Part shown: positions 1-64,000 of the stretch, piece after piece
Position numbering within the stretch: position 1 is the stretch's first letter
Layout: every line of letters starts with the position of its first letter
DNA from: Tsukamurella pulmonis
GTDB taxonomy: Bacteria > Actinomycetota > Actinomycetes > Mycobacteriales > Mycobacteriaceae
Reading direction: 5' to 3'
Length of the DNA: 64,000 nucleotides
Assembly: GCF_900103175.1 (NCBI RefSeq)
Contig: NZ_FNLF01000002.1
Location: 4,416,136-4,480,135 of the forward strand
The notes under the pieces: model-generated
Databases searched by the model: none
What the model saw: the letters and a program-made list of their open reading frames with translations, nothing else
What the model was told of the DNA's origin: nothing
Program-made: the position numbers and the translations under genes

Positions 1-213
1 CACCGCGCCGACGACGAGCCGGATCCGCGGGTCGAGCATCTCGGTCAGCGGGGTGACGGCGGTGCCACTACCGGCGATGTGCTCGTGCAGCCGCACCCGC
101 TCGACGAACTCCGCCCTCGGGTTCACGACGGTCACCTCCGCGTCCGCCTTCTTCACCAGCCGGTTCGCGGCGATGGTGCCCGCGTAGCCCGCGCCGATCA
201 CGACGACCTTCAT
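1..213 (-). CDS. FAD/NAD(P)-dependent oxidoreductase, N-terminal part (runs off the window)
   Basis: Only the first 71 codons are present; the gene continues beyond base 1. The N-terminus is a Rossmann dinucleotide-binding loop, VVVIGAGYAGTIAANRL (residues 3-19, GxGxxG type), followed by an acidic strand end and RAEFVERVRLHEHIAG. This is typical of NADH-dehydrogenase-like FAD oxidoreductases (Pyr_redox_2 fold). The ATG at 213 is preceded by a strong CAGGAGGA ribosome site about 7 nt upstream. The large hairpin at 287-356 separates it from the ABC exporter genes, so it is probably a separate transcription unit. Substrate and electron acceptor cannot be read from this fragment. Confidence 0.8.
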   Translation of the reverse strand, partial: MKVVVIGAGYAGTIAANRLVKKADAEVTVVNPRAEFVERVRLHEHIAGSGTAVTPLTEMLDPRIRLVVGAV

Positions 214-286
214 GATTGTGTCCTCCTGCGTTGACCAACTCTTCCGCACACAGGACACCGGCCGCCACCGATCTGTGACACGCCTT

Positions 287-356
287 CCGAAATTCGGGTT
301 CTGCGGGGCTCCGCGGTCGGATCCTGTCGCGGAGCCCCGCAGAGCCCGAATTTCGG
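287..356. terminator. 29-bp stem hairpin between the ABC permease and the oxidoreductase
   Basis: Arms at 287-315 and 328-356 pair over 29 bp with one G-T wobble and a 12-nt loop. The element starts 7 nt past the permease stop codon (on the minus strand). There is no T-run after it. It is far longer than an ordinary intrinsic terminator, so it could also be a dispersed palindromic repeat or an mRNA-stabilising structure. Confidence 0.7.
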
Positions 357-363
357 GAGGCGC

Positions 364-2937
364 TCAGCCCTCGGCGATCGCCGCCAGCGGGGGCGTGCGG
401 GCGGCGCGGATCGCCGGCAGGATGGCCGCGCCGACGCCGACGAACGCGGACGCCACCAGCATCACCACCACCGTGGACCAGGGCACCACCACGGAGCCGA
501 GGCCCTCGTCGCGCAGGGCGTGCACGAGCGAGACACCCAGCAGCACGCCGAGCACCAGTCCCAGCGCCGCGCCGAAGACCGCGATGAGCATGGACTCGAG
601 GTAGATCGAGCGGCGCACCTGCGAGCGGATCAGGCCGATGGCGCGGAGCATGCCGATCTCGCGCCGCCGCTCCACCACCGAGAGTGCGAGCGTGTTGACG
701 ATGCCGAGGATCGCGATCACCACCGCGAGGCCGAGCAGCCCGTAGAGCACGCCCATCAGGGCCGTGATCGCCTGTCCCGCTTGGTCCTTGAGATCGTCCT
801 GGTCGTCGACGTTGACCACCAGCAGCGGCTTGACCGCCTCCCGCAGCCGCTCCTTGAGATCGGCGACCGCGGTCCCGTCGGCGGCGTTGATGAACACCGA
901 CTGCGGGGTGACCAGCGGGGCGGTGGCGCCGCTCGCGGGCGGGTAGAGCGCGTTCATGTCGGCCGCCGTGATCACCGGCCCGGACAGCGAGCCGCCGTCC
1001 GTCGAGTAGATGCCGGTCACCGTGAGCGGGGTCTTCGCGGAGCCGACCGCGGACACCGGTTCGACGGGCGAGCCCACCTCCCAGCCGCGTTCGCGCGCGG
1101 TGCGGTCGTCGACCAGCATCCCGCCGGGCCGCAGCGTCAGCTCGCCGGAGGTGCGGGTGAGGTTGAACGCCGCGGTGACGTCGCCGTCGACGCCGAGCGC
1201 CGAGAGCCGATCGCCGCCCACCCGCACCGGGACGCCGTAGAGGATGGTCTTGGCGCCGATGCCCGGCACGTCCTCGATCGCCGTGAGCGCCGCGGGCGGC
1301 ATGCCCAGCGACGGCGCCTGCAGCAGCAGGTCCGAGCGGATGCCCTTGTCGACCTGGGCGTCGATCGACTTCTGCATGGACGCGCCGAGCGTGCCGATGA
1401 CGCCGACCAGCGCGACACCGATCACCAGCGCGAACGCCGTGGCGGTGGTGCGCTGCGGGTTGCGCATCACGTTGGTGCGGCCCAGCCGGCCGGCCGGGCC
1501 GAAGGGCGCGGCGATGACCTTGCCGATGCCGCCGAGCAGCGGCGCCACCAGCGCCGGGCCGCCGATCACGATCGCGAGGATGAGGCCGAAGCCGGCGACG
1601 CCGACCTCGATCGCCGCGGTGGAGCCGACCTCGGTGGTGGCCACGAAGAGCAGCGCCAGGGAGCACAACAGCAGGCCCGCGCCGATCGCGCCGCGCACCA
1701 TCACCGACTGCGCCGAGCCGCCGTCCTGCGCGCGCATGGCCGCGACGGGCGGCACGCGCGAGGCCCGCACCGCGGGAATCAGCGCCGAGATCACCGTGAC
1801 CACGGTGCCCACCACCATCACGGTGATCACCACGGACGGGCTGACGGCGAGGCCCCCGTCGGGGAAGCCCGCGCCCGCGGCCGTGACACCGGCCCGCAGC
1901 AGCACCGCGAGGCCGATGCCGACGGCGAGGCCGAGCGCGCTGCCGACCACACCCACGACGAGCGCCTCCAGCACCACCGAGTTGCGCACCTGGCCGCGGC
2001 CGGCGCCGATCGCGCGCAGCAGCGCGAGCTCGGAGAGCCGCTGCGCGACGAGCATCGAGAAGGTGTTGTAGATGATGAAGACGCCCACCAGCAGCCCGAT
2101 CAGGCCGAAGGCGACGAGGAAGTAGTTCAGGAAGCTCAGGCCCTGGTTGATCGTGTCCTCGAACTCCTGCCGGACCTCGTCGCCGGTCTGCACGTTCAGG
2201 TCCGGGAGCCGCTCGGCGAGGGCGGTGCGCAGTTGCTCCGGCGACGTACCGGACGCGGCGCCCACCTCGAGGTACGGGGCGGTGGCACCGTCGCCGAAGA
2301 GCTTCTGGGCCTCGTCCTTCGCGAACAGCGCACCCAGGTAGCCGCCGGAGTCGGTGGAGACCGTGTAGACGCCGACCACCGTGACGTCCACCGGCCCGGG
2401 CGAATGCGGCGCGACGATGGTGGTCTTCGCGCCCACCGGCAGCTTCAGCCGCTCAGAGGCGGATTCGTTGAGCACCATCTCGTTCGGGCCCGACGGTGCC
2501 CGCCCGGCGGTGATCTTCAGGCCCTCGGGGTCGAGGTTCTCGCCCGGCGGCAGGTACGCGCCGCCCACCTGGGGCGCGCCGGTGGGCGAGACGACCTCGC
2601 CGTCGCCGTCGCGCAGGGCGATGGTGCCCGTGATCGCGGGGACCACCACGCGCACGCCCGGCACCGACCGCACCTGGTCGGCCACCGAGAGCGGCACGCC
2701 CGGCCCCGACGGACCGAATCCGCCCTGCCCCTGGGCGTTCTCGGGCGAGATCCGCGCGTCCACGCCGACGGCGATCTTGTCGGAGATCCCGTCGAAGGCC
2801 TTCGACAGCGTGCCGGTGAAGACCATCGAGCCGGCGATGAAGGAGGTGCCGAGCAGCACGGAGAGCACCGTCAGGACGAGGCGCCCCTTGTGCGCCAAGA
2901 GGTTCCGCAGCGCCACCCGGCGCATCGGGTTCGCCAT
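364..2937 (-). CDS. ABC transporter permease, FtsX/MacB family (857 aa)
   Basis: Integral membrane permease of a type VII (MacB/LolCDE-like) ABC exporter. These systems drive lipids, lipoproteins or peptides outward from the membrane rather than forming a channel. The protein opens with [19 protein letters not shown], then a transmembrane segment (about residues 20-40) and a large extracytoplasmic domain. It then has a first FtsX three-helix block (from about residue 270, around FLVAFGLIGLLVGVFIIYNT), a short central membrane pair, a second extracytoplasmic domain and a second FtsX block at the C-terminus. This is the duplicated 8-10 helix layout common in actinobacteria. The ATG at 2937 shares one base with the TGA of the ATPase gene, so the two are translationally coupled. 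The cargo is unknown. Confidence 0.93.
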   Translation of the reverse strand: MANPMRRVALRNLLAHKGRLVLTVLSVLLGTSFIAGSMVFTGTLSKAFDGISDKIAVGVDARISPENAQGQGGFGPSGPGVPLSVADQVRSVPGVRVVVPAITGTIALRDGDGEVVSPTGAPQVGGAYLPPGENLDPEGLKITAGRAPSGPNEMVLNESASERLKLPVGAKTTIVAPHSPGPVDVTVVGVYTVSTDSGGYLGALFAKDEAQKLFGDGATAPYLEVGAASGTSPEQLRTALAERLPDLNVQTGDEVRQEFEDTINQGLSFLNYFLVAFGLIGLLVGVFIIYNTFSMLVAQRLSELALLRAIGAGRGQVRNSVVLEALVVGVVGSALGLAVGIGLAVLLRAGVTAAGAGFPDGGLAVSPSVVITVMVVGTVVTVISALIPAVRASRVPPVAAMRAQDGGSAQSVMVRGAIGAGLLLCSLALLFVATTEVGSTAAIEVGVAGFGLILAIVIGGPALVAPLLGGIGKVIAAPFGPAGRLGRTNVMRNPQRTTATAFALVIGVALVGVIGTLGASMQKSIDAQVDKGIRSDLLLQAPSLGMPPAALTAIEDVPGIGAKTILYGVPVRVGGDRLSALGVDGDVTAAFNLTRTSGELTLRPGGMLVDDRTARERGWEVGSPVEPVSAVGSAKTPLTVTGIYSTDGGSLSGPVITAADMNALYPPASGATAPLVTPQSVFINAADGTAVADLKERLREAVKPLLVVNVDDQDDLKDQAGQAITALMGVLYGLLGLAVVIAILGIVNTLALSVVERRREIGMLRAIGLIRSQVRRSIYLESMLIAVFGAALGLVLGVLLGVSLVHALRDEGLGSVVVPWSTVVVMLVASAFVGVGAAILPAIRAARTPPLAAIAEG

Positions 2938-3707
2938 CAGCGGGCGACGAGCTCGTCGAGGTGGATCATCTTCTCCAGCACCCGCTCCGCCGTCGGGCGG
3001 CGCATCTCGTCGACGATGCGGCCGTCGGCGAGGAAGACCACCCGGTCGGCGTAGGAGGCGGCGCGCGGATCGTGCGTGACGATCACGACGGTCTGGTGGT
3101 AGTCGTCCACCGCGGCGCGCAGGATGGAGAGCACCTCGGCACCGGAGCGCGAATCGAGGTTGCCCGTGGGCTCGTCGCCGAAGATGATCTCGGGTCGCCC
3201 GACCAGGGCGCGGGCGCAGGCCACGCGCTGCTGCTGCCCGCCGGAGAGCTCCGTGGGGCGGTGGCCCAGCCGCGGTCGCAGCCCCAGCCGGTCGACCACG
3301 GTGTCGAGCCACTGCTGATCGGGCTTGCGCCCGGCGATGTCGAGCGGCAGCGTGATGTTCTCGATGGCCGTGAGGGTGGGCACGAGGTTGAAGCTCTGGA
3401 AGACGAAGCCGATGCGGTCGCGCCGCAGCTGCGTGATCTCCTTGTCGCTCAGCGAGGTCAGCTCCGTGCCGCCCACCTGGACCGACCCGCCCGAGGCCGC
3501 GTCGAGCCCCGCGAGGCAGTGCATCAGCGTGGACTTGCCCGAGCCCGACGGGCCCATGATCGCGGTGAACTCCCCCGCCCGGAAGTCGACGGTGACGCCG
3601 GCGAGCGCGTGCACCACGCTCTCGCCCTCGCCGTAGACCTTCGTGACCTCGACGGCGCGCGCGGCGACCGTCGCGGGGATTGCCGGAGCGGCCGGAGTCT
3701 GTGTCAT
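2937..3707 (-). CDS. ABC transporter ATP-binding protein, MacB/LolD type (256 aa)
   Basis: ATPase partner of the permease encoded directly downstream. It has a Walker [10 protein letters not shown] (residues 52-60), a Q-loop in [14 protein letters not shown], the signature LSGGQQQR, a Walker [13 protein letters not shown] with the E-P-T-G-N-L-D pattern typical of the LolD/MacB branch, and an H-loop in [10 protein letters not shown]. The ATG at 3707 was chosen because the conserved fold starts about 20 residues after it; the longer upstream extension in this frame is low complexity. Its TGA overlaps the permease ATG by one base. The divergent gene at 3813 leaves a roughly 105-bp intergenic region for promoters. 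Confidence 0.93.
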
Positions 3708-3812
3708 GCAGTCGAGAATGCCAGAATCTCGCCACCTGCGGCATCGGGGCGATCCCCGTCGCCGAAACGGACACCCCGGATGGGTTCGGGCGGGATCGGT
3801 CAGAATGGACCG

Positions 3813-4295
3813 ATGCGCCTCGAACCTCGGATCCTCACGCAACTGGCGGGCGTGCTCGACCTGCGCGACGGCAAGTTCTTCGGCAGCTGCTTCGGGCACC
3901 GCGTCCCCGACGACCTGCTGGCCGCCGTCACGGTGCACGGCGCCGCGACCAACCGTGCGACGGCGGGCTTCGCGTCACCGTCGCGCGCGCAGACCGCGAT
4001 GCCGGTGGAGCTCGAGCACTGGGACGCCCGTCCCGACGACGACGGCGAGTGGGACACGGTGCTGCACACCCAGCTGTGCGTGGACACGTCCGGCTCGGTC
4101 GAATGGTTCTCGCCCGGACCCGACGGCCCCGGCCCGGTGCTCGAATTCCCCATGGCCCGCGGCTTCTACGAGGTGGAGGCCGCCGCCCGGCACGCCGGCG
4201 AGGGCGAGGACGTGTGGCGGCTGCGGTTCTGGTCGTCGCCCGAGTACGGCCCCGATCTGGCCGAGATCCGCGAGATCGCCCTCCTCGCGCGCTGA
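3813..4295 (+). CDS. conserved hypothetical protein (160 aa)
   Basis: I do not recognise the family. The protein is soluble and acidic, without signal peptide or membrane segments. It is rich in Trp and Asp and has a central stretch around CVDTSGSVEWFSPGPDG. The ATG at 3813 lies 6 nt after a CAGAAT hexamer (3801-3806) and has no Shine-Dalgarno sequence, consistent with a leaderless transcript. A 7-bp hairpin (4316-4333) separates it from the EccA-like gene downstream. It may share that gene's transcript, but nothing in the sequence proves a functional link. Confidence 0.75.
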   Translation: MRLEPRILTQLAGVLDLRDGKFFGSCFGHRVPDDLLAAVTVHGAATNRATAGFASPSRAQTAMPVELEHWDARPDDDGEWDTVLHTQLCVDTSGSVEWFSPGPDGPGPVLEFPMARGFYEVEAAARHAGEGEDVWRLRFWSSPEYGPDLAEIREIALLAR

Positions 4296-4315
4296 GCGCC
4301 GCTACGGTGGTCGCT

Positions 4316-4333
4316 GAGGATCGGGGGATCCTC
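4316..4333 (+). terminator. small hairpin between the hypothetical gene and the EccA-like gene
   Basis: GAGGATC, four G, GATCCTC: a perfect 7-bp stem with a 4-nt loop. It starts 20 nt after the stop of the 160-aa gene and ends 18 nt before the EccA-like start codon. There is no T-tract, so it may be a weak terminator or a structure in the leader. Confidence 0.4.
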
Positions 4334-4351
4334 GTCGTCCGGGGGGATGAA

Positions 4352-6031
4352 ATGACCACTTCCGCGTTGCAGGCCCTGCAGGCCTTCCGCGCCGGCGTCG
4401 CCGCGCTCGGCATCGGGATCGGCGAGTTCGAGGCGATGCCGCGCGACACCGCGCTGGCCCGGCGCGCCTTCGAGGCCGCCACCGCCGCCGATCCGGCCAT
4501 GGCCGACGCCTGGATGGGCCGCGCCGCCGCCGGGGAGAACACCGCCGAGGTGCTCGCCGCGCTGCACCGTCACGCCGACGCGATCGGCGCCGTCGCGCGC
4601 CGCGTCGGCCTCGCGCCGGGCGCGCTGAGCTCCGTCTTCGCCACCGGCCTGTACGTCGACCATCCGCTGCGCGACCCCGTCACCGCGCACGCCGCCTACG
4701 CCGCCCGCCTGCTGGCCGACGGTGCGCCGGAGGAGGCCGAGCGCGTCCTCGACGCCGCGCCGCAGTGCCCCGTCGAGCGGTACCAGCGCGCCGTCACCGC
4801 CGCCCGCACCCGACGGTGGCAGGACGCCCTGACCGCGCTCGACGGGCACGCGAGCTGGGACGACGCCGTGCTCGCCGCCGCGGCCGCCACCATCGCCGGA
4901 TCGGCCGCCGCGCAGCTGGGCCGCTTCGCCGAGGCCACGCGCCTGCTGACCGGCGCGGCCGAGGGCCCGGTGCCCGGCGCTGCCGCCGCCGCCCGCTACT
5001 GCCACGCGCTGGTGCTGCGCGAACAGGGCGACGAGGAGCGCGCCCGCGAGCTGCTGGAACGGGCGGCACCGTCCTACCCGCCGGCCGAGGCGGCGCTGCG
5101 CGACCCGAGCCACCGCCTCGTGCTCGACGCGCCGGACGCGCCCGACTCCACCGCGGAGACGACCGACGCCGCCGAGGACCTGCTCGCCGCGGCCGCCGAG
5201 GAACTGGAGCGGCAGGTGGGGTTGCGGGAGGTCAAGGAGCAGGTCACGCGCCTGCGGACCACGATGCAGCTGGCCAAGGTGCGCGCCGACCGCGGGCTCA
5301 GCAGCGGCAGCCGCTCCCTGCACCTCGCCTTCACCGGCCCGCCCGGCACCGGCAAGACGACGGTGGCGCGCATCGTCGCGCGGATGTACCGCGGCCTGGG
5401 ACTGCTGGCGACCGACACCGTCGTCGAGTGCTCCCGGCGCGATCTGGTGGGCCAGTACCTGGGCGCCACCGCCCAGAAGACCAGCGCGGTGATCGATTCC
5501 GCGCTCGACGGGGTGCTGTTCATCGACGAGGCCTACACGCTGGTGCAGGAGGGCCTGACGGGCGGCGACGCGTTCGGGCAGGAGGCGATCGACACGCTGC
5601 TCGCCCGGATGGAGAACGACCGGGACCGGCTCGTGGTGATCGTCGCCGGCTACGACGCCGAGATCGACCGCTTCCTCGGTTCCAACGAGGGCCTGGCCTC
5701 GCGGTTCGCGCGCCGCATCCGGTTCCCCGGCTACAGCCCGGGCGAGCTCGCCGAGATCGGCGCCGCGATGGCCCGCTCCCGCGACGCGCTGCTCACGGGC
5801 GCGGCGGCGGAGGTGCTGGAGGCCTCCTGCGCCGGCATCGTCGACCGGCTGGACCGGCTCGGCAACGGCCGCTTCGTGCGCAACGTCATCGAGGCGGCGG
5901 AGGAGGAGCGCGAGCTGCGGCTCGCCGATTCCGGCCTCGACCTGGCCGACGTCGACGAATCCGTGCTCATGCGGATCGAGGCGGCCGACATGGCGCGGGC
6001 GCTCGACGGGGTGCTCGGGGCGGCGGTGTAG
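4352..6031 (+). CDS. EccA-like AAA+ ATPase of the CbxX/CfqX family (559 aa)
   Basis: Type VII secretion EccA proteins pair an N-terminal TPR-like helical domain with a C-terminal CbxX/CfqX AAA+ domain. This protein has that layout. Residues 1 to about 270 are Ala-rich helical repeats. The AAA+ part has Walker A GPPGTGKTT (about residue 330), Walker B VLFIDEAYT (about 387), a sensor-1 VIVAGY and arginine-finger region SRFARRIRF (about 449). The 559-aa length is close to mycobacterial EccA (about 570-620). The start is ATG 4352, preceded by a G-rich stretch. No esxAB, eccB, eccC or PE/PPE genes are adjacent, so the ESX assignment rests on family resemblance alone. The gene is convergent with the next one, with 2 nt between stop codons. 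Confidence 0.8.
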   Translation: MTTSALQALQAFRAGVAALGIGIGEFEAMPRDTALARRAFEAATAADPAMADAWMGRAAAGENTAEVLAALHRHADAIGAVARRVGLAPGALSSVFATGLYVDHPLRDPVTAHAAYAARLLADGAPEEAERVLDAAPQCPVERYQRAVTAARTRRWQDALTALDGHASWDDAVLAAAAATIAGSAAAQLGRFAEATRLLTGAAEGPVPGAAAAARYCHALVLREQGDEERARELLERAAPSYPPAEAALRDPSHRLVLDAPDAPDSTAETTDAAEDLLAAAAEELERQVGLREVKEQVTRLRTTMQLAKVRADRGLSSGSRSLHLAFTGPPGTGKTTVARIVARMYRGLGLLATDTVVECSRRDLVGQYLGATAQKTSAVIDSALDGVLFIDEAYTLVQEGLTGGDAFGQEAIDTLLARMENDRDRLVVIVAGYDAEIDRFLGSNEGLASRFARRIRFPGYSPGELAEIGAAMARSRDALLTGAAAEVLEASCAGIVDRLDRLGNGRFVRNVIEAAEEERELRLADSGLDLADVDESVLMRIEAADMARALDGVLGAAV

Positions 6032-6033
6032 CC

Positions 6034-6564
6034 CTAGATCGAGGCGGCCACGTTCGCGGCGTAGGCGTCGCTGTTCGACGGGCCCGTACCGGTCATCATC
6101 ACCTCGTCGGCCAGCCGGTCGGCGGCCTCGAAGTCGATGCCCGTCTCGCGCTGGCTGTGCACCAGGAAGATCTCCCCGCCCAGGCAGGGCCGCTCGTTCG
6201 CGTAGACCATGCACTCGACGACGATGAGGTCGGTCTCCGCCTTGACGATGTGCGAGGCGAGCCGCACGCCGAGGCTGAGCACGTCGCCCACGTGCAGCGG
6301 GTGCAGGTAGCTGAAGGACTGCCCGGCGTGCATGATCGCGGCCAGGTTGCACCCGGGGATCGCCTTGCCCACGACGGCCGACGCGGCCTGCAGCATGGGG
6401 GCGCCGAGCATCGTGGCGGGGACCGCCACGTCGGCGGGGATCTGGCGGCTGGTCGCGTAGGGCACGTGCCAGTTGCGAGTAGCGCGGGCGAAGGACCGGA
6501 CCGATTCGGCGCCGATCTCGTAAGCGTTGGGGAACCACAATTCCCAGTCGTCGGCGACGGCCAC
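6034..6564 (-). CDS. MaoC/HadA-like (FAS1-like dehydratase domain) hot-dog protein (176 aa)
   Basis: A single hot-dog fold protein resembling the non-catalytic HadA/HadC-type subunit or the N-terminal half of MaoC dehydratases. The hallmarks are an early tyrosine-containing YEIGAESVRSFARAT segment, then AIMHAGQSFSYLHPLHVGD and a VECMVYANERPCLGGEIFLV strand. The catalytic Asp/His pair of hydratase 2 motifs is not evident, so an active partner would be needed for hydratase activity. I chose GTG 6564 because GAGGAG sits 5 nt upstream. A GTG at 6570 is in frame but directly abuts that ribosome site. No hadB partner is next to it. Confidence 0.75.
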   Translation of the reverse strand: MAVADDWELWFPNAYEIGAESVRSFARATRNWHVPYATSRQIPADVAVPATMLGAPMLQAASAVVGKAIPGCNLAAIMHAGQSFSYLHPLHVGDVLSLGVRLASHIVKAETDLIVVECMVYANERPCLGGEIFLVHSQRETGIDFEAADRLADEVMMTGTGPSNSDAYAANVAASI

Positions 6565-6716
6565 GGTCACTCCTCGAGGGCTCTTGCCCTCGTTCGACGA
6601 TTGAGGGACGTTTCAGGATAGCCGGTGCTCGCGTGCGATCCCAAACTCAACCCATCCCTGTGACAACACCGCATGTCACGCGGCCCACAGTCGATGACAG
6701 GACGCGCTCGGGCTAC

Positions 6717-6722
6717 TAGCGT
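6717..6722 (+). promoter_or_regulatory. -10 element (TAGCGT) for the monooxygenase, leaderless arrangement
   Basis: TAGCGT fits the actinobacterial TANNNT -10 consensus and ends 7 nt before the ATG at 6730. The same spacing recurs before genes at 36787, 37594, 41720 and 43169, so transcription probably starts at or very near the start codon. No convincing -35 element is seen. Confidence 0.45.
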
Positions 6723-6729
6723 CGGAGGC

Positions 6730-7881
6730 ATGTGGAGGTCGAACTCGCTGCGCGTCGCCGTCGTCGGCGCCGGGATCGGAGGCCTGGCCGCGGCCTCCGG
6801 ACTGCAGCGCGCCGGCGCCGAGGTGATCGTCCTCGAACAGGCCGCCCGCTTCCTCCCCCGCGGCTCGGGCCTGTCGCTGTTCGCGAACGGTTTCGCCGCC
6901 CTCCGTTCGCTCGGTCTCGAGGAGCGGGTGCGCGAGATCGTCGCCGACGGTCCGCCGTCCGTGCCGTACGGCACCTGGCGGCCCGACGGCACCCGGCTGG
7001 CGACCGTCTCCCCGGCCACCGTCGCCGCGCTGCGGGTCGTCGACCGCACCGAACTGCACCGGGCGCTGCTGCGGGGCCTCGCGCCCGACACCGTCCGGCC
7101 CGGGATCCGGGTCGAGGGGCTCAGCCGCGAGACGCTGGACCTGGGGCCGAGCGGGATCCTCGAGGACTGGCACGTGCTGATCGGCGCCGACGGCATCCGC
7201 AGCCGCGTGCGCGGCAGCCACGCCGGCGATCCGGGCGCCGCGTACTGCGGATACGGCGCCTGGCGCGGGATCACCGACACCCCCGTCGAGCTGCCCGACG
7301 CGGGCGAGACCCTGGGCCGGGGCGAGCGCTTCGGGTACAGCGCCCTGCGCGACGGGCGGGTGTACTGGTTCGCGGTGCGCCCCTCCCCCGACGACACCCC
7401 GCCCGAGCCCGAGGAGCTGGTGGAGCGCTACGGCGACTGGCGCGGGCCGATCCCGGAGATCCTCGCCGCGACCGATCCCCGGCGCATCGGCTACCAGCCG
7501 ATCGAGCGCCTCGCGCACCCGCTGCGCACCTACGCCCGGGGCCGCGCGGCGCTGGTGGGCGATGCCGCGCACGCCATGCCGCCCACCCTGGGGCAGGGCG
7601 CGAACCTCGCCCTCGAGGACGCTGCCGTGCTGGTCTCGCTGCTGCGCCCGCTGGCGCGCGACCCCGATCCGCGCGACATCCCGACGAAACTCGCCGCCTA
7701 CGACAAGGCCCGCCGGCCGCGGACCCAGTCCCTCGCGCGGCAGGCGTACCTGCTGGGCGCGGCGCTGCAGTGGCCGACGCCCGCCGTCGTCAGCGGCCGC
7801 GATCTCGCCATGCGCGCGGCGCCGAACCTGGCGACCGACCGGATCTTCCGGCGCGCCCAGCGCTGGTCGCCGCCCGACTGA
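6730..7881 (+). CDS. FAD-dependent monooxygenase, aromatic-ring hydroxylase family (383 aa)
   Basis: Class A flavoprotein monooxygenase (PHBH fold), using NAD(P)H and O2 to hydroxylate small, often aromatic substrates. The three diagnostic motifs are present: GxGxxG in VVGAGIGGLAAASGLQRAG near the N-terminus, the DG motif LIGADGIRSRVR mid-protein, and the GD motif ALVGDAAHAMPP followed by QGANLALEDAAVL. The length is normal for the family. ATG 6730 is preferred because the FAD-binding strand begins about 7 residues later and a -10-like TAGCGT lies 7 nt upstream. In-frame ATGs at 6673 and 6694 would add a basic extension. A strong terminator follows. The substrate is not inferable. Confidence 0.88.
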   Translation: MWRSNSLRVAVVGAGIGGLAAASGLQRAGAEVIVLEQAARFLPRGSGLSLFANGFAALRSLGLEERVREIVADGPPSVPYGTWRPDGTRLATVSPATVAALRVVDRTELHRALLRGLAPDTVRPGIRVEGLSRETLDLGPSGILEDWHVLIGADGIRSRVRGSHAGDPGAAYCGYGAWRGITDTPVELPDAGETLGRGERFGYSALRDGRVYWFAVRPSPDDTPPEPEELVERYGDWRGPIPEILAATDPRRIGYQPIERLAHPLRTYARGRAALVGDAAHAMPPTLGQGANLALEDAAVLVSLLRPLARDPDPRDIPTKLAAYDKARRPRTQSLARQAYLLGAALQWPTPAVVSGRDLAMRAAPNLATDRIFRRAQRWSPPD

Positions 7882-7916
7882 CGCGCCCCGGCCCGCGGCC
7901 GCGGACCGGGACGACG

Positions 7917-7953
7917 ACGGCGGCCGCCCCCGGAATCCGGGAGCGGCCGCCGT
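7917..7953. terminator. bidirectional hairpin between convergent monooxygenase and pckG
   Basis: Perfect 11-bp arms ACGGCGGCCGC (7917-7927) and GCGGCCGCCGT (7943-7953), with an inner CCCGG-AAT-CCGGG stem. It lies between two convergent stop codons, so it can serve both strands. Confidence 0.85.
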
Positions 7954-7967
7954 GTCGCGTCAGATGA

Positions 7968-9812
7968 TCAGCCCAGGCGCTGCTTGAGCGCGTCCAGCTC
8001 GTCCTTGAGGCCGGTGGGCAGCTTGTCGCCGACGAACTCGAACCACTCGTCGATCGACGGCAGCTCGTTGCGCCACTCGTCGACGTTCACGGCCAGCGCC
8101 TCGGCGACGTCCTCGATCGGGGTGTCCAGGCCGGTGAGGTCGAGCTCCTCCGGCGTGGCGACGATGCCGACCGGGGTCTCCTTGCCGACCGCGTTGCCCT
8201 CGATGCGATCGACGATCCACTTGAGCACGCGGCTGTTCTCGCCGAATCCGGGCCACAGGAAGCGCTTGTCCTCGCCGCGGCGGAACCAGTTGACGTAGAA
8301 CACCTCGGGCAGCTTGGACTCGTCGGCCTGCTTGCCGATGTTGAGCCAGTGATCGAAGTAGTCGCCCACGTTGTAGCCCAGGAAGGGCAGCATCGCCATC
8401 GGGTCGCGGCGGACGGTGCCCACCTTGCCCTCGGCGGCGGCGGTCTGCTCCGAGCCGACGGTCGCGCCCATGAAGACGCCGTGCTTCCAGTCGCGCGCCT
8501 GCGTGACCAGCGGCACCGTCGTCTTGCGGCGACCGCCGAAGAGGATGGCCGAGATCGGCACGCCCTGCGGGTCGTCCCACTCGGGGGCGATCGACGGGCA
8601 CTGCGACATCGGGGTGGTGTACCGCGAGTTCGGGTGCGCGGCGACGGTGACGACGCCGTCCTCGTTCTCGGCGGAGGAGCTCTCCCAGTCGTCGCCGCGC
8701 CAGTCGGTGAGGTGCTGCGGGGCGGCGGACATGCCCTCCCACCACACGTCGCCGTCGTCGGTCTTGGCGACGTTGGTGAAGATGGTGTTGCCGGCGTCGA
8801 TGGTCTTCATCGCGTTCGGGTTCGAGTCCATCGACGTGCCGGGGGCGACGCCGAAGAAGCCGAACTCGGGGTTCACCGCGTACAGGCGGCCGTCCTTGCC
8901 GAAGCGCATCCAGGCGATGTCGTCGCCGACGGTCTCGGCGCGCCAGCCCGGCAGGGTCGGCTGGATCATCGCGAGGTTGGTCTTACCGCAGGCCGACGGG
9001 AACGCCGCCGCGATGTAGTAGACCTTGTCCTCCGGCGAGATCAGCTTGAGGATCAGCATGTGCTCGGCGAGCCAGCCCTCGTCGTGCGCCATGGCCGAGG
9101 CGATGCGCAGCGCGTAGCACTTCTTGCCGAGCAGGGCGTTGCCGCCGTAACCCGAGCCGTACGACCAGATCTCGCGGGTCTCGGGGAAGTGGGTGATGTA
9201 CTTGGTCTCGCTGCAGGGCCACGGCACGTCGGCCTCGCCGGGCGCGAGCGGCTTGCCCACGGAGTGGATGGCCTTGACGAAGAAGCCCTCGTCGCCCAGC
9301 TTGTCCAGCACCGCGGTGCCCATGCGGGTCATGATCTTCATCGAGACCACGACGTACGGGCTGTCGGTGAGCTCGACGCCCAGCTTCGGATCGTCGGCGC
9401 CCAGCGGGCCCATGCAGAAGGGCACCACGTACATGGTGCGGCCCTGCATCGAGCCGCGGTAGAGGTCGGTCATCGTCGCGCGCATCTCGGCGGGACGGAC
9501 CCAGTTGTTCGTGGGGCCCGCGCCCTCCTTGGTCTCCGAACAGATGTAGGTGCGCGACTCGACGCGCGCCACGTCCGCCGGGTCCGAGAGGGCGAGGAAG
9601 GAGTTCGGCTTCTTCGCGTCGTTGAGCTTGGTGAACGTGCCGGCGGCGACCATCTCCGAGGTCAGCCGGTCCCACTCCGCGTCGGACCCGTCCGCCCACA
9701 CCACGCGATCGGGCTGCGTGAGCTCGGCGACCTCACGCACCCACTCGATGAGCTGCGCGTGCTTCGTGGGGATCGAATCCCCCTCGAGACCGGGAATGGT
9801 GGCTGACGTCAT
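7968..9812 (-). CDS. pckG: phosphoenolpyruvate carboxykinase (GTP) (614 aa)
   Basis: Cytosolic enzyme interconverting oxaloacetate plus GTP with PEP, CO2 and GDP; in mycolata it is the main gluconeogenic and anaplerotic node. Full length for the GTP-dependent class (about 600 aa). Visible hallmarks are the [13 protein letters not shown]-loop/hyper-reactive cysteine motif in the centre, upstream [12 protein letters not shown], and [11 protein letters not shown] further on. The start is ATG 9812, with GGAG about 7 nt upstream. It is transcribed on the minus strand and convergent with the monooxygenase. Mycobacterium tuberculosis pckA (Rv0211) likewise lies opposite in orientation to trmB and mmpL3, which occur here further downstream. 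Confidence 0.97.
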
Positions 9813-9905
9813 GTGTCATCTCCGAAAGTCGCCGTAAGAACCTTTGAACCAGTGTCACACATCGAGCAAGGTCACAGAACCGAGGGTGACGTGCAACATC
9901 TCACA

Positions 9906-12900
9906 TCACACCTCGGCCGACCTCCCCGCACGGGGCAGGAAGCCGATCCGCTCCAAGTAGGCGACGTAGACGTCCAGCCCCGCCTCCCCGACGGGGGCGC
10001 GGTCACCGTCCTGCCCGATGCGGCCGTCGGCGGCGCTCGTCGGGGTCCACCCGCCGCCCTCGCCGCCGGCGGTCTCGCGCTCGAGCCCGGCCCGGATGAG
10101 CAGGATGGCACGGGCGAGCGTCTCCGCCACCTCCGGCCGGTCGCGGAAGGCCTCCGTCTGCCGCTCGAGGAAGACGTGTCCCGGCACGGCCTCGACCGGG
10201 TGGCCCGCGCGGCGCAGCGCCCCGACGATCTCCCGCCAGCTCACCCGCGAGCCGCTGCCCACCTCCAGCGTGCGCAGGGGCTCGTCACCGCTGCGCAGGA
10301 CCTCGACCATCGCCTCGGCGGCGCGGTCGACGGGCGTCATCTCGATCGTCTGCTCCATCAGCTCCGACGGTGCCGCACCGACCGTCGCGATCGAGCGGAC
10401 CAGGTTCCAGAAGGCGTCGTCGGTGTTGGTCGCGCCGGAGTCCAGCGCACCGGTCAGCAGGCCGGGCCGCAGGATCGTCGACGGGACGCCGCTCGCCGTC
10501 GCGAGCTCCACCACCCGCTCGGCCACCCACTTCGAGTGCGTGTACCCGGCGTCGGGGATCTCCTCGAAGGCACCCGCGGCCGAGATGGTGGACACGAACT
10601 GGAACACCGTCCCGGGCCGCCGCGAGGCCAGCTCCAGCAGGAACCGCGTGGAATCGACGTTGGCGGCGCGCAGCCGGGCGTAGGGCTCGACGTGGTTGAC
10701 CCGCGCGCCGCAGTGGATGATGGCGTCCACCTGCTCGATCACCCGGTCCCAGACGGCGGGCTCGATCCCCAGGGCGGGCTCGGCGAGGTCGCCCGGGAGG
10801 GCGGTGATCCGGCCCTCGTAGTCGTCGGACCAGGAGCCGTAGCCGCGCATCGCCGTGCGGATCCGTGCGAGGCCCGCGGCCTCGTCGCGGGCGCGCACCA
10901 GGCCCCGCACCCGCGCGGCCGGGTCGGCCTCGAGCACCGCCCGGATCAGGTGCCCGCCGAGGAGACCGGTGGCGCCGGTGATGAGCACCTCGTGGCCGGC
11001 CGGCACGACGTCGGGCACCGACGGCGCGAACCGCACGTCGTCGACGGGGACCTCCACGGGGCGGGGCCGGCCGGCCTCGGACAGCGAGGCCAGCACCGAC
11101 GCCGGGGTGGCGCTCTCGAACAGCCCGACGATGGGCACCCGCACCCCGAAGTCGACGTCCACCCGGTCGACCAGCCGCATCAGCGACAGCGAATCGCCGC
11201 CGAGCTCGAAGAACGAGTCGTCCAGGCCCACGTTCTCGACCTCGAGGACCGACTCGAACAGCGCGACCATGGCGCGCTCCTCGCCGGTCTCCGGCGCGCG
11301 GTACCCGGCCGCGGCGGCGAACACCGGCTCCGGGAGGGCCGCGCGGTCGAGCTTGCCGCTGGGGGTCAGCGGCAGCGCGTCGAGCACGACGACGAACGGG
11401 AGCATCGCGGACGGCAGCCGCCGGGCGACGGCCGCCGTCACCGCGTCCGGCGACGCGCCCGGAGCCGCGACGTAGCCGACGAGGCGGGCACCGCCCGGGG
11501 CGTCGTGCACCGCCGCGACGGCCGCGCGTACGCCGGGCACCGCGGCCAGGGCCGCCTCCACCTCGCCGAGCTCCACCCGCACGCCGCGGATCTTGACCTG
11601 GTCGTCGGTGCGGCCGACGTACTCCAGCTGCCCGTCGGGCAGCCAGCGCACGAGGTCGCCCGTGCGGTACATGCGCGCGCCGGCCGCTCCGTGGGGGTCG
11701 GCGACGAACCGCGCGGCGGTCAGGCCCGGGCGACCGACGTAGCCGCGCGCGATCGCCGGGCCGGCGACGTACAGTTCGCCGACGGTGCCGGGGGCCACGC
11801 GCCGCAGGGCACCGTCGAGCACGCGGACCGCCATGCCGCGCAGGGGCCGGCCGATGGGCACCGGGCCGCTCTCGCCGGGCCGGATCCGCGCGGTGGAGAC
11901 CGCGATGGTCGCCTCGGTGGGCCCGTAGGCGTTGACCAGTCGGCGGCCGGGCCCCCACCGGTCGATCAGTGCGCGGGGCACGGCCTCGGCGGCGATCACC
12001 AGCGAGGTCAGGCCCCGCATCCGCCCGGCCGGTACCGAGGCCAGGACCGACGGGGTGAGGACGGCGTTGGTGACGCGGTGCTTCTCGACGAAATCGGCGA
12101 GCTCGGCACCGACGCGCACGCGCGCGGAGACCACCAGGGTGCCGCCGGTGCCGAGGGCGCACAGCAGCTCCCACACCGCGGCGTCGAAGCCGACGGAGGA
12201 GTTGTGCAGCATCCGGGTGCCCGGGCCGAGGTCGAGCTCGTCGAAGGTGCGCACCAGGTTGGCGAGCCCGGCGTGAGTGACGGCGACGCCCTTGGGCGTG
12301 CCCGTCGAGCCCGAGGTGAAGATGACGTAGGCGGCGTCCTCCGCGGTCAGCGGGCGGCGACGGTCGGCGTCGGTGACGGGCTCGTCGCCGACCTCGCCGG
12401 GGCCGGCCTGCAGCATCGCGGCGTCCACCTCCAGGGCGGGCCGCACATCGGCGAACATCACCTCGATCCGCTCGCGCGGGGTCCGCTCGTCGATCGGCAG
12501 GAACGCGGCGCCGGCCTTGGCGACGCCGAGCACGACGGCGATGAAGCCGATCGATCGCGGTGCCGTCACCGCCACCACGTCGCCCGGGCCCACGCCCGCG
12601 GCGAGGAAACGGCGTGCCCACCGGTTCGACAGCGCATCCAGCTCGGCGTAGCTGAGCGGGGTGCCGTCGCCGGCGACGGCGCGCGAGCGCGGCCGGGCCG
12701 CGGCGCGGCGCCCGAACAGCTCCGGGAGGGTGCGGGCGGGAACACCGCCCACGGCACCGCCCCAGCGGCGCACCAGCAGACGCTCCGTCTCGCCCGTGCC
12801 GTCCACGTCGGCGAGCCGCGCGTCGGGCCGGGTCACCGCGGCCGTCAGCACGCGCCGCCAGCGGTCGATCAGGTCCTCGACGGTGGCCCGATCGAGCACC

Positions 12901-15900
12901 TCGGTGCGGAAACCGGCGCGCACGTGCAGATTCTCGCCGGGGACCGCGGCGACGTGCAGCGGGTAGTGGGTGGCGTCGTCGCCCCGCACGTCGACCACCC
13001 GCACGTCCGTGCCGGGGATGCTCGCGCCCGCCGTCGAGGGATAGTTCTCCACCACGAACAGCGAGTCGAACAGCTCGGACCGGCCGGCGGCGCGGGCGAT
13101 CTCGGGCAGCCCGAGGTGCTGGTGATCGAGCAGGCGCACGTACTGCTCCTGCACGCCCTGCACCACCGCGCGGACGGTGCTGCGCGGGTCCAGCCGCACC
13201 CGCACCGGCGAGGTCGTGATGAGCAGGCCCACCAGGTCCTCGACGCCGTCGAGCTGCGCGGGTCGACCCGACTGCACCCCGCCGAAGACCACGTCCGCGC
13301 TGCCCGTCGCGCCGCCGAGGGCGATCGCCCAGGTGGCCTGCAGGACCGCGCCCGGCGTGGTGCCGAGCGTGCCCGCGAGCCGCGTCACGGCGGCGGTGAG
13401 GTTCTCGGGGAGCGTCGCGCGCACCTCGTCGCGCCCCGTCCCCGACGGTCCGCCGTCGTCGCCCGCCCCGGTGCGCGCGGGCGCCCCGGCCGCGGTGCGC
13501 GGCAGCGCCCGGGCGAGCAGCGTCGGCTCGTCCAGCCCGTCGAGCTCGGCCGCCCACGCGGTGCGCGCGGCGTCGCGGTCCCGGTCCCGCAGCCAGGTGA
13601 AGTAGTCGTGCAGGGCCGCCTTGGGCGCCCCCGGATCGATGCCGGCGTAGCCGGCCAGCAGGTCGCGGAAGATGACCGGCGCCGACCAGCCGTCCCACAG
13701 GATGTGGTGGTTCGTCACCACCAGCCGGTACTCACGCTCGGCCACCCGCACGAGCACGAAGCGCACGCCCGGTTCGCGGTCGAGGCGGAAGCCCCGGCGG
13801 CGTTCGGCGGCGGCGGTCTCGTCGAAGGCCGCCTCGGGGTCGTCGGCGGCGCGCACGTCGACGCGGCGGAACGGCACCGGGCCGGGGGCCGCGATCACCT
13901 GCACCGGGGCGTCGAGCCCGTCGGCGACGAACCGCGCCCGCAACGCCTCGCGGCGGGACATGAGCGCGGCGACGGCGCCGGCGAAGCGGTCCTCGTCGAG
14001 CGCGCCCTCGAAGTCGATCACCGTCTGCACCACGTAGGGGTCGTCCGCGGCGGCCTCGGCGTGGTACCGGAAACCCTGCTGCAGCAGGGTCAGCGGCAGC
14101 ACGTCCTGCAGGCCGGGATAGCGCCCGTCGAGCCCCTCGACCTGCGCCGCGGTGAGCGCGACCAGCGGGAAGTCCGACGGGGTGTGCCCGCCGTCGCCGC
14201 TGCTCGCGGCCCGCACCACGTCCTGCAGGGCCGCGAACCACAGCGCGCCGAGCCGGCGCACCGACTCCTCGTCGAGCAGTGCGCGCGCCCAGGTCCACGA
14301 CGCGACCAGCTCCGGGCCGTCGGCCCCGTCGCGGGCGACGGCGTTCACCTCCAGCGGGTGCATCAGGGCGAGCGCGTCGGGCGCCGGGGACAGATCGCCG
14401 AAGCGCCGGTCGGGCGCCCAGTCCTGCTCGCCGGTCCCCGCCGTGCGGCCGAGGTAGTTGAAGCCGATCTCGGGTGCGGGCAGCCCCGCGAGCCCGGCCG
14501 CGGTCTCCGGGTTCGCGTAGCGGGCGAGCCCGTAGCCGATGCCCCCGTCGGGCACGGCGCGCAGCTGCTCCTTGATCCGTTTGACCACCGCGGACGGATC
14601 GCCCGTGCCCGGCCGCAGCCGCACCGGATGCACGTCGGTGAACCAGCCGACGGTGCGCGCGAGGTCGAGCCCGGGTGCCAGAGCCTCGTCGCGGCCGTGG
14701 GCCTCCACCTCGACCAGGACGGAGTCGTCGGCGCGGCCGCGCTCGGCCGCCCACGTGGTGACCGCGGTGGCGAACGCGGCGAGCAGCACGTCCTGCACGC
14801 CCGCGTGGAAGGCCTCCGGGACGGAACCGAGCAGCGGCCCGGTCACCTCGGCCGGCAGCGTCGCCGTGATGCCGCCCGCGCTCCCGTGGGTGTCGCGGGC
14901 GGGATCGAGCGCACCGTCGAGCAGCGACGGAGCGCCCTCGAGCACCGTCCGCCAGTGCGCGACGTCCTCGGCGCCCAGCTGCCGCGCGCGGTCCGCGAGC
15001 ACCGTCGACCAGCGGCGGTAGGAGCTGCCCACCGGGGCCAGGACGACGGGACGCCCGGTGGAGGCGGCGAGCCAGCCGGTCGCGAGGTCGGTGAGGAGGA
15101 TGCGCCATGAGACGCCGTCGACCACGTAGTGGTGGGCCGCGACGAGCAGCGCGCCGTCCCGGTCCGGGCCGAGGTCGAACCACACCACCCGCAGCGGCGA
15201 CGGTGCGCCGGGCCGCAGCAGGGCCGTGATCCGGCGGTGCTCGGCGGCGACGGCGCCCGCCACCGCGTCGAGCGGGAGGACGGTGGCGTCGAAGCGCTCC
15301 ACCACATCGGCAGCCGCGATCGCGCCCGCAGGGCGGGCGGTCAGCGTCCCCGTGCCGTCGTCCGCGGTAGCGATCTCCGCGCGCAGCGCGTCGTGCCGGT
15401 CCAGCACGGCCTGGGTCAGGGCGTGCAGCGTGGTGGTCGTGACGGTCGACGGGGTGCGCACCAGCACCGACTGGTGGAAGCCGTCGGCGCTACCGCCACG
15501 CTCGGCGAACCAGCGGGCCACCGGCACCGGCGCGATCGGGCCGAGCCCGTCGTCGGGAACGGCGTCCGCGGGGTCGACCTCGCCGGCCACCGCCGCGAGG
15601 CCCGCGACGGTGCGGTGCGCGAAGACGTCGTGCGCGGTGAGGCTCAGGCCCGCCGCGCGGGCGCGTCCGACCAGCTGGATCGCGCTGATCGAGTCGCCGC
15701 CGAGCTCGAAGAAGGAATCGTCGACGCCGACCTCGGGCACCCCGAGCACCTCCGCGAAGACCCCCGCGAGGGCCTCCTCCGCGGAGGTCCCGGGCGCGCG
15801 GTAGCGGGCCTCGTCGCCCAGGTCGGGCGCGGGCAGCGCCGCCTTGTCGACCTTGCCGTTGGCGGTGAGCGGCAGCGCGTCGAGCACCACCACCCGGGCG

Positions 15901-18900
15901 GGCACCATGTGCGCCGGCAGGCTGCGCGCGACGGCCGCGCGGACGGCGGCCTCGTCGGCGGCGCCGGTCACGTACCCGACGAGGCGCCGGACGGCCCCGT
16001 CGCCGTGCACCACGACGGCGGCGGCGCTCACGCCCTCGACGGCGGCGAGCGCGGCCTCGATCTCGCCCGGTTCGATCCGGAAGCCGCGCAACGTGATCTG
16101 GTCGTCGGAGCGGCCGACGTACTCGAGCGCCCCGTCGGGCAGCCAGCGCACCAGGTCGCCCGTGCGGTAGATCCGCGCGCCGTCGCCGGTGAGCGGGTCG
16201 GCGACGAACCGCGAGGCGGTCAGGCCGGGCCGGCCGGCGTAGCCGCGGGCCACGCCCGGCCCGCCGACGTACAGCTCCCCCACCACGCCCGGCGGGACGC
16301 GGCGCAGCCCGGGGTCGAGCACGTACGCGCGCACGCCCCCGAAGGGGCGGCCGATGGAGACCGCGTCCTGACCCGCCTCCAGCTCGCCGAGCGTCGCGGC
16401 GACGGTGAGCTCCGTGGGCCCGTAGGCGTTGATCATCGTCCTGCCCGGCGCCCACTGCTCGATCAGCGGCGTGGTCACCGGCTCGGCGCCCACCGTCAGC
16501 GCCTGCAAGCAGCGCATCCGCCCCGGGGTGATCGAGGCCAGCACCGAGGGCGTGATCAGCGCGTGCGTGATGCCGTACGCCTCGACGAAGTCGGCGAGCT
16601 CGTCGCCGACCCGGGTCTGCGCGGAGACCCGCATCGTCGCGCCGGTCGCCAGCGCGCTGAGCAGGTCCCAGAAGGAGATGTCGAAGCCGACGGAGAAGTT
16701 CGAGAGCACCTGCGCGCCCGCACCGACGCCGGTGCGGGCGACGATCGCCGCAGCCAGATCCATCGCGCCCGCGTGCTGCACCACCACGCCCTTCGGCGTG
16801 CCCGTGGTGCCGGAGGTGTAGATGACGTACGCCGCGTCCTCGGCCCGCAGCGGCGCGCCGCGCTCGGCGTCGGTGAGCGGGGCGTCGTCGTAGCCGCGCA
16901 GATCGGGCCGGGTCGCGGCGTCCACCACCAGGCGGGGCGCCGCGTCGCGCAGGATGAAGTCGATCCGCTCCGGCGGGTACGCCGCGTCGATCGGCAGGTA
17001 CGCCGCGCCGGCGCGCATCACGGCCAGCTCCACCGCGATCAGCCGCGCGGAGCGGGGCACCGTCACCGCGACGACGTCCCCGTGCCGCACGCCCTTCTCG
17101 CGCAGGAACCGCGCCCAGCGGTTCGCCGCGGCGTCCAGGTCGCGGTAGGTCAGCGATTCGTCGTCGTCGATCACGGCGAGCGCGTCGGGGCTGCGCCGCA
17201 CCCACTCGTCGACGAGCGCGGGCACCGTGGAGCGGCCCTCCGGACCCGACGGTGCGCCCCACTGCGCGAGCCGCGCGGGCTCGTCGCCCAGCAGCACGTC
17301 GACGGCGCCGACGGCGGTCCGCGGGTCGGCCGCGACCTGGGTCAGCACGGCGCGCCAGCGGGCGACGAGGGTCTCGATGCCCGCGCGGTCGAAGACGTCG
17401 GTGCGGAACTCGACCGCGCCGCGCAACCCGCTCGCGGACTCGGTGACGCTGAAGAGCAGATCGGCGCGGGAGGCGCCCGCCTCGGTGGGCACCACGCGGG
17501 CGCCCAGCACGTCGCGCAGCTCACCCCAGCCGGGGTCGGCGTTCCAGCCGAGGATCACCTGGAAGATCGGGTGTCGTGCCGCCGAGCCGCGGGGCGCGGC
17601 GGCCACCATCTCGCCGAACGGAACGTCCTGGTGGGCGTACGCGTCGAGCACCGTCGCACGGGTACTGCGCAGGTAGCGGCCGAACTCGGCGGACCAGTCG
17701 ACCGTCGTGCGCAGGGGCAGCAGGTTGACGAACATGCCGACCACGTCGTCGCACGCCGGCGGGCGGCCGGACGCGGCGGTGCCGATCACCACGTCGTCGC
17801 CGGCGCCGAGCTTGGACAGCAGGGCCGCGAGGGCGGCGTAGTGCACCATGAACAGGCTCGCGCCGTACTCGCGCGCGAGGCCGCGCAGCGGTTCGGTCAG
17901 CTCGTCCGGCCAGGCGAATTCGACGGTGTCGCCGGCGGAGTCGTTCTCCTGCGGGTACGGCCGGTCGATCGGCAGCACCGTCTCGACCGGGGCCCCGTCC
18001 AGGGTCCGGCGCCAGTACTCGCGGTGCGCCGCGACCGGCCCGTCGACCTCGCGCAGGCGGGCGCGCTGCCAGGCAGCGTAATCGGCGTACTGCACTGCGA
18101 GGGCGGGCAGTTCGGGTGCCGCGCCCGAGCGGCGCGCGGCGTACGCGGCGACCAGATCGCGCAACAGGGGCCCCACCGAGCCGCCGTCGCCGGCGGTGTG
18201 GTGGATCACCAGCACCAGCCGCTGCGGCCGGGACAGGGCGCGCCGTTCCACCAACAGCCAACCCCGGATGGGTTGCTCGTTCTCCAGGTCGAACGCGTAC
18301 CGGGCGCACGTGCGGGTGACCTCGCCGCGCTCGGCCGCGGTGACGGTGACCCGCTCCAGCAGGCGGGCCGGGTCCATCGGGACGGTGAGATCCTGCACCA
18401 CGTCGTCGCCGCGCGAACGCAGCACGGTGCGCAGCACGCGGTGCCGCTCGACGAGGTCGAGCAGGGCCCGCTCCATCGCGCCGGCGTCGATGGCCTCGTC
18501 GAAGTCGAGCACGAGCGGCATGTTGTAGACGGGCGACGGCCCGCCCAGCTGGAAGTCGCGGAAGAGTCCGGCCTGGGCGTGGGAGGCGGGCGCCTCGGCG
18601 ACGTCGCCCAGCGCGGGGATCGACGGTGCCTGCGCCACGTCGGCCTCCTCGCCGTCCGGGGCGGGAAGCACGGCACCGTCGGGCATGGTGGGACCGGCGG
18701 CCCGCGCAGCGGAGGCGGGCCCCGCCGTCGGCGCGGGTGGCGCGGCGACGGCGGGGGCGTCCGCCAGCAGCGCCGCGATGCCGCGGGGCGTGGGGTCGTC
18801 GAAGACCTCCACCACGGGCACCTGGACGCCGCGCAGCTCGGCGAGGCGATCGGTGACCCGGACCGCGACCAGGGAGGTGCCGCCGAGGTCGAAGAGCGAG

Positions 18901-20369
18901 TCGTCGGGATCGACCTCCGCGACCCCCAGGATCGTGGCGAGCAGCTCCGCGACCAGCGCCACGTCGTCGACCTCCGCGACCGGCGGCGGGGCATCGGCCT
19001 CCACCGGCTCGGAACCGGCCGGAGCGGCCGGCGTCTCCCCGGCCGGCGGGGGCAGGACGCGCGAGACCCGGGGCGCGGGTGCCTCGGCGCCCGGCGCGGC
19101 CGCGGTTCCGAGCAGGCGCTCGAGCGGGGCGTCGGGATCGGCGACGACGTCGGCGAGGGCGTCCGCCCAGTCCGCGGCGAGGGCGCCGATCGCGTCGGCA
19201 TCGAACACGCCCGCGCGGCCACGGACGTCGAGGGTCAGCGCGCCGTCGGCGGCGAGCGCGACGAAGCCCAGGTGCCGCACGGGGCCGGCGCCCACGACCT
19301 CGGTGCCGCCGGGGATCCCGGCGAAGTCCTCGGGGACGGGCTCGAGGTAGTTGACGACGACGCCGGTCGCGCCGTGCTCGCCGTCGAGCGGGCGGCCGCG
19401 CTGGCGCAGGAAGGCCGTGCGGATCGCGGAGTCGGTGCCGCGCAAGCACTCCCGCACGGTCCCGCCCGGCCGCAGGTCCACGGTCACCGGGATCACGACC
19501 CCGGCGGCACCGTCGGTGTCGAGACCGGTCTCGTCGATGCGCCCGGAGACGGGCAGGTCCACCCGCACCCGCTCGGCGCCGGTCCGGCGCGCGGTGACCA
19601 GCGCCGCGGCGACCACGGCGACGGTCGAATTGCGCACGCCCACGGTGCGGGCCTCCGCGTCGAGGCCGCGGAACCGCTCCGCGGGGACGGTGATCAGGGG
19701 CGCGCGCACCTGGCCGTCCGCGCGGCCCGACGGTGCGCCGCCCGGCAGCGTCATCGGCCCGGGGAGGGCGGTGGACTTCCAGAACGCGGCGTCCACGGCG
19801 TGATCGGGCGAAGCGAGGTACGCCTCCTCGGCCTCCAGCAGGGCGCGTAGCGGGCGGATCGGCGCGACCGGCAGCGGGTCGCCCTGGACCAGTGCCGTGT
19901 ACGCGCGCGCGATCGCGGAGCGCACGCGCGCGGCGGTGTACCCGTCCGCGACCACCAGGTCGCACTCGAGCAGGAGCCGGACGCGGCGGTCGGAGGTGCG
20001 CACGAGGGTCAGGCGCACGCGGGGATCGCGCGGGGGCGCGGCCAGACGGTCCGCGGCGAGCGTGCGCGCCGCCTCGTCGGGGTCGCTCGCGTGCCGCAGG
20101 TCGATCCGCTCGACGGTCACGGCCGCACCGGCATCGGCGCGCTGCCGCAGCGCGCGCTCATCGATGCGCACCAGCAGGGGCTCGGCGGCGGCCAGGACGT
20201 GCTCGGCAGCGCGGCGCAGGAGGGCGTCGTCGACGTCCCCGTCGAGCACGACGAACTCGCTGATCGTCCACCGCGGGCCGGGGCCCTCGGCGCGGCGCGC
20301 GGCGACGACGTGCGCCTGCGCGCGGGTCAGCGCGACACCGGCACGCTTCCTCGTGAACCGATTCGCCAT
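9906..20369 (-). CDS. non-ribosomal peptide synthetase, C*-T-C-A-T-E-C-A-T-R (3487 aa)
   Basis: Giant NRPS read end to end. Domains by residue: a condensation-like domain (about 10-440) whose HHxxxDG motif is DLVVADG, so both histidines are lost; carrier T1 (LGGTSL, Ser about 498) with no adenylation domain before it; condensation with intact HHTAGDG (about 721); adenylation A1 ([11 protein letters not shown], about 1181); T2 (LGGDSI, about 1559); an epimerisation-type domain (HHYVVDG, about 1744); condensation (HHILWDG, about 2219); A2 ([11 protein letters not shown], about 2682); T3 (LGGDSL, about 3057); and a terminal thioester reductase ([12 protein letters not shown] at about 3129; Y-x-x-x-K in YTHSK at about 3275). 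By hand alignment to GrsA the pocket residues are D-I-W-L-T-G-A-V-A for A1 and D-A-W-V-V-A-A-I-A for A2. The latter is Phe-like; the former I cannot assign. Expected product: a D-, L-dipeptide on an acyl or other starter, released as an aldehyde or alcohol. There is no MbtH, phosphopantetheinyl transferase or acyl-AMP ligase gene in the window. Confidence 0.95.
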
Positions 20370-20388
20370 GGTCCCCCCTCAATCAGGT

Positions 20389-20400
20389 TTGCGATCGCAA
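20389..20400. promoter_or_regulatory. 12-bp perfect palindrome upstream of the NRPS start
   Basis: TTGCGATCGCAA lies in the 46-bp gap between the small aspartate-repeat gene and the NRPS start codon, about 20 nt before the ATG. On the minus strand it is embedded in GGTTGCGATC. The same decamer occurs a similar distance upstream of the gene starting at 33877. It could be an operator or part of a core promoter; no regulator gene is adjacent. Confidence 0.35.
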
Positions 20401-20415
20401 CCCTATCGAAAGGAG

Positions 20416-20757
20416 TCAAGCAATGTCGCCCCTATCCAGCAGTCGCCACCGTCCGTCGACGAAACGCCACGTCTCGAAGGTGTTGTCGCTGCGCACGCGG
20501 TGGTAGACATCGGCCACCCCGTCGGCGTCCAGGTCGGTGAACACCGCCGTGCCGTGCTCGTCGCTGAGCGTGCCCGTGTCCGCGAGCCCGTCACCGTCGG
20601 TGTCGAGGGCGTGCACGTCGAACCACCCCGCCTCGGCGTGCACCCACAGCCCGCCGGGCGAGGGCGCGGCGGAGGGAACGGCACCGTCGAACAGCTCGCT
20701 CCCGAACACCTCCGCGTCGGGCGCCCCGAACAGCCCGAATTCAGGGTCCATACTCAT
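20416..20757 (-). CDS. small acidic protein with two Asp/Gly repeats, DUF6802-like (113 aa)
   Basis: Cytoplasmic-looking acidic protein (no signal peptide) with two D-x-D-x-D-G type loops, LDTDGDGLADT and LDADGVADVYH. These resemble calcium-binding type 3/EF-hand-like repeats, and the aromatic C-terminus is ETWRFVDGRWRLL. It resembles DUF6802-type actinobacterial proteins, but I hold that name loosely. The ATG at 20757 lies inside the end of the upstream gene (17-bp overlap), so translation is probably coupled. It sits between the P-loop pair and the NRPS. Whether it belongs to the NRPS pathway or to the P-loop pair is open; the tight overlap favours the latter. Confidence 0.75.
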   Translation of the reverse strand: MSMDPEFGLFGAPDAEVFGSELFDGAVPSAAPSPGGLWVHAEAGWFDVHALDTDGDGLADTGTLSDEHGTAVFTDLDADGVADVYHRVRSDNTFETWRFVDGRWRLLDRGDIA

Positions 20758-21796
20758 TGGACGCACCAGCCTCCCGATCGGTTCCCGGTCCGCGCGCGAG
20801 TCGCAGGGCCGCGTCCGCCTCCGCGGCCACGAGGGCGGCGGCCAGTTCGAACTCCACCCGCTGCCGGAAGCTCGCGGCGGCCGCATCGGCCCAGTTCCTG
20901 CGGTCGGCGCGGGCGGTGGAGCGGCGGCGCACCCGCAGCAGCCAGACCGCGGCGGCCAGGCCCACGGCGAGGCTGATCGGCAGCGCCAGCCAGCGCAGCG
21001 CGCCGAGCGCCTCCAGCGGCGCGGCCACGGCGCGGCCGATGCCGAGCCCGGCGGACGCCCCCAGGATGAGCACGGCCAGGTCCTCGGGCCGCCGACGGTG
21101 CGCGGGCGCCTCCGGCGGGGCGGGGCGGGGCAGTACGGGCACCGCCGGCTCCGGCGGGTCGGGCCAGCCCGCGAAGGTGCCGCGGTAGGCGCCGCGAAGG
21201 TGCTCGTGCAGCGAGCGCTCGAGGCCGACGACCACCTCGGTCAGCCGGGCGCGCACGTCGGGGGCGGGCTCGTCCTCCTGCCGCCGGAAGCCGTCGGCCG
21301 AGGCGGCGAGCAGCGCGGCGCGCATCCGCGCGACGGTCGAGCGCAGATAGGCCGAGCGATCGGCGCGCTCCAGCGCGGGGCCGGGCGGCGGGGACGGAGC
21401 CGGGGCGGGGCGCGCGGGGCTCGGCGACGCCGGGTGCTCCAGCGCCGCGCGCAGGGCCTCGATACCGCCACCCGAGTCGGGCTGCACGCTCACCACCTCG
21501 GCGTCGAGGCGGCGGGCGGACTCCGCGAGGACGGCCTCGGCGTCCGGGTAGACGTCCGCGCCGGTCGCGGCGAGCACCGTCGGCAGGCGCGTGCGCAGGC
21601 GGCCGAGGGCGACCTCGTCGACGGTGTCCGCGGGCACGCAGGCGTCGAGCACGTAGACCAGCACGTCGTGCTCGCCGGGGTGCGCGCCCAGCGGGGTCAG
21701 GGCGCCGTCGGGGCCGACCACCGCGGCCGCGGCGCCCAGCCGTGCCGCGACGGCCGCGGCGCCCGCCGGGTCCTGCCCGGCCACCAGCGCGGTCAC
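20741..21796 (-). CDS. P-loop-like membrane protein, partner of the preceding GTPase-like gene (351 aa)
   Basis: The N-terminal half reads as a GTPase-like fold: VTALVAGQDPAGAAAVAARL in place of the G1 loop (no Lys-Ser/Thr), VLVYVLDACVPADTVD as the G3 region and LAATGADVYPD as a G4-like strand. The nucleotide-binding residues are therefore degenerate. A proline-rich linker follows, then a helical region, two predicted membrane helices (around LAVLILGASAGLGIGRAV and WLALPISLAVGLAAAVWLL), and a basic then Ala-rich cytosolic tail. The GTG start at 21796 overlaps the preceding stop by 4 bp (GTGA), implying coupled synthesis of the two proteins. The layout recalls dynamin-like or YfjP/YeeP-type membrane GTPases, but I cannot name a family. 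Confidence 0.7.
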   Translation of the reverse strand: MTALVAGQDPAGAAAVAARLGAAAAVVGPDGALTPLGAHPGEHDVLVYVLDACVPADTVDEVALGRLRTRLPTVLAATGADVYPDAEAVLAESARRLDAEVVSVQPDSGGGIEALRAALEHPASPSPARPAPAPSPPPGPALERADRSAYLRSTVARMRAALLAASADGFRRQEDEPAPDVRARLTEVVVGLERSLHEHLRGAYRGTFAGWPDPPEPAVPVLPRPAPPEAPAHRRRPEDLAVLILGASAGLGIGRAVAAPLEALGALRWLALPISLAVGLAAAVWLLRVRRRSTARADRRNWADAAAASFRQRVEFELAAALVAAEADAALRLARGPGTDREAGASNEYGP

Positions 21797-22506
21797 GAGG
21801 CCCGCCCCAGCCGGTCCAGCAGGAGCTGCTCGGCCTCGTCGCGGCGCGCGCAGTCCGTGGCCGCGACGATCCGCAGCGCGCCGTCGAACTCCTCCTCGCG
21901 GCGGCCCTCGTAGCCCTCCAGCGCCGCCGCGAGCGGGGGCAGCAGCGCATCGACGCCGCTGAGCTCGCGCAGGCTGGCCAGCAGTACGTCGTCGGGCATC
22001 GACGGGGTCTCGCGCAGCGCCCCGAGCGCGCACGCCAGGCCGTAGCCGCCGAACCGGCGCAGCAGCGGGGCGTCCGCATCGAGCGCCGCCGCGGCGTCGA
22101 GGGCCGATTCCGGCAGCGCGAGCCCGGACTCCGCGATCCGGCGCACCGCGGCCAGATCCCCCGGGTCGACGTGATCGAGCAGCGCCATCACCGCGGTCAC
22201 GGGCCGGCCGAGCGTCTCGGACAGCCGCGCGGCGTAGCCGTCCGCGGCGCGCCACGAGCCGGCGGCATCGGCCCTGGTCCACGCGAGGACCGTCGGGCCC
22301 GCGGCGGCGAGCGTCTCGATCGCGGCCCGGTCGGTGCCGCGCAGGCCGCCGGCGAAGCAGTACAGCGTCGCGTCGGCGTCGTCGCCGTCGTCGGCGATCA
22401 CGACCGAGCGGGCGCGCAGTGATGCGGCGAGCGTCGTCCTGCCGACCCCGCCGCGCCCGAGCAGCCGCACCCGCGGCGCACCGTCGCGCACGGACAGATC
22501 CCCCAT
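21793..22506 (-). CDS. degenerate small GTPase-like P-loop protein (237 aa)
   Basis: The N-terminus has VRLLGRGGVGRTTLAASL, a Walker A/G1 loop in which the catalytic lysine of GxxxxGK[ST] is arginine (GRGGVGRTT). Later, VLAWTRADAAG resembles the G4 strand (TRAD instead of NKxD). The remainder is helical and Ala/Leu-rich without membrane segments. This suggests either weak nucleotide binding or a pseudo-GTPase. The ATG is at 22506, 42 nt downstream of the p55 stop codon, so it may be the third gene of the lprG-p55 transcript. It overlaps the next gene by 4 bp. Function unknown. Confidence 0.7.
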   Translation of the reverse strand: MGDLSVRDGAPRVRLLGRGGVGRTTLAASLRARSVVIADDGDDADATLYCFAGGLRGTDRAAIETLAAAGPTVLAWTRADAAGSWRAADGYAARLSETLGRPVTAVMALLDHVDPGDLAAVRRIAESGLALPESALDAAAALDADAPLLRRFGGYGLACALGALRETPSMPDDVLLASLRELSGVDALLPPLAAALEGYEGRREEEFDGALRIVAATDCARRDEAEQLLLDRLGRAS

Positions 22507-22548
22507 GAGAGCCCCCCGCTCCGTGACCGGCGCCCCCGCGCCGGTCTC

Positions 22549-24129
22549 CTACCGGGAGGGTACGAGCGTCTCCTCGGCATCGGTGGGCGATTGCTCCGAT
22601 TCGTCGCGGCGGCCCGCGACGAAGAGGGCGAACACCGCGCCGACCAGGCAGATGCCCGCCGTCACCAGGAAGACCTCGCCGAACATCAGCGCGTACGCCT
22701 CCTGGGTGCGCCGGGCCATCGCGACGATGGTCTTCGTGATGTCGCCCTGCGGGGCGATCGCCGGCATCGTGTCCAGGATGGTGGTGAGACGGTAGAAGCC
22801 GAAGGTGGTCAGCGCCGCGACGCCGATCAGCATGCCGCTCATGCGCGCGACCACGAGCAGGGCGGAGGCGATGCCCGCCTGCGAGAGCCGCACCGCGCGC
22901 AGCGCCGCCGAGGACAGCGGCCCGATCACGAGACCCAGGCCGAGGCCGGCGATGGCGAGCGAGGTGTCGAGCGCGGGCAGGAAGCCCAGGTAGTGGGCCG
23001 AGAGCACGTCGGTCGGCCACATCGAGATCAGGACGTAGCCCCCGGCGGCCACGAGCAGTCCGGCCACGGAGACCACGCGGTCGCCGATGCGGGTGGCGAG
23101 GAAGCCGCCGAGGATCGCGCCGACGGGCAGCGCCAGCAGGAACCGCACCAGGGTCAGGACCGCGGCGACACCGTCGCGTTCGAGCACGGCGCGCGCGTAG
23201 ATCTCGACGTCGACCAGGGTGACCATGAGCGCCGCGCCCGCGCACACCGAGGCGGCGCAGGCGGCGAGGAAGGGCCGCACGCGCATGCCCTCGGTGTCGA
23301 TCAGCTTGGTGCGGGCGAAGCGCTCCCACACCGCGAACAGCACGAAGGCGACGGCGGCGCCGAGCAGCAGCCACGCCCCGTTCGGCGGCAGGACGTCGGT
23401 CCCGTCGGGCTCGGGGTTGTAGAGGCCGATCACCGACAGCCCGAGGGCGACGGCCAGCAGGAGCCCGCCGACCACGTCGACCTTCTGCTTGGTCACCGCG
23501 CGCTTGGGGACGGTGAACTGCAGCAGCAGCATCGCGATGAGGGCGAGCGGCACGTTGATCCAGAACACGACGCGCCACGCGTCGTCGCGGGGCACCGAGG
23601 AGAAGTGGTTGTGCACGAGCGTCACCACGCCCACGCCCACGACGGGGCCGAGTACGCTGCCCAGCTCCTGCGCCGCGCCCACCCAGCCGAGCACCGCGGC
23701 CCGTCGGCGCGCGGACCAGAGGTCGGCGGCCAGCGCGAGCGTCACGGGCAGCAGGGCGCCGCTCGCGACGCCCTGCACGACGCGGCCGACCAGGACCTCG
23801 GGCACCGTGTGCGCGAGTGCCGTGAGCACCGAGCCGACGATGAACAGCGCCAGGCTGGCCTGCAGCACGAGGCGGCGGCCGAACCGGTCCGACAGGCGCC
23901 CGAGCAGCGGCATGGCCGCGATGTAGCCGAGCAGGTACCAGGTGATGATCGGGGTGGCGAGCTGGATCCGGTTGATGGGGATGTCGACGCTGCGCATGAT
24001 GTCCTCGAGGACCGAGACCACCACGTAGGTGTCGAGCGCGCCGAGGAGCACCGCGAGCCCCGCGGCCCCGATGGCGACACCACGCCCCCGCACGGGGCTC
24101 GGTGCCGCCGCGGGCGCGGTGAGCGTCAC
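22549..24129 (-). CDS. MFS exporter, P55 type (526 aa)
   Basis: Major facilitator protein resembling mycobacterial P55 (Rv1410c, 518 aa), which works with LprG to move triacylglycerides and other lipids to the outer envelope and affects drug tolerance. There are 14 predicted membrane helices. The helix 2-3 loop motif is [10 protein letters not shown], and motif C-like sequence [15 protein letters not shown] is in helix 5. The GTG start at 24129 overlaps the lprG stop by 4 bp (GTGA), matching the lprG-p55 operon arrangement of mycobacteria. Two small P-loop genes follow 42 nt downstream. Confidence 0.9.
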
Positions 24130-24854
24130 TTGGCGGTCTTCGGGTCCAGCAGCGTGACCTTCTTGCCCCAGTCGGAGAGGGTGACGGTCAGCGTGCCCGT
24201 GTCGAAACCGACGTTCGCGCGCACCAGGTTGTTCGGCGCGGCCTCCTGCACCCAGAAGGTCAGCGGGCGGTCGCCGAGCTCGGCCTTGGGCACGATGCCG
24301 GCGAGCGCGGCGCCCGGGATGATCCCGGAGACGCGGATCGCCTCGGTGCCGCCGATCTGCTCGCGCCCCTCGACCTTGGGGTCGCGCACCGACGCGAGGA
24401 GGTTCGCGATGCCCTTGTTCGGGTCGAGGATCGCGGAGGCGTCGTAGATGTCCGCGGCGAGACCCATGTCCTGGTAGGACTGCCCGGCGCCGAACTGCGC
24501 CCACAGGTGCGCGTCGACCACCACGAACTTGGCCTTGACCGCGGTGCCGTTGAAGATGACGTCGGCGTCGCCCTGCCCCGAGACCTTGGGGTCGTTGGTC
24601 AGGTACGCGGAGACGCTCTTGACGGGCAGGTTGGGGACGGTGCCCTCGACGGAGAGGTCGAGCTGCACGTCGTGCAGGTCCCGGGCGGCCTTCGCCGACG
24701 AGTCGATCAGGGGCTTGGCCTCGGGCAGCGGCGCGTCGTTGACCTTCTCCCCGTCGCTCTTCGAGCAGGCGGCCAGGAGGCCGACGACGGCGAGCAGGGC
24801 CACCACCGTGGAGGCGAGGCGGAGCACCGTGTGGCGAGAGTTACGCACGATCAT
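24126..24854 (-). CDS. lprG: LprG-like lipoprotein, LppX/LprAFG family (242 aa)
   Basis: Exported lipoprotein that binds triacylated lipids in a hydrophobic cavity and hands them over for surface delivery, working with the P55 exporter encoded immediately downstream. A basic n-region ([12 protein letters not shown]) is followed by a hydrophobic stretch and lipobox LLAAC, placing the lipidated cysteine near residue 30. The mature part has the LppX/LprG signature [19 protein letters not shown] and [15 protein letters not shown]. The length fits the family (about 236 aa). The start is ATG 24854, with only 37 bp to the divergent trmB start. Confidence 0.92.
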
Positions 24855-24891
24855 GCGGCCAATGCTAAGTCACAACCGGGAAGCTGGGACG

Positions 24892-25692
24892 ATGGAGAGC
24901 GTGCCCCAGTCCCAGGATCCCCGCGCCGAGCACCGTCGGCTGTACCCCCGCGTGACCAGTTTCCGCTCCCGCCGCGCCTCCCTCACCCCCGCCCAGCAAC
25001 TGGCGATGGACACCGGCTGGGAGACCCTCGGCCGGGACATCCCGCCCGCCTCCCCGCTTCCCGACGGTGCGCCGGAGGGCGCCTTCCCCGCACCGTCGCA
25101 CCCGCTGGACGCGGAGGCCTGGTTCGGCCGGAAGGCCCCGCTCATCGTGGAGATCGGATCGGGCACCGGCACGTCGACCTGGGCGATGGCGCAGGCCGAG
25201 CCGGAGAACGACGTCGTCGCCGTCGAGGTGTACCTGCCCGGGATCGCCCAGCTGGTGGGCGCGGTGCAGCGCGCGGAGCTGACGAACGTGCGGGTCGTGC
25301 GGGGCGACGGGGTCGCCGTACTCGAGGACATGATCGCGCCGGGCACGCTGACGGGCGTGCGCGTCTACTTCCCGGACCCGTGGCCCAAGGCCCGCCACCA
25401 CAAGCGCCGGCTGCTCCAGCCGCGCATGTTCTCGCTGATCGCGGACCGTCTGCGCGTCGGAGGGATTCTGCACGTGGCCACCGATCATGCAGACTATGCA
25501 GAGGCGATTGCGGAGACCGCACCCTCGGAGCCGTTGCTGCGGCCCGTGGTGCTGCCGCCGCGGCTCGCCGACGCAGGGCTGCCGATCTCCGTCGACCGCC
25601 CCGTGACCAAGTTCCAGGACAAGGCCGCGCAGGTGGGCCGCGAGATCCACGAGTTCGTATGGGAACGCGTGGAGGAAGGAGAGGTGCGGTGA
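24892..25692 (+). CDS. trmB: tRNA (guanine-N7-)-methyltransferase (266 aa)
   Basis: Methylates N7 of G46 in the tRNA variable loop using S-adenosylmethionine. SAM motif I is VEIGSGTGTSTW (about residue 85), the acidic loop is VVAVEVYLPG, and the family-specific motif is VRVYFPDPWPKARHHKRRL. The C-terminal TKFQDKAAQVGREIHEFVW matches the TrmB tail, which contacts the tRNA. The long N-terminal extension of about 80 residues is common in actinobacteria. ATG 24892 is used; GTG 24901 is an alternative. The stop overlaps the next gene by 4 bp (GTGA). Rv0208c is the mycobacterial counterpart, in the same gene order. Confidence 0.95.
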   Translation: MESVPQSQDPRAEHRRLYPRVTSFRSRRASLTPAQQLAMDTGWETLGRDIPPASPLPDGAPEGAFPAPSHPLDAEAWFGRKAPLIVEIGSGTGTSTWAMAQAEPENDVVAVEVYLPGIAQLVGAVQRAELTNVRVVRGDGVAVLEDMIAPGTLTGVRVYFPDPWPKARHHKRRLLQPRMFSLIADRLRVGGILHVATDHADYAEAIAETAPSEPLLRPVVLPPRLADAGLPISVDRPVTKFQDKAAQVGREIHEFVWERVEEGEVR

Positions 25693-26351
25693 CGCCGATC
25701 GACGCACCCGCCGACCCGCAGCCCGAGGCCGCCAGACGCGTCCTGCTCGTCTGGGACGCGCCGAACCTCGACATGGGGCTCGGCTCCATCCTGGGCGGCC
25801 GCCCGACGGCCGCCCACCGGCCGCGTTTCGACGCCCTGGGCCGCTGGCTGCTCGAGTACACGGCCACCCTGGAGTCGGACACGGACACCCGGCTCGAGCC
25901 CGAGGCCACCGTCTTCACCAACATCGCGCCCGGCACCGCCGACGTGGTCCGGCCCTGGGTCGAGGCCCTGCGCAACGTGGGCTACGCGGTCTTCGCCAAG
26001 CCCAAGGTGGACGACGACAGCGACGTCGACGACGACATGCTCGATCACATCGACGTGCGGCGGTACTCGCCGGGCCTCGGTGGGCTGCTCGTCGCGTCCG
26101 CGGACGGCCAGGCCTTCCGCGAGCCGCTGGAGGAGATCGCCGAGAGCGGGGTTCCGGTATCCGTACTCGGGTTCCGTGAGCACGCCGCCTGGGCGTTGGC
26201 TTCCCCTACTCTGGAGTTCGTCGATCTCGAGGACATCGCCGGGGTGTTCCGCGAGCCGCTGCCACGGGTGAGCCTCGATTCGCTGCCCGACGAGGGTGCG
26301 TGGCTGCAGCCGTTCCGTCCCCTGTCCTCGCTACTTTCGAGCCGGGCCTAG
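25689..26351 (+). CDS. NYN (PIN-like) domain protein, Rv0207c-like (220 aa)
   Basis: NYN domains are PIN-fold ribonuclease-like modules. The first strand VLLVWDAPNLDMGLG carries the D-x-x-N[L] pattern of the family; acidic clusters (DDDSDVDDDMLDHID) and LLVASADGQAF follow, giving the conserved metal-binding aspartates. No other domain is present. The GTG start at 25689 overlaps trmB by 4 bp and is preceded by a GGAGAGG-rich ribosome site. mmpL3 follows 33 bp downstream. The same trmB-NYN-mmpL3 order is found in mycobacteria, where the NYN gene is Rv0207c. Its RNA target is unknown. Confidence 0.88.
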   Translation: MTPIDAPADPQPEAARRVLLVWDAPNLDMGLGSILGGRPTAAHRPRFDALGRWLLEYTATLESDTDTRLEPEATVFTNIAPGTADVVRPWVEALRNVGYAVFAKPKVDDDSDVDDDMLDHIDVRRYSPGLGGLLVASADGQAFREPLEEIAESGVPVSVLGFREHAAWALASPTLEFVDLEDIAGVFREPLPRVSLDSLPDEGAWLQPFRPLSSLLSSRA

Positions 26352-26384
26352 CCCTAGAACCGGCCACCGGAAAGGAATTTTCGC

Positions 26385-29300
26385 TTGTTCGCAGCGATAG
26401 GACGCTTCACGTACGCGTTCCGATACACGATCATCGCGGTCCTCTTCGTGTCGATCGCCTTGACCGGCGTCTGGGGCTTCCTCGGACTCGGCGCCAAGAC
26501 CAGCCTCAACGGCCTCTACGACGAGGCCAGTGACTCGGTGGCCGCCGCCGAGGTCACCGATAAGGCCAACGGTCGCGAGATGCAGCCCGACATCCTGGTG
26601 CTGATCAAGCCCGCGGACGGAAAGAAGGTCTCCGATCCGGACGTCATGAAGGCGGTCGCCCAGACCCGCGAGGACGTCCTCGCGAAGTTCGCGACCGGCG
26701 ACGACCCGAAGCTCAGCCCGGTCAACGAGAAGGAACCGCAGGAGAGCTCGCTCAGCTACACGATGTTCGCGCCGGGCGCGCCCCAGGCGAACGAGCAGCT
26801 CTACGAGAAGTTCACCCGCACGGACGCCGACGGCGGCACCTGGGGCTTTTTCACCCTGCCGATGAAGTCCGCGGACGACACCCAGCGCGGTAAGGACTGG
26901 GTGGAGATCCAGAAGCCGCTCAACGAGATCCTGCAGTCGGAGGCGAACAAGCCGGTCTTCGAGGCCAAGGTCGGCGGCCTGATCCCGGTGACCTCCGAGG
27001 TCACCGAGGGCGTCCAGAAGGACCAGAAGAAGGCCGAGATCATCGCGCTGCCGCTGGTCGCGATCGTGCTGTTCTTCGTCTACGGCGGCATCGTGGCAGC
27101 GGTGCTGCCGATGATCATCGGTGTGCTCACCATCGGCGCGGCGATGGCGGTCGCATCCGTGATGGCCGACTTCACCGACGTCAACCTCTTCGTCGGCCCG
27201 ATCATCTCGCTGATCGGCCTGGGCATCGCCCACGACTACGGCCTGTTCATGGTGTCCCGGTTCCGCGAGGAATTGGACGAGGGGTACGACACACCCACGG
27301 CCGTCAGACGCACGGTGATGACGGCCGGCAGAACGATCATCATGTCCTCGCTGCTCATCGTGGGCGCGCTGGCGTGTCTGTACATCTCGCCGCTGGGCCT
27401 GCTGACCTCGATGGCCACGGGCGCGCTGCTGGGCGTGTTCATCTCGGCGATCCTGTCGCTGACCCTGCTGCCCGCGATGCTCGGCGCGCTCGGCCCCCGG
27501 GTCTTCTCGCTCAGCTTCCACTGGTTCCTCACCGTCTTCGACCGCTGGAAGCTGCCGCTCATCGGCGGCGTCATCCACTGGGCCGCCGTCAAGACGGGCG
27601 GCGCGAAGACCAAGGCCAACATCGAGGCCGGCATGTGGGGCAAGGTCACCGATGCGGTGATGAAGCGGCCGAAGACCGCCATCGTCAGCGTGGTGACGCT
27701 GCTGCTCGCCATCTGCATCCCGATCGTCGGCCTGCAGTTCGGCGGTATCTCGCAGACCTACCTGCCGCCGACCAACGAGACCCGGCAGACCCAGGACAAG
27801 TTCCAGGAGCTCTTCCCGGACAACACCGGCCAGCCGGTCAAGATCGTCTTCACCAACGCCAACGACGAGCAGATCAAGCAGGTACTGGACGAGGCGAACA
27901 AGCTTCCCGGCTTCACCCGCGCGAACCCGTCGGACCCGGATTCGCCGAAGTTCAGCGCGGCGACCGCGGCCGTCGACACGGCCAAGGGCACGTCGGACAA
28001 ACTCGAGGTGCGCGGCCAGCAGGTCGCGGTCCGCACGTCGAACGGCAGCATGCAGGACCCCAACGACACGGAAGCGGTCGGCGAGGCCGTCAAGGCCCTG
28101 CGCGCCATCAAGATGGACGGTGCGGACCCCAGCAAGGGCGTCGGCTTCCTGGTCGGCGGCATGCCGGTGCTGCAGTACGACTCGATCGACTCGATGCTCA
28201 GCCTGCTGCCGCTGCTGCTCCTGCTGCTCGTCGTGGTCACCACGCTGATGATGTTCCTGGCGTTCGGCTCGCTCACGCTGCCGATCAAGGCGGTGCTGAT
28301 GTCGCTGCTCTCGCTGGGCTCGACGCTGGGCTTCCTGACCTGGATGTTCGTGGACGGCCACGGCGGTGACATCTTCAACTTCACGGGTGGCCCGATGATG
28401 GCGCCCGTGCTGGTGCTGGTGATCGCGGTGGTCTTCGGTCTCAGTACGGACTACGAGGTCTTCGTGATCTCCCGCATGATCGAGGAACGCGCGGGCGGTG
28501 CCACCACGAACCAGGCGATCCGCGCCGGCACGGCGAACACCGGCCGCATCATCACCGCGGCCGCGATCCTGCTGGCCTGCGTCGCGGCGGCCTTCGCCAC
28601 CTCCGACCTGGTCATGTTGAAGTACGTCTCCTTCGGCCTGATGTTCGCGTTGCTCATCGACGCGACCGTCGTCCGCATGGTGCTCGTGCCCGCGGTGATG
28701 AAGCTGCTCGGCGACGACTCCTGGTGGGCCCCGGTCTGGATGCGCAAGATCCAGGAGGCCATCGGCCTCGGCGAGACCTCGCTGCCGGCCGAGACCCGCG
28801 ACGGCCGCCCGCTGTCGTCGGTCAAGGCCGCCACGGCGGGCCCGGGCAAGGCCGCGCCGCAGCTGGTCGGTGCCGGTGCTCCCGTTCCCGCCCGGCAGGC
28901 CGCCACGCCCGAGGACGGCCGGCTGCACCCGCCGTCGAACCTGCCCGACGTGCGCCCGGCCCGGCCCACCCCGGTCGGCCCCGGCCCGCGTCGCCCCGGC
29001 CCGCCGCCCGGCTTCTCCGGCCGGCTGGAGCTGCCGCCCCGCCCGACGGGCCCCGGACAGCGCCCGCCGCAGGATCCGCGCAGCTACCAGCAGCAGGTGC
29101 CGGGACGCGGCCCGCAGCAGGGCCAGGCGCCCGGCCCGGGGCAGCAGCGCCGTCCGGGCCCGCCGCCCGGGCCGCAGGGTCCCGGCCGCCCGCAGGGCCC
29201 GGGCGCGCCGCGCCCGAGCGGGCCGATCGGCCCCGGCGGCCCCAGCGGCCCCAGCGGCCCGATGCCGCGACAGCAGCGGCCGGGCGGCCCGCAGGGTCCA

Positions 29301-29420
29301 CGTCAGCCGTACCCGCCGCGCCCGCAGGGGCCGGGTGGCCCCCAGGGGCCGCGCCCGGGCCAGGGCCCGACCGGTGAGGGCGCGCGCCCCCACCAGCAGC
29401 GGCCCCCGCACGAGGACTGA
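26385..29420 (+). CDS. mmpL3: MmpL3-type RND transporter of mycolic acid precursors (1011 aa)
   Basis: Inner-membrane flippase/exporter of trehalose monomycolate, essential in mycolic acid bacteria. The N-terminus (LFAAIGRFTYAFRY) aligns with the start of mycobacterial MmpL3, which supports an unusual TTG start at 26385 with AAGGA about 8 nt upstream. Two 6-helix halves are separated by extracytoplasmic porter domains. The proton-relay helices are visible as GLGIAHDYGLFMVSRFREE and VFGLSTDYEVFVISRMIEE (the Asp-Tyr pairs). From about residue 800 the cytosolic tail is a very long Pro/Gly/Gln-rich low-complexity region. Gene order trmB-NYN-mmpL3 is conserved with Rv0208c-Rv0206c. It is followed by a strong terminator. 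Confidence 0.95.
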   Translation: MFAAIGRFTYAFRYTIIAVLFVSIALTGVWGFLGLGAKTSLNGLYDEASDSVAAAEVTDKANGREMQPDILVLIKPADGKKVSDPDVMKAVAQTREDVLAKFATGDDPKLSPVNEKEPQESSLSYTMFAPGAPQANEQLYEKFTRTDADGGTWGFFTLPMKSADDTQRGKDWVEIQKPLNEILQSEANKPVFEAKVGGLIPVTSEVTEGVQKDQKKAEIIALPLVAIVLFFVYGGIVAAVLPMIIGVLTIGAAMAVASVMADFTDVNLFVGPIISLIGLGIAHDYGLFMVSRFREELDEGYDTPTAVRRTVMTAGRTIIMSSLLIVGALACLYISPLGLLTSMATGALLGVFISAILSLTLLPAMLGALGPRVFSLSFHWFLTVFDRWKLPLIGGVIHWAAVKTGGAKTKANIEAGMWGKVTDAVMKRPKTAIVSVVTLLLAICIPIVGLQFGGISQTYLPPTNETRQTQDKFQELFPDNTGQPVKIVFTNANDEQIKQVLDEANKLPGFTRANPSDPDSPKFSAATAAVDTAKGTSDKLEVRGQQVAVRTSNGSMQDPNDTEAVGEAVKALRAIKMDGADPSKGVGFLVGGMPVLQYDSIDSMLSLLPLLLLLLVVVTTLMMFLAFGSLTLPIKAVLMSLLSLGSTLGFLTWMFVDGHGGDIFNFTGGPMMAPVLVLVIAVVFGLSTDYEVFVISRMIEERAGGATTNQAIRAGTANTGRIITAAAILLACVAAAFATSDLVMLKYVSFGLMFALLIDATVVRMVLVPAVMKLLGDDSWWAPVWMRKIQEAIGLGETSLPAETRDGRPLSSVKAATAGPGKAAPQLVGAGAPVPARQAATPEDGRLHPPSNLPDVRPARPTPVGPGPRRPGPPPGFSGRLELPPRPTGPGQRPPQDPRSYQQQVPGRGPQQGQAPGPGQQRRPGPPPGPQGPGRPQGPGAPRPSGPIGPGGPSGPSGPMPRQQRPGGPQGPRQPYPPRPQGPGGPQGPRPGQGPTGEGARPHQQRPPHED

Positions 29421-29432
29421 CACCACGCACGG

Positions 29433-29466
29433 GCGAGCCCCGATCCCACCAGGGATCGGGGCTCGC
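29433..29466 (+). terminator. intrinsic terminator after mmpL3
   Basis: Perfect 15-bp stem (29433-29447 with 29452-29466) around an ACCA loop, followed by TCCGTTTCC. It lies between convergent mmpL3 and the DoxX gene and may act on both strands. Confidence 0.9.
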
Positions 29467-29483
29467 TCCGTTTCCAGGCCCGG

Positions 29484-29951
29484 TCAAGCCGACTCGGCCG
29501 CAGCCGACAGCGCACCGTCGGGCTGCGCAAACGCGCGCCGTCGAGCCAGGAGCCGGTCGACCGACCACCGGGCCCGGGACGCCGTGATCGCCAGGAGCAG
29601 GAAGGCCCAGCAGAACACCGCGGCGTAGTCGCCGCCGTTCTGCAGCGGCTCCCAGTGCACCGGCAGGTGGGTGAAGAAGTAGGCGTAGGCCATGGTCCCC
29701 GCGCCGAGCACGGCGGAGATCCGGGTCCACAGGCCGACCGTCAGGGTGACACCGAGAACCACCTCGATCACCCCGGCCCACCAGTAGGGCCAATTCAAGA
29801 AGGGCTCGGGATGTCCTGAGCCCGTGGGTGATCCGCTCCACCAGCCGAACAGCTTCTGCGTGCCCTGCAGCAGGAAGACGACGCCGAAGACCAGGCGGGC
29901 GCCGGTGGGCACGGCCCAGTCGAGGACCGTACGAAGTCTGTCGGATTGCAA
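29484..29951 (-). CDS. DoxX-family membrane protein (155 aa)
   Basis: Small four-helix membrane protein of the DoxX family, implicated in mycobacteria in a membrane oxidoreductase complex for thiol and oxidative stress. Features: ARLVFGVVFLLQGTQKLFGW in helix 1 (the conserved Q/K-LFGW patch), YWWAGVIEVVLGVTLTVGL in helix 2, MAYAYFFTHLP in helix 3 and a C-terminal Arg-rich tail. The start is TTG 29951 (GGGGA ribosome site 4 nt upstream); the frame stays open to 30026 but that extension runs through the operator region. It is divergent from the DsbA-CcdA operon, sharing the 102-bp region with four phased half-sites. Confidence 0.85.
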   Translation of the reverse strand: MQSDRLRTVLDWAVPTGARLVFGVVFLLQGTQKLFGWWSGSPTGSGHPEPFLNWPYWWAGVIEVVLGVTLTVGLWTRISAVLGAGTMAYAYFFTHLPVHWEPLQNGGDYAAVFCWAFLLLAITASRARWSVDRLLARRRAFAQPDGALSAAAESA

Positions 29952-29992
29952 GGAGTCCCCTTTCGCGGTACGCGGTCCGGCGGCAGCCCATC

Positions 29993-30033
29993 TACTAATC
30001 GCCTTAGTAATTAAGCTACTATGCAACTTAGTA
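29993..30033. promoter_or_regulatory. four phased TACTA/TAGTA half-sites in the divergent doxX-dsbA promoter
   Basis: TACTA (29993-29997), TAGTA (30005-30009), TACTA (30017-30021) and TAGTA (30029-30033) repeat with an exact 12-bp period, giving two tandem dyads TACTA-N7-TAGTA in an AT-rich island. The hexamer TACTAT at 30017 could be the -10 of the DsbA operon, so occupancy would block transcription. BlaI/MecI-type repressors bind AT-rich dyads of this size, and a BlaI-like gene is the fourth gene of the operon. Autoregulation is therefore the natural reading, though inferred. Confidence 0.75.
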
Positions 30034-30052
30034 GTTCACGGGAAGGGGCATC

Positions 30053-30757
30053 ATGGCGGTGAGCGCGAAGCGCCGGAGGGACATCGGACTGGCAGCGATC
30101 CTGGTGGTGGTGATCGCGGTCCTCGCCGGCTACCTGGCCTTCGGACGGTCGGGCGACGGGGGCCGGGCGCAGGCCGCGGACAGCGCCGCCCCCACGACGG
30201 CGCGCACGGCGACGAACCAGTTCGCCCGGCTGCAGGAGAACGATCCCCTGGCCATGGGCCCGCTCGACGCCCCTGTGGTGATGGTGATCTTCTCGGACTT
30301 CCGCTGCCCGTTCTGCGCGAAGTTCAGTCGCGACACCGAGCCGCAGCTCATCGAGCGGTACGTCCGCCCGGGCAGGATGCGGATCGAGTGGCGCGACCTG
30401 CCGATCTTCGGCGAGCAGTCGATCAACGCGGCCAAGGCCGGCCGCGCCGCCGCGGAGCAGGGCCGGTTCTGGGAGTTCACGCACGCCGTCTTCGGGGCCG
30501 CCCCGGAGCGGGGCCACCCCGATCTGACCACCGATGTGCTCGTCGGCCACGCCAAGGAGGCCGGCGTTCCCGACCTGGCGAAGTTCCGCGCGGACTTCAC
30601 CGGCGACGGCCTTCTCCCTGCCGTGCAGACCGACTTCCAGATGGCGGCGGCGAGCGGTGCGACCTCCACGCCGCTGTTCATGATCAACGACAAGCCGGTC
30701 GTCGGGGCGCAACCGGCCTCGGTCTTCACCTCGATCATCGACGCGGAGCTCGGATGA
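30053..30757 (+). CDS. membrane-anchored DsbA-family thiol oxidoreductase (234 aa)
   Basis: Extracytoplasmic thioredoxin-fold protein that catalyses disulfide formation or exchange in exported proteins. A single N-terminal signal-anchor (DIGLAAILVVVIAVLAGYLA) is followed by a linker and a DsbA domain with active site C-P-F-C (residues 85-88, in DFRCPFCAKF), a helical insert and the cis-Pro region SGATSTPLFMIN. The ATG is at 30053 with GGAAGGGG 5 nt upstream. The stop overlaps the ccdA-like start by 4 bp (ATGA). It is the first gene of a five-gene operon whose promoter carries the phased TACTA/TAGTA sites. Confidence 0.92.
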   Translation: MAVSAKRRRDIGLAAILVVVIAVLAGYLAFGRSGDGGRAQAADSAAPTTARTATNQFARLQENDPLAMGPLDAPVVMVIFSDFRCPFCAKFSRDTEPQLIERYVRPGRMRIEWRDLPIFGEQSINAAKAGRAAAEQGRFWEFTHAVFGAAPERGHPDLTTDVLVGHAKEAGVPDLAKFRADFTGDGLLPAVQTDFQMAAASGATSTPLFMINDKPVVGAQPASVFTSIIDAELG

Positions 30758-31662
30758 TCGACGTCGGATTGCTCGGCGCCCTGCTCGGCGGCGTGCTCGC
30801 CCTGGTGAGCCCCTGCTCGGCGATGCTGCTGCCCTCGTTCTTCGCCTACTCCTTCGACCGTTCCGGCCTGCTGGTGCGGCGGACCGCCGTCTTCTACCTC
30901 GGCATGCTGGTGGTGCTCGTGCCGCTCGGCGCGGGCGTGGGCGCGATCGGCTCACTGCTCACGCGCTACCGGACGACGGTGACCACCGTGGGCGGCGTGG
31001 TGATGATCGTGCTCGGCATCGCGATGATCGCCGGTCTCGGTTTCCGGTTCGGCGCCGCGGACCGTCTTGCCTCGCGGATCACGGTCTCGTCCGGGCTGTC
31101 GGTGTTCCTGCTGGGCACCGTCTACGCGCTGGCCGGCTTCTGCTCCGGGCCGGTGCTCGGCAGCGTGCTCACCGTCGCGGCCGTCGGTTCCCAGCCCGCG
31201 TACGGCGGCCTGCTCATGGCCTTCTACGCCCTCGGCATGGTGCTCCCGCTGTTCGTGCTCGCCCTGGTGTGGGAACGGTTCGATCTACGGAGCAAGCGGT
31301 GGGTGCGGGGTACCGAGATCCGCATCGGCCCGCTCCGCACGCACACCACGAACCTGATCTCCGGGGTGCTGTTCATCGCGATCGGCGTGCTGTTCGTCGC
31401 GACCGAGGGCACGGCGTCGCTCATCGGCATCACCACCAGCGACACCCAGTTCGATCTGCAGGAGTGGACCCAGCAGGTCACCTCGCACGTCTCGAACCCG
31501 ATATTCTTGCTGGTGATCGCCGTCGTCGCGCTCGCCGTCGTCCTGTACCGGCTGGCGCGACCGGCGGCGGGGACGGAAGCAGCGGGCGCGGAGGAGACCG
31601 GCGCGGCGCAGGATGCGAAGGAGGCGGGCGATGTCGACGCAGTCGATGCGCAGGGGCGCTGA
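30754..31662 (+). CDS. CcdA/DsbD-type transmembrane thiol transporter (302 aa)
   Basis: Passes reducing equivalents from cytoplasmic thioredoxin across the membrane to extracytoplasmic thiol proteins. It has the duplicated three-helix CcdA core, with the two redox cysteines in the first helix of each repeat (LALVSPCSAMLLPSF and LAGFCSGPVLG), both followed by proline or glycine as usual. Six to eight membrane segments are predicted, with an Ala/Glu-rich C-terminal tail. ATGA overlap with the DsbA gene; its last 32 bp overlap the next gene. The natural partner is the adjacent DsbA-like protein. Confidence 0.9.
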   Translation: MIDVGLLGALLGGVLALVSPCSAMLLPSFFAYSFDRSGLLVRRTAVFYLGMLVVLVPLGAGVGAIGSLLTRYRTTVTTVGGVVMIVLGIAMIAGLGFRFGAADRLASRITVSSGLSVFLLGTVYALAGFCSGPVLGSVLTVAAVGSQPAYGGLLMAFYALGMVLPLFVLALVWERFDLRSKRWVRGTEIRIGPLRTHTTNLISGVLFIAIGVLFVATEGTASLIGITTSDTQFDLQEWTQQVTSHVSNPIFLLVIAVVALAVVLYRLARPAAGTEAAGAEETGAAQDAKEAGDVDAVDAQGR

Positions 31663-32113
31663 GCCGGTGCTCGTCGCGCTCGCGACGGGCGGGATCACCG
31701 CGCTGGCGGTGGGCGTGCCCACCGACGTGATCGACACCCCGCTGTTCACCCGGCAGCTGCCGGTGAGTTGGTGGGAGGCACCGGTCGTGGTGACGATGGC
31801 CGTGCTCGCAGCGATCGCGGGCGGCGCAGTGGCCCTGCGCCGCCGGCGCGCCGGCACGGGCGAGCACACCACCGTCGCCGGCGTGCTCAGCGTCGTCGGC
31901 GCCACGCTCGCGGTCGGCTGCCCCGTGTGCAACGCCGTCGCCGTCGGCGTGCTGGGAACCGCTGGGGCGATGTCGATCTGGGCCCCCGTCCAGCCTGTGC
32001 TCGCCGCCGCCTCGATACTCGCGATGGGCGTCTTCGCGGTGCGCCGCGTGCGGGCCGCCCGGTGCGGCGACGAGGGCTGCCGGACCCCCGTCTCGAGCGG
32101 GGGTGCGCGGTGA
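31631..32113 (+). CDS. small membrane protein with intramembrane CPVC motif (160 aa)
   Basis: Unknown family, with four predicted helices. A Cys-x-x-Cys lies within a hydrophobic segment (AVGCPVCNAVAVGVLG), followed by a further helix and a C-terminal tail with another cysteine pair (ARCGDEGC). The position between ccdA and the blaI/M56 pair and the two cysteine pairs suggest a thiol relay or metal-sensing role (inference). The start is ATG 31631 with AAGGAGG 6-7 nt upstream, inside the ccdA-like gene; ATG 31613 is a weaker alternative. The stop overlaps the next gene by 4 bp. Confidence 0.75.
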   Translation: MSTQSMRRGAEPVLVALATGGITALAVGVPTDVIDTPLFTRQLPVSWWEAPVVVTMAVLAAIAGGAVALRRRRAGTGEHTTVAGVLSVVGATLAVGCPVCNAVAVGVLGTAGAMSIWAPVQPVLAAASILAMGVFAVRRVRAARCGDEGCRTPVSSGGAR

Positions 32114-32472
32114 AGGGCGCGTACGGCCTCGGCGAACGCGAGGCCACGATCATGGCCGTGTTGTGGGACGCCGACGAGGCGCTCACCGTGCGCGACGTCC
32201 TGGATCGGCTCGCGAGCCCGCTGGCCTACACCACGGTGATGACCGTCCTGGACAACCTGCACGGCAAGGGATTCGTCGCTCGGCAGAAGGCCGGCCGCGC
32301 CTTCCGGTACGTGCCCGCCGAGAGCCGCGAGCAGCTCACCGCGCGCATGATGCGGGACCTGCTGGCCGAGAGCGGCGACCCCGAGGGCGTGCTGCTGCAC
32401 TTCGCCAAGGGCGCCTCCGCGGAGGAGTCGACGATGCTGCGCGAGATCCTGCGCCGAGGCGGGCTGGTATGA
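32110..32472 (+). CDS. BlaI/MecI/CopY-family transcriptional repressor (120 aa)
   Basis: Winged-helix repressor of the BlaI class, normally a dimer on AT-rich dyads and inactivated through a partner M56 membrane protease. The sequence shows the family pattern GEREATIMAVLWDADEALTV at the N-terminus, then the recognition region LAYTTVMTVLDNLHGKGFV and KAGRAFRYVPA in the wing; the C-terminal helical dimerisation part is short. GTGA overlap with the CPVC membrane gene and ATGA overlap with the M56 gene place all five genes in one transcript. The four phased half-sites at 29993-30033 are the likely target. Confidence 0.92.
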   Translation: MKGAYGLGEREATIMAVLWDADEALTVRDVLDRLASPLAYTTVMTVLDNLHGKGFVARQKAGRAFRYVPAESREQLTARMMRDLLAESGDPEGVLLHFAKGASAEESTMLREILRRGGLV

Positions 32473-33401
32473 CGGTCGTCCTGACGCTGATCGCCGCCGC
32501 CGTCGTGATCGGTTGCGCCGGACCGCGATTGCTGCGCGTCGTCGAACGCCCGACGGTCTCCCCCGCGGCCGCCCTGGCGGCCTGGCTCGGCACCGTCGCG
32601 GCCGCCGTCCTGCTCACGGCCGCCGCGGCGGCACTGGCGGTACTGCCGCACCTGCTCGAGACGGGTCCTGTACGGGCGCTCGTGAGCGAATGCCTCAGCG
32701 GCAGCGTCAGTGCCGACTCGTGGAGCACGGCCGCCCGGATGGCCGTCGCCGCGGTCCCGCTGCTCGCGCTGGCCCGCCTCGCCGCCGTCGCGGTCCCGGC
32801 GGCCCGCGCCGCGCGGCGCTCCCGCGACCGCCACCTGACGGTGGTGCGCCTGCTGTGCAGCGACGCCGAGGGCGTGCACTGGCTCGACGAGGCCAGGCCG
32901 CTCGCCTACAGCCTGGGCGGCCGGCCCGGCGCCGTGATCGCCACCGCGGGCGTGCGGGGCCTCGGGGAGCGACGGTGCGCCGCCGTCCTCGCGCACGAGC
33001 GCGCGCACATCCGCGGTCGGCACCACCTGATGCTGCAGGGCGTCGACGTGGTCGCCGCCGCCTTCCCGTTCCTGCCGCTCGCCCGCCGCGCGGCGCTGAT
33101 GGTGCGGCTCCTCGTGGAGCTGGCGGCCGACGACGCGGCGGCGCGCTCGCACAGCCCGCACACCGTGCGCTCCGCCCTGGCCCTGATGGGCGGCGCGACG
33201 CCGGCACCGTCGGTGCCCGGGGGCCTGCACATGTCGAACGAGGCGATCGCGGTGCGCCTGGCGCGCCTGGATTCCGCGCGGGTGCGGCGCGGGCCGCGCC
33301 GCGGCGCCCTCGCGTCGGCCGCCTTCTCCGTCACCCCCGCGGTGGTCGCCGCCGGAATGCTGACCGTCGGCTTCCACACCGCCTGCACGCTGCTGCTCTG
33401 A
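32469..33401 (+). CDS. M56-family (BlaR1/MecR1-like) membrane metalloprotease (310 aa)
   Basis: Membrane zinc protease whose usual job is to relieve repression by the neighbouring BlaI protein. The zinc motif H-E-x-x-H is in VLAHERAHIRGRHH, followed by a downstream acidic ELAADDAAA helix providing the third ligand. Membrane helices flank the motif at both ends (N-terminal LIAAAVVIGCAGPRLL; C-terminal VTPAVVAAGMLTVGF). Unlike BlaR1 (about 585 aa) there is no penicillin-binding sensor domain, so the inducing signal must be sensed differently, perhaps via the DsbA/CcdA partners (inference). Last gene of the operon; ATGA overlap with blaI. Confidence 0.88.
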   Translation: MTVVLTLIAAAVVIGCAGPRLLRVVERPTVSPAAALAAWLGTVAAAVLLTAAAAALAVLPHLLETGPVRALVSECLSGSVSADSWSTAARMAVAAVPLLALARLAAVAVPAARAARRSRDRHLTVVRLLCSDAEGVHWLDEARPLAYSLGGRPGAVIATAGVRGLGERRCAAVLAHERAHIRGRHHLMLQGVDVVAAAFPFLPLARRAALMVRLLVELAADDAAARSHSPHTVRSALALMGGATPAPSVPGGLHMSNEAIAVRLARLDSARVRRGPRRGALASAAFSVTPAVVAAGMLTVGFHTACTLLL

Positions 33402-33424
33402 GCGCGGCGGGGGCACCGCCCGGG

Positions 33425-33877
33425 TCAGGCCGGGTGGGTGGGATCCGTCTTCGGGGCCGACGGTGCCGTCGTCGGCGTGGGCGCCGCCTTCGGCGCGGTC
33501 TTCGCCGCCGCGGCGGGCTCGGTGGTCTTCTCGGCCTTCTTCGCCGCGGGCGCGGCGGTGGCCTTCGCTACGTCCGCCTTCGCGGTGTCGGCCTTCGCGG
33601 CGGGCGCGGGCTTCCCGGCGCCCTTGACGGCGGCGATGTCGGCGGAGACGTTCGCGGCCGTGTCCTTGACGTCGGCGTCGAGCTTCGACTCCGCGGATGT
33701 GAACTCGGCCAAGCCCTCGGTGACCTCTTTGCCCGCCGCCTTGACGGCATCGACATCGGAGGTGATCGCGGACTTCTCGCCGGCGGCGCGGCCCGCCGCA
33801 CCTCGCGCCTGCGTGAATCCGCCGATCAGCTGGCGGATCGTCTTCACCACGGCCTTACCCTGCTCCACTGCGCTCAC
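33425..33877 (-). CDS. small Ala/Lys/Pro-rich protein with helical N-terminus (150 aa)
   Basis: Unrecognised family. Residues 1 to about 85 are predicted helical (IRQLIGGFTQARGAAG and AGKEVTEGLAEFTSAESK), resembling phasin or apolipoprotein-like amphipathic helices. The C-terminal 60 residues are a low-complexity Ala/Lys/Pro/Thr tail, reminiscent of HBHA or histone-H1-like tails. There is no signal peptide. Start: GTG 33877, with GGAGAGG 7 nt upstream; GTG 33883 is too close to that site. The decamer GGTTGCGATC lies about 27 nt upstream, as before the NRPS gene. The neighbour at 33950-34351 has a similar architecture with an acidic tail. Confidence 0.65.
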   Translation of the reverse strand: MSAVEQGKAVVKTIRQLIGGFTQARGAAGRAAGEKSAITSDVDAVKAAGKEVTEGLAEFTSAESKLDADVKDTAANVSADIAAVKGAGKPAPAAKADTAKADVAKATAAPAAKKAEKTTEPAAAAKTAPKAAPTPTTAPSAPKTDPTHPA

Positions 33878-33949
33878 GACCACACCTCTCCAGGAAGATT
33901 GTTGGATCGCAACCTTCTCACGGGGCGGCGGGCGCTGCCACCGTTGTGG

Positions 33950-34351
33950 TCACGGTGAGGTCAGCGGGCCGGGCTCCTCACCGGGCTCGGGCTCAGCGCT
34001 GCCGGACTCACCGGCGGAACGGGGCTCACCGACGGGCTCGGGGTCGACGGGCTCGGGGTCGACGGCGCGCTGCGGCCCGTCGGCGGTCCCCGCATCGCCC
34101 GTGGGAGCGGCCACGTCGGAGGGCTCGACCTCGTCGACGGGGCGCGGCGCCCGCGACTCGGTGCGCGCCTCGTCCGCGGCGGCCGCGCGGGCGGCCTGGC
34201 GCATCTCCAGCGCATCACTCACCGCGTCGCCGATCTCGCGCGCGACATCGGCGACGGCGGTGGTGATGATGGTCGCGATCCGGCCGACGCGGATGGAGGT
34301 CGACTCGATCGCCTCCTGCGCCACATCCTTGCGCCGCTCCAGTTTGCCCAC
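33950..34351 (-). CDS. small protein with helical N-terminus and acidic Glu/Pro tail (133 aa)
   Basis: Unrecognised family. An amphipathic helical N-terminal half (KDVAQEAIESTSIRVGRI, then AVADVAREIGDAVSDALE) is followed by a disordered tail with repeated D-P-E-P-V units. The GTG start at 34351 has AGGAGG about 8 nt upstream. The gene lies 39 bp downstream of the desaturase and 72 bp upstream of the Lys/Ala-rich protein gene. An acidic and a basic small protein side by side could be a lipid-body or envelope coat pair, but that is speculation. Confidence 0.65.
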   Translation of the reverse strand: MGKLERRKDVAQEAIESTSIRVGRIATIITTAVADVAREIGDAVSDALEMRQAARAAAADEARTESRAPRPVDEVEPSDVAAPTGDAGTADGPQRAVDPEPVDPEPVGEPRSAGESGSAEPEPGEEPGPLTSP

Positions 34352-34390
34352 GTCCCGCCCTCCTGATGCTGGTCGAAAGACCGTGAGGTC

Positions 34391-35563
34391 CTAGACCGAC
34401 ACCATCTCACGCTCGGCGGCGCGCTGCCAGCCCGCCTTGGCGAGGGCGCCGCGAGCGGCCTCCTCGTGCCGGGCGCGCTCGATGGTGACCGCGAGCTCGG
34501 GCTCCTGCTTGGTCCAGCGGTTCGGCAGCGAGAGCTTGGCGATCTTCTTCCACGTCGAGCCGAGCTGGCCGCGCAGCGAACCCGTGTTGTAGGGCAGGCC
34601 GAACTCCTCGCACGTGGCGCGGACCTCGGCGGCGATCTCCGGGTAGCGGTTGGCGGGGATGTCGGGGAACAGGTGGTGCTCGATCTGGAAGCTCAGGTTG
34701 CCGCTGAGGATGTGGAACAGGCGGCCACCGTCGATGTTGGCCGAGCCCAGCATCTGCCGGACGTACCACTCGCCGCGCGTCTCGTCGGCCGTCTCCTCCT
34801 TGGTGAAGGTCTGCACGCCCGACGGGAAGTGGCCGCAGAAGATGATGGAGAAGGTCCACAGGTTGCGGATCAGGTTCGCGGACATGTTGCCCAGGAAGGT
34901 CAGCGGGAACAGCGGGCCGGTGAGCGCGGGGAAGATGACGTAGTCCTTGAGGACCTGCTTGCCGGCCTTGCGCCGCATGCCGGCGACGAGCTCCTTGATG
35001 TCGCCCCACTTGCGCTCGCCCTTGACGATCCGCTCGGCCTCGAGGTCGTGCAGCATGACGCCCCACTGGAACAGCACCATGAGCGCGCCGGCGTAGGCGA
35101 GGTTGCCCAGGTAGTACGGGTGCCACTTCTGCTCCGGAGCCATGCGCAGGATGCCGTAGCCGATGTCGCGGTCCATGTCGAGGACGTTGGTGAACGTGTG
35201 GTGCAGGTAGTTGTGGCTGTGCTTCCACTGGTCGGCGGGGCACACGGTGTCCCACTCGAACTCGCGGGAGTTCAGGCCCGGCTCACGCATCCAGTCGTAC
35301 TGGCCGTGCATCACGTTGTGGCCGATCTCCATGTTGTCGAGGATCTTCGACAGGCCGAGCGAGCCGACGGCCACGGGCCACAGCGGCGGCAGGTACATCA
35401 TGGCCCGGCCGGCGATCTCGAACCCGCGCTGCGCACGCACGATCTTGTAGATGTACTCGCGGTCCTTGGCGCCCAGATCGTTGATGATCCGGGTGCGGAT
35501 GGCGTCGAAGCGCTCGCCGATGATCTCGACTTGCTCGGCGGTGAGGGTGATCTGTTCGGTCAT
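34391..35563 (-). CDS. membrane fatty acid desaturase, DesA3/FADS-like (390 aa)
   Basis: Di-iron acyl-CoA or acyl-lipid desaturase, probably the stearoyl-CoA delta-9 type equivalent to mycobacterial DesA3 (Rv3229c). Three histidine boxes are visible: GHNVMHG (H82, H86), HSHNYLHH (H115, H117, H121, H122) and QIEHH (about 293-297). Hydrophobic segments precede and separate them. The ATG is at 35563. The reductase gene lies 26 bp upstream on the same strand, so electron donor and desaturase are co-expressed, as in the Rv3230c-Rv3229c pair. It is probably controlled by the TetR-type protein encoded at 36787. Confidence 0.93.
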   Translation of the reverse strand: MTEQITLTAEQVEIIGERFDAIRTRIINDLGAKDREYIYKIVRAQRGFEIAGRAMMYLPPLWPVAVGSLGLSKILDNMEIGHNVMHGQYDWMREPGLNSREFEWDTVCPADQWKHSHNYLHHTFTNVLDMDRDIGYGILRMAPEQKWHPYYLGNLAYAGALMVLFQWGVMLHDLEAERIVKGERKWGDIKELVAGMRRKAGKQVLKDYVIFPALTGPLFPLTFLGNMSANLIRNLWTFSIIFCGHFPSGVQTFTKEETADETRGEWYVRQMLGSANIDGGRLFHILSGNLSFQIEHHLFPDIPANRYPEIAAEVRATCEEFGLPYNTGSLRGQLGSTWKKIAKLSLPNRWTKQEPELAVTIERARHEEAARGALAKAGWQRAAEREMVSV

Positions 35564-35589
35564 GGTGGAACTCCCTTCGAAAGTGATGG

Positions 35590-36642
35590 CTAGAGCGCGA
35601 TCTCGACGTCGCCGGCGGGCGCGCTGATGCAGAGCTGGATGTGCTGGTCGGGCTCGTCGTCGGTCTCGCCCGTGAGGATGTTGGTGGTGCAGCCGGACTT
35701 GCGGACCGCGGTGCAGGAGAAGCAGATGCCCATGCGGCAGCCGCTCTCGGGGAACAGGCCCGAGGACTCGGCCTGATCGAGGATGCTGCGGCCGTCGTTG
35801 TCGACCTCGGTGCCGGCCTCGGTGAAGCGCAGGGTGCCGGTCGCCTCACCCGACGGCGCCGCCGCCACCGGCGGGGTGAACTCCTCGACGCGGAGCTCGA
35901 CGCCGGCGTCGGAGTACAGCTGTTTCGCGGTCTCGAGCAACGGGGCGGGGCCGCACGCGAAGCCGATGTCGCCGAGGTCCTCGAGGTGCTCGGGACCGAG
36001 GTGGCGGCCGCCGGCGCGGGTGTAGACGTAGGTGACCGAGATGTTCCGGAAGCGGGCCAGCCGCTCCAGCTCCTCCCGGTACGGGTTGTCGGCGGCGTCG
36101 CGGCAGAAGTGCAGCAGGTCGATCGCACCGTCGTACTGCTCGTCCACGAGCGTGCGCACGATCGAGAGAACGGGTGTGACGCCGCTGCCGCCACTGATCA
36201 GACGGATCCGCGCGGGGCGGTTCCCCGGCGTGCCGGGCAGCGTGAAGGTGCCGGCGGCGGGGGTCAGGCCGAGCACGTCGCCCACCGCGAGGTTCTCGCG
36301 GAGGTGCTTGCTGACGTGGCCGTCGGCGTCCGCGGTCACGGTGAACTCGAGCTCGCCGCCGGCGTGCTGCGAACCCGCGGGCGAGAAGCAACGGGTCTGA
36401 CGGACTCCGTCGATCACCACGCTGACCTGGATAAACTGGCCCGCCTGGAAACCCTCGAACTGGCGGGTCGGAGTCACCGTGAAGGTGACGGTGCGGTCCG
36501 TCCGACGACTGACGGCGGTGACCCGGCCACGGATATCGGTCCACGTGACCATCGGATCGACCAGCTCGAGGTAGCGGTCGACGGCATGCGGGGTCAGGAC
36601 GGCCTCGATGACGGATCCGGCGAATCGGGTGAAGCGGCTCAT
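35590..36642 (-). CDS. ferredoxin-NAD(P)H reductase with C-terminal 2Fe-2S domain, Rv3230c-like (350 aa)
   Basis: Electron-transfer partner of the adjacent desaturase. FAD-binding barrel and NAD(P) domain come first (GQFIQVSVVIDG and RLISGGSGVTPVLSIVR; then DIGFACGPAPLLE), followed by a plant-type 2Fe-2S ferredoxin module with cysteines in SGCRMGICFSC (about 300-308) and a final cysteine in IQLCISAP (about 339). This is the three-module FNR-ferredoxin fusion expected for DesA3 systems. The ATG at 36642 has GGAGAT about 9 nt upstream. A dyad AGTGCAC-N4-GTACACT lies just upstream of it. Confidence 0.92.
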   Translation of the reverse strand: MSRFTRFAGSVIEAVLTPHAVDRYLELVDPMVTWTDIRGRVTAVSRRTDRTVTFTVTPTRQFEGFQAGQFIQVSVVIDGVRQTRCFSPAGSQHAGGELEFTVTADADGHVSKHLRENLAVGDVLGLTPAAGTFTLPGTPGNRPARIRLISGGSGVTPVLSIVRTLVDEQYDGAIDLLHFCRDAADNPYREELERLARFRNISVTYVYTRAGGRHLGPEHLEDLGDIGFACGPAPLLETAKQLYSDAGVELRVEEFTPPVAAAPSGEATGTLRFTEAGTEVDNDGRSILDQAESSGLFPESGCRMGICFSCTAVRKSGCTTNILTGETDDEPDQHIQLCISAPAGDVEIAL

Positions 36643-36660
36643 GGCTGTGTATCTCCGTTC

Positions 36661-36678
36661 AGTGCACGCTTGTACACT
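36661..36678. promoter_or_regulatory. dyad AGTGCAC-N4-GTACACT in the reductase-desaturase / TetR promoter region
   Basis: An 18-bp imperfect palindrome (6 of 7 pairs) located 19 bp upstream of the reductase ATG, in the leader or core promoter, and about 110 bp from the divergent TetR start. TetR-family regulators typically bind such sites near their own gene, so it is the best operator candidate. Confidence 0.5.
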
Positions 36679-36773
36679 CACAGTATGCACGCAATCAGCA
36701 GCACGGCGTCAAGGACGTGTTCCGTGACCTCGGACACAACCTCGGCGCGGCCCGCCCGGCGGCGCAGGGGCGA

Positions 36774-36779
36774 TAGACT
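36774..36779 (+). promoter_or_regulatory. -10 element (TAGACT) of the TetR gene, leaderless arrangement
   Basis: TAGACT matches TANNNT and ends 7 nt before ATG 36787. No Shine-Dalgarno sequence intervenes. Confidence 0.5.
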
Positions 36780-36786
36780 CGAACCC

Positions 36787-37446
36787 ATGCCCAGACCGAC
36801 CCCGCGCGCCGTCGAACGGCACACACCGGGTCCGTCGCGGGCGGAGGCCAAGGAGCGCACGCGGCAGACCCTGCTCGACGAGGCCCTGGCCCTGGCCGGT
36901 GAACGCTCGTTCGCGAGCCTGTCCCTGCGCGAGGTCGCCAAGGCGGCCGGCGTGGTGCCCACCGCCTTCTACCGCCACTTCGCCTCGATGGACGATCTCG
37001 GCGTCACGCTCGTGGAGGACGCGATGCGCGTGCTGCGCCGCATGCTCCGCGAGGGCCGCCGCGACGGCGTGGCGCCCAGTGGCGCCGAGGCCATCCGCGT
37101 CGTGGCCAAGCAGGCCCGCGCGAACGACGCCGAGTTCCAGTTCCTGGTGCGCGAGCGCTACGGGGGCTCGCCGGAGTTGCAGCGCGCGATCGACGTGGAG
37201 CTGCGCCTGTTCGCCAAGGAGCTCACCCACGACCTCTCGCGCATCCCCGCACTGAGCGAGTGGAGCGTCGAGGACCTCGACATGACCGCCGACCTCTACG
37301 TCACGATCATGCTGGGCTTCGTGGCCGAGCTGGTGCGCATCGACGCCCGCAACACCCGCGACGAGGCCGAGCTGATCGACCGCACCACGCGGCAGCTGAC
37401 CGTCGTCGCGCTGGGCCTCGCCTCGTACCAGCCCCGCAAGCGGTAG
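36787..37446 (+). CDS. TetR-family transcriptional regulator (219 aa)
   Basis: One-component repressor with an N-terminal helix-turn-helix: ARTRQ-type start (AKERTRQTLLDEALALAGE), then SLREVAKAAGVVPTAFYRHF, where the recognition helix VVPTAFYRHF is typical. A helical ligand-binding C-terminal domain follows. It is divergent from the reductase-desaturase pair, so control of unsaturated fatty acid synthesis by an acyl-CoA ligand is likely (as for DesT or FasR-type regulators), although no ligand can be read from the sequence. Confidence 0.9.
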   Translation: MPRPTPRAVERHTPGPSRAEAKERTRQTLLDEALALAGERSFASLSLREVAKAAGVVPTAFYRHFASMDDLGVTLVEDAMRVLRRMLREGRRDGVAPSGAEAIRVVAKQARANDAEFQFLVRERYGGSPELQRAIDVELRLFAKELTHDLSRIPALSEWSVEDLDMTADLYVTIMLGFVAELVRIDARNTRDEAELIDRTTRQLTVVALGLASYQPRKR

Positions 37447-37580
37447 CGCCGCCCACCGAGCGCAGACTCAACCCCGCGCCGCGCCGAATCCCCATCAGGC
37501 GCCCGCCGCCGCGCCCCGCCGTGTCCGGAGCCGGACCCGGAGGTTCACCGCGTCGCCATCCGACGATTACCTACTTCGGC

Positions 37581-37586
37581 TAACTT
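37581..37586 (+). promoter_or_regulatory. -10 element (TAACTT) of the RNase gene
   Basis: TAACTT fits TANNNT and ends 7 nt before ATG 37594, again the leaderless spacing. Confidence 0.5.
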
Positions 37587-37593
37587 TGCAGCC

Positions 37594-37974
37594 ATGCGTA
37601 CCGCAGCCCGTCTCGCGGGATCGGTCGTCGTGGCCCTCGGGGTCACCGCCGCGACCGTCTCCCCCGCCACCGCCGCCCTGCCCACCTGCGCGCTCTCCTC
37701 GCTCCCCGCGGAGGCCACCGACACCGCCGACCTCATCCACCAGGGCGGGCCCTTCCCGTACCCGCGCAACGACGGGGTCGTCTTCCAGAACCGCGAGGGC
37801 ATCCTGCCCGCGAAGGCCTCGGGCTACTACCACGAGTACACGGTGCCCACGCCCGGCTCGTCGACCCGTGGCGCGCGCCGGATCGTCACCGGCGGAACGC
37901 CGTTGACCTCCCCGCCCGACTGGTACTACACCGGCGATCACTACGCCTCCTTCTGCATCGTGACGGGAGTCTGA
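37594..37974 (+). CDS. secreted guanyl-specific ribonuclease, RNase Sa/barnase class (126 aa)
   Basis: Small exported endoribonuclease cleaving after guanosine. A signal peptide is clear: MRTAARLAGSVVVALGVTAA with cleavage around ATA or TAA before LPTCALSS. The mature part carries the catalytic triad of microbial N1/T1-type RNases: Glu about 81 in GYYHEYTVPTPG, Arg in GARRIVTG and His about 116 in TGDHYASFC. Two cysteines near the ends can form the disulfide seen in RNase Sa. The gene for its inhibitor (barstar) starts 2 nt after the stop codon, the expected arrangement for protecting the producer. Confidence 0.9.
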   Translation: MRTAARLAGSVVVALGVTAATVSPATAALPTCALSSLPAEATDTADLIHQGGPFPYPRNDGVVFQNREGILPAKASGYYHEYTVPTPGSSTRGARRIVTGGTPLTSPPDWYYTGDHYASFCIVTGV

Positions 37975-37976
37975 GG

Positions 37977-38249
37977 ATGAGGACCTACACCGTGGACGGC
38001 AGCCGCGTGAACGACGTGGAGGACTTCTACACCGAGCTCGGCCGGGCCGTGAACGGCACCGACGGCTACTTCGGCAGCAACCTCGACGCCCTCGTCGACT
38101 GCCTGCGCGGCGGATTCGGCACGCCGGAGGACGAACCCTTCGCGTTCCGGATCACGCACCCCGAGGAGGTGCGCAGCGCACTCGGAGCGAAGCTCTACGC
38201 CGAGGTGCTCGACGTCTTCTCCACCTCCGGGGTTCCGGTCACCACCTAG
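37977..38249 (+). CDS. barstar-family ribonuclease inhibitor (90 aa)
   Basis: Cytoplasmic immunity protein that plugs the active site of the secreted guanyl RNase encoded just upstream. The barstar fold shows in the opening TYTVDGSRVNDVEDFYTELG, the central YFGSNLDALVDCLRGGFG (the acidic helix 2 that contacts the RNase) and a short C-terminal helix KLYAEVLDVFS. Normal length for the family (about 90). Two nt separate it from the RNase stop codon, so the pair is co-translated. Confidence 0.93.
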   Translation: MRTYTVDGSRVNDVEDFYTELGRAVNGTDGYFGSNLDALVDCLRGGFGTPEDEPFAFRITHPEEVRSALGAKLYAEVLDVFSTSGVPVTT

Positions 38250-38330
38250 GTCCCGCGCCGGATCGACCGGGGCGCCGGGCGATCCCGCGAACCGCACCCG
38301 GCCCGGCCGCGGGTGCGCGACGATCGACGG

Positions 38331-39767
38331 ATGACCACCCCGCACACCCGCAGCGAGCACGACCTGCTCGGCGACATCGACGTCCCCGCCGAGGCCTACT
38401 ACGGCGCGCACACCGCGCGCGCCCTGCTCAACTTCCCGATCACCGGCGTCCCCATCGCGATCCACACGCACCTGGTGCACGCCCTGGCGGCCGTGAAACA
38501 GGCTGCGGCGTCGGCGAACCGACAGCTGGGCCTCCTCGATGAGGAGCGGTCCGCCGCGATCGTCGCGGCCTGCGAGCGGATCCGCGGCGGCGGGCTGCAC
38601 GAGTGGTTCGTCGTCGACACCATCGCCGGCGGCGCGGGCACCTCCACCAACATGAACGCCAACGAGGTGGTCGCCAACGCCGCCCTCGAACACCTGGGCC
38701 GCCCCAAGGGCGACTACGCGGCGCTGCATCCGCTCGACCACGTGAACCTGGGCCAGAGCACCAACGACGTGTACCCGACCGCGATCAAGATCGCGCTCAT
38801 CACGCAGCTCGCCGAGCTGGTCGAGGCGCTCACCGGGCTGCGCGGCACCTTCGCCGCCAAGTCCGAGGAGTTCGCGGGCATTCTCAAGATGGGCCGCACC
38901 CAGCTGCAGGACGCGGTGCCGATGACGCTCGGGCAGGAGTTCGGCGCCTTCGCCACCACGCTCGGCGAGGACATCGTGCGGCTGCAGGAGGCCACGCGGC
39001 TGCTGCACGAGCTCAACATCGGCGGCACGGCGATCGGCACGGCCCTCAACGCCCACCCCGGCTACCGGCACAAGGTCATCGAGCAGCTGCGCGAGGTCAC
39101 GGGCATCCACGAGCTGGTCGGCGCCACCGACCTGATCGAGGCCACGGCCGACGTCGGCGTCTTCGTCCAGCTCTCCGGCGTGCTCAAGCGGATCGCGGTC
39201 AAGCTCTCGAAGACGTGCAACGATCTGCGGCTGCTGTCCTCGGGGCCGCGCGCCGGCCTCGCGGAGATCAATCTGCCCGCCGTGCAGGCCGGTTCGTCGA
39301 TCATGCCGGGCAAGGTCAACCCCGTGATCCCCGAGGTGGTCAACCAGATCGCCTACGAGGTGATCGGCCACGACGTCACCGTCACCATGGCCGCCGAGGG
39401 CGGGCAGCTGCAGCTCAACGCGTTCGAGCCGATCATCGCGCGCTCGCTGGTCGAATCCATCGCGCACCTGACCCGCGGCGCCCGGGTGCTCGGCGAGCGC
39501 TGCGTCTCCGGGATCACCGCGAACCGGGATCGGCTGGAGCAGATGGTGAGCGAGTCCATCGGCGTCGTCACGGCGCTGAGCCCCACCATCGGCTACGCCG
39601 CCGCCACCTCCGTCGCCGCGGAGGCGCTCGATTCCGGGCGCGGCGTCGTCGAGATCGTCCGCGAGCGCGAACTGCTCGACGAGCAGACACTCGCCTCCCT
39701 GCTCAGCCCCGAGTACCTCACCGGCCACCCGCCGCACGCGCTGGCGCCCCGGCCCGACGAGGAGTAG
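38331..39767 (+). CDS. aspA: aspartate ammonia-lyase / fumarase-fold lyase (478 aa)
   Basis: Fumarase/aspartase superfamily enzyme; most likely converts L-aspartate to fumarate plus ammonia. The superfamily signature GSSIMPGKVN is present (about residue 321). Other conserved segments are GGAGTSTNMNANEV and LGQSTNDVYPTA. Initial YYGAHTARALLNFPIT resembles AspA (E. coli YYGVHTLRA-like) more than class II fumarases, but the two are close and the choice is not certain. ATG 38331 was chosen over an in-frame 38313 start because the conserved EHDLLGDIDVP begins soon after. It is convergent with the two-component system, with a nested hairpin between. Confidence 0.85.
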   Translation: MTTPHTRSEHDLLGDIDVPAEAYYGAHTARALLNFPITGVPIAIHTHLVHALAAVKQAAASANRQLGLLDEERSAAIVAACERIRGGGLHEWFVVDTIAGGAGTSTNMNANEVVANAALEHLGRPKGDYAALHPLDHVNLGQSTNDVYPTAIKIALITQLAELVEALTGLRGTFAAKSEEFAGILKMGRTQLQDAVPMTLGQEFGAFATTLGEDIVRLQEATRLLHELNIGGTAIGTALNAHPGYRHKVIEQLREVTGIHELVGATDLIEATADVGVFVQLSGVLKRIAVKLSKTCNDLRLLSSGPRAGLAEINLPAVQAGSSIMPGKVNPVIPEVVNQIAYEVIGHDVTVTMAAEGGQLQLNAFEPIIARSLVESIAHLTRGARVLGERCVSGITANRDRLEQMVSESIGVVTALSPTIGYAAATSVAAEALDSGRGVVEIVRERELLDEQTLASLLSPEYLTGHPPHALAPRPDEE

Positions 39768-39774
39768 GCGATTG

Positions 39775-39826
39775 CGCGGAAATCGGCGCGGGAACGGATA
39801 TGAGCGTTCCCAGCGAGAAATCCGCG
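39775..39826. terminator. nested hairpin between convergent aspA and the response regulator
   Basis: Inner stem GGGAACG/CGTTCCC (39790-39796 with 39805-39811, 8-nt loop) and outer stem CGCGGA/TCCGCG (39775-39780 with 39821-39826). It lies between two convergent stop codons. Confidence 0.6.
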
Positions 39827-39841
39827 GATTCCCCGAAGCAC

Positions 39842-40510
39842 CTAGTCCAGACCGTTCTCCAAGGCGTAGCGCGCCAGCTCCACCCGGTTGCCGAGTTGGA
39901 GTTTGCGCAACGTGGCCTGCACGTGGTTCTCGACGGTGCGGTGACTCAGGTGCAGGCGGGTGGCGATCTGCTTGGCGGACAGCCCCTTCGCCACCAGCCG
40001 CAGCACCTCGGTCTCCCGGGCGGTGAGCCCGGGACCGGCGGGCTCGGGCGCCGACGCCATGCGGCGGAACTCGCCCAGCACCAGCCCGGCGAGGCCGGGG
40101 GTGAACACCGGCTGCCCGGCGGCGGTGGCGTGCACCGCCGCGACCAGTTCCTCCGCGGAGGCGCTCTTGACCAGGTAGCCGCAGGCGCCGGCCTTCACCG
40201 CCTCCACCACGTCGTCGCGCTCGTCGGAGGCGGAGAGGATCAGCACCTGCGCCTGCGGCGCGGCCTCGAGCACCAGCGCGGTGCCGGCGGCGCCGTTCCC
40301 GTCGGGCAGCGACATGTCCATCAGGACCACCCCGGGCTGCACGGCCTTCGCGATCCGCCCCGCCGCGGCCACCGAATCGGCGGTCCCGGCGACGGCGAAG
40401 CCGCGCGCCTCCAGGTCGCGGGCCACGGCCTCGCGCCACATCGGGTGATCGTCGACCACCAGCACGGAGATGCCCGCCGGGTCTACGTTCGCGGTATCCA
40501 TAGCTCCCAT
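39842..40510 (-). CDS. NarL/LuxR-type response regulator (222 aa)
   Basis: Two-component response regulator. The receiver domain has an acidic pair in VLVVDDHPMWREA, a phosphoacceptor Asp in VLMDMSLPDGNG (about 65), and the conserved Lys in GYLVKSAS. A C-terminal LuxR helix-turn-helix follows (LTARETEVLRLVAKGLSAKQ and LSHRTVENHVQATLRKL). Start ATG 40510 overlaps the kinase gene by 28 bp; ATG 40501 is an alternative. Cognate kinase: the MacS-type protein encoded immediately upstream. Target genes are unknown; the divergent flippase-like gene at 41720 is one candidate. Confidence 0.92.
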   Translation of the reverse strand: MGAMDTANVDPAGISVLVVDDHPMWREAVARDLEARGFAVAGTADSVAAAGRIAKAVQPGVVLMDMSLPDGNGAAGTALVLEAAPQAQVLILSASDERDDVVEAVKAGACGYLVKSASAEELVAAVHATAAGQPVFTPGLAGLVLGEFRRMASAPEPAGPGLTARETEVLRLVAKGLSAKQIATRLHLSHRTVENHVQATLRKLQLGNRVELARYALENGLD

Positions 40511-41685
40511 TCCACCCCTTCTCCCACGTCCGTGGTCAGCTCGGCGCGGCCGCCGAGCGCCCGCATCCGCCCGACGATGGACTCGGACACCCCCAGTCTG
40601 CCCTCCGCCCGGGCGGCGTCGAGGCGTCCCGGCGCGATCCCGGCACCGTCGTCGCGCACCGTGACCAGCACGGCGTCCCCGACGTCCTCGAGCAGTAGAT
40701 ACGAACGGGCCCCCGGCCCCGCGTGCCGCTCCGTGTTCTCCACGGCGTTGCGCACCGCGGCCGCGAGTTCCGCCGCCGCAGCGGCCGGCAGCACGACGGG
40801 GCCGCCGGGTTCCGCAAGGGTCACGGTCGCGCTCGCGAAGGGGCGCAGCAGATCCCGCAGGTCGACGGTGCCGCCGTCCTCGCGCCCGGGAGCGGCATCG
40901 GGGGTCTCCGCGATCAGGTGCCGCAGCGCCCGCTCCTGCTGCGCCGCCAGCTCACCGAGTGCGCCCAGCTCCGTGCCGGGGCCGCCGAGGGCGGCGCACC
41001 GTCGGGCGAGGAAGGCCAGCGCCTGCAGCACCCCGTCGTGCACCTCGCGGGCGAGGCGCTCGCGGGCGCGGGCCTCGGCGGCCACGCGCTCGGCCTCGCG
41101 GAGCTGTTCCTGCGAGCGGATCGCGACGCGCGCGGCCACGCCCAGCCCGAGCCCGACGGCCATGAACACGGGGTAGTTGGCGTCGCGGAGCACCGTCTCG
41201 GGGAAGGTGCCGCGGTAGATCGCGTTGATGACGGCGATGGCGATGCCGCCGATCACGCCCGCGACGGGGCCGCCGAGGATCGCGGCCGAGACCACCGGGT
41301 TGGTCAACCACAACGTGGTGGGCAGCGCCTGGTTGTGCGCGGTGAACTCGGGCGAGGCCACCCAGACGGTGCCCAGCGCGAGCACCGCGGCGGCCGCGAA
41401 CTCCCCGATCACGAACCAGCGGTTGCGGCCGAAGCCGCGCACGTAGCCGAGGCCCGCGATCGCGCTGACCACCACGACGGCGCCGATCATCACCCAGCTC
41501 CAGCCGATCCGCTCGTACCGGTCGGCCTCGTCGATCTGCCGCCCCACGGCGTACACCACGGACAGCGCGCGGAACCACTGCGCGCCGCGCCACAGCGGCG
41601 CGCGGGGGTCGCCGTCGGTCGCGGCGGCGTCGGCGACACCGCCGGAACGGGCGACGCGCCGCACCCGGGATGCGAGGCCTTGCAT
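40483..41685 (-). CDS. MacS-type membrane sensor histidine kinase (400 aa)
   Basis: HisKA_3-type kinase. The N-terminal half has about five membrane helices (WSWVMIGAVVVVSAIAGLGY; VIGEFAAAAVLALGTVWVA; AAILGGPVAGVIGGIAIAVI), the DUF5931-like input region characteristic of MacS kinases. The dimerisation helix carries the phosphorylatable His in LAREVHDGVLQALA (about 217). The ATPase lid shows VRNAVENTERHAG (N-box) and VRDDGAGIAPG (G-box), with a final GRLGVSESIVGRMRALGG. It overlaps the response regulator gene. The stimulus is not known. Confidence 0.9.
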   Translation of the reverse strand: MQGLASRVRRVARSGGVADAAATDGDPRAPLWRGAQWFRALSVVYAVGRQIDEADRYERIGWSWVMIGAVVVVSAIAGLGYVRGFGRNRWFVIGEFAAAAVLALGTVWVASPEFTAHNQALPTTLWLTNPVVSAAILGGPVAGVIGGIAIAVINAIYRGTFPETVLRDANYPVFMAVGLGLGVAARVAIRSQEQLREAERVAAEARARERLAREVHDGVLQALAFLARRCAALGGPGTELGALGELAAQQERALRHLIAETPDAAPGREDGGTVDLRDLLRPFASATVTLAEPGGPVVLPAAAAAELAAAVRNAVENTERHAGPGARSYLLLEDVGDAVLVTVRDDGAGIAPGRLDAARAEGRLGVSESIVGRMRALGGRAELTTDVGEGVEWELWIPRT

Positions 41686-41706
41686 GTGCCCACGTTAACC
41701 GCTGGG

Positions 41707-41712
41707 TAGGCT
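41707..41712 (+). promoter_or_regulatory. -10 element (TAGGCT) of the flippase-like gene
   Basis: TAGGCT matches TANNNT and ends 7 nt before ATG 41720 with no ribosome site, the leaderless pattern. Confidence 0.5.
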
Positions 41713-41719
41713 GGCGCCG

Positions 41720-42964
41720 ATGCAGGCAGACGACGACGCGCCCTCCGGCGCGGAGCCCTCCGGGGACGCGCCCTCGACGAGCGCTCCCTCGAAGGACGTC
41801 GACAAGACCCGGCGGCGGCTGCGCTGGGTGCGCCGGGTGCTCCTGCTCGTCATCGCGATCATCCTCGGCGTCGAGGCGTACCTCTTCGGCCCGACGGTCT
41901 CGAAGGCGGTCCGCGAGTTCGAGCACATCCGCTGGGAATGGGTCGTGGCCTGCGTGATCGCGGTCTTCTTCTCGATGGACTCGTTCGCCCAGGTGACCCG
42001 CGTCCTGCTCCGCTCGGCGGGCGTGAAGGTCACGCAGCGGCAGGCGCTGAGCCTGCAGCTGGCCTCGAACTCGGTCTCCCAGACCCTGCCCGGCGGCCAG
42101 GTCCTCGCGCCGACGCTGGTCTACCGCCGGACCCGCCTGTGGGGCGCGTCGCAGGTGGTCGCCGCGTGGCAGATCGTGATGAGCGGCCTGCTCATGTCGG
42201 CCGGCCTGGCGGTGCTCGGCCTCGCGGGCGCGCTGCTGGCCGGAGCGAAGACGAGCCCGTACTCGGTCATCTTCTCGGTCGGTATGCTCGTGGTCTTCAT
42301 CGTGCTCGTGCAGTACGTGGCCTCGCACCCCGACGGCCTGTACGTCGTCGGCGCGCGCCTGATCCGATGGACCAACGATCTGCGCAACAAGCCGGAGGAC
42401 GCCGGGCTCGACCGGCTGCGCGAGGTGATCGAGCAGCTCCAGTCCGTGAAGATGAGCCGCCGGTACGGCGGGGAGGCGTTCGGCTGGTCCCTGTTCAACT
42501 GGGTCGCCGACGTGGCCTGCCTCGCCTTCGCCTGCTACGCCGTCGGCGAGGCCCCCGGGCTCGCCGCCCTGGCCGGCGCGTACGCGGCCTCCAAGGTGGT
42601 CAACACCATCAGCCCGATCCCCGGCGGCCTCGGGCTCGTGGAGGGCGCGCTGGTCCCCGCCCTCGCCCTCTCCGGGATGCCGCTGAGCCAGGCCCTGACC
42701 GCGACGCTGCTCTACCGCCTGGTCAGCTACGTCCTGGTCGTCGTGGTCGGCTGGATCGTGATCTTCGCGAGCTACCGCAGCTACCGCGCGACGCTGGACG
42801 TCGACCCCGACGCGGCCGACAAGAACGCCGACGACACGGCCGACCAGGCCGACGAGGAGAACGACGAGCCCTCCGACGCCGCCACGGGGCGGGAGCCCCG
42901 GCCCGACGGTCCGCCGGACGCGGGCACACCGTCGACCGACACCACCCCTGACAAGCACCTTTAG
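41720..42964 (+). CDS. lysylphosphatidylglycerol-synthase-type membrane (flippase-like) protein (414 aa)
   Basis: UPF0104/LPG_synthase_TM family integral membrane protein. The family corresponds to the flippase half of MprF and to free-standing lipid or polyprenol-lipid translocators. About eight helices are predicted. The conserved SNSVSQTLPGGQVLAPTL and the C-terminal NTISPIPGGLGLVEGALVP are diagnostic, containing the glycine/proline-rich re-entrant segments. The C-terminal 70 residues are a charged, disordered Asp/Glu/Pro tail. Divergent from the MacS kinase. Mycobacteria carry a membrane gene (Rv0204c/Rv0205 region) between zmp1 and mmpL3; orthology is plausible but unproven. Confidence 0.87.
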   Translation: MQADDDAPSGAEPSGDAPSTSAPSKDVDKTRRRLRWVRRVLLLVIAIILGVEAYLFGPTVSKAVREFEHIRWEWVVACVIAVFFSMDSFAQVTRVLLRSAGVKVTQRQALSLQLASNSVSQTLPGGQVLAPTLVYRRTRLWGASQVVAAWQIVMSGLLMSAGLAVLGLAGALLAGAKTSPYSVIFSVGMLVVFIVLVQYVASHPDGLYVVGARLIRWTNDLRNKPEDAGLDRLREVIEQLQSVKMSRRYGGEAFGWSLFNWVADVACLAFACYAVGEAPGLAALAGAYAASKVVNTISPIPGGLGLVEGALVPALALSGMPLSQALTATLLYRLVSYVLVVVVGWIVIFASYRSYRATLDVDPDAADKNADDTADQADEENDEPSDAATGREPRPDGPPDAGTPSTDTTPDKHL

Positions 42965-43156
42965 CGCGCGACAACCGACGCTCAAGCGCCCCGCGGCATC
43001 GTCGTCCCTGTGAGCGAGGACCCGCAGCGCTCACTGCGCCCCGGAGTGGAGGGGGGCGCACGGGGGGTCAAGGCCCGGTCGGGTCGCGGCCGGGAGGACC
43101 GCGCCCCGACCGCGTGCCGGCCGCGGACCGATTCCTGGCAGGAGCGAGAGATCTAC

Positions 43157-43162
43157 TACCGT
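43157..43162 (+). promoter_or_regulatory. -10 element (TACCGT) of the DUF3054 gene
   Basis: TACCGT fits TANNNT and ends 6 nt before ATG 43169. The rest of the 204-bp gap upstream (42965-43156) holds only a weak 7-bp hairpin, GTGAGCG/CGCTCAC. Confidence 0.4.
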
Positions 43163-43168
43163 TGCCGT

Positions 43169-43585
43169 ATGCGCATCCCGGTCATCGCCGTCATCGACGT
43201 GCTCTTCGTCCTGCTGTTCGTGACGATCGGCCGGTTCAACCACAACGAGGCCTTCTCGCCCGCCGGCTTCGCCGAGACCGCGTGGCCGTTCCTGCTCGCG
43301 CTGGCCGTGGGCTGGGCGTTCACCTACGTCCTCGCCGCCCTGCGCGGTCACGAGCCCGGCCGCGCCGCCACCTTCGCCCCGGGGCGCGTCTTCCCCGCCG
43401 GCGTCATCATCTGGATCTCGACGGTGGCCTTCGGCATGACGGCCCGCGGCCTGCTCAGCTCGAAGGGCGTCGAGGTCAGCTTCGTCATCGTCGCCACCAT
43501 CACCCTGGGCGTGTTCCTGCTGGGCTGGCGCGCCGTGGCGCAGGCGGTCCTCGCCCGGCGCGCGAAGACGCCGGTGAAGGCCTGA
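43169..43585 (+). CDS. DUF3054 membrane protein (138 aa)
   Basis: Four-helix membrane protein of the DUF3054 family. The first helix IPVIAVIDVLFVLLFVTIGR with the following FNHNEAFSPAG, the second WPFLLALAVGWAFTYVLAAL, and VFPAGVIIWISTVAFGMTARG in the third are typical. The function of the family is unknown. Start ATG 43169, with a -10-like TACCGT 6 nt upstream; upstream in-frame GTG 43010 would add a low-complexity extension and is rejected. The stop lies 1 nt before the stop of the convergent PBP-like gene. Confidence 0.85.
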   Translation: MRIPVIAVIDVLFVLLFVTIGRFNHNEAFSPAGFAETAWPFLLALAVGWAFTYVLAALRGHEPGRAATFAPGRVFPAGVIIWISTVAFGMTARGLLSSKGVEVSFVIVATITLGVFLLGWRAVAQAVLARRAKTPVKA

Positions 43586-43586
43586 G

Positions 43587-45218
43587 CTACTTCAGGTACG
43601 CGCCCGCGACCTGGAGCGACCCGGCGCCCGAGCGCTCGCCGGTCACCATGATCGCGAAGGCCTGATCGCCGCGGTAGCCGATGAACCAGCCCGGCCCCTC
43701 GGGGCCGTTGGTGCCCACGAGGCCCTTGGCCTTCGTCGAGACCAGGTCGCTGCCGTCGCCCGACGGGGAGACGGTGGCGTCCATCTTCGCGCGTACCGCC
43801 TTGAGGATCTTCTCGTCGACCTCACCGAGCGGCGCGCTGGGCTTCGCGGTCTGGCCCTGCACCACGTACGGCGCCGTCGTCCTGCCCTTGGCGATCGCGG
43901 AGGCGAGGACGGCCATGCCGAACGGGCTGGCCTTGACGGTGTCGGCGCCGAGCTCGGCGGCGCCGCGGCCGCCCGTGCCGGGGAGCTGCGCGGTCGTCGT
44001 CTTCACCCCGGTCATGGCGAACTCGGTGCCCATGCCCAGCGGCGCGAGCAGCGCGCCCTGCTTCCCGGCGTCGTTCCCCGCCGCCGCGTTGACCTCCTGG
44101 TACAGCGGCTCGAGCACCGGGCCGGTGGTGGAGAGGCCGTTCAGCGCCCAGTCGGTCGCGATGCCGCTGGCCTGGGTGTTCTGCGCGGCGGCGAGCACCG
44201 CGCCGGTGGAGACGGAGAGCACGACCATCGCGGCGGGCTGCCCCAGCTGCACGACGGCGTTCTCGACGTCGAGCTGCACCTTCGGGTCCATCGCGGCCCG
44301 CAGGTCCGGTCCGGGCGGCCCCTGGAAGCCGACGATCTTCGTGGGCGGCTTGCCGTTCGTGAGCAGCTGCACCTCCCAGCCGGCGGTCGCGTCGCGGTTG
44401 GCCTGCCAGGCGCCCTTGATCCCGTCGAACAGGGGCGAGAACAGCTGGCGGTTGGCGATGAGCAGGTCGTCGGCGGTGGTGTCCTGCAGTCCGGGAACGG
44501 CTTTCAGGTCGTCGCCGAGCACGCCGTAGTCGTCGTCGCGCAGATCCACGACGGGCACGGGCTTGCCGGGGTCCGCCTTCGCCTTGGCGGCCAGCGACTC
44601 CGGCGTGACGAGCGGCGCGACGGGGGAGACGATCTTCGCCACCCGGCTCAGGCTGTCGCTGAGGTTCTTGGTCTTGTTCGGGTCGACGGTCAGCCGGTGC
44701 ACGGTGCCGGCGAACATCAGCTCCGACTTGTCCGCGCCGAAGACCTTGGGAGCCTTGGCGTCCGTGCGGATCTGCCGGATCGCCGTCTGGGGCGTGAGTC
44801 CGGGCGCCAGCACCGCGGGGTCCCACGAGATGCGCCAGCCGATGGAGAGCTCCGACGCGGAGCCCTTGGTGGTGTAGTCCCAGTCGCGCCCGTCGCCGAA
44901 GTTCCAGTGCGTCTTGACGTCGAAGGTGGCGTTGCCGCCGGAGTAGCGCTGCACGTTGGAGGCCTTGACCTCCACGGTCTTGGCGTTCATGTCGCGCAGC
45001 GTGCGACCGATGACGCCGCCCGCGACGTCCGGAGAGGAGGTGAACGCGGCGGCGGCGACCGCCTTGCCCTCGCCCAGTGCCGTGGCGTACCCGTCGAGCA
45101 TCTTCTGCACGTCCGAGGAGGCGCTGTCGCCGCACGCGGCCAGCCCGCCGCCGAGTCCGAGCAGGACGACGGAGACCACTGCGGCGGAGGCGTACCGTGC
45201 TCGGCCGCTTCGTCTCAC
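43587..45218 (-). CDS. penicillin-binding-protein-like lipoprotein lacking the catalytic motifs (543 aa)
   Basis: Exported lipoprotein of the class B PBP / PbpLipo type (Rv2864c-like). Start GTG 45218 (GAGGAG 6-7 nt upstream) gives a twin-Arg-like basic n-region, hydrophobic core and lipobox GLAAC. An NTF2-like MecA N-terminal domain follows, then a PBP dimerisation domain and a transpeptidase-like domain. At the position of the S-x-x-K motif, after STGAVLAAAQNTQ, the sequence reads STTGPVLEPLY, where YPPGSTFK would be expected, so Ser and Lys are absent. The KTGT region reads TKAKGLVGTNGPEGPGWF. I infer a pseudo-transpeptidase, perhaps a scaffold or regulator of peptidoglycan synthesis. It is shorter than Rv2864c (603 aa). 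Confidence 0.85.
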   Translation of the reverse strand: MRRSGRARYASAAVVSVVLLGLGGGLAACGDSASSDVQKMLDGYATALGEGKAVAAAAFTSSPDVAGGVIGRTLRDMNAKTVEVKASNVQRYSGGNATFDVKTHWNFGDGRDWDYTTKGSASELSIGWRISWDPAVLAPGLTPQTAIRQIRTDAKAPKVFGADKSELMFAGTVHRLTVDPNKTKNLSDSLSRVAKIVSPVAPLVTPESLAAKAKADPGKPVPVVDLRDDDYGVLGDDLKAVPGLQDTTADDLLIANRQLFSPLFDGIKGAWQANRDATAGWEVQLLTNGKPPTKIVGFQGPPGPDLRAAMDPKVQLDVENAVVQLGQPAAMVVLSVSTGAVLAAAQNTQASGIATDWALNGLSTTGPVLEPLYQEVNAAAGNDAGKQGALLAPLGMGTEFAMTGVKTTTAQLPGTGGRGAAELGADTVKASPFGMAVLASAIAKGRTTAPYVVQGQTAKPSAPLGEVDEKILKAVRAKMDATVSPSGDGSDLVSTKAKGLVGTNGPEGPGWFIGYRGDQAFAIMVTGERSGAGSLQVAGAYLK

Positions 45219-45298
45219 TCCGGTCTCCTCGCTGCTCACAGGTCGTTCGGCATCCCTGGTCGCGGAGTTTACCTTTCCGCACATGGCATCCTTGGGAT

Positions 45299-46033
45299 AT
45301 GGATCGGTTGGTTCGCTCCCGGGACCGCGCCGCATCGTCGATGCCCGGCGTGCAGTCGCGGCACTGCTTCTCCTTCGGCGATCACTACGATCCGGACAAC
45401 ACGCACCACGGCGTGCTGCTGGCCTGCAATGCCGAGCAGGTCGCGGCGGGGACGGGCTTCGACACGCACCCGCACCGCGCCGTCGAGATCGTCACCTGGG
45501 TGCTGTCCGGTGCCCTGGTGCATCAGGACAGCGAGGGACACGCCGGGCTGGTGCATCCGGGGCTCGCGCAGCGGATGAGCGCCGGCACCGGTGTGCTGCA
45601 CTCCGAGCGCAACGACCGCCCCGATCCCGCCGGCGCCGACGTCCGGTTCGTCCAGATGTGGGTCCTTCCGGACGAGCCGGGCGGCGCACCGTCGTACGAG
45701 CAGCGGGAGGTGGACGCGGACCTCGCCACCGGCGCGCTGGTGCCGGTCGCCTCGGGCGAGCCGGAGCAGGACGCGGCGGTCCGCATCGGCAACCGCGGCG
45801 CCACCCTGTTCGCAGCGCGGCTCGCGCCGGGCGGCACCGCCGTGCTGCCCGAGGCGCCCTTCGGGCACCTCTACCTCGCGCAGGGCGCGCTCACCGGCGA
45901 GTCGGACGCGGGCTCGCTCGCCTTGTCCGACGGTGACTCGCTGCGCACCGCCGGGGACGCGCGGCGCGTGACCGCGGGGCCCGACGGTGCCGAGCTCCTG
46001 TTCTGGCGCATGCGCACCCGCCTCGGCGGCTGA
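45299..46033 (+). CDS. pirin family protein, YhhW type (244 aa)
   Basis: Bicupin of the pirin family; bacterial members include quercetin 2,3-dioxygenase-like proteins and redox-sensing regulators. The metal-binding histidines are visible in FDTHPHRAVEIVTWVLSG and the following SAGTGVLHSERND; the second cupin is less conserved. Start ATG 45299; a TACCTT hexamer at 45270 is a candidate -10. It is divergent from the PBP-like gene and convergent with the CocE-type hydrolase, whose stop codon lies 18 bp away. The cellular role is unspecified. Confidence 0.88.
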   Translation: MDRLVRSRDRAASSMPGVQSRHCFSFGDHYDPDNTHHGVLLACNAEQVAAGTGFDTHPHRAVEIVTWVLSGALVHQDSEGHAGLVHPGLAQRMSAGTGVLHSERNDRPDPAGADVRFVQMWVLPDEPGGAPSYEQREVDADLATGALVPVASGEPEQDAAVRIGNRGATLFAARLAPGGTAVLPEAPFGHLYLAQGALTGESDAGSLALSDGDSLRTAGDARRVTAGPDGAELLFWRMRTRLGG

Positions 46034-46051
46034 CCCGCCGAGGCGCTCCCG

Positions 46052-48124
46052 TCAGGGCAGCGGCCGGTCCGAGGGCACCACCAGATAGCTGGGGCGCTTC
46101 GGATCGAGGAGCACGTGCTGCGGGCGGAACTGCGTCTCCGAGGTCACGGGGCCGACGGTGATCGCCTTGATCATGTTGAGCGCGAAGACGTCCACCCGCA
46201 GGCGATGCCCCGGCTTGAGGATCGCGCTCGTCGCATGCGTCGCGATGTCGAGTTCGACCACCTGCCCCGGCTTGACCAACTCGCGCTCCGCGATGTCGAG
46301 CTCGTAGTAGGGCGAGGAGTAGTCGCCGGCGGCGGTGCGCATGCTCCGCTCCTCGTCGATCTGGCGCAGCGAGGTGGTCAGCTGCCCGGAGCTGATGACC
46401 TCGGAGCGGCCGTCCGGCGAGACGTCGGTGACCATGACGTTCCAGTACGCGTCCTTGGCGTCCTGGGTGGTGGTCAGGTGCAGGTTGATCGGCCCGGACA
46501 CGACGGTCGGCTTGGAGACCGGCTTGGAGCTGAACGTGAGGCCGTTCATCTCCGCGACGCGGTTGTCGGCGGTGCAGCCCTGGAAGACGAGCAGGCCGAA
46601 CATGGCCTGGCCGGTGTCGTTGGAGCACAGGGTCGACAGGCCGGGCCCGACGGTGCGCCGCGCCGCGATCTTCGGGGGCGCCGTCTGCAGGCTGTTATCG
46701 CTCAGCGAGCCCGGCGCCGACCCCGAGGACAGGCTCGAGAGGTACATCCGCTGGTACTTCTGGCCGGGTTCCGGGAAGGTCTCGCCCTGCCACCAGCCGC
46801 CGCCCTTGCGGTGCACGGTGACCGGCGCGTAGTTGTCGATGCCGTTGTCGACGTCCTTGAGCCACTTGTCGAACCACGCCTTCTGCAGCACGTCGGCGCG
46901 GGGCGGCTGGTTCACGCCGCCCATGTCGTGGGTGACCGTCACGTGGTAGGAGTCGCCCATGATGAGCTTCTTCTTGCTCGGCGGGAGGCTGCTCAGCTCG
47001 GTGGGCAGGCGCCACTCGGTGTTGGTGAACAGGTCGTGCCAGCCGCCGAGCGCGAAGGTGGGCGTGGTGACCTTGTCGAGCGGCGTGCGGTAGGCCTGCC
47101 GCAGCGGCGAGTTCTTGTCGATCAGTTCCTTGGTCTTCGGGTCCAGCTGCTCGACGGTGGGCGCGAAGATGCCCGAGAGCAGCTGCGGCACGAAGACGGC
47201 GGGGTTCTGGAGGCGGTCGCGCAGCCACGTCCAGTCGAAGGTCCCGTTGAGCATCGAGCGCACGTCGGGCACGAACTTGAGGATGTTCACCAGGGCCAGC
47301 CACGGGCCGAGGAAGCCCAGGCCGAGGCCGCCGCCGGGAGCGATGATGTCGGTCGCGAGGTCGGCGCCCGGCACGACCGGGAACAGCGCCTGCAGGCCCT
47401 TCGGGTTGCGTGCGGCCACCTGCAGCTGGTTGATGCCGGAGTACGAGACGCCCGTCATGCCCATGCGGCCGTTGGTCCACGGCTGGTTCCGCACCCAGTC
47501 GAGCACCTCGACGGTGTCGAGCTGCTCGCGCTCGGCGAAGACCTGCCACACGCCCTGCGAGTTGCCGGTGCCGCGCACGTCGACGACAACCTGCGTGTAG
47601 CCGTTCTGCACGAGCTTGCGGTCGACGCCGGTGAAGGAGTTCGCCATGCCGCCGTTGAGGACGTCGCGCAGGTCGTTGACGCCCGCGATGGGAGTGCCGG
47701 CGAAGTTGAACAGGTTGAGCACGCCGACCAGCGCGTCGGAGAGCACGGGCGTGTTCACGGCGACCTGCGCGAGCGCGCTCACGAACTTCGTGTACGGCGT
47801 CATGTTGACGACCGTCGGGGTCTTGGTGGTGATCGCGCGTCCCGCGGCATCGGCGGGCCGGAACACGTTCGCCTTGAGGACGGTGCCGTCCGACATGCGG
47901 ATCGGAACATCCCAGTCCACGGTCATGTTCGGGTACTGGGTGGGAGCGTCGTGCGAGGCGATCCATTCAGGATTGATCATGCCCGCAACACCGGAGCCGG
48001 GCTTCCAGGGATCGGCGCTCGCACGCGGCGCGAGTCCGGGTACGGCGATCAGGGATCCGATCAGCACGAGAGCCGTGAGCAGGGCGGCCAGCGTCAGCCG
48101 CAGGTGCGGACGGGTCAACCTCAT
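46052..48124 (-). CDS. secreted CocE/NonD-family alpha/beta hydrolase (690 aa)
   Basis: X-Pro dipeptidyl-peptidase (S15)/cocaine-esterase-like serine hydrolase, exported. The signal peptide (HLRLTLAALLTALVLIGSLI, cleavage near PRASA) is clear. The nucleophile elbow GVSYSG (about 225-230) carries the Ser; the Asp is likely in LGGWHDLFTN and the His in TVTHDMGG. A C-terminal jelly-roll X-Pro domain (LKPGHRLRVDVFALN) completes the family layout. The ATG at 48124 has GAGGGG about 8 nt upstream. A short dyad AACCGC-GATT-GCGGTT lies 40 bp upstream. Substrate is unknown; acyl esters or amides are expected. Confidence 0.9.
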   Translation of the reverse strand: MRLTRPHLRLTLAALLTALVLIGSLIAVPGLAPRASADPWKPGSGVAGMINPEWIASHDAPTQYPNMTVDWDVPIRMSDGTVLKANVFRPADAAGRAITTKTPTVVNMTPYTKFVSALAQVAVNTPVLSDALVGVLNLFNFAGTPIAGVNDLRDVLNGGMANSFTGVDRKLVQNGYTQVVVDVRGTGNSQGVWQVFAEREQLDTVEVLDWVRNQPWTNGRMGMTGVSYSGINQLQVAARNPKGLQALFPVVPGADLATDIIAPGGGLGLGFLGPWLALVNILKFVPDVRSMLNGTFDWTWLRDRLQNPAVFVPQLLSGIFAPTVEQLDPKTKELIDKNSPLRQAYRTPLDKVTTPTFALGGWHDLFTNTEWRLPTELSSLPPSKKKLIMGDSYHVTVTHDMGGVNQPPRADVLQKAWFDKWLKDVDNGIDNYAPVTVHRKGGGWWQGETFPEPGQKYQRMYLSSLSSGSAPGSLSDNSLQTAPPKIAARRTVGPGLSTLCSNDTGQAMFGLLVFQGCTADNRVAEMNGLTFSSKPVSKPTVVSGPINLHLTTTQDAKDAYWNVMVTDVSPDGRSEVISSGQLTTSLRQIDEERSMRTAAGDYSSPYYELDIAERELVKPGQVVELDIATHATSAILKPGHRLRVDVFALNMIKAITVGPVTSETQFRPQHVLLDPKRPSYLVVPSDRPLP

Positions 48125-48164
48125 GGAAAGAATCCCCTCTTACTTCTCAGCGTCGCATCAGGGT

Positions 48165-48180
48165 AACCGCGATTGCGGTT
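48165..48180. promoter_or_regulatory. dyad AACCGC-GATT-GCGGTT upstream of the CocE-type gene
   Basis: Perfect 6-bp arms with a 4-nt centre; flanks GT/AC extend the symmetry imperfectly. It sits in the 159-bp divergent gap between the CocE-type and M13 genes. Could be an operator or an mRNA leader hairpin. Confidence 0.35.
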
Positions 48181-48283
48181 TACGTCACACGGAACGCTAA
48201 CGATGTGCGAGCTCATAGGGAATACTGACGAGTAAGTCCTCTCACACTGTGGGACGCGAAGTGCGGACTGGCAGGATGGAACG

Positions 48284-50308
48284 GTGACCACCTCCCCCGC
48301 TCTGGACCTCAGCCACGTCGACACCGGCATCCGTGTGCAGGACGATCTGTTCGGGCACGTCAACGGCACCTGGCTGGACTCGCACGAGATCCCCGCCGAC
48401 CGTTCCACCGACGGCGCCTTCTACGCCCTCCGCGACGCCGCGGAGGCGACGGTGCGCACGATCATCGAGGACTGCGCCGCGCGCACCGATGCGACGGGGG
48501 ACGCCGCGCGGATCGGCGATCTCTACGCGGGCTTCATGGACACCGCGGCCATCGCCGCGGCCGGGCTCACCCCGCTGGCCGACGAGCTCACCGAGGTCCG
48601 CTGGGCGGGCACGCAGGAGGAGCTGACCACCGTCCTCGGCCGCCTGCAGCGCACGGGTGTGAGCGGCCTCGTCGGCTACTACGTCGACACCGACGCCAAG
48701 CGCTCCGACCGGTACCTGGTCAACCTGGTGCAGAGCGGCATCTCCCTGCCCGACGAGGCCTACTACCGCGAGGAGCAGTACGCGCCGATCCGGGAGAAGT
48801 TCACGGCCCACGTCGCCGCCACCTTCCGCCTCGCCGCGGAGGTGCTCGAGGGCATCGTCGCCCCCGGCGAGGAGGAGGCCGCGGCCGCGCAGGTCCTCGA
48901 GCTGGAGACGGCGATCGCCGCCGGCCACTGGGACGTCGTGGCGCGCCGCGACGCGGACAAGGGCTACAACCTGCGCACCTTCGCGCAACTCTCCGACGAG
49001 GCGCCGGGCCTCGCACCGGCCGCCTGGGTCGCCGCCGTCACCGGCGCGCCGGACAGCGCCGCGTTCGCCGAGGTCAACGTCCGCCAGCCCTCGTTCGTCG
49101 CGCACGCGGCGAACCTGCTGGCCGACCGCCCGCTCGCGCAGTGGCGCATCTGGCTCGCCTGGCGGGTCCTGCACGCGCGCAGCCCCTTCCTGACCGACGC
49201 GCTGGTCGACGAGCACTTCGCCTTCTACGGCACGACCCTCACCGGGACGCCCGAGATCCGCGACCGGTGGAAGCGCGGCGTCACGCTCGTCGAGCAGTAC
49301 CTGGGCTTCGCCGTGGGTGAGCTCTACACCGCGCAGCACTTCCCCGCCGAGTCCAAGGAGCGGATGCAGGCCCTGGTCGCCGACCTTGTCGAGGCCTACC
49401 GCCGCCGGATCACCGACCTGCCCTGGATGACGCCGGCCACCCGCGAGCGCGCGCTGGAGAAGCTGGGCAAGTTCACCCCGAAGATCGGCTACCCGGACGT
49501 CTCCCGCGACTACTCGGCACTGGAGATCCGCCGCGACGACCTCGTCGGCAACCTGCGCCGCGGCGAGGCCTTCGAGCACGACCGCGAGTTCGCGAAGATC
49601 GGCGCCCCCGTCGACCGCGACGAGTGGTTCATGACGCCGCAGACGGTGAACGCCTACTACAACCCGGGCATGAACGAGATCGTCTTCCCCGCCGCGATCC
49701 TGCAGCCGCCGTTCTTCTCCCCCACGGCCGACGACGCGGTGAACTACGGCGGCATCGGCGCCGTGATCGGGCACGAGATCGGCCACGGCTTCGACGATCA
49801 GGGCGCCAAGTACGACGGTGACGGCAACCTCGAGGACTGGTGGACCGACGCCGACCGCGCGGAGTTCGGCAAGCGCACCACGGCGCTCATCGAGCAGTAC
49901 GACGCGCTCGTGCCGCGGGAGCTGGCCGGCGAGCCCGGCGGCTCCGAGCACCACGTCAACGGCGGCTTCACCGTCGGCGAGAACATCGGCGACCTGGGCG
50001 GCCTCGGCATCGCCCTGGTGGCCTACGCGATCGCGCGGGAGCGGGACGGCGGCACCGTCGACGACGAGTCGACCCGCATCGACGGCCTCACCGGCCTGCA
50101 GCGGCTGTTCTTCAGCTGGGGCGTCGTCTGGCGCGGCAAGTCGCGTCCCGAGGAGGCGATCCGGCGGCTCGCGATCGACCCGCACTCGCCCGCCGAATTC
50201 CGTTGCAACGCCATCGTCTCGAATCTCGACGAGTTCTACACGGCCTTCGAGGTCGGTGCCGGGGATCGCCTGTTTTTGGACCCCGACCGCCGTGTCTCGA
50301 TATGGTGA
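48284..50308 (+). CDS. M13-family (neprilysin/Zmp1-like) zinc metalloprotease (674 aa)
   Basis: Peptidase of the PepO/Zmp1 class; mycobacterial Zmp1 (Rv0198c) is linked to phagosome and inflammasome effects. Zinc-binding H-E-x-x-H is in VIGHEIGHGFDD (H about 497), the third ligand Glu in GENIGDLGGLG (about 567), and the substrate-binding NAYYNPGMNEIVFPA motif lies before it. The C-terminal FRCNAIVSNLDEFYTAF is typical, and the length matches Zmp1 (663 aa). No signal peptide, as in Zmp1. GTG 48284 lies 6 nt after a CAGGAT hexamer (48272-48277), consistent with leaderless expression. Confidence 0.95.
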   Translation: MTTSPALDLSHVDTGIRVQDDLFGHVNGTWLDSHEIPADRSTDGAFYALRDAAEATVRTIIEDCAARTDATGDAARIGDLYAGFMDTAAIAAAGLTPLADELTEVRWAGTQEELTTVLGRLQRTGVSGLVGYYVDTDAKRSDRYLVNLVQSGISLPDEAYYREEQYAPIREKFTAHVAATFRLAAEVLEGIVAPGEEEAAAAQVLELETAIAAGHWDVVARRDADKGYNLRTFAQLSDEAPGLAPAAWVAAVTGAPDSAAFAEVNVRQPSFVAHAANLLADRPLAQWRIWLAWRVLHARSPFLTDALVDEHFAFYGTTLTGTPEIRDRWKRGVTLVEQYLGFAVGELYTAQHFPAESKERMQALVADLVEAYRRRITDLPWMTPATRERALEKLGKFTPKIGYPDVSRDYSALEIRRDDLVGNLRRGEAFEHDREFAKIGAPVDRDEWFMTPQTVNAYYNPGMNEIVFPAAILQPPFFSPTADDAVNYGGIGAVIGHEIGHGFDDQGAKYDGDGNLEDWWTDADRAEFGKRTTALIEQYDALVPRELAGEPGGSEHHVNGGFTVGENIGDLGGLGIALVAYAIARERDGGTVDDESTRIDGLTGLQRLFFSWGVVWRGKSRPEEAIRRLAIDPHSPAEFRCNAIVSNLDEFYTAFEVGAGDRLFLDPDRRVSIW

Positions 50309-50397
50309 TCACCGATCAGTAACAACGAGGAACGTCCCGTCCAGTAACCGGCGGATACCCATGTTGGGATCCCGTGTCGATTCGGCACGGAGAACGG

Positions 50398-51162
50398 GTG
50401 GCCGTGCATTCACGCAAACAGTCCAGTGAACAACTCCCCTCGGTCCTCGGCGTCGTCCACGAGGCGCCCGAGGTCCCACTCGAGGAATTGACCCTCGGGG
50501 AGAGGATGGGTGAGATCGCGCGGATTCTGCGGGAACAGTCCGCGGACTCCGAATCGCTGCTGACCGCCGCAACCCAGTTCGCGGTCGACCAGGTGCCCGG
50601 CGCCGACTTCGCGTCCGTCACCCTCGTCGACCCCAAGGGCGGCATCTCGCACCCCGTCGTGATCGGCGAGGAGGCGCAGCGCGTCGCCGACGTGCAGCGC
50701 GACCTCGAGGAGGGCCCCAGCGTGGGCGCGACCTTCGAGTCGACCACCATCCTCCTGCTGGAGGACACGACCACCGACGATCGCTGGCCCCGCTTCGCCG
50801 CCGCCGCGCACGCCGCCGGCGTGGGCTCGATCCTCTCGTTCTGCCTCTACGTGCAGAACGACGCCTACGGCACCCTCGACCTGATGGCCCGCGAGCCGAA
50901 CGCCTTCGACGCCGAGTCCATCTCCATCGGCTCGCTCTACGCCGTGCACGCGGCCGTCGCCTTCTCCGCGGTGCGCGAGAAGGAACAGATCCGGGCGGCG
51001 CTCACCACGCGCGACGTGATCGGCCAGGCCAAGGGCATGATCATGGAGCGCTACAAGCTCGATTCCGACGCCGCCTTCCGCCTCCTCGCCCGCCTGTCCC
51101 AGGACAGCAACGTCCGTCTGGCCGAGGTCGCCGAGCAGGTCATCGAGGCCGGCCCGGAGTGA
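50398..51162 (+). CDS. GAF-ANTAR domain RNA-binding antiterminator (254 aa)
   Basis: An N-terminal GAF-like sensory domain (GADFASVTLVDPKGGISHPV through LSFCLYVQNDAYGTLDLMA) is followed by a C-terminal ANTAR three-helix domain (RDVIGQAKGMIMERYKLDS, AFRLLARLSQDSNVRLAEV). ANTAR proteins bind dual-hexaloop RNA structures in leaders and prevent termination; actinobacterial examples regulate lipid and redox genes. Start GTG 50398 has GGAG 5-6 nt upstream; GTG 50374 is an alternative. Two strong hairpins follow the stop. No partner kinase is adjacent. Confidence 0.9.
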   Translation: MAVHSRKQSSEQLPSVLGVVHEAPEVPLEELTLGERMGEIARILREQSADSESLLTAATQFAVDQVPGADFASVTLVDPKGGISHPVVIGEEAQRVADVQRDLEEGPSVGATFESTTILLLEDTTTDDRWPRFAAAAHAAGVGSILSFCLYVQNDAYGTLDLMAREPNAFDAESISIGSLYAVHAAVAFSAVREKEQIRAALTTRDVIGQAKGMIMERYKLDSDAAFRLLARLSQDSNVRLAEVAEQVIEAGPE

Positions 51163-51166
51163 GCCC

Positions 51167-51190
51167 GACGGTCCGCCGTCGCGGACCGTC
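51167..51190 (+). terminator. first hairpin after the ANTAR gene
   Basis: Perfect 10-bp stem GACGGTCCGC / GCGGACCGTC with a CGTC loop, starting 4 nt after the stop codon. It is followed by CCCCTTTCC. Confidence 0.7.
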
Positions 51191-51204
51191 GTCCCCTTTC
51201 CACC

Positions 51205-51243
51205 GCACGCGCGGCGTGGTCCCGGAGACCACGCCGCGCGTGC
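51205..51243 (+). terminator. second, 17-bp stem hairpin after the ANTAR gene
   Basis: Perfect 17-bp arms (51205-51221 with 51227-51243) around CCGGA, then GTTCGTGTG. Together with the preceding hairpin it forms a tandem terminator. The rest of the 272-bp gap to 51435 contains AT-richer sequence around 51340-51370 (TATGGTTGTCTATGTT) that could hold the next promoter. Confidence 0.85.
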
Positions 51244-51434
51244 GTTCGTGTGCGTACCGCCTCCGCTCGACCCCAGCGGATCCCGCTCGCCGACGCGATC
51301 TCGGAATCTTCGTGACCGGATCCGACTCTCGGAGCGCAATACAGCGGCATCTATGGTTGTCTATGTTTTGCCGGCGAGGCGCGGAACAGACTGGACCTCG
51401 GCGTCGGCAGACGTCTTACGAGAAGAGGAAGATC

Positions 51435-52064
51435 ATGACCACCAACCCCACGAACGATCCGCTGGAAGCGGGCCGGTCGCTCGCCGGCGACATCCGGGGC
51501 TTCGCCGCCGAGGTCGGCAAGCGTTCCTGGCAGGCCGCCATCGCCATCGGCGCCGTCGCCGCGATCCTCGGCATCGTGCTGCTGGCCTGGCCGCAGCCGA
51601 CCCTGCACGTCGTCGCGATCCTGTTCGCGCTCTACCTGCTCATCACCGGCGTCCTGCAGGTCGTCGCCACGTTCGGCGTGCTCTCCTCGCAGAGCTTCTG
51701 GTGGCGCCTGCTCACCTTCGTCTCCGGTGCCGTCTCCATCGTGCTGGCCGTCGTCGCCTTCCGCGACGTCGTCGAGTCGCTGGTGCTGCTGGCGATCTGG
51801 ATCGGTGTGGGCTGGGTCTTCCGCGGCGTCGCCGGCCTGTCGGTGTACACCAGCTTCCCGAAGGGCACGCCCGGCAAGGTCTGGGGCATCATCCTCGCGA
51901 TCCTGTCCGTGGTCGCCGGCGCCTTCGTCGTCATCTACCCGTACGACTCGATCCCGTCGCTGGTGCTGGCCACCGGCATCGTGCTGATCGCGCTCGGCCT
52001 GGTGGAGATCTTCCACGGCATCCAGATCCGCTCCACGATCAACCGCCTGCACCCGCAGGTCTGA
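51435..52064 (+). CDS. HdeD-family (DUF308) membrane protein (209 aa)
   Basis: Six-helix membrane protein with DUF308 repeats, related to acid-resistance protein HdeD. Helices are evident at WQAAIAIGAVAAILGIVLLA, VVAILFALYLLITGVLQVVA, FVSGAVSIVLAVVAF, LLAIWIGVGWVFRGVAGL, IILAILSVVAGAFVVIYPY and VLATGIVLIALGLVEIFHG. The family's function in actinobacteria is not defined. ATG 51435 is preceded by AGAGGAAG. A very strong terminator follows at 52074. Confidence 0.87.
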   Translation: MTTNPTNDPLEAGRSLAGDIRGFAAEVGKRSWQAAIAIGAVAAILGIVLLAWPQPTLHVVAILFALYLLITGVLQVVATFGVLSSQSFWWRLLTFVSGAVSIVLAVVAFRDVVESLVLLAIWIGVGWVFRGVAGLSVYTSFPKGTPGKVWGIILAILSVVAGAFVVIYPYDSIPSLVLATGIVLIALGLVEIFHGIQIRSTINRLHPQV

Positions 52065-52073
52065 TCCCGCACG

Positions 52074-52118
52074 ACGAAAGGGCCGGCACCGTCTTCGCGA
52101 CGGTGCCGGCCCTTTCGT
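52074..52118. terminator. 20-bp perfect-stem terminator between convergent hdeD-like and fadB
   Basis: Arms 52074-52093 and 52099-52118 pair over 20 bp with a TTCGC loop. The stem begins ACGAAAGGG and ends CCCTTTCGT, so a T-run is present in both directions. Each arm carries the octamer GACGGTGC/GCACCGTC that is over-represented across the window. Confidence 0.93.
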
Positions 52119-52149
52119 CTGTCCGGTGGCCTACGGCCTGCGGCGAGTC

Positions 52150-54342
52150 CTACTCGTAGGTCTCGCCGGCCTCGGCCTTGGCGACCAGCGAGGCGGGCGG
52201 AGTGAACTGCTCGCCGTACTTGCCGGCCAGGAACTTCGCCTGCTCGACGAAGGCCTTCGGGCCGGTGAGGCCCTCGGCGGGCGTGCCCGGGCGGCCCTCG
52301 TAGCCGTTGATGTACTGCAGCACACCACCGGTCCACGCGGGGAAGCCGATGCCGAAGATCGAGCCGATGTTGGCGTCGGCGACGGAGTCCATGACGCCCT
52401 CGTCGAAGCAGCGCACGGTCTCGATCGACTCGATGAAGAGCATGCGCTCCTGCAGCTCGGCGAAGTCCGGCTTGCTCGAGCCCGACTTGAACTGCTCCTG
52501 GAAGCCCTTCGACAGGCCGGTGCGCTTGCCGTCGGCGTAGTCGTAGAAGCCCGCGCCGTCCTTCTTGGACGGGCGGCCGTTCTCGACCATCCAGTCGACC
52601 ACGGCGAAGGCGCCGTGCTCGGGGACCGGCTTGCCCTCGGCCTCGAGCGCGGTGGCCGTGGCCAGGCGGATCTTCTGCATGAGGGTGAGCGTGAGCTCAT
52701 CCGCCAGCTGCAGCGGCGCGGCCGGGTAGCCGGCCTGCTGGCCCGCCTGCTCCAGGTACACCGGGTCGACGCCCTCGGCGATGGCCGCGAGGGCCTCGTT
52801 GATGAACGTGCCGATCACGCGGGAGGTGAAGAAGCCGCGGCTGTCGTGCACAACGATCGGGGTCTTCTTGATCTGCAGCGTGTAGTCGATGACCTTGGCC
52901 AGCACCGCATCCGAGGTCTTGGCGCCGCGGATGATCTCCACCAGCGGCATCTTGTCGACCGGCGAGAAGAAGTGGATGCCGATGAAGTCCTCCTGGCGCT
53001 TCACACCCTCCGCGAGGATGGTGATCGGCAGGGTGGAGGTGTTGGAGCCGAGGATGGCGTCGGGCTCGACGATGTCCTCGATCTCCTGGAAGACCTTGTT
53101 CTTCACCTCGACCGACTCGAACGCCGCCTCGATCACGAGATCGACGCCCGCGAAGTCCTGCGGGTCGACGGTCGGCGTGATCCGCGCGAGCAGCTCGTCG
53201 GACTTCTCCTGCGTGGTGCGGCCCTTGGCCAGAGCCTTCGCCTCGAGCTGCTCCGAGTAGGCCTTGCCGCGCTTGGCGGCGTCGAGATCGATGTCCTTGA
53301 GGACGACCTCGATGCCGGCCTTGGCGGAGACGTACGCGATGGCCGCGCCCATCATGCCGGCGCCGATGACGCCGACCTTCTTGGCGGTGTACTTGTCGTA
53401 GCCCTCGGGGCGCGAGCCGCCGCCGTTGATGTGCTGCAGGTCGAAGAAGAACGCCTTGATCATGTTCTTCGACACCTGGCCGGTGGCCAGCTTGGTGAAG
53501 TAGCGCGACTCGATCTCGAGCGCGGTGTCGAAGTCGACGTAGGTGCCCTCGAACGCGGCGGCCATGATGGCCTCCGGCGCCGGCATCGGCGCACCCTTGA
53601 GCTGCTTGCGCAGGTTGGCCGGGAAGGCCGGGGCGTTGGGGGCCAGCGTCTTGTCGATCGGGGAACCGCCGGGGATGCGGTGGCCCTTGACGTCCCAGGG
53701 CTGCACGCCGCCCTCGGGGTTGGCCTTGATCCACGCCTTGGCGGCGGGGAGCAGCTCGTCGACGGTGCCGACGACCTCGTTCACGAGGCCCGTCTTCTGC
53801 GCCTTGGTCGGGTTCATCTGGGTGCCCTGGAGCAGCACGCCCATGAGCGCGCCCTGCAGGCCGAGCATCCGGACGGTGCGGGTCACGCCGCCGCCGCCGG
53901 GGAGCAGGCCGAGGCTGACCTCGGGGAGGCCGATCTTGCTGCCCTTGACGTCCGCCGCGATGCGGTGGTTGGCGGCGAGGGCGATCTCGAGGCCGCCGCC
54001 GAGCGCGGCGCCGTTGATGGCGGCCACGACGGGCTTGGGCAGCTTCTCCAGGCGCCGGAGATCCTTCTTGATCTCCTGGACGTTGTCGAAGACCTGCTGC
54101 GCGTCGGCCTTGGTGGCCTTGCGGATCTCGGTCAGGTTGCCGCCGGCGAAGAAGGTCTTCTTCGCGGAGGTGATGACGACGCCGGTGATCGAGTCGGCCT
54201 CGGCCTCGAGGCGGTCGACGGTGGCGCGCATCGACGTGCCGTACAGCTCGTTCATGGTGTTCGCGGAGCTGGTCGGATCGTCCATCGTCAGTACGACGAT
54301 GCCGTCGGCGTCCTGCTCCCAGCGGATCATGTTGTCAGACAT
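52150..54342 (-). CDS. fadB: fatty acid oxidation complex alpha subunit: enoyl-CoA hydratase / 3-hydroxyacyl-CoA dehydrogenase (730 aa)
   Basis: Beta-oxidation multifunctional subunit (Rv0860-like) that hydrates trans-2-enoyl-CoA and oxidises the 3-hydroxyacyl-CoA with NAD+. The crotonase domain has ITSAKKTFFAGGNL and oxyanion-hole glycines in INGAALGGGLEIALAANHR with Glu in IGLPEVSLGLLPG. The dehydrogenase domain has GVIGAGMMGAAIA (about 325) and the catalytic His in DFIGIHFFSPVDKMPL. The C-terminal domains complete the length. It lies 33 bp downstream of the thiolase gene on the same strand, giving the trifunctional complex. Confidence 0.96.
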   Translation of the reverse strand: MSDNMIRWEQDADGIVVLTMDDPTSSANTMNELYGTSMRATVDRLEAEADSITGVVITSAKKTFFAGGNLTEIRKATKADAQQVFDNVQEIKKDLRRLEKLPKPVVAAINGAALGGGLEIALAANHRIAADVKGSKIGLPEVSLGLLPGGGGVTRTVRMLGLQGALMGVLLQGTQMNPTKAQKTGLVNEVVGTVDELLPAAKAWIKANPEGGVQPWDVKGHRIPGGSPIDKTLAPNAPAFPANLRKQLKGAPMPAPEAIMAAAFEGTYVDFDTALEIESRYFTKLATGQVSKNMIKAFFFDLQHINGGGSRPEGYDKYTAKKVGVIGAGMMGAAIAYVSAKAGIEVVLKDIDLDAAKRGKAYSEQLEAKALAKGRTTQEKSDELLARITPTVDPQDFAGVDLVIEAAFESVEVKNKVFQEIEDIVEPDAILGSNTSTLPITILAEGVKRQEDFIGIHFFSPVDKMPLVEIIRGAKTSDAVLAKVIDYTLQIKKTPIVVHDSRGFFTSRVIGTFINEALAAIAEGVDPVYLEQAGQQAGYPAAPLQLADELTLTLMQKIRLATATALEAEGKPVPEHGAFAVVDWMVENGRPSKKDGAGFYDYADGKRTGLSKGFQEQFKSGSSKPDFAELQERMLFIESIETVRCFDEGVMDSVADANIGSIFGIGFPAWTGGVLQYINGYEGRPGTPAEGLTGPKAFVEQAKFLAGKYGEQFTPPASLVAKAEAGETYE

Positions 54343-54375
54343 GTGTTCTTGTCTCTCCTGTTGTTCCGGTGGGCG

Positions 54376-55587
54376 TCAGACGCGCTCGATGATGGTGGCC
54401 GAGCCCATGCCGCCGGCGATGCACAGCGTGATGAGGCCGTAGCGGCCGCCCGTGCGCTCCAGCTCGTCGAGCACGGTGCCCACCAGCATGGCGCCGGTGG
54501 CGCCGAGGGGGTGGCCCAGCGCGATGGCGCCGCCGTTGACGTTGACCTGCTCGCGGTCGAGCTTGAAGTCCTTCATCCACTTGAGGACGACCGAGGCGAA
54601 GGCCTCGTTCAGCTCCCACACGTCGATGTCGTCCTTGGTCAGGCCGGCCTTGGCGAGGACCTTCTCGGTGGCCGGCGTGGGGCCGGTCAGCATGATCGTG
54701 GGGTCGGCACCCGTCGACGCGGTGGCGACGATGCGGCCGCGCGGGGTCAGGCCGGCCTTCTTGCCGCCGGCCTCGTTGCCCACCAGGACCAGCGCGGCAC
54801 CGTCGACGATGCCCGAGCTGTTGCCACCGGTGTGGACGTGGTCGATCTTCTCGACCGTGTTGTAGCGCTGCAGCGCGACGGCGTCGAAGCCGCCCATCTC
54901 ACCGACGACGGTGAATGCGGGGCGCAGCTTGCCGAGGTCCGCGGCGGTGGTGCCGGGGCGACGGTGCTCGTCGTTGTCGAGCACGACGAGGCCGTTCTGG
55001 TCCTTGACCGGCACGACGGACTTGGCGAAACGACCCTCGTCCCACGCCTTCGCAGCGAGGTCCTGCGACTGCGCGGAGTACTGGTCGACGTCCTCGCGGG
55101 AGAAACCCTCGATGGTGGCGATCAGGTCGGCACCGATGCCCTGGGGCGCGATGTAGTTGTCGTAGCTGTACTGCGGGTCGTAGAACAGCGCGCCGAAGTC
55201 GGAGCCCATGGGCACGCGGGACATCGACTCCACGCCACCGGCGAGGACGAGGTCGTCACCGAGGGCCGAGCCGACCTTCTGCGCCGCCATGTTGGCGGCC
55301 TCGAGGCCCGAGGCGCAGAAGCGGTTGATCTGCACACCCGCGACGGTGTCCGGCAGGCCGGCCACGATGGAGGCGGTGCGGGCGATGTCGGCGCCCTGCT
55401 CACCGACGGGGGAGACCACGCCGAGCACGATGTCGTCGATGGCCGCCGGATCGAGGTTCTCGTTGCGGTCCTTGATCTCGTCGATCAGGCCGACCACGAG
55501 GTCGGTGGGCTTGATCGCGGTCAGCGAGCCGTTCTTGAGCTTGCCACGGGGCGTACGGATCGCCTCGTAGATGAATGCGTCAGACAC
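54376..55587 (-). CDS. fadA: acetyl-CoA C-acyltransferase (3-ketoacyl-CoA thiolase) (403 aa)
   Basis: Last step of beta-oxidation: thiolytic cleavage of 3-ketoacyl-CoA, as the beta subunit of the complex with FadB (Rv0859-like). The acylated Cys is in [10 protein letters not shown] (C91), with His in [10 protein letters not shown] (about 353) and the second Cys in TLCIAGGMG (about 388). Full family length. The gene is first in the fadA-fadB operon. Its promoter carries a -10-like TAGCCT (minus strand) inside the dyad CTACAG-N9-CTGTAG, and the divergent gene encodes a double TetR regulator. Confidence 0.96.
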
Positions 55588-55653
55588 TTGGTCTTCCCGT
55601 CCTTTCGAAGAAGGTGTTTCCAGCCTCCGCGGATGCCACGAAGCCCGTCACTC

Positions 55654-55674
55654 CTACAGGCTAACCGTCTGTAG
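55654..55674. promoter_or_regulatory. dyad CTACAG-N9-CTGTAG overlapping the fadA -10 element
   Basis: Perfect 6-bp arms with 9-nt spacer. On the minus strand TAGCCT (55663-55658) fits TANNNT and has TAGCGA 17 bp upstream as a -35. The dyad covers the -10, so a bound regulator would repress fadA-fadB. The divergent TetR-TetR protein (55744) is the obvious candidate. Confidence 0.6.
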
Positions 55675-55743
55675 CTTAAATCGCTAGATCGCCTGGTAGA
55701 ACTTCATACGGAAGCCATCTGATGGGCTATTGTGACGTTAATC

Positions 55744-56922
55744 ATGGGAACAGCACCACGCACCTCGGGCACCCGCCTGCGCCCCGCCGAGCGGCGTCGA
55801 CAACTCGTCGACGCCGCCACCGCGTTGTTCCTCGAGCAGGGCTACGGCAAGGTCTCCGTCTCCGACATCGCGCGCGCCGCGGGGATCAGCGGCCCCAGCG
55901 TCTATCGGCACTTCCCGGACAAGGAGGCCATCCTCGCGGCCGCCATGCGCTCCGCGGTCGACGAGATGGGCGAGACCACCGCCCGCGTGCTCGCCCGCCC
56001 CGGCGCCAGCTTCGACGACCTCGCCTCGGCGGTCTTCGCCATGGCGGTCTCCCGGCCCGGCCCGCTCGCCCTGTGGCGCTGGAACCGCCGCCACCTGACC
56101 GCCGAGCAAGCGCGCGAGATGATCGCCGGCAGCGAGTCGGTGCTCGGCTCGTGGACCGAGGTACTGCGGCGCGATCACCCCGAGCTCACCGACGACGACG
56201 CCCGCGTGCTCACCTGGGCCGTGCTCGCGGTCGGCGGCTCCGTGCCGCCCAGCCGCGGCCGGATCGGGATCCGCCGCTACCGCGCCGATCTGGAGACGAT
56301 CGCCCACCGCGTGCTGCGCGCGGCCCCGTCGACCGCGCCGGAACTACCGGCGCCCCCGGCCCGTCGCGCGCCGGTGGTCCGCAGCGACGAGATCCTCGAC
56401 GCCGCCTCGGAACTCTTCTTCTCCCGCGGCTACAGCACCGTGAGCATGGACGACATCGGTGCGGCCGTGGGTATGTCGGGCCCCAGCGTGTACGGGCACT
56501 TCCCGTCGAAGGGGTCGATCCTGGTGGGCATCGTCGCGCGGGCGCGTGCCGCGCTGGAGATCGGCGTCGTCGGCGCGTCCGGGCTGTCCGACGGTGCCCC
56601 CCTCGCGGAGCTGCGGTCGCTGGTCCGGTCCTACGCCGCGAACCTGGTCAGCTCCACCGACCTGGCCGTGGCGTTCACCGTCGGGCGCGAGGTGGTCATC
56701 GAATCCGGCGGCGAGGCCCTGCTCGCCGCGCAGCGGGACTACGTCGCGCGGTGGGTGGCGCTGCTCGCCGCCGGCTCCGACATCGATCCCGCCGGCGCCC
56801 GCATCGCCGTCGGCGCCGCCATGACGATCGCCAACGATTTCGCCCGCACCCGTCGCCTGCGCCGCCGCCCCCGCTTCCACGACGAGCTCGTCCACCTCGT
56901 CGACGCCGCCCTGGGACTCTGA
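55744..56922 (+). CDS. tandem TetR-TetR transcriptional regulator (392 aa)
   Basis: Two complete TetR repressor units in one chain. The first helix-turn-helix is VSVSDIARAAGISGPSVYRHF (about residues 38-58), followed by its own helical domain. A short Pro/Ala linker (LPAPPARRAPVV, about 200-211) leads to the second helix-turn-helix, VSMDDIGAAVGMSGPSVYGHF, and a second helical domain. TetR proteins normally dimerise, so this may be a covalent pseudodimer. Start ATG 55744 lies 10 nt after TATTGT (55728-55733); GTG 55732 overlaps that hexamer and is less likely. Divergent from fadA, probably its regulator. Confidence 0.9.
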   Translation: MGTAPRTSGTRLRPAERRRQLVDAATALFLEQGYGKVSVSDIARAAGISGPSVYRHFPDKEAILAAAMRSAVDEMGETTARVLARPGASFDDLASAVFAMAVSRPGPLALWRWNRRHLTAEQAREMIAGSESVLGSWTEVLRRDHPELTDDDARVLTWAVLAVGGSVPPSRGRIGIRRYRADLETIAHRVLRAAPSTAPELPAPPARRAPVVRSDEILDAASELFFSRGYSTVSMDDIGAAVGMSGPSVYGHFPSKGSILVGIVARARAALEIGVVGASGLSDGAPLAELRSLVRSYAANLVSSTDLAVAFTVGREVVIESGGEALLAAQRDYVARWVALLAAGSDIDPAGARIAVGAAMTIANDFARTRRLRRRPRFHDELVHLVDAALGL

Positions 56923-56930
56923 GCCCCACC

Positions 56931-56992
56931 GATCTTCGGTGCGTGTCGTCGACGACACGCCGCGGCACCACCGCACGAACGCACCGAAGATC
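56931..56992. repeat. 62-bp palindromic repeat, copy 1
   Basis: Outer inverted arms of 14 bp (GATCTTCGGTGCGT and ACGCACCGAAGATC) enclose an 18-bp perfect palindrome CGTGTCGTCGACGACACG that partly shares the left arm. The copy at 57883 has the same 62-bp length, an identical first 32 nt and identical last 14 nt; about 16 nt between differ. This copy starts 8 nt after the stop of the double TetR gene. Confidence 0.92.
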
Positions 56993-57035
56993 GCGCCGGC
57001 CGGAACCGACCGAGTGGCCGGTGCGTCCAATCCAC

Positions 57036-57884
57036 ATGGGACGCAGAACGTCGGAGTTGGCGGCCACCGAGACGGCGCATCGGATCCGCACCGAGTACCA
57101 GCAGGTCCTCCGCGGCATCCACCTGCCGATCCAGGACGAGGTCACCTTCGCCGAGCGGCGGCGGGCGGTGATGCAGGTGTATCCGGCAGCCGTGTTCTGC
57201 GGATGGACCGCCGCCCGGATGCACGCGGTGCCGTACGCCGACGAGGACCGCCCCCTCGAGCTGTGGTTGCCGGAGCACCGTCGGCGCGATGGCCTGGTGA
57301 TCCGACGGTGCGCGATGCCCCCGTCGGACATCTTGCGGCGCAGGGAGTTCGCGCTGACGAGCGAGGTGCGCACCGCGATCGATCTGGCCCGGTTCGTCGA
57401 GGGCGACGAAGCGATCGCCGCCGTCGATCAATGCGTCCGGACCGACCGCTTCGGCCGGCACGTCACCTCCGTCGACGAGATGGAGCGGTACCTCTCGTCG
57501 CACCCCCGACTGCACCGCTCCAGCCGGGTGCGCAGGGTCCTGGCCGAGGTCGACGGTCGCGCGGAGTCACCCCAGGAGACGCACGTCCGGCTGCTCCTCC
57601 ATCGCGCGGGCCTGACGGTGTTCGTTCCCCAGGTGAAGATCGCCCGCGGTCGCTACCGCGTGGACCTCGGCGCCGAGGAGTTCCGGGTCGCGGTCGAGTA
57701 CGACGGTGGCCACCACCGCAATCGCGATCAGCACCGCGCGGACATCGCGCGGTGGAACCGCCTCCAGTACGACCACGGCTGGACCGTCGTTCTGGCGAAC
57801 GCCTGGTCGCTGGCAGGCGGCCGCGACGAGCTCCTGCGGCAGGCTCGCGCCGCTCTCCGCGACCGCGGCTGGACACCCCGATGA
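57036..57884 (+). CDS. DUF559 (Vsr/PD-(D/E)XK-like) protein with AbiEi-like N-terminal region (282 aa)
   Basis: The C-terminal 110 residues are DUF559, an endonuclease-like fold related to Vsr. The Asp of the motif is in YRVDLGAEEFRVAVEYDGG, with the Glu-Tyr-Asp-Gly strand, then HHRNRDQHRADIARWNRLQ. The N-terminal part (VFCGWTAARMHAVPYA, LELWLPEHRRRDGLVIRRC) resembles the AbiEi antitoxin-type region common in solitary actinobacterial DUF559 proteins. No toxin gene accompanies it. The start is uncertain: ATG 57036, or in-frame GTG 57021, both without a good ribosome site. The TGA stop overlaps the second 62-bp repeat. Bracketing by direct copies of a palindrome suggests a discrete cassette. 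Confidence 0.8.
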   Translation: MGRRTSELAATETAHRIRTEYQQVLRGIHLPIQDEVTFAERRRAVMQVYPAAVFCGWTAARMHAVPYADEDRPLELWLPEHRRRDGLVIRRCAMPPSDILRRREFALTSEVRTAIDLARFVEGDEAIAAVDQCVRTDRFGRHVTSVDEMERYLSSHPRLHRSSRVRRVLAEVDGRAESPQETHVRLLLHRAGLTVFVPQVKIARGRYRVDLGAEEFRVAVEYDGGHHRNRDQHRADIARWNRLQYDHGWTVVLANAWSLAGGRDELLRQARAALRDRGWTPR

Positions 57885-57944
57885 TCTTCGGTGCGTGTCG
57901 TCGACGACACGCCGACGCCCGACCACAGGAACGCACCGAAGATC
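57883..57944. repeat. 62-bp palindromic repeat, copy 2
   Basis: Same size, arms and central palindrome as copy 1 (56931-56992), in direct orientation, 952 bp apart. It overlaps the last two bases of the DUF559 stop codon and ends 10 nt before the stop of the convergent GlxA-type gene, so it could also act as a bidirectional terminator. Confidence 0.92.
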
Positions 57945-57954
57945 AGCAGTGCAC

Positions 57955-58863
57955 TCAGTCCCGCCGAGCGCGCAGCCGTCGCAGCATCCGCGCATCGGAG
58001 AACCCGACGGCGTGCGCCGCGGACTCGACCGTCGCGCCCTGTTCGATCAGGATCTCCGCGTGCTCCACCCGCACCGCCTGTTGATACCGGAGCGGTGTGG
58101 TTCCCAGTTCCGCACCGAATGACCTGGACAGGGTGCGCGGGCTGACGCCGACGGCCGCGGCGAGTTCGCGCAGCGGGATCGATTCGGAGTACCGGCCGTC
58201 GATCAGATCGAGGGCTCGATGCACAGCGTCGTTGACATGACCCCGGTGTCGCAGCATCACCGAATGCTGTGAGGCCTGCCCGTTCCGCCGGGCGTAGACC
58301 ACCATCGCTCGGGAGACCGACGCGGCGACGGCGGGACCGTGGCGATCGACGAGCAGGGCCAGGGTCGCATCGATGCCGCTCGCGATACCGGCCGAGGTGC
58401 GAAGACCTCCGTCGGTCACGTGCAGGACGTCACGCACCACCGTGGCGGCCGGAACGCGTCTCGCGAGCTGATCGCAGAGCGCGTGGTGCGTGGTGCACCG
58501 GCGACCGTCGAGCAAGCCCGCCGCACCGAGCGCGAAAGCGCCCGCGCACACGGACATCACGGTGCCACCGGCGGCGTGATGTGCCGCGATCCACCGCAGG
58601 GTCACGGCGGTGAGCGGGACCGCACCGGTATCGGTGCGCCAACCCGGAATCACCACGGCGTCGTTCGAGCGCAGCGCAGGAAGTGCGGTCTCAGCCATCA
58701 GTGTCAGGCCCTGGTGACTGGTCACCTGCGGCTCCTCCCCCACGTACCGCAGGTGGTACTCGTACCCGAGGTCGGTGGCCGCGGCGAACGCCTGAGCGGG
58801 CCCCGCCACATCCAGCAGGTGCACGCCGGGAACGAGGAGGACCGCGACCGTCGTCGGATTCAC
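57955..58863 (-). CDS. GlxA-type transcriptional regulator: DJ-1/PfpI domain plus AraC helix-turn-helix (302 aa)
   Basis: Residues 1 to about 180 form a DJ-1/PfpI (type 1 glutamine amidotransferase-like) domain: VAVLLVPGVHLLDVAGPAQAF at the start and the nucleophile-elbow cysteine in VMSVCAGAFALGAAGLLDG. The C-terminal 100 residues are an AraC DNA-binding domain (IPLRELAAAVGVSPRTLSRSF; VESAAHAVGFSDARML). The GTG start at 58863 lies 7 nt after the stop of the cysteine hydrolase gene, so the two are co-transcribed. Possibly activates that hydrolase or a linked catabolic pathway. Confidence 0.9.
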   Translation of the reverse strand: MNPTTVAVLLVPGVHLLDVAGPAQAFAAATDLGYEYHLRYVGEEPQVTSHQGLTLMAETALPALRSNDAVVIPGWRTDTGAVPLTAVTLRWIAAHHAAGGTVMSVCAGAFALGAAGLLDGRRCTTHHALCDQLARRVPAATVVRDVLHVTDGGLRTSAGIASGIDATLALLVDRHGPAVAASVSRAMVVYARRNGQASQHSVMLRHRGHVNDAVHRALDLIDGRYSESIPLRELAAAVGVSPRTLSRSFGAELGTTPLRYQQAVRVEHAEILIEQGATVESAAHAVGFSDARMLRRLRARRD

Positions 58864-58870
58864 GCGAGGA

Positions 58871-59422
58871 TCATGCCGCGCCCTCGACCGCCTCGTCGAG
58901 TGTGCGAATCGTGGCGAACCGCCCGGCGAGGGCGAACTCCGTCCGTTCGATGACGGCCGCGGCACTGAGCACCTCGCCGGTATCCGGCCGCGCGATCGGG
59001 AACGTCGCCGTCGCCTCGGTGACGAAGTCGACCTCGAACCCGAGGTCGGCCGCCAACCGTGCGGTGGTCTCGCAGCACTGCTCCGTCTGGATTCCGGAGA
59101 TCGTCACGTTCCTGGTGCCGGCACGCGTCAGTACGCGGCTGAGGTCGGTGCTCGTGAAGGCGTTCCGCGTGGTCTTGACGAGCGTCGGCTCGCCCTTCAC
59201 TGGGGTGAGGCCCGCTTGCAGGGCGACGTGACCGGAGAGCGGGTCGAAGACGCCGCCACTGCCCGGCTCGCTATGGAGGATCCACACCACCAACTCGCCA
59301 CGGGCCCGAGCGGCTGCTACCAGCCGGTTCACATCGTCGACGAGGTCCGGGTTCGATACTTGCGACCAGGCCTCTCCGCGACGAAAGGACTCCTGTACAT
59401 CGATGACCAACAGTGCGTTCAT
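58871..59422 (-). CDS. isochorismatase-like cysteine hydrolase (183 aa)
   Basis: Cysteine hydrolase of the isochorismatase/nicotinamidase superfamily. The catalytic Asp is in ALLVIDVQESF (D8), Lys in EPTLVKTTRNAF (about 84), and Cys in SGIQTEQCCETTARLA preceded by a cis-peptide-like ISG. Short, single-domain, without carrier-protein fusion. The substrate could be an amide, carbamoyl or nicotinamide-type compound. It is followed closely by the GlxA-type regulator. Confidence 0.88.
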   Translation of the reverse strand: MNALLVIDVQESFRRGEAWSQVSNPDLVDDVNRLVAAARARGELVVWILHSEPGSGGVFDPLSGHVALQAGLTPVKGEPTLVKTTRNAFTSTDLSRVLTRAGTRNVTISGIQTEQCCETTARLAADLGFEVDFVTEATATFPIARPDTGEVLSAAAVIERTEFALAGRFATIRTLDEAVEGAA

Positions 59423-59534
59423 ACCGACGATCGTGGCCGATCAACCACACCGCAGCGAGGCACGATCACGCCGCCTTCCGGAACGATCCGGTCACGATTC
59501 TCCCGCCACTACGCCGGACAGCGGACCGTCGGGC

Positions 59535-60191
59535 CTACCAGCCGTTGACGTGCAGCACCGTCTCCAGCGGGGCGCGCTTGGCGCGCTTGAACTCCGTGCC
59601 CTTGGTGTAGGCGACGGGCAGGAGCACGCCCTGCCGGATGTTCTCCGGAATGCCCAGGGCCTGCGCCACCTCGCGCTCGTACTCCAGGTGCAGCGTCGTC
59701 CAGGCGGAGCCGAGGCCGCGCTCGCGCAGGGCGAGCGCCAGGCTCCACGCGCCGGGCAGCAGCGATCCCCAGACCCCGGCCTGGTTGCCCTCCGGCAGCT
59801 CTCCGCCGGGCACGTGGATCGCGCCGATCACCAGGGCGGGCACCTGCTCCATGATCTCGGCGAGGTAGGTGGCGCTGGAGGCCACCTTCTCGGCGGTTTC
59901 GAGATCCTTGGGCGGCTTGGCCGCACGCGCCGCCGCACCCGCCTCGGCGTAGGCGAAGTAGGACTTGCGGTAGTACTCGGCGACGATCATCTTGGGCTCG
60001 GGATCGGTCAGCACGATCCAGTGCCACCCCTGCGCATTACTGCCCGACGGTGCCTGCAGCGCCACCTCGAGCGCGTCGGTGATCACCTCCAGCGGCACCG
60101 GCCGCTCCAGGTCGAGACGCTTGCGCACGGACCGGGTGGTGGTCAGTACCTCGTCGGCGGACAGATCCAGGTGCGGGAAGTCGAGTGCCAT
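59535..60191 (-). CDS. nitroreductase family protein (218 aa)
   Basis: FMN-dependent nitroreductase-fold oxidoreductase. Conserved features: TTRSVRKRLDLERPVP (N-terminal Arg-Ser/Thr-x-Arg FMN phosphate contact), LQAPSGSNAQGWHWIVL (S-x-x-N[x]Q-W), SLLPGAWSLALALRERGLG, and LGIPENIRQGVLLPVAY with the C-terminal strand. The ATG at 60191 follows the DUF6319 stop by 9 nt, so it belongs to the kinase operon. Substrate unknown. Confidence 0.9.
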   Translation of the reverse strand: MALDFPHLDLSADEVLTTTRSVRKRLDLERPVPLEVITDALEVALQAPSGSNAQGWHWIVLTDPEPKMIVAEYYRKSYFAYAEAGAAARAAKPPKDLETAEKVASSATYLAEIMEQVPALVIGAIHVPGGELPEGNQAGVWGSLLPGAWSLALALRERGLGSAWTTLHLEYEREVAQALGIPENIRQGVLLPVAYTKGTEFKRAKRAPLETVLHVNGW

Positions 60192-60200
60192 GACCCGAGC

Positions 60201-60833
60201 CTAGCGACCGCGGGCCGGTGCGCTCCCCCGCTTGGCGCGATCGAGCGTGGCCAGCGACTTCTTCGCGACGGCCAGCTCGGCCTGCAGCGCCGCCACGCGG
60301 TCGGCGGCCGCCTCGCGCGCCGCGGAGAGCACCTCGTCGACGGCGTCCCGCGCCTCCTTGTCGCCGAGGGCGGCCAGCGCCTTGTGCACCGTCGGCAGCG
60401 GAATCTCCTGCGCGCCCTGCGGTTTCTGCGCGTTGCGGGTCACCTTGAGCGAGGCGGTGTTGTCGGCGCCGACGTACACGGTGACCGCGACGGACCGGGC
60501 CGCCCGGCCCGCGCCCTTGCTCCCGACGCCCGGCGCCTTCGCCGCCGGCGACGAAGCCGCGGCGGCCTTCGCCGGGGTCCTCGGCGCTCGCTTCACCGGC
60601 TTGGGCTGCTTGGTCGCGCGCAGTTCCCGTGCCTCGTAGGGCAATCGGTCGTCGACGCCGGTCGGTTTGACAGTGACGGTGTCCCCGTCGACCTCGACGA
60701 CGCGGGCCGACGCACCCGAGGCCAGCCCCAGGCTGGGGACGCCCTCGACGAGGTAGACGAGCGGCTTCTTCCCGTCGGCGAGCGCCTCGGTGTAGCGCGC
60801 GAGATCCGCGGCGGTCAATGTCTGCTCGGCCAT
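60201..60833 (-). CDS. DUF6319-like protein with Lys/Ala-rich middle (210 aa)
   Basis: An N-terminal domain of about 75 residues (LTAADLARYTEALADGKKPL; GDTVTVKPTGVDDRLPYEA) resembles DUF6319. A Lys/Ala/Pro-rich linker then leads to a C-terminal stretch with a predicted coiled coil (VDEVLSAAREAAADRVAALQ). No signal peptide or membrane segment. ATG 60833 shares a base with the TGA of the kinase gene; GTG 60836 is an alternative in frame. Its tight coupling to the kinase makes it a possible kinase substrate (inference). Confidence 0.75.
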   Translation of the reverse strand: MAEQTLTAADLARYTEALADGKKPLVYLVEGVPSLGLASGASARVVEVDGDTVTVKPTGVDDRLPYEARELRATKQPKPVKRAPRTPAKAAAASSPAAKAPGVGSKGAGRAARSVAVTVYVGADNTASLKVTRNAQKPQGAQEIPLPTVHKALAALGDKEARDAVDEVLSAAREAAADRVAALQAELAVAKKSLATLDRAKRGSAPARGR

Positions 60834-62902
60834 CACTTGAGCCCCTTCGCGAGTGCGGGAAGAACGGTGGACTCGATGGTATCGATCGCGAGGGGGCCGC
60901 CGTAGAGCAGTGCGTCCACGCCGTTCGTCTTGTCCAGGATGATGATCGGCACGCCGTAGATCAGCGACGACGGGAGGCCGTCGAATCCGCCGTTGCCGCC
61001 GGCGGGGTCGGTGCGCGCCACGACGGTCCGATCGACCTGGCTGTTGTTGACCACTTTGTAGAGATCGGTCGATCCCAGCGTGATCCACGCCCCGGTGCCC
61101 GTGACCGGGACCTGCGCCGAGAATCCCAGCAGCCCGAGCAGCTGCAGCGCGTTCGCGTTGGTGGAGGCGAGCACGGTAGCGGCGCCGTCGTAATGGACGA
61201 GGTCCACCTTCTTGCTCGCGAAATCGGGGTGGGCCGCGCGGAGCTCGGTGATCCGTTCCTGGAAGGTCCGCTTGACCGCCTCGGCCCGCTCCTTCGCGCC
61301 CAGCGCCTCGGCGATGAAGGTCAGCTGGTCCTGCCAGGTCCACCCGCCCTTGCCCTCGGCGGTGACGGCCAGCGCACGGCCGTCGGCGAGCGACTTGAGG
61401 TCCTTGACCTTCTCCGCCGCCGCGGGGTCGGTGTCGATGATCAGGTCCGGCTTCGCGTTCTCGATCGCCGACCGGTCCGGGTCGGCGGAGGTGCCGGCGG
61501 TCGGCGTGTTCGCGAGAGCGGGCACCCAGGAAGGCATCTCGGACTTCGAGCCGTTCGCACCGGCGACCACGTCGAAGCCCAGCGCGGCGACGAGCTCCGC
61601 ATCGCCCGGCCCCAGCGCGACGATCCGCTCCGGTCGCTCCCGGATGTCGGTGGTGCCGTTGACATCGGTGATGGTGCGCGCGCTCCACGCGTCGAGCGCC
61701 GGCCCGTCGTCGCCGCCCCCGCGGAGCAGCACCACGGAGAGCACCGCCACCAGCACCACGACGAGCGCTGCGGCACCGCCGATCAGGAGACGCTTGCGGT
61801 TCTTCGACGCACCCCGCGGGCCGCCGTGCACGGGCATCGACGGCGAACTCGGCCCCATCGGACCACCCGGGCCGCCCGGCCCCGGCTGCCCCGGCCCCAC
61901 GGCACCGAGCAGCCCCGTCGGCGCACCGGGCGGCAGGCCCGGGCCTCCGGGGACCGGCGACGGTCCGCCGGGGTGGAAACCGGTGGCGAGCGCCGGATTC
62001 GACGGTGTTCCCTGCCAATTCGCGCCCTGCGGCGCGACGGGCGGCGCCATGCCCGCGGCGCCCGACATGCGGCGGGCCGCGGCGGCCAGGGCATCGGCGA
62101 ACGCGCCCGCGGTGGCGAACCGGTCCGCGGGGTTCTTCGCCATCGCGCGGCTCAGCACGTGATCGACCTCGGGCGAGAGGTCGGGCCGCTTGAGCCGGAT
62201 GCTGGGCGGGTTCTGGCTGATGTGCGCCAGCATGAGCTGGCCGGAGATGGTGGTGGTGAACGGCGGTGCGCCCGTGAGCAGCACGACGGTGGCGCAGGCG
62301 AGCGAGTACACGTCCGCCCGGTGATCGACGGGGTGCCCGAGCAGCGCCTCGGGCGCGGTGTACGCGAGCGTCCCGACGACGGTGCCCGCCTGCGTGTTCT
62401 GCCCGACCTCCGTCTGCGCGGCGCCGATCCCGAAGTCGGCGAGCTTGACCTGCTCGCCCCGGCGGCCCCGGTCGACGAGGAAGTTGGCGGGCTTGACGTC
62501 GCGGTGGATGATGCCGTGCTGGTGCGCGTAGTCGAGGGCGTCGGCGACCTGCTCGATCACGGCGACGGTGCGGTCGAGGCTGAACTGCCCCTCCCGGTGC
62601 ACGGTCTCGGCGAGGTTGCCGCCCTCGACCAGCTCCATCGCGATCCACAGGTGCCCGTCGGACTCGCCGCGGTCGTAGACGTCCACGATGTGCGGGTGCT
62701 TGAGCCCGGCGATCAGGTCGGCCTCGCGGTCGAACCGCGACCGCACCGACGGGTCCGCCGAGAGCTGGCTCTGCAGCACCTTCAGGGCCACGGAGCGGGG
62801 CAGCGTTCGGTGCCGCACGCGGTACACCGTGCCCATACCGCCGGTACCGAGTACCGACTCGATCACGTATCCCGCGATCGATTCACCGGGTTCCGACGCC
62901 AC
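60833..62902 (-). CDS. Ser/Thr protein kinase fused to an extracytoplasmic FepB/BtuF-type binding domain (689 aa)
   Basis: Hanks-type receptor kinase. The N-terminal kinase domain has a Gly-rich loop LGTGGMGTVYRV, ATP Lys in VALKVL, HRDVKPANFL (about 130) and DFGIG; the activation loop ends TLAYTAPEAL. A Pro/Gly-rich juxtamembrane segment precedes one membrane helix (LLIGGAAALVVVLVAVLSVV, about 370-390). The exterior part (about 415-689) reads as a type III periplasmic substrate-binding domain: RPERIVALGPGDAELVAALG, DVVAGANG, and IENAKPDLIIDTDP, the pattern of siderophore and cobalamin binding proteins. So it may sense a ligand such as ferric siderophore. The GTG start at 62902 has GGAGG about 7 nt upstream. 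Overlaps the next gene. Confidence 0.92.
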   Translation of the reverse strand: MASEPGESIAGYVIESVLGTGGMGTVYRVRHRTLPRSVALKVLQSQLSADPSVRSRFDREADLIAGLKHPHIVDVYDRGESDGHLWIAMELVEGGNLAETVHREGQFSLDRTVAVIEQVADALDYAHQHGIIHRDVKPANFLVDRGRRGEQVKLADFGIGAAQTEVGQNTQAGTVVGTLAYTAPEALLGHPVDHRADVYSLACATVVLLTGAPPFTTTISGQLMLAHISQNPPSIRLKRPDLSPEVDHVLSRAMAKNPADRFATAGAFADALAAAARRMSGAAGMAPPVAPQGANWQGTPSNPALATGFHPGGPSPVPGGPGLPPGAPTGLLGAVGPGQPGPGGPGGPMGPSSPSMPVHGGPRGASKNRKRLLIGGAAALVVVLVAVLSVVLLRGGGDDGPALDAWSARTITDVNGTTDIRERPERIVALGPGDAELVAALGFDVVAGANGSKSEMPSWVPALANTPTAGTSADPDRSAIENAKPDLIIDTDPAAAEKVKDLKSLADGRALAVTAEGKGGWTWQDQLTFIAEALGAKERAEAVKRTFQERITELRAAHPDFASKKVDLVHYDGAATVLASTNANALQLLGLLGFSAQVPVTGTGAWITLGSTDLYKVVNNSQVDRTVVARTDPAGGNGGFDGLPSSLIYGVPIIILDKTNGVDALLYGGPLAIDTIESTVLPALAKGLK

Positions 62903-62968
62903 GAACTTGCCTCCGCTCCTGCACGAATACAGCGGTATGAATCTACCTCGCTGCAGGTTGCGCGCGGC

Positions 62969-64000
62969 TTAACGCGAAGTTGGCGGCTCGTCGGACGGCG
63001 GCCGCTCCCCCGCGGTGCCCCAGCGCGGGGCGCTCGCCGGCCGCACGGGCCGCCGGGCTGGGCCGTCGTTCCCCTGGTCCTGCGAGGGGCGCACCCAGCG
63101 GTTGGCCTGCTTGCGCTGCGCACCGCTGCCCCGGTCGTACGGGGGCGGCGGCAGCGGGCGGACCGGGCGCGACGGTGCGCGGGGCGGCACGGGCGGCGGG
63201 ACGTGTCCGGTCGGAACGGGAGCCGCCCCCGGCGCACCGGGTGCGGGTGCCTGGGCCGGCGATCCCGCCGGACGCGCGTGCCGGCCGGGCGGCTGGACAC
63301 CCGGGGACTGCGGCGGGAGGGGGGCCTGCGGCACGGCACCCGGTGCCAGCCGCGGGGGCGCGGGCACCTGCCGCGGCACCCGGGGCGCGGGCTGCGCCGG
63401 GGCGGACGCGGCGCTGGGCTGGGCCAGGACGTCGCAGTACCGCAGCTCCTCATCGGTCGGGTTGAGCAGCACGTCGAAGACGGGGCGGCGGCCGATCCGC
63501 ACGCGGACCGCGGTGGCGGCGACCTGCTCGACCACGATGTCGGCGTTGGCGCGCTCGGGGGCGCTACCGGGGGCGCGCAGGGTGAGCATGGTGCGCGCGG
63601 GCACGGAATCGACCGGGGCACCGTCGAAGACGGTGATGTCCGCAGGACGGCCGAGGGAACCGTCCGCGATGCGGAAGCGGGCCGGGTCGGCGAGGGTCGC
63701 CGCCAGCGTGCTCCACTGCGCCGGGCGGTCGGTGTGCACCACCACGGAGGCGCCCGCGCCGACGGAGCGCAGCAGCACCAGTTGCAGCGGGATCAGCTCG
63801 GTGGCGAACTCCGCGACCAGCGTCTCGGGGACGGGCGAACCGTCGAACAGGGGCAGCGCGACGGCGTCCGGACCGGAGACGCCCCAGACGGGACCGGCCG
63901 GGCCGACGGGGATCTCCACCGCACTCAGATCGCTCAACGGAGTCGAGGGCAGGTCGACGATGCTGGACCCGCCGCCCGGCAGGGTGCCGCGCAGCAGTTC
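62969..64000 (-). CDS. EccE-like type VII secretion protein, C-terminal part (continues past the window)
   Basis: Open without a start codon through the window edge, so 344 codons (343 residues plus stop) of a longer gene. The readable half has the EccE C-terminal pattern: ATELIPLQLVLLRSVGAGAS, VVVHTDRPAQWSTLAATL, ADITVFDGAPVDSV, then LLNPTDEELRYCDVLA. The last about 150 residues form a Pro/Arg-rich disordered tail ending in a TAA at 62969-62971; such a tail is unusual for EccE. EccE is a peripheral membrane component of ESX secretion channels. The kinase gene begins 66 bp downstream. The assignment relies on motif memory and should be treated as probable. Confidence 0.6.
   Translation of the reverse strand, partial: ELLRGTLPGGGSSIVDLPSTPLSDLSAVEIPVGPAGPVWGVSGPDAVALPLFDGSPVPETLVAEFATELIPLQLVLLRSVGAGASVVVHTDRPAQWSTLAATLADPARFRIADGSLGRPADITVFDGAPVDSVPARTMLTLRAPGSAPERANADIVVEQVAATAVRVRIGRRPVFDVLLNPTDEELRYCDVLAQPSAASAPAQPAPRVPRQVPAPPRLAPGAVPQAPLPPQSPGVQPPGRHARPAGSPAQAPAPGAPGAAPVPTGHVPPPVPPRAPSRPVRPLPPPPYDRGSGAQRKQANRWVRPSQDQGNDGPARRPVRPASAPRWGTAGERPPSDEPPTSR

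What the first reader, a model, noticed from the sequence alone, without database searches (positions are those of the whole stretch)
29484..33401. Thiol-redox operon wired to a BlaI/M56 switch, with four exactly phased operator half-sites
Seen: DsbA, CcdA, an intramembrane CPVC protein, a BlaI repressor and a sensorless M56 protease in one overlapping operon, divergent from a DoxX gene. Between them TACTA/TAGTA half-sites repeat at exactly 12-bp intervals (29993, 30005, 30017, 30029). Known: M56 proteases relieve BlaI repression in beta-lactam resistance; CcdA and DsbA carry out extracytoplasmic thiol chemistry; DoxX is tied to thiol stress. Inference: a proteolytic switch that monitors extracytoplasmic disulfide or copper status and controls a redox repair module, with the CPVC protein as relay or sensor. 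The M56 protein lacks the BlaR1 sensor domain, so the signal is novel.
Basis: partly seen in the sequence, partly recalled or inferred. Interest (0 to 1): 0.78.

Follow-up and report, generated by a model that had tools for sequence, protein, structure and literature searches.

The report
Protease switch for envelope thiol/copper genes
A small bacterial operon for handling sulfur-containing groups outside the cell sits with a repressor and a membrane protease related to the penicillin-resistance switch, and that protease seems to carry a pair of cysteines where its relative has an antibiotic sensor.

Summary
Window 29484-33401 carries DoxX and an overlapping operon DsbA, CcdA, CPVC membrane protein, BlaI, M56-type protease. 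The four half-sites are two exact TACTA-N7-TAGTA palindromes. Ten exact copies exist in the genome (about 0.08 expected), at three places: here, a copper/envelope island with its own BlaI/M56 pair, and upstream of cydAB. The five genes recur together in 20 of 110 related loci, 15 with an exact operator inside the cluster. DoxX did not recur.

A sensorless M56 is not new: mycobacterial BlaR lacks the sensor too. New here: M56 proteins of thiol/copper loci carry two predicted extracytoplasmic cysteines (P0006 C75, C306); C75 lies in the loop that signals in BlaR1. In an alternate-row sample of BlaI-linked M56 proteins both occur in 12 of 12 in copper/envelope setting, 0 of 22 beside cydAB, 2 of 35 elsewhere. 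The BlaI has no cysteine. The CPVC protein is MerT-like.

Best reading: a BlaR1-like protease reading envelope thiol/copper state through a cysteine pair and derepressing a thiol-repair module. Anatomy is shown; binding, proteolysis and sensing are inferred. New variant of a known kind.

The parts
29484..29951 (-). DoxX-family membrane protein, divergent; faces the operators but is not a recurring part of the module
   Evidence: PF07681 E 3.5e-14; no DoxX match in the other loci labelled
29993..30009 (.). BlaI-type operator 1, TACTAATCGCCTTAGTA, exact palindromic half-sites
30017..30033 (.). BlaI-type operator 2, TACTATGCAACTTAGTA, exact palindromic half-sites, 24 bp from operator 1
30053..30757 (+). 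DsbA-like thiol-disulfide oxidoreductase with one N-terminal TM, CPFC (C85, C88)
   Evidence: PF13462 93.7 bits; PDB DsbA 4pwp E 5.3e-42; Cys census and TM
30754..31662 (+). CcdA/DsbD_TM membrane thiol transporter, C21 and C130
   Evidence: PF02683 48.4 bits
31631..32113 (+). CPxC membrane protein, MerT-like; C97, P98, C100, N101 and C150 invariant in 35 of 35
32110..32472 (+). BlaI/MecI-family repressor without any cysteine
   Evidence: PF03965 95.6 bits, cut-off 22.6; nearest PDB chain 2g9w E 2.2e-16
32469..33401 (+). BlaR1-like membrane metalloprotease without C-terminal sensor domain: H176ExxH180, E217xxxD221, predicted extracytoplasmic C75 and C306

Best explanation
The operon is a self-controlled extracytoplasmic thiol-maintenance module. 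A BlaI repressor sits on two palindromes between doxX and dsbA and keeps the operon low. The M56-type protease has the BlaR1 membrane/protease core, but in place of a penicillin-binding domain it carries a cysteine in the loop before helix 3 (C75) and a second at the outer end of the last helix (C306). A change in the state of this pair (disulfide, mixed disulfide, persulfide or Cu(I) binding) moves helix 3 as displacement of the EL1 loop does in BlaR1, switches on the cytoplasmic protease, and BlaI is cleaved. The derepressed products, DsbA (CPFC), CcdA (electrons from the cytoplasm) and the MerT-like CPxC protein (thiol or metal relay), restore envelope thiols and could also reset the M56 pair, closing a feedback loop. 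Shown: gene order, operators, recurrence, cysteine conservation and its split by context, BlaR1-type fold of the model. Inferred: DNA binding, BlaI cleavage, topology in the cell, sensing, and the exact signal.
Against: No binding, cleavage or expression data. The cysteine pair follows the M56 tree (4 parsimony changes; one split holds 56 of 61 pair-bearing proteins plus 2 others), so context counts are not independent events, and some rows are near-duplicates. Five of the 20 five-gene loci have no exact operator. In the random BlaI sample the N7 excess is small: 6 sites in 5 loci, against 3 sites at N8 and 3 at N9. In the genus, 16 genomes searched, the window's protease was found only in its own genome, so the operon is accessory. 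DsbA and CcdA labels occur beside CPxC without a labelled BlaI in 36 of the 110 loci, so BlaI control is not essential to the module.
Confidence: 0.5

Rival explanations
1. Copper-specific switch: the M56 cysteine pair (perhaps with the CPxC protein) binds Cu(I), and thiol genes respond because copper damages envelope thiols.
For: The island pair sits among multicopper oxidase, P-type ATPase, TlpA-like, Lgt, Lnt, L,D-transpeptidase and NlpC genes with six exact operators; DUF305 and a heavy-metal P-type ATPase lie beside the two 'other' cysteine-pair proteins; CPxC is like MerT, a metal-handling family.
Against: The window operon holds no copper gene. Of loci with DsbA and CcdA, 17 of 20 with BlaI and 32 of 36 without have no labelled copper/envelope gene within the fetched stretch. 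CPxC also sits with rhodanese, TauE and Lactamase_B-rhodanese genes.
Confidence: 0.25
2. The cysteines form a structural disulfide, and the protease senses something else (membrane, respiration), as the pairs without the cysteines presumably do.
For: Cytochrome bd-linked and housekeeping M56 proteins lack these cysteines; mycobacterial BlaR has no sensor domain (PMC5473688); the trait is largely inherited in one clade.
Against: The pair separates thiol/copper loci from cydAB loci without exception in the sample, and a second clade that has it (L077, L079-L082) also comes from five-gene loci.
Confidence: 0.2
3. A beta-lactam-responsive BlaI/BlaR1 system.
For: BlaI family membership and BlaR1-type fold of the protease.
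Against: No penicillin-binding domain was found in the 310-residue protein, and none of the six proteins of the locus matched a beta-lactamase family.
Confidence: 0.03

Closest known systems
Staphylococcus aureus BlaR1/BlaI (PMC9834060, abstract and passages seen)
   Different: No penicillin sensor domain, no beta-lactamase in the operon; cysteine pair instead; redox genes beside it
Mycobacterium tuberculosis BlaI/BlaR, Rv1846c/Rv1845c (PMC5473688, passages; Sala 2009 known only through citing papers)
   Same: Sensorless M56 with BlaI; BlaI binding at cytochrome bd reported there; that paper already proposes WhiB4/BlaI/BlaR as a redox link
   Different: There redox acts through WhiB4 on transcription of blaR and blaC. 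The own genome's third pair (L084) is the likelier counterpart and lacks the two cysteines; P0006 is in a separate clade
Copper/envelope island of the same genome and of Tsukamurella tyrosinosolvens plasmid 14 (NZ_LR134456.1)
   Same: BlaI, M56 and CPxC protein; in the own genome the M56 cysteine pair and the same operator
   Different: Neighbours are multicopper oxidase, TlpA, CcdA, Lnt, Lgt, L,D-transpeptidase, NlpC; BlaI, M56 and CPxC of the own island are 53%, 35% and 47% identical to those of the window
MerT mercuric transporter
   Same: Helix with a Cys pair, loop, helix, then a cysteine: hhalign probability 93.7 over 68 columns
   Different: CPxC in place of CC, extra N-terminal helices, below Pfam's MerT cut-off, no merP or merA in the operon
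CopY copper repressor
   Same: BlaI-like family
   Different: P0005 has no cysteine, so no CopY-type metal site (the CopY cysteine motif is recalled)

Membership tests
BlaI/MecI repressors (PF03965) | Family HMM over curated cut-off | tested here: met
   95.6 bits against 22.6
BlaI/MecI repressors (PF03965) | Binds a palindromic operator upstream of its operon | tested here: inconclusive
   Operators present and tracking BlaI in relatives; binding itself not testable here
BlaR1/MecR1 receptors | HExxH and ExxxD gluzincin motifs in a four-helix membrane core | tested here: met
   H176, E177, H180, E217, D221 invariant in the 50 rows of A2; helices of the model; structure match to BlaR1
BlaR1/MecR1 receptors | C-terminal penicillin-binding sensor domain | tested here: not met
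   Protein ends four residues after C306 at the end of the last helix; no such domain in the Pfam scan
Peptidase_M56 (PF05569) | Curated Pfam score | tested here: not met
   19.0 bits against 31; over the cut-off only for Peptidase_M48, 21.1 against 20.3
MerT (PF02411) | Curated Pfam score | tested here: not met
   P0004 14.4 bits against 32.9; 20 of 35 relatives match at E <= 1, best 1.2e-4
MerT (PF02411) | Adjacent cysteine pair CC in the first helix | tested here: not met
   CPxC in 35 of 35; CC in 5 of 5 fetched MerT proteins that hold that stretch, the sixth starts after it
DsbA-like oxidoreductases | Thioredoxin-fold HMM and CxxC | tested here: met
   PF13462 and PF01323 over cut-off; CPFC at 85-88
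CcdA/DsbD_TM | Family HMM over cut-off | tested here: met
   48.4 bits against 27.1
CopY | Metal-binding cysteines in the repressor (recalled) | tested here: not met
   P0005 has no cysteine; TIGR02698 30.8 bits against 121.95

The most novel reading that the evidence does not exclude
A large actinobacterial class of BlaR1-like proteases has replaced the antibiotic sensor with two extracytoplasmic cysteines and so reads thiol or copper state of the cell envelope directly, turning it into repressor proteolysis. The same kind of switch drives a DsbA-CcdA-CPxC repair operon and a mobile copper/cysteine-enzyme island in one cell.
Probability: 0.45. Interest if true: 0.78.

Novelty: new variant of a known kind. 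Interest (0 to 1): 0.62.

Why it matters
How sensorless M56 proteases, including the mycobacterial one, receive a signal was described as unknown in PMC5473688 (2017; passages). Here a class with a built-in candidate sensor (two cysteines) stands beside a class without it, in the same genome, so the question becomes a two-residue experiment. If true it adds a membrane-spanning thiol/copper sensor that works by proteolysis of a cysteine-free repressor.

Tried and rejected
Considered and rejected: the CPVC protein as the only sensor (the protease itself carries the conserved pair, and DsbA-CcdA-CPxC occurs without a labelled BlaI in 36 of 110 loci); a CopY-type metal site in the repressor (no cysteine); DoxX as a core part (no recurrence); cydAB as a target of the window's own pair. 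The last because cyd sites are of the form TACTAC-N5-GTAGTA and lie just before cydA in 9 of 9 other genus genomes for which I held such a locus, and none of those genomes has the window's protease, so the housekeeping BlaI is the likelier binder. Only 1 of 103 sites in the BlaI-bearing CPxC loci has C..G at those positions.

Rows dropped and limits: one search kept only ORFs with HExxH (49). A2 (50 rows) leaves out L084, L151, several near-duplicates, five cysteine-pair sample proteins and all cysteine-free ones, so its 50 of 50 describes the class and is no test. One search counted 110 of 114 loci (4 without a C[PA]xCN match); its labels come from BLAST to the window, island and cyd proteins, and CcdA2 counted as CcdA for the five-gene set. 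Some unnamed loci are the same genomes as named ones (for example L052 and L147), which the 90% dereplication answers for. The sample is every second row, as I counted them, of the listed part, whose list was cut: 73 loci, M56 found in 69. One search counts 71 M56 proteins: two from L185 and the own L084 added. L214, BlaI and M56 in one reading frame, fell outside the classes; by eye it has a loop cysteine but ends early.
Full report
What is there. The window lies at G000:C2:4416136-4480135 of a 4.78 Mb genome. The genus is probably Tsukamurella; that is my inference from a T. tyrosinosolvens plasmid carrying an island of the same gene order as the own one, and no call names the genome. Between doxX (-) and dsbA (+) lie two exact palindromes TACTA-N7-TAGTA, 24 bp apart, followed by five overlapping genes: dsbA, ccdA, a CPVC membrane protein, blaI and an M56/M48-type protease. 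Ten exact sites exist in the whole genome where 0.083 are expected from base composition. Six lie in a copper/envelope island with its own BlaI, M56 and CPxC protein (53%, 35% and 47% identical to the window's). Two lie upstream of cydA, which is followed by cydB and an ABC transporter gene. Two are here. The genome has three BlaI genes.

Recurrence. Relatives of the CPVC protein were found in 34 of 298 genomes of the order, own included. In those 80, DsbA was labelled in 43, CcdA in 45 and an exact operator seen in 30. Over both sets 20 of 110 loci hold all five genes, with gene midpoints within 2.4-4.6 kb (16 of 83 after dereplication, by my count from that list); 15 of the 20 have an exact operator inside the cluster. 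Exact operators occur somewhere in the fetched stretch in 34 of 40 loci with BlaI and in 10 of 70 without (p 1.4e-13; dereplicated 28 of 33 and 7 of 50, p 8.7e-11). In 44 BlaI-bearing CPxC loci there are 103 exact sites in 37 loci; N5, N6, N8, N9 and four shuffled half-sites give none, and the reversed order TAGTA-N7-TACTA gives 4. In the random BlaI sample described below the same scan gives 6 sites at N7 but also 3 at N8 and 3 at N9, so the clean result belongs to the CPxC loci.

Three settings. (A) DsbA-CcdA-CPxC with BlaI-M56; the named five-gene loci are from Rhodococcus, Prescottella, Tomitella, Prauserella, Saccharomonospora and Micromonospora. (B) CPxC, usually with DsbA-CcdA, without BlaI, beside rhodanese, TauE, metallo-beta-lactamase-fold/rhodanese, CsoR-family or DUF302 genes, in Arthrobacter, Cryobacterium, Streptomyces, Nocardioides and others. 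(C) Copper/envelope islands with multicopper oxidase, P-type ATPase, TlpA-like, CcdA-like, L,D-transpeptidase, NlpC/P60, Lgt and Lnt genes. Thirty-one plasmids carry a CPxC relative; in the 25 rows listed it is annotated 'hypothetical protein' each time.

Limits. The cysteine trait follows the protein tree: one split (support 0.887) holds 56 of 61 pair-bearing proteins plus 2 others, and parsimony counts 4 changes. The five outside form a second clade (L077, L079-L082), all from five-gene loci. The counts are therefore few events seen many times. P0006 belongs to a 13-member clade with support 0.991, whose other 12 members are all in the five-gene list, some of them near-duplicates. In the genus, 16 genomes searched, the window's protease is found only here, the six island sites in 7 genomes, letter for letter, and at least one TACTAC-N5-GTAGTA site in 14; in 9 of 9 other genomes whose locus I held it lies just before cydA. 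The operon is thus an accessory, probably acquired module.

The CPxC protein. A94, C97, P98, C100, N101 and C150 are among the columns invariant in 35 of 35. MerT is the family most often touched in Pfam (20 of 35 members at E <= 1, best 1.2e-4), and a profile comparison with six MerT proteins gives probability 93.7 over 68 columns. It is below the MerT cut-off and has CPxC, not CC, so I call it MerT-like, not a MerT. A thiol or metal relay is the likeliest job; its fold comparison said nothing.

Mechanism, marked by standing. Shown: anatomy, operators, recurrence, cysteine pattern, BlaR1-type fold of the model. From known families: BlaI represses and BlaR1 cleaves BlaI directly (PMC9834060 abstract); DsbA and CcdA handle envelope thiols (established knowledge). 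Inferred: envelope thiol oxidation, persulfidation or Cu(I) alters the C75/C306 pair, helix 3 moves, BlaI is cut, the operon opens, and its products repair thiols and reset the sensor. Whether thiol or copper is the primary signal is open.

Known background. Mycobacterial BlaR lacks the sensor domain, BlaI binds cytochrome bd and ATP synthase promoters there, and WhiB4/BlaI/BlaR has been proposed as a redox link acting through WhiB4 (PMC5473688, passages seen, citing Sala 2009, which I could not read). So sensorless M56, the link to cyd and a general tie to redox are known. The cysteine-pair class, its operator and its thiol/copper neighbours did not show in the listings of searches of an open-access library, which misses most subscription papers.

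Changes at the checking stage: the count of DsbA-CcdA loci without BlaI was corrected from 34 to 36, the copper-neighbour counts were restated, the sample's N8/N9 sites were added, and searches were made to check operator positions and the cyd and island gene names.

Noticed in passing
L011 (G000:C2:308000-327500): Copper/envelope island with six exact operators and its own BlaI/M56/CPxC; the six operator sequences are identical in 7 of 16 genus genomes and the same gene order is annotated on T. tyrosinosolvens plasmid 14, so it looks mobile.
   Followed up: partly
L011:9357-18450: The island carries extra copies of envelope enzymes that depend on cysteine (L,D-transpeptidase, NlpC/P60, Lnt, and Lgt acting on lipoprotein cysteines; these roles are recalled), as if to replace enzymes that copper poisons.
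   Followed up: no
L012:5373-5408: Two TACTAC-N5-GTAGTA sites upstream of cydA; such sites lie just before cydA in 9 of 9 other genus genomes held. In the BlaI sample 23 of 71 M56 proteins sit beside cydAB labels, but those loci showed no exact operator.
   Followed up: partly
L214:3116-4339 (-): BlaI and M56 in one open reading frame, near TlpA- and CcdA-like genes.
   Followed up: no
L066, L068, L098, L123, L137, L158 and others: CPxC, often with DsbA-CcdA, beside rhodanese, TauE, Lactamase_B-rhodanese, DUF302 or a CsoR-family repressor, which points to sulfane-sulfur handling.
   Followed up: partly
G000:C2:494835, 523686, 1509533, 2683930, 2864574, 2869897, 2918651, 3344650: Eight further operator-like sites with one mismatch, fetched as L245-L251 but not read.
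   Followed up: no
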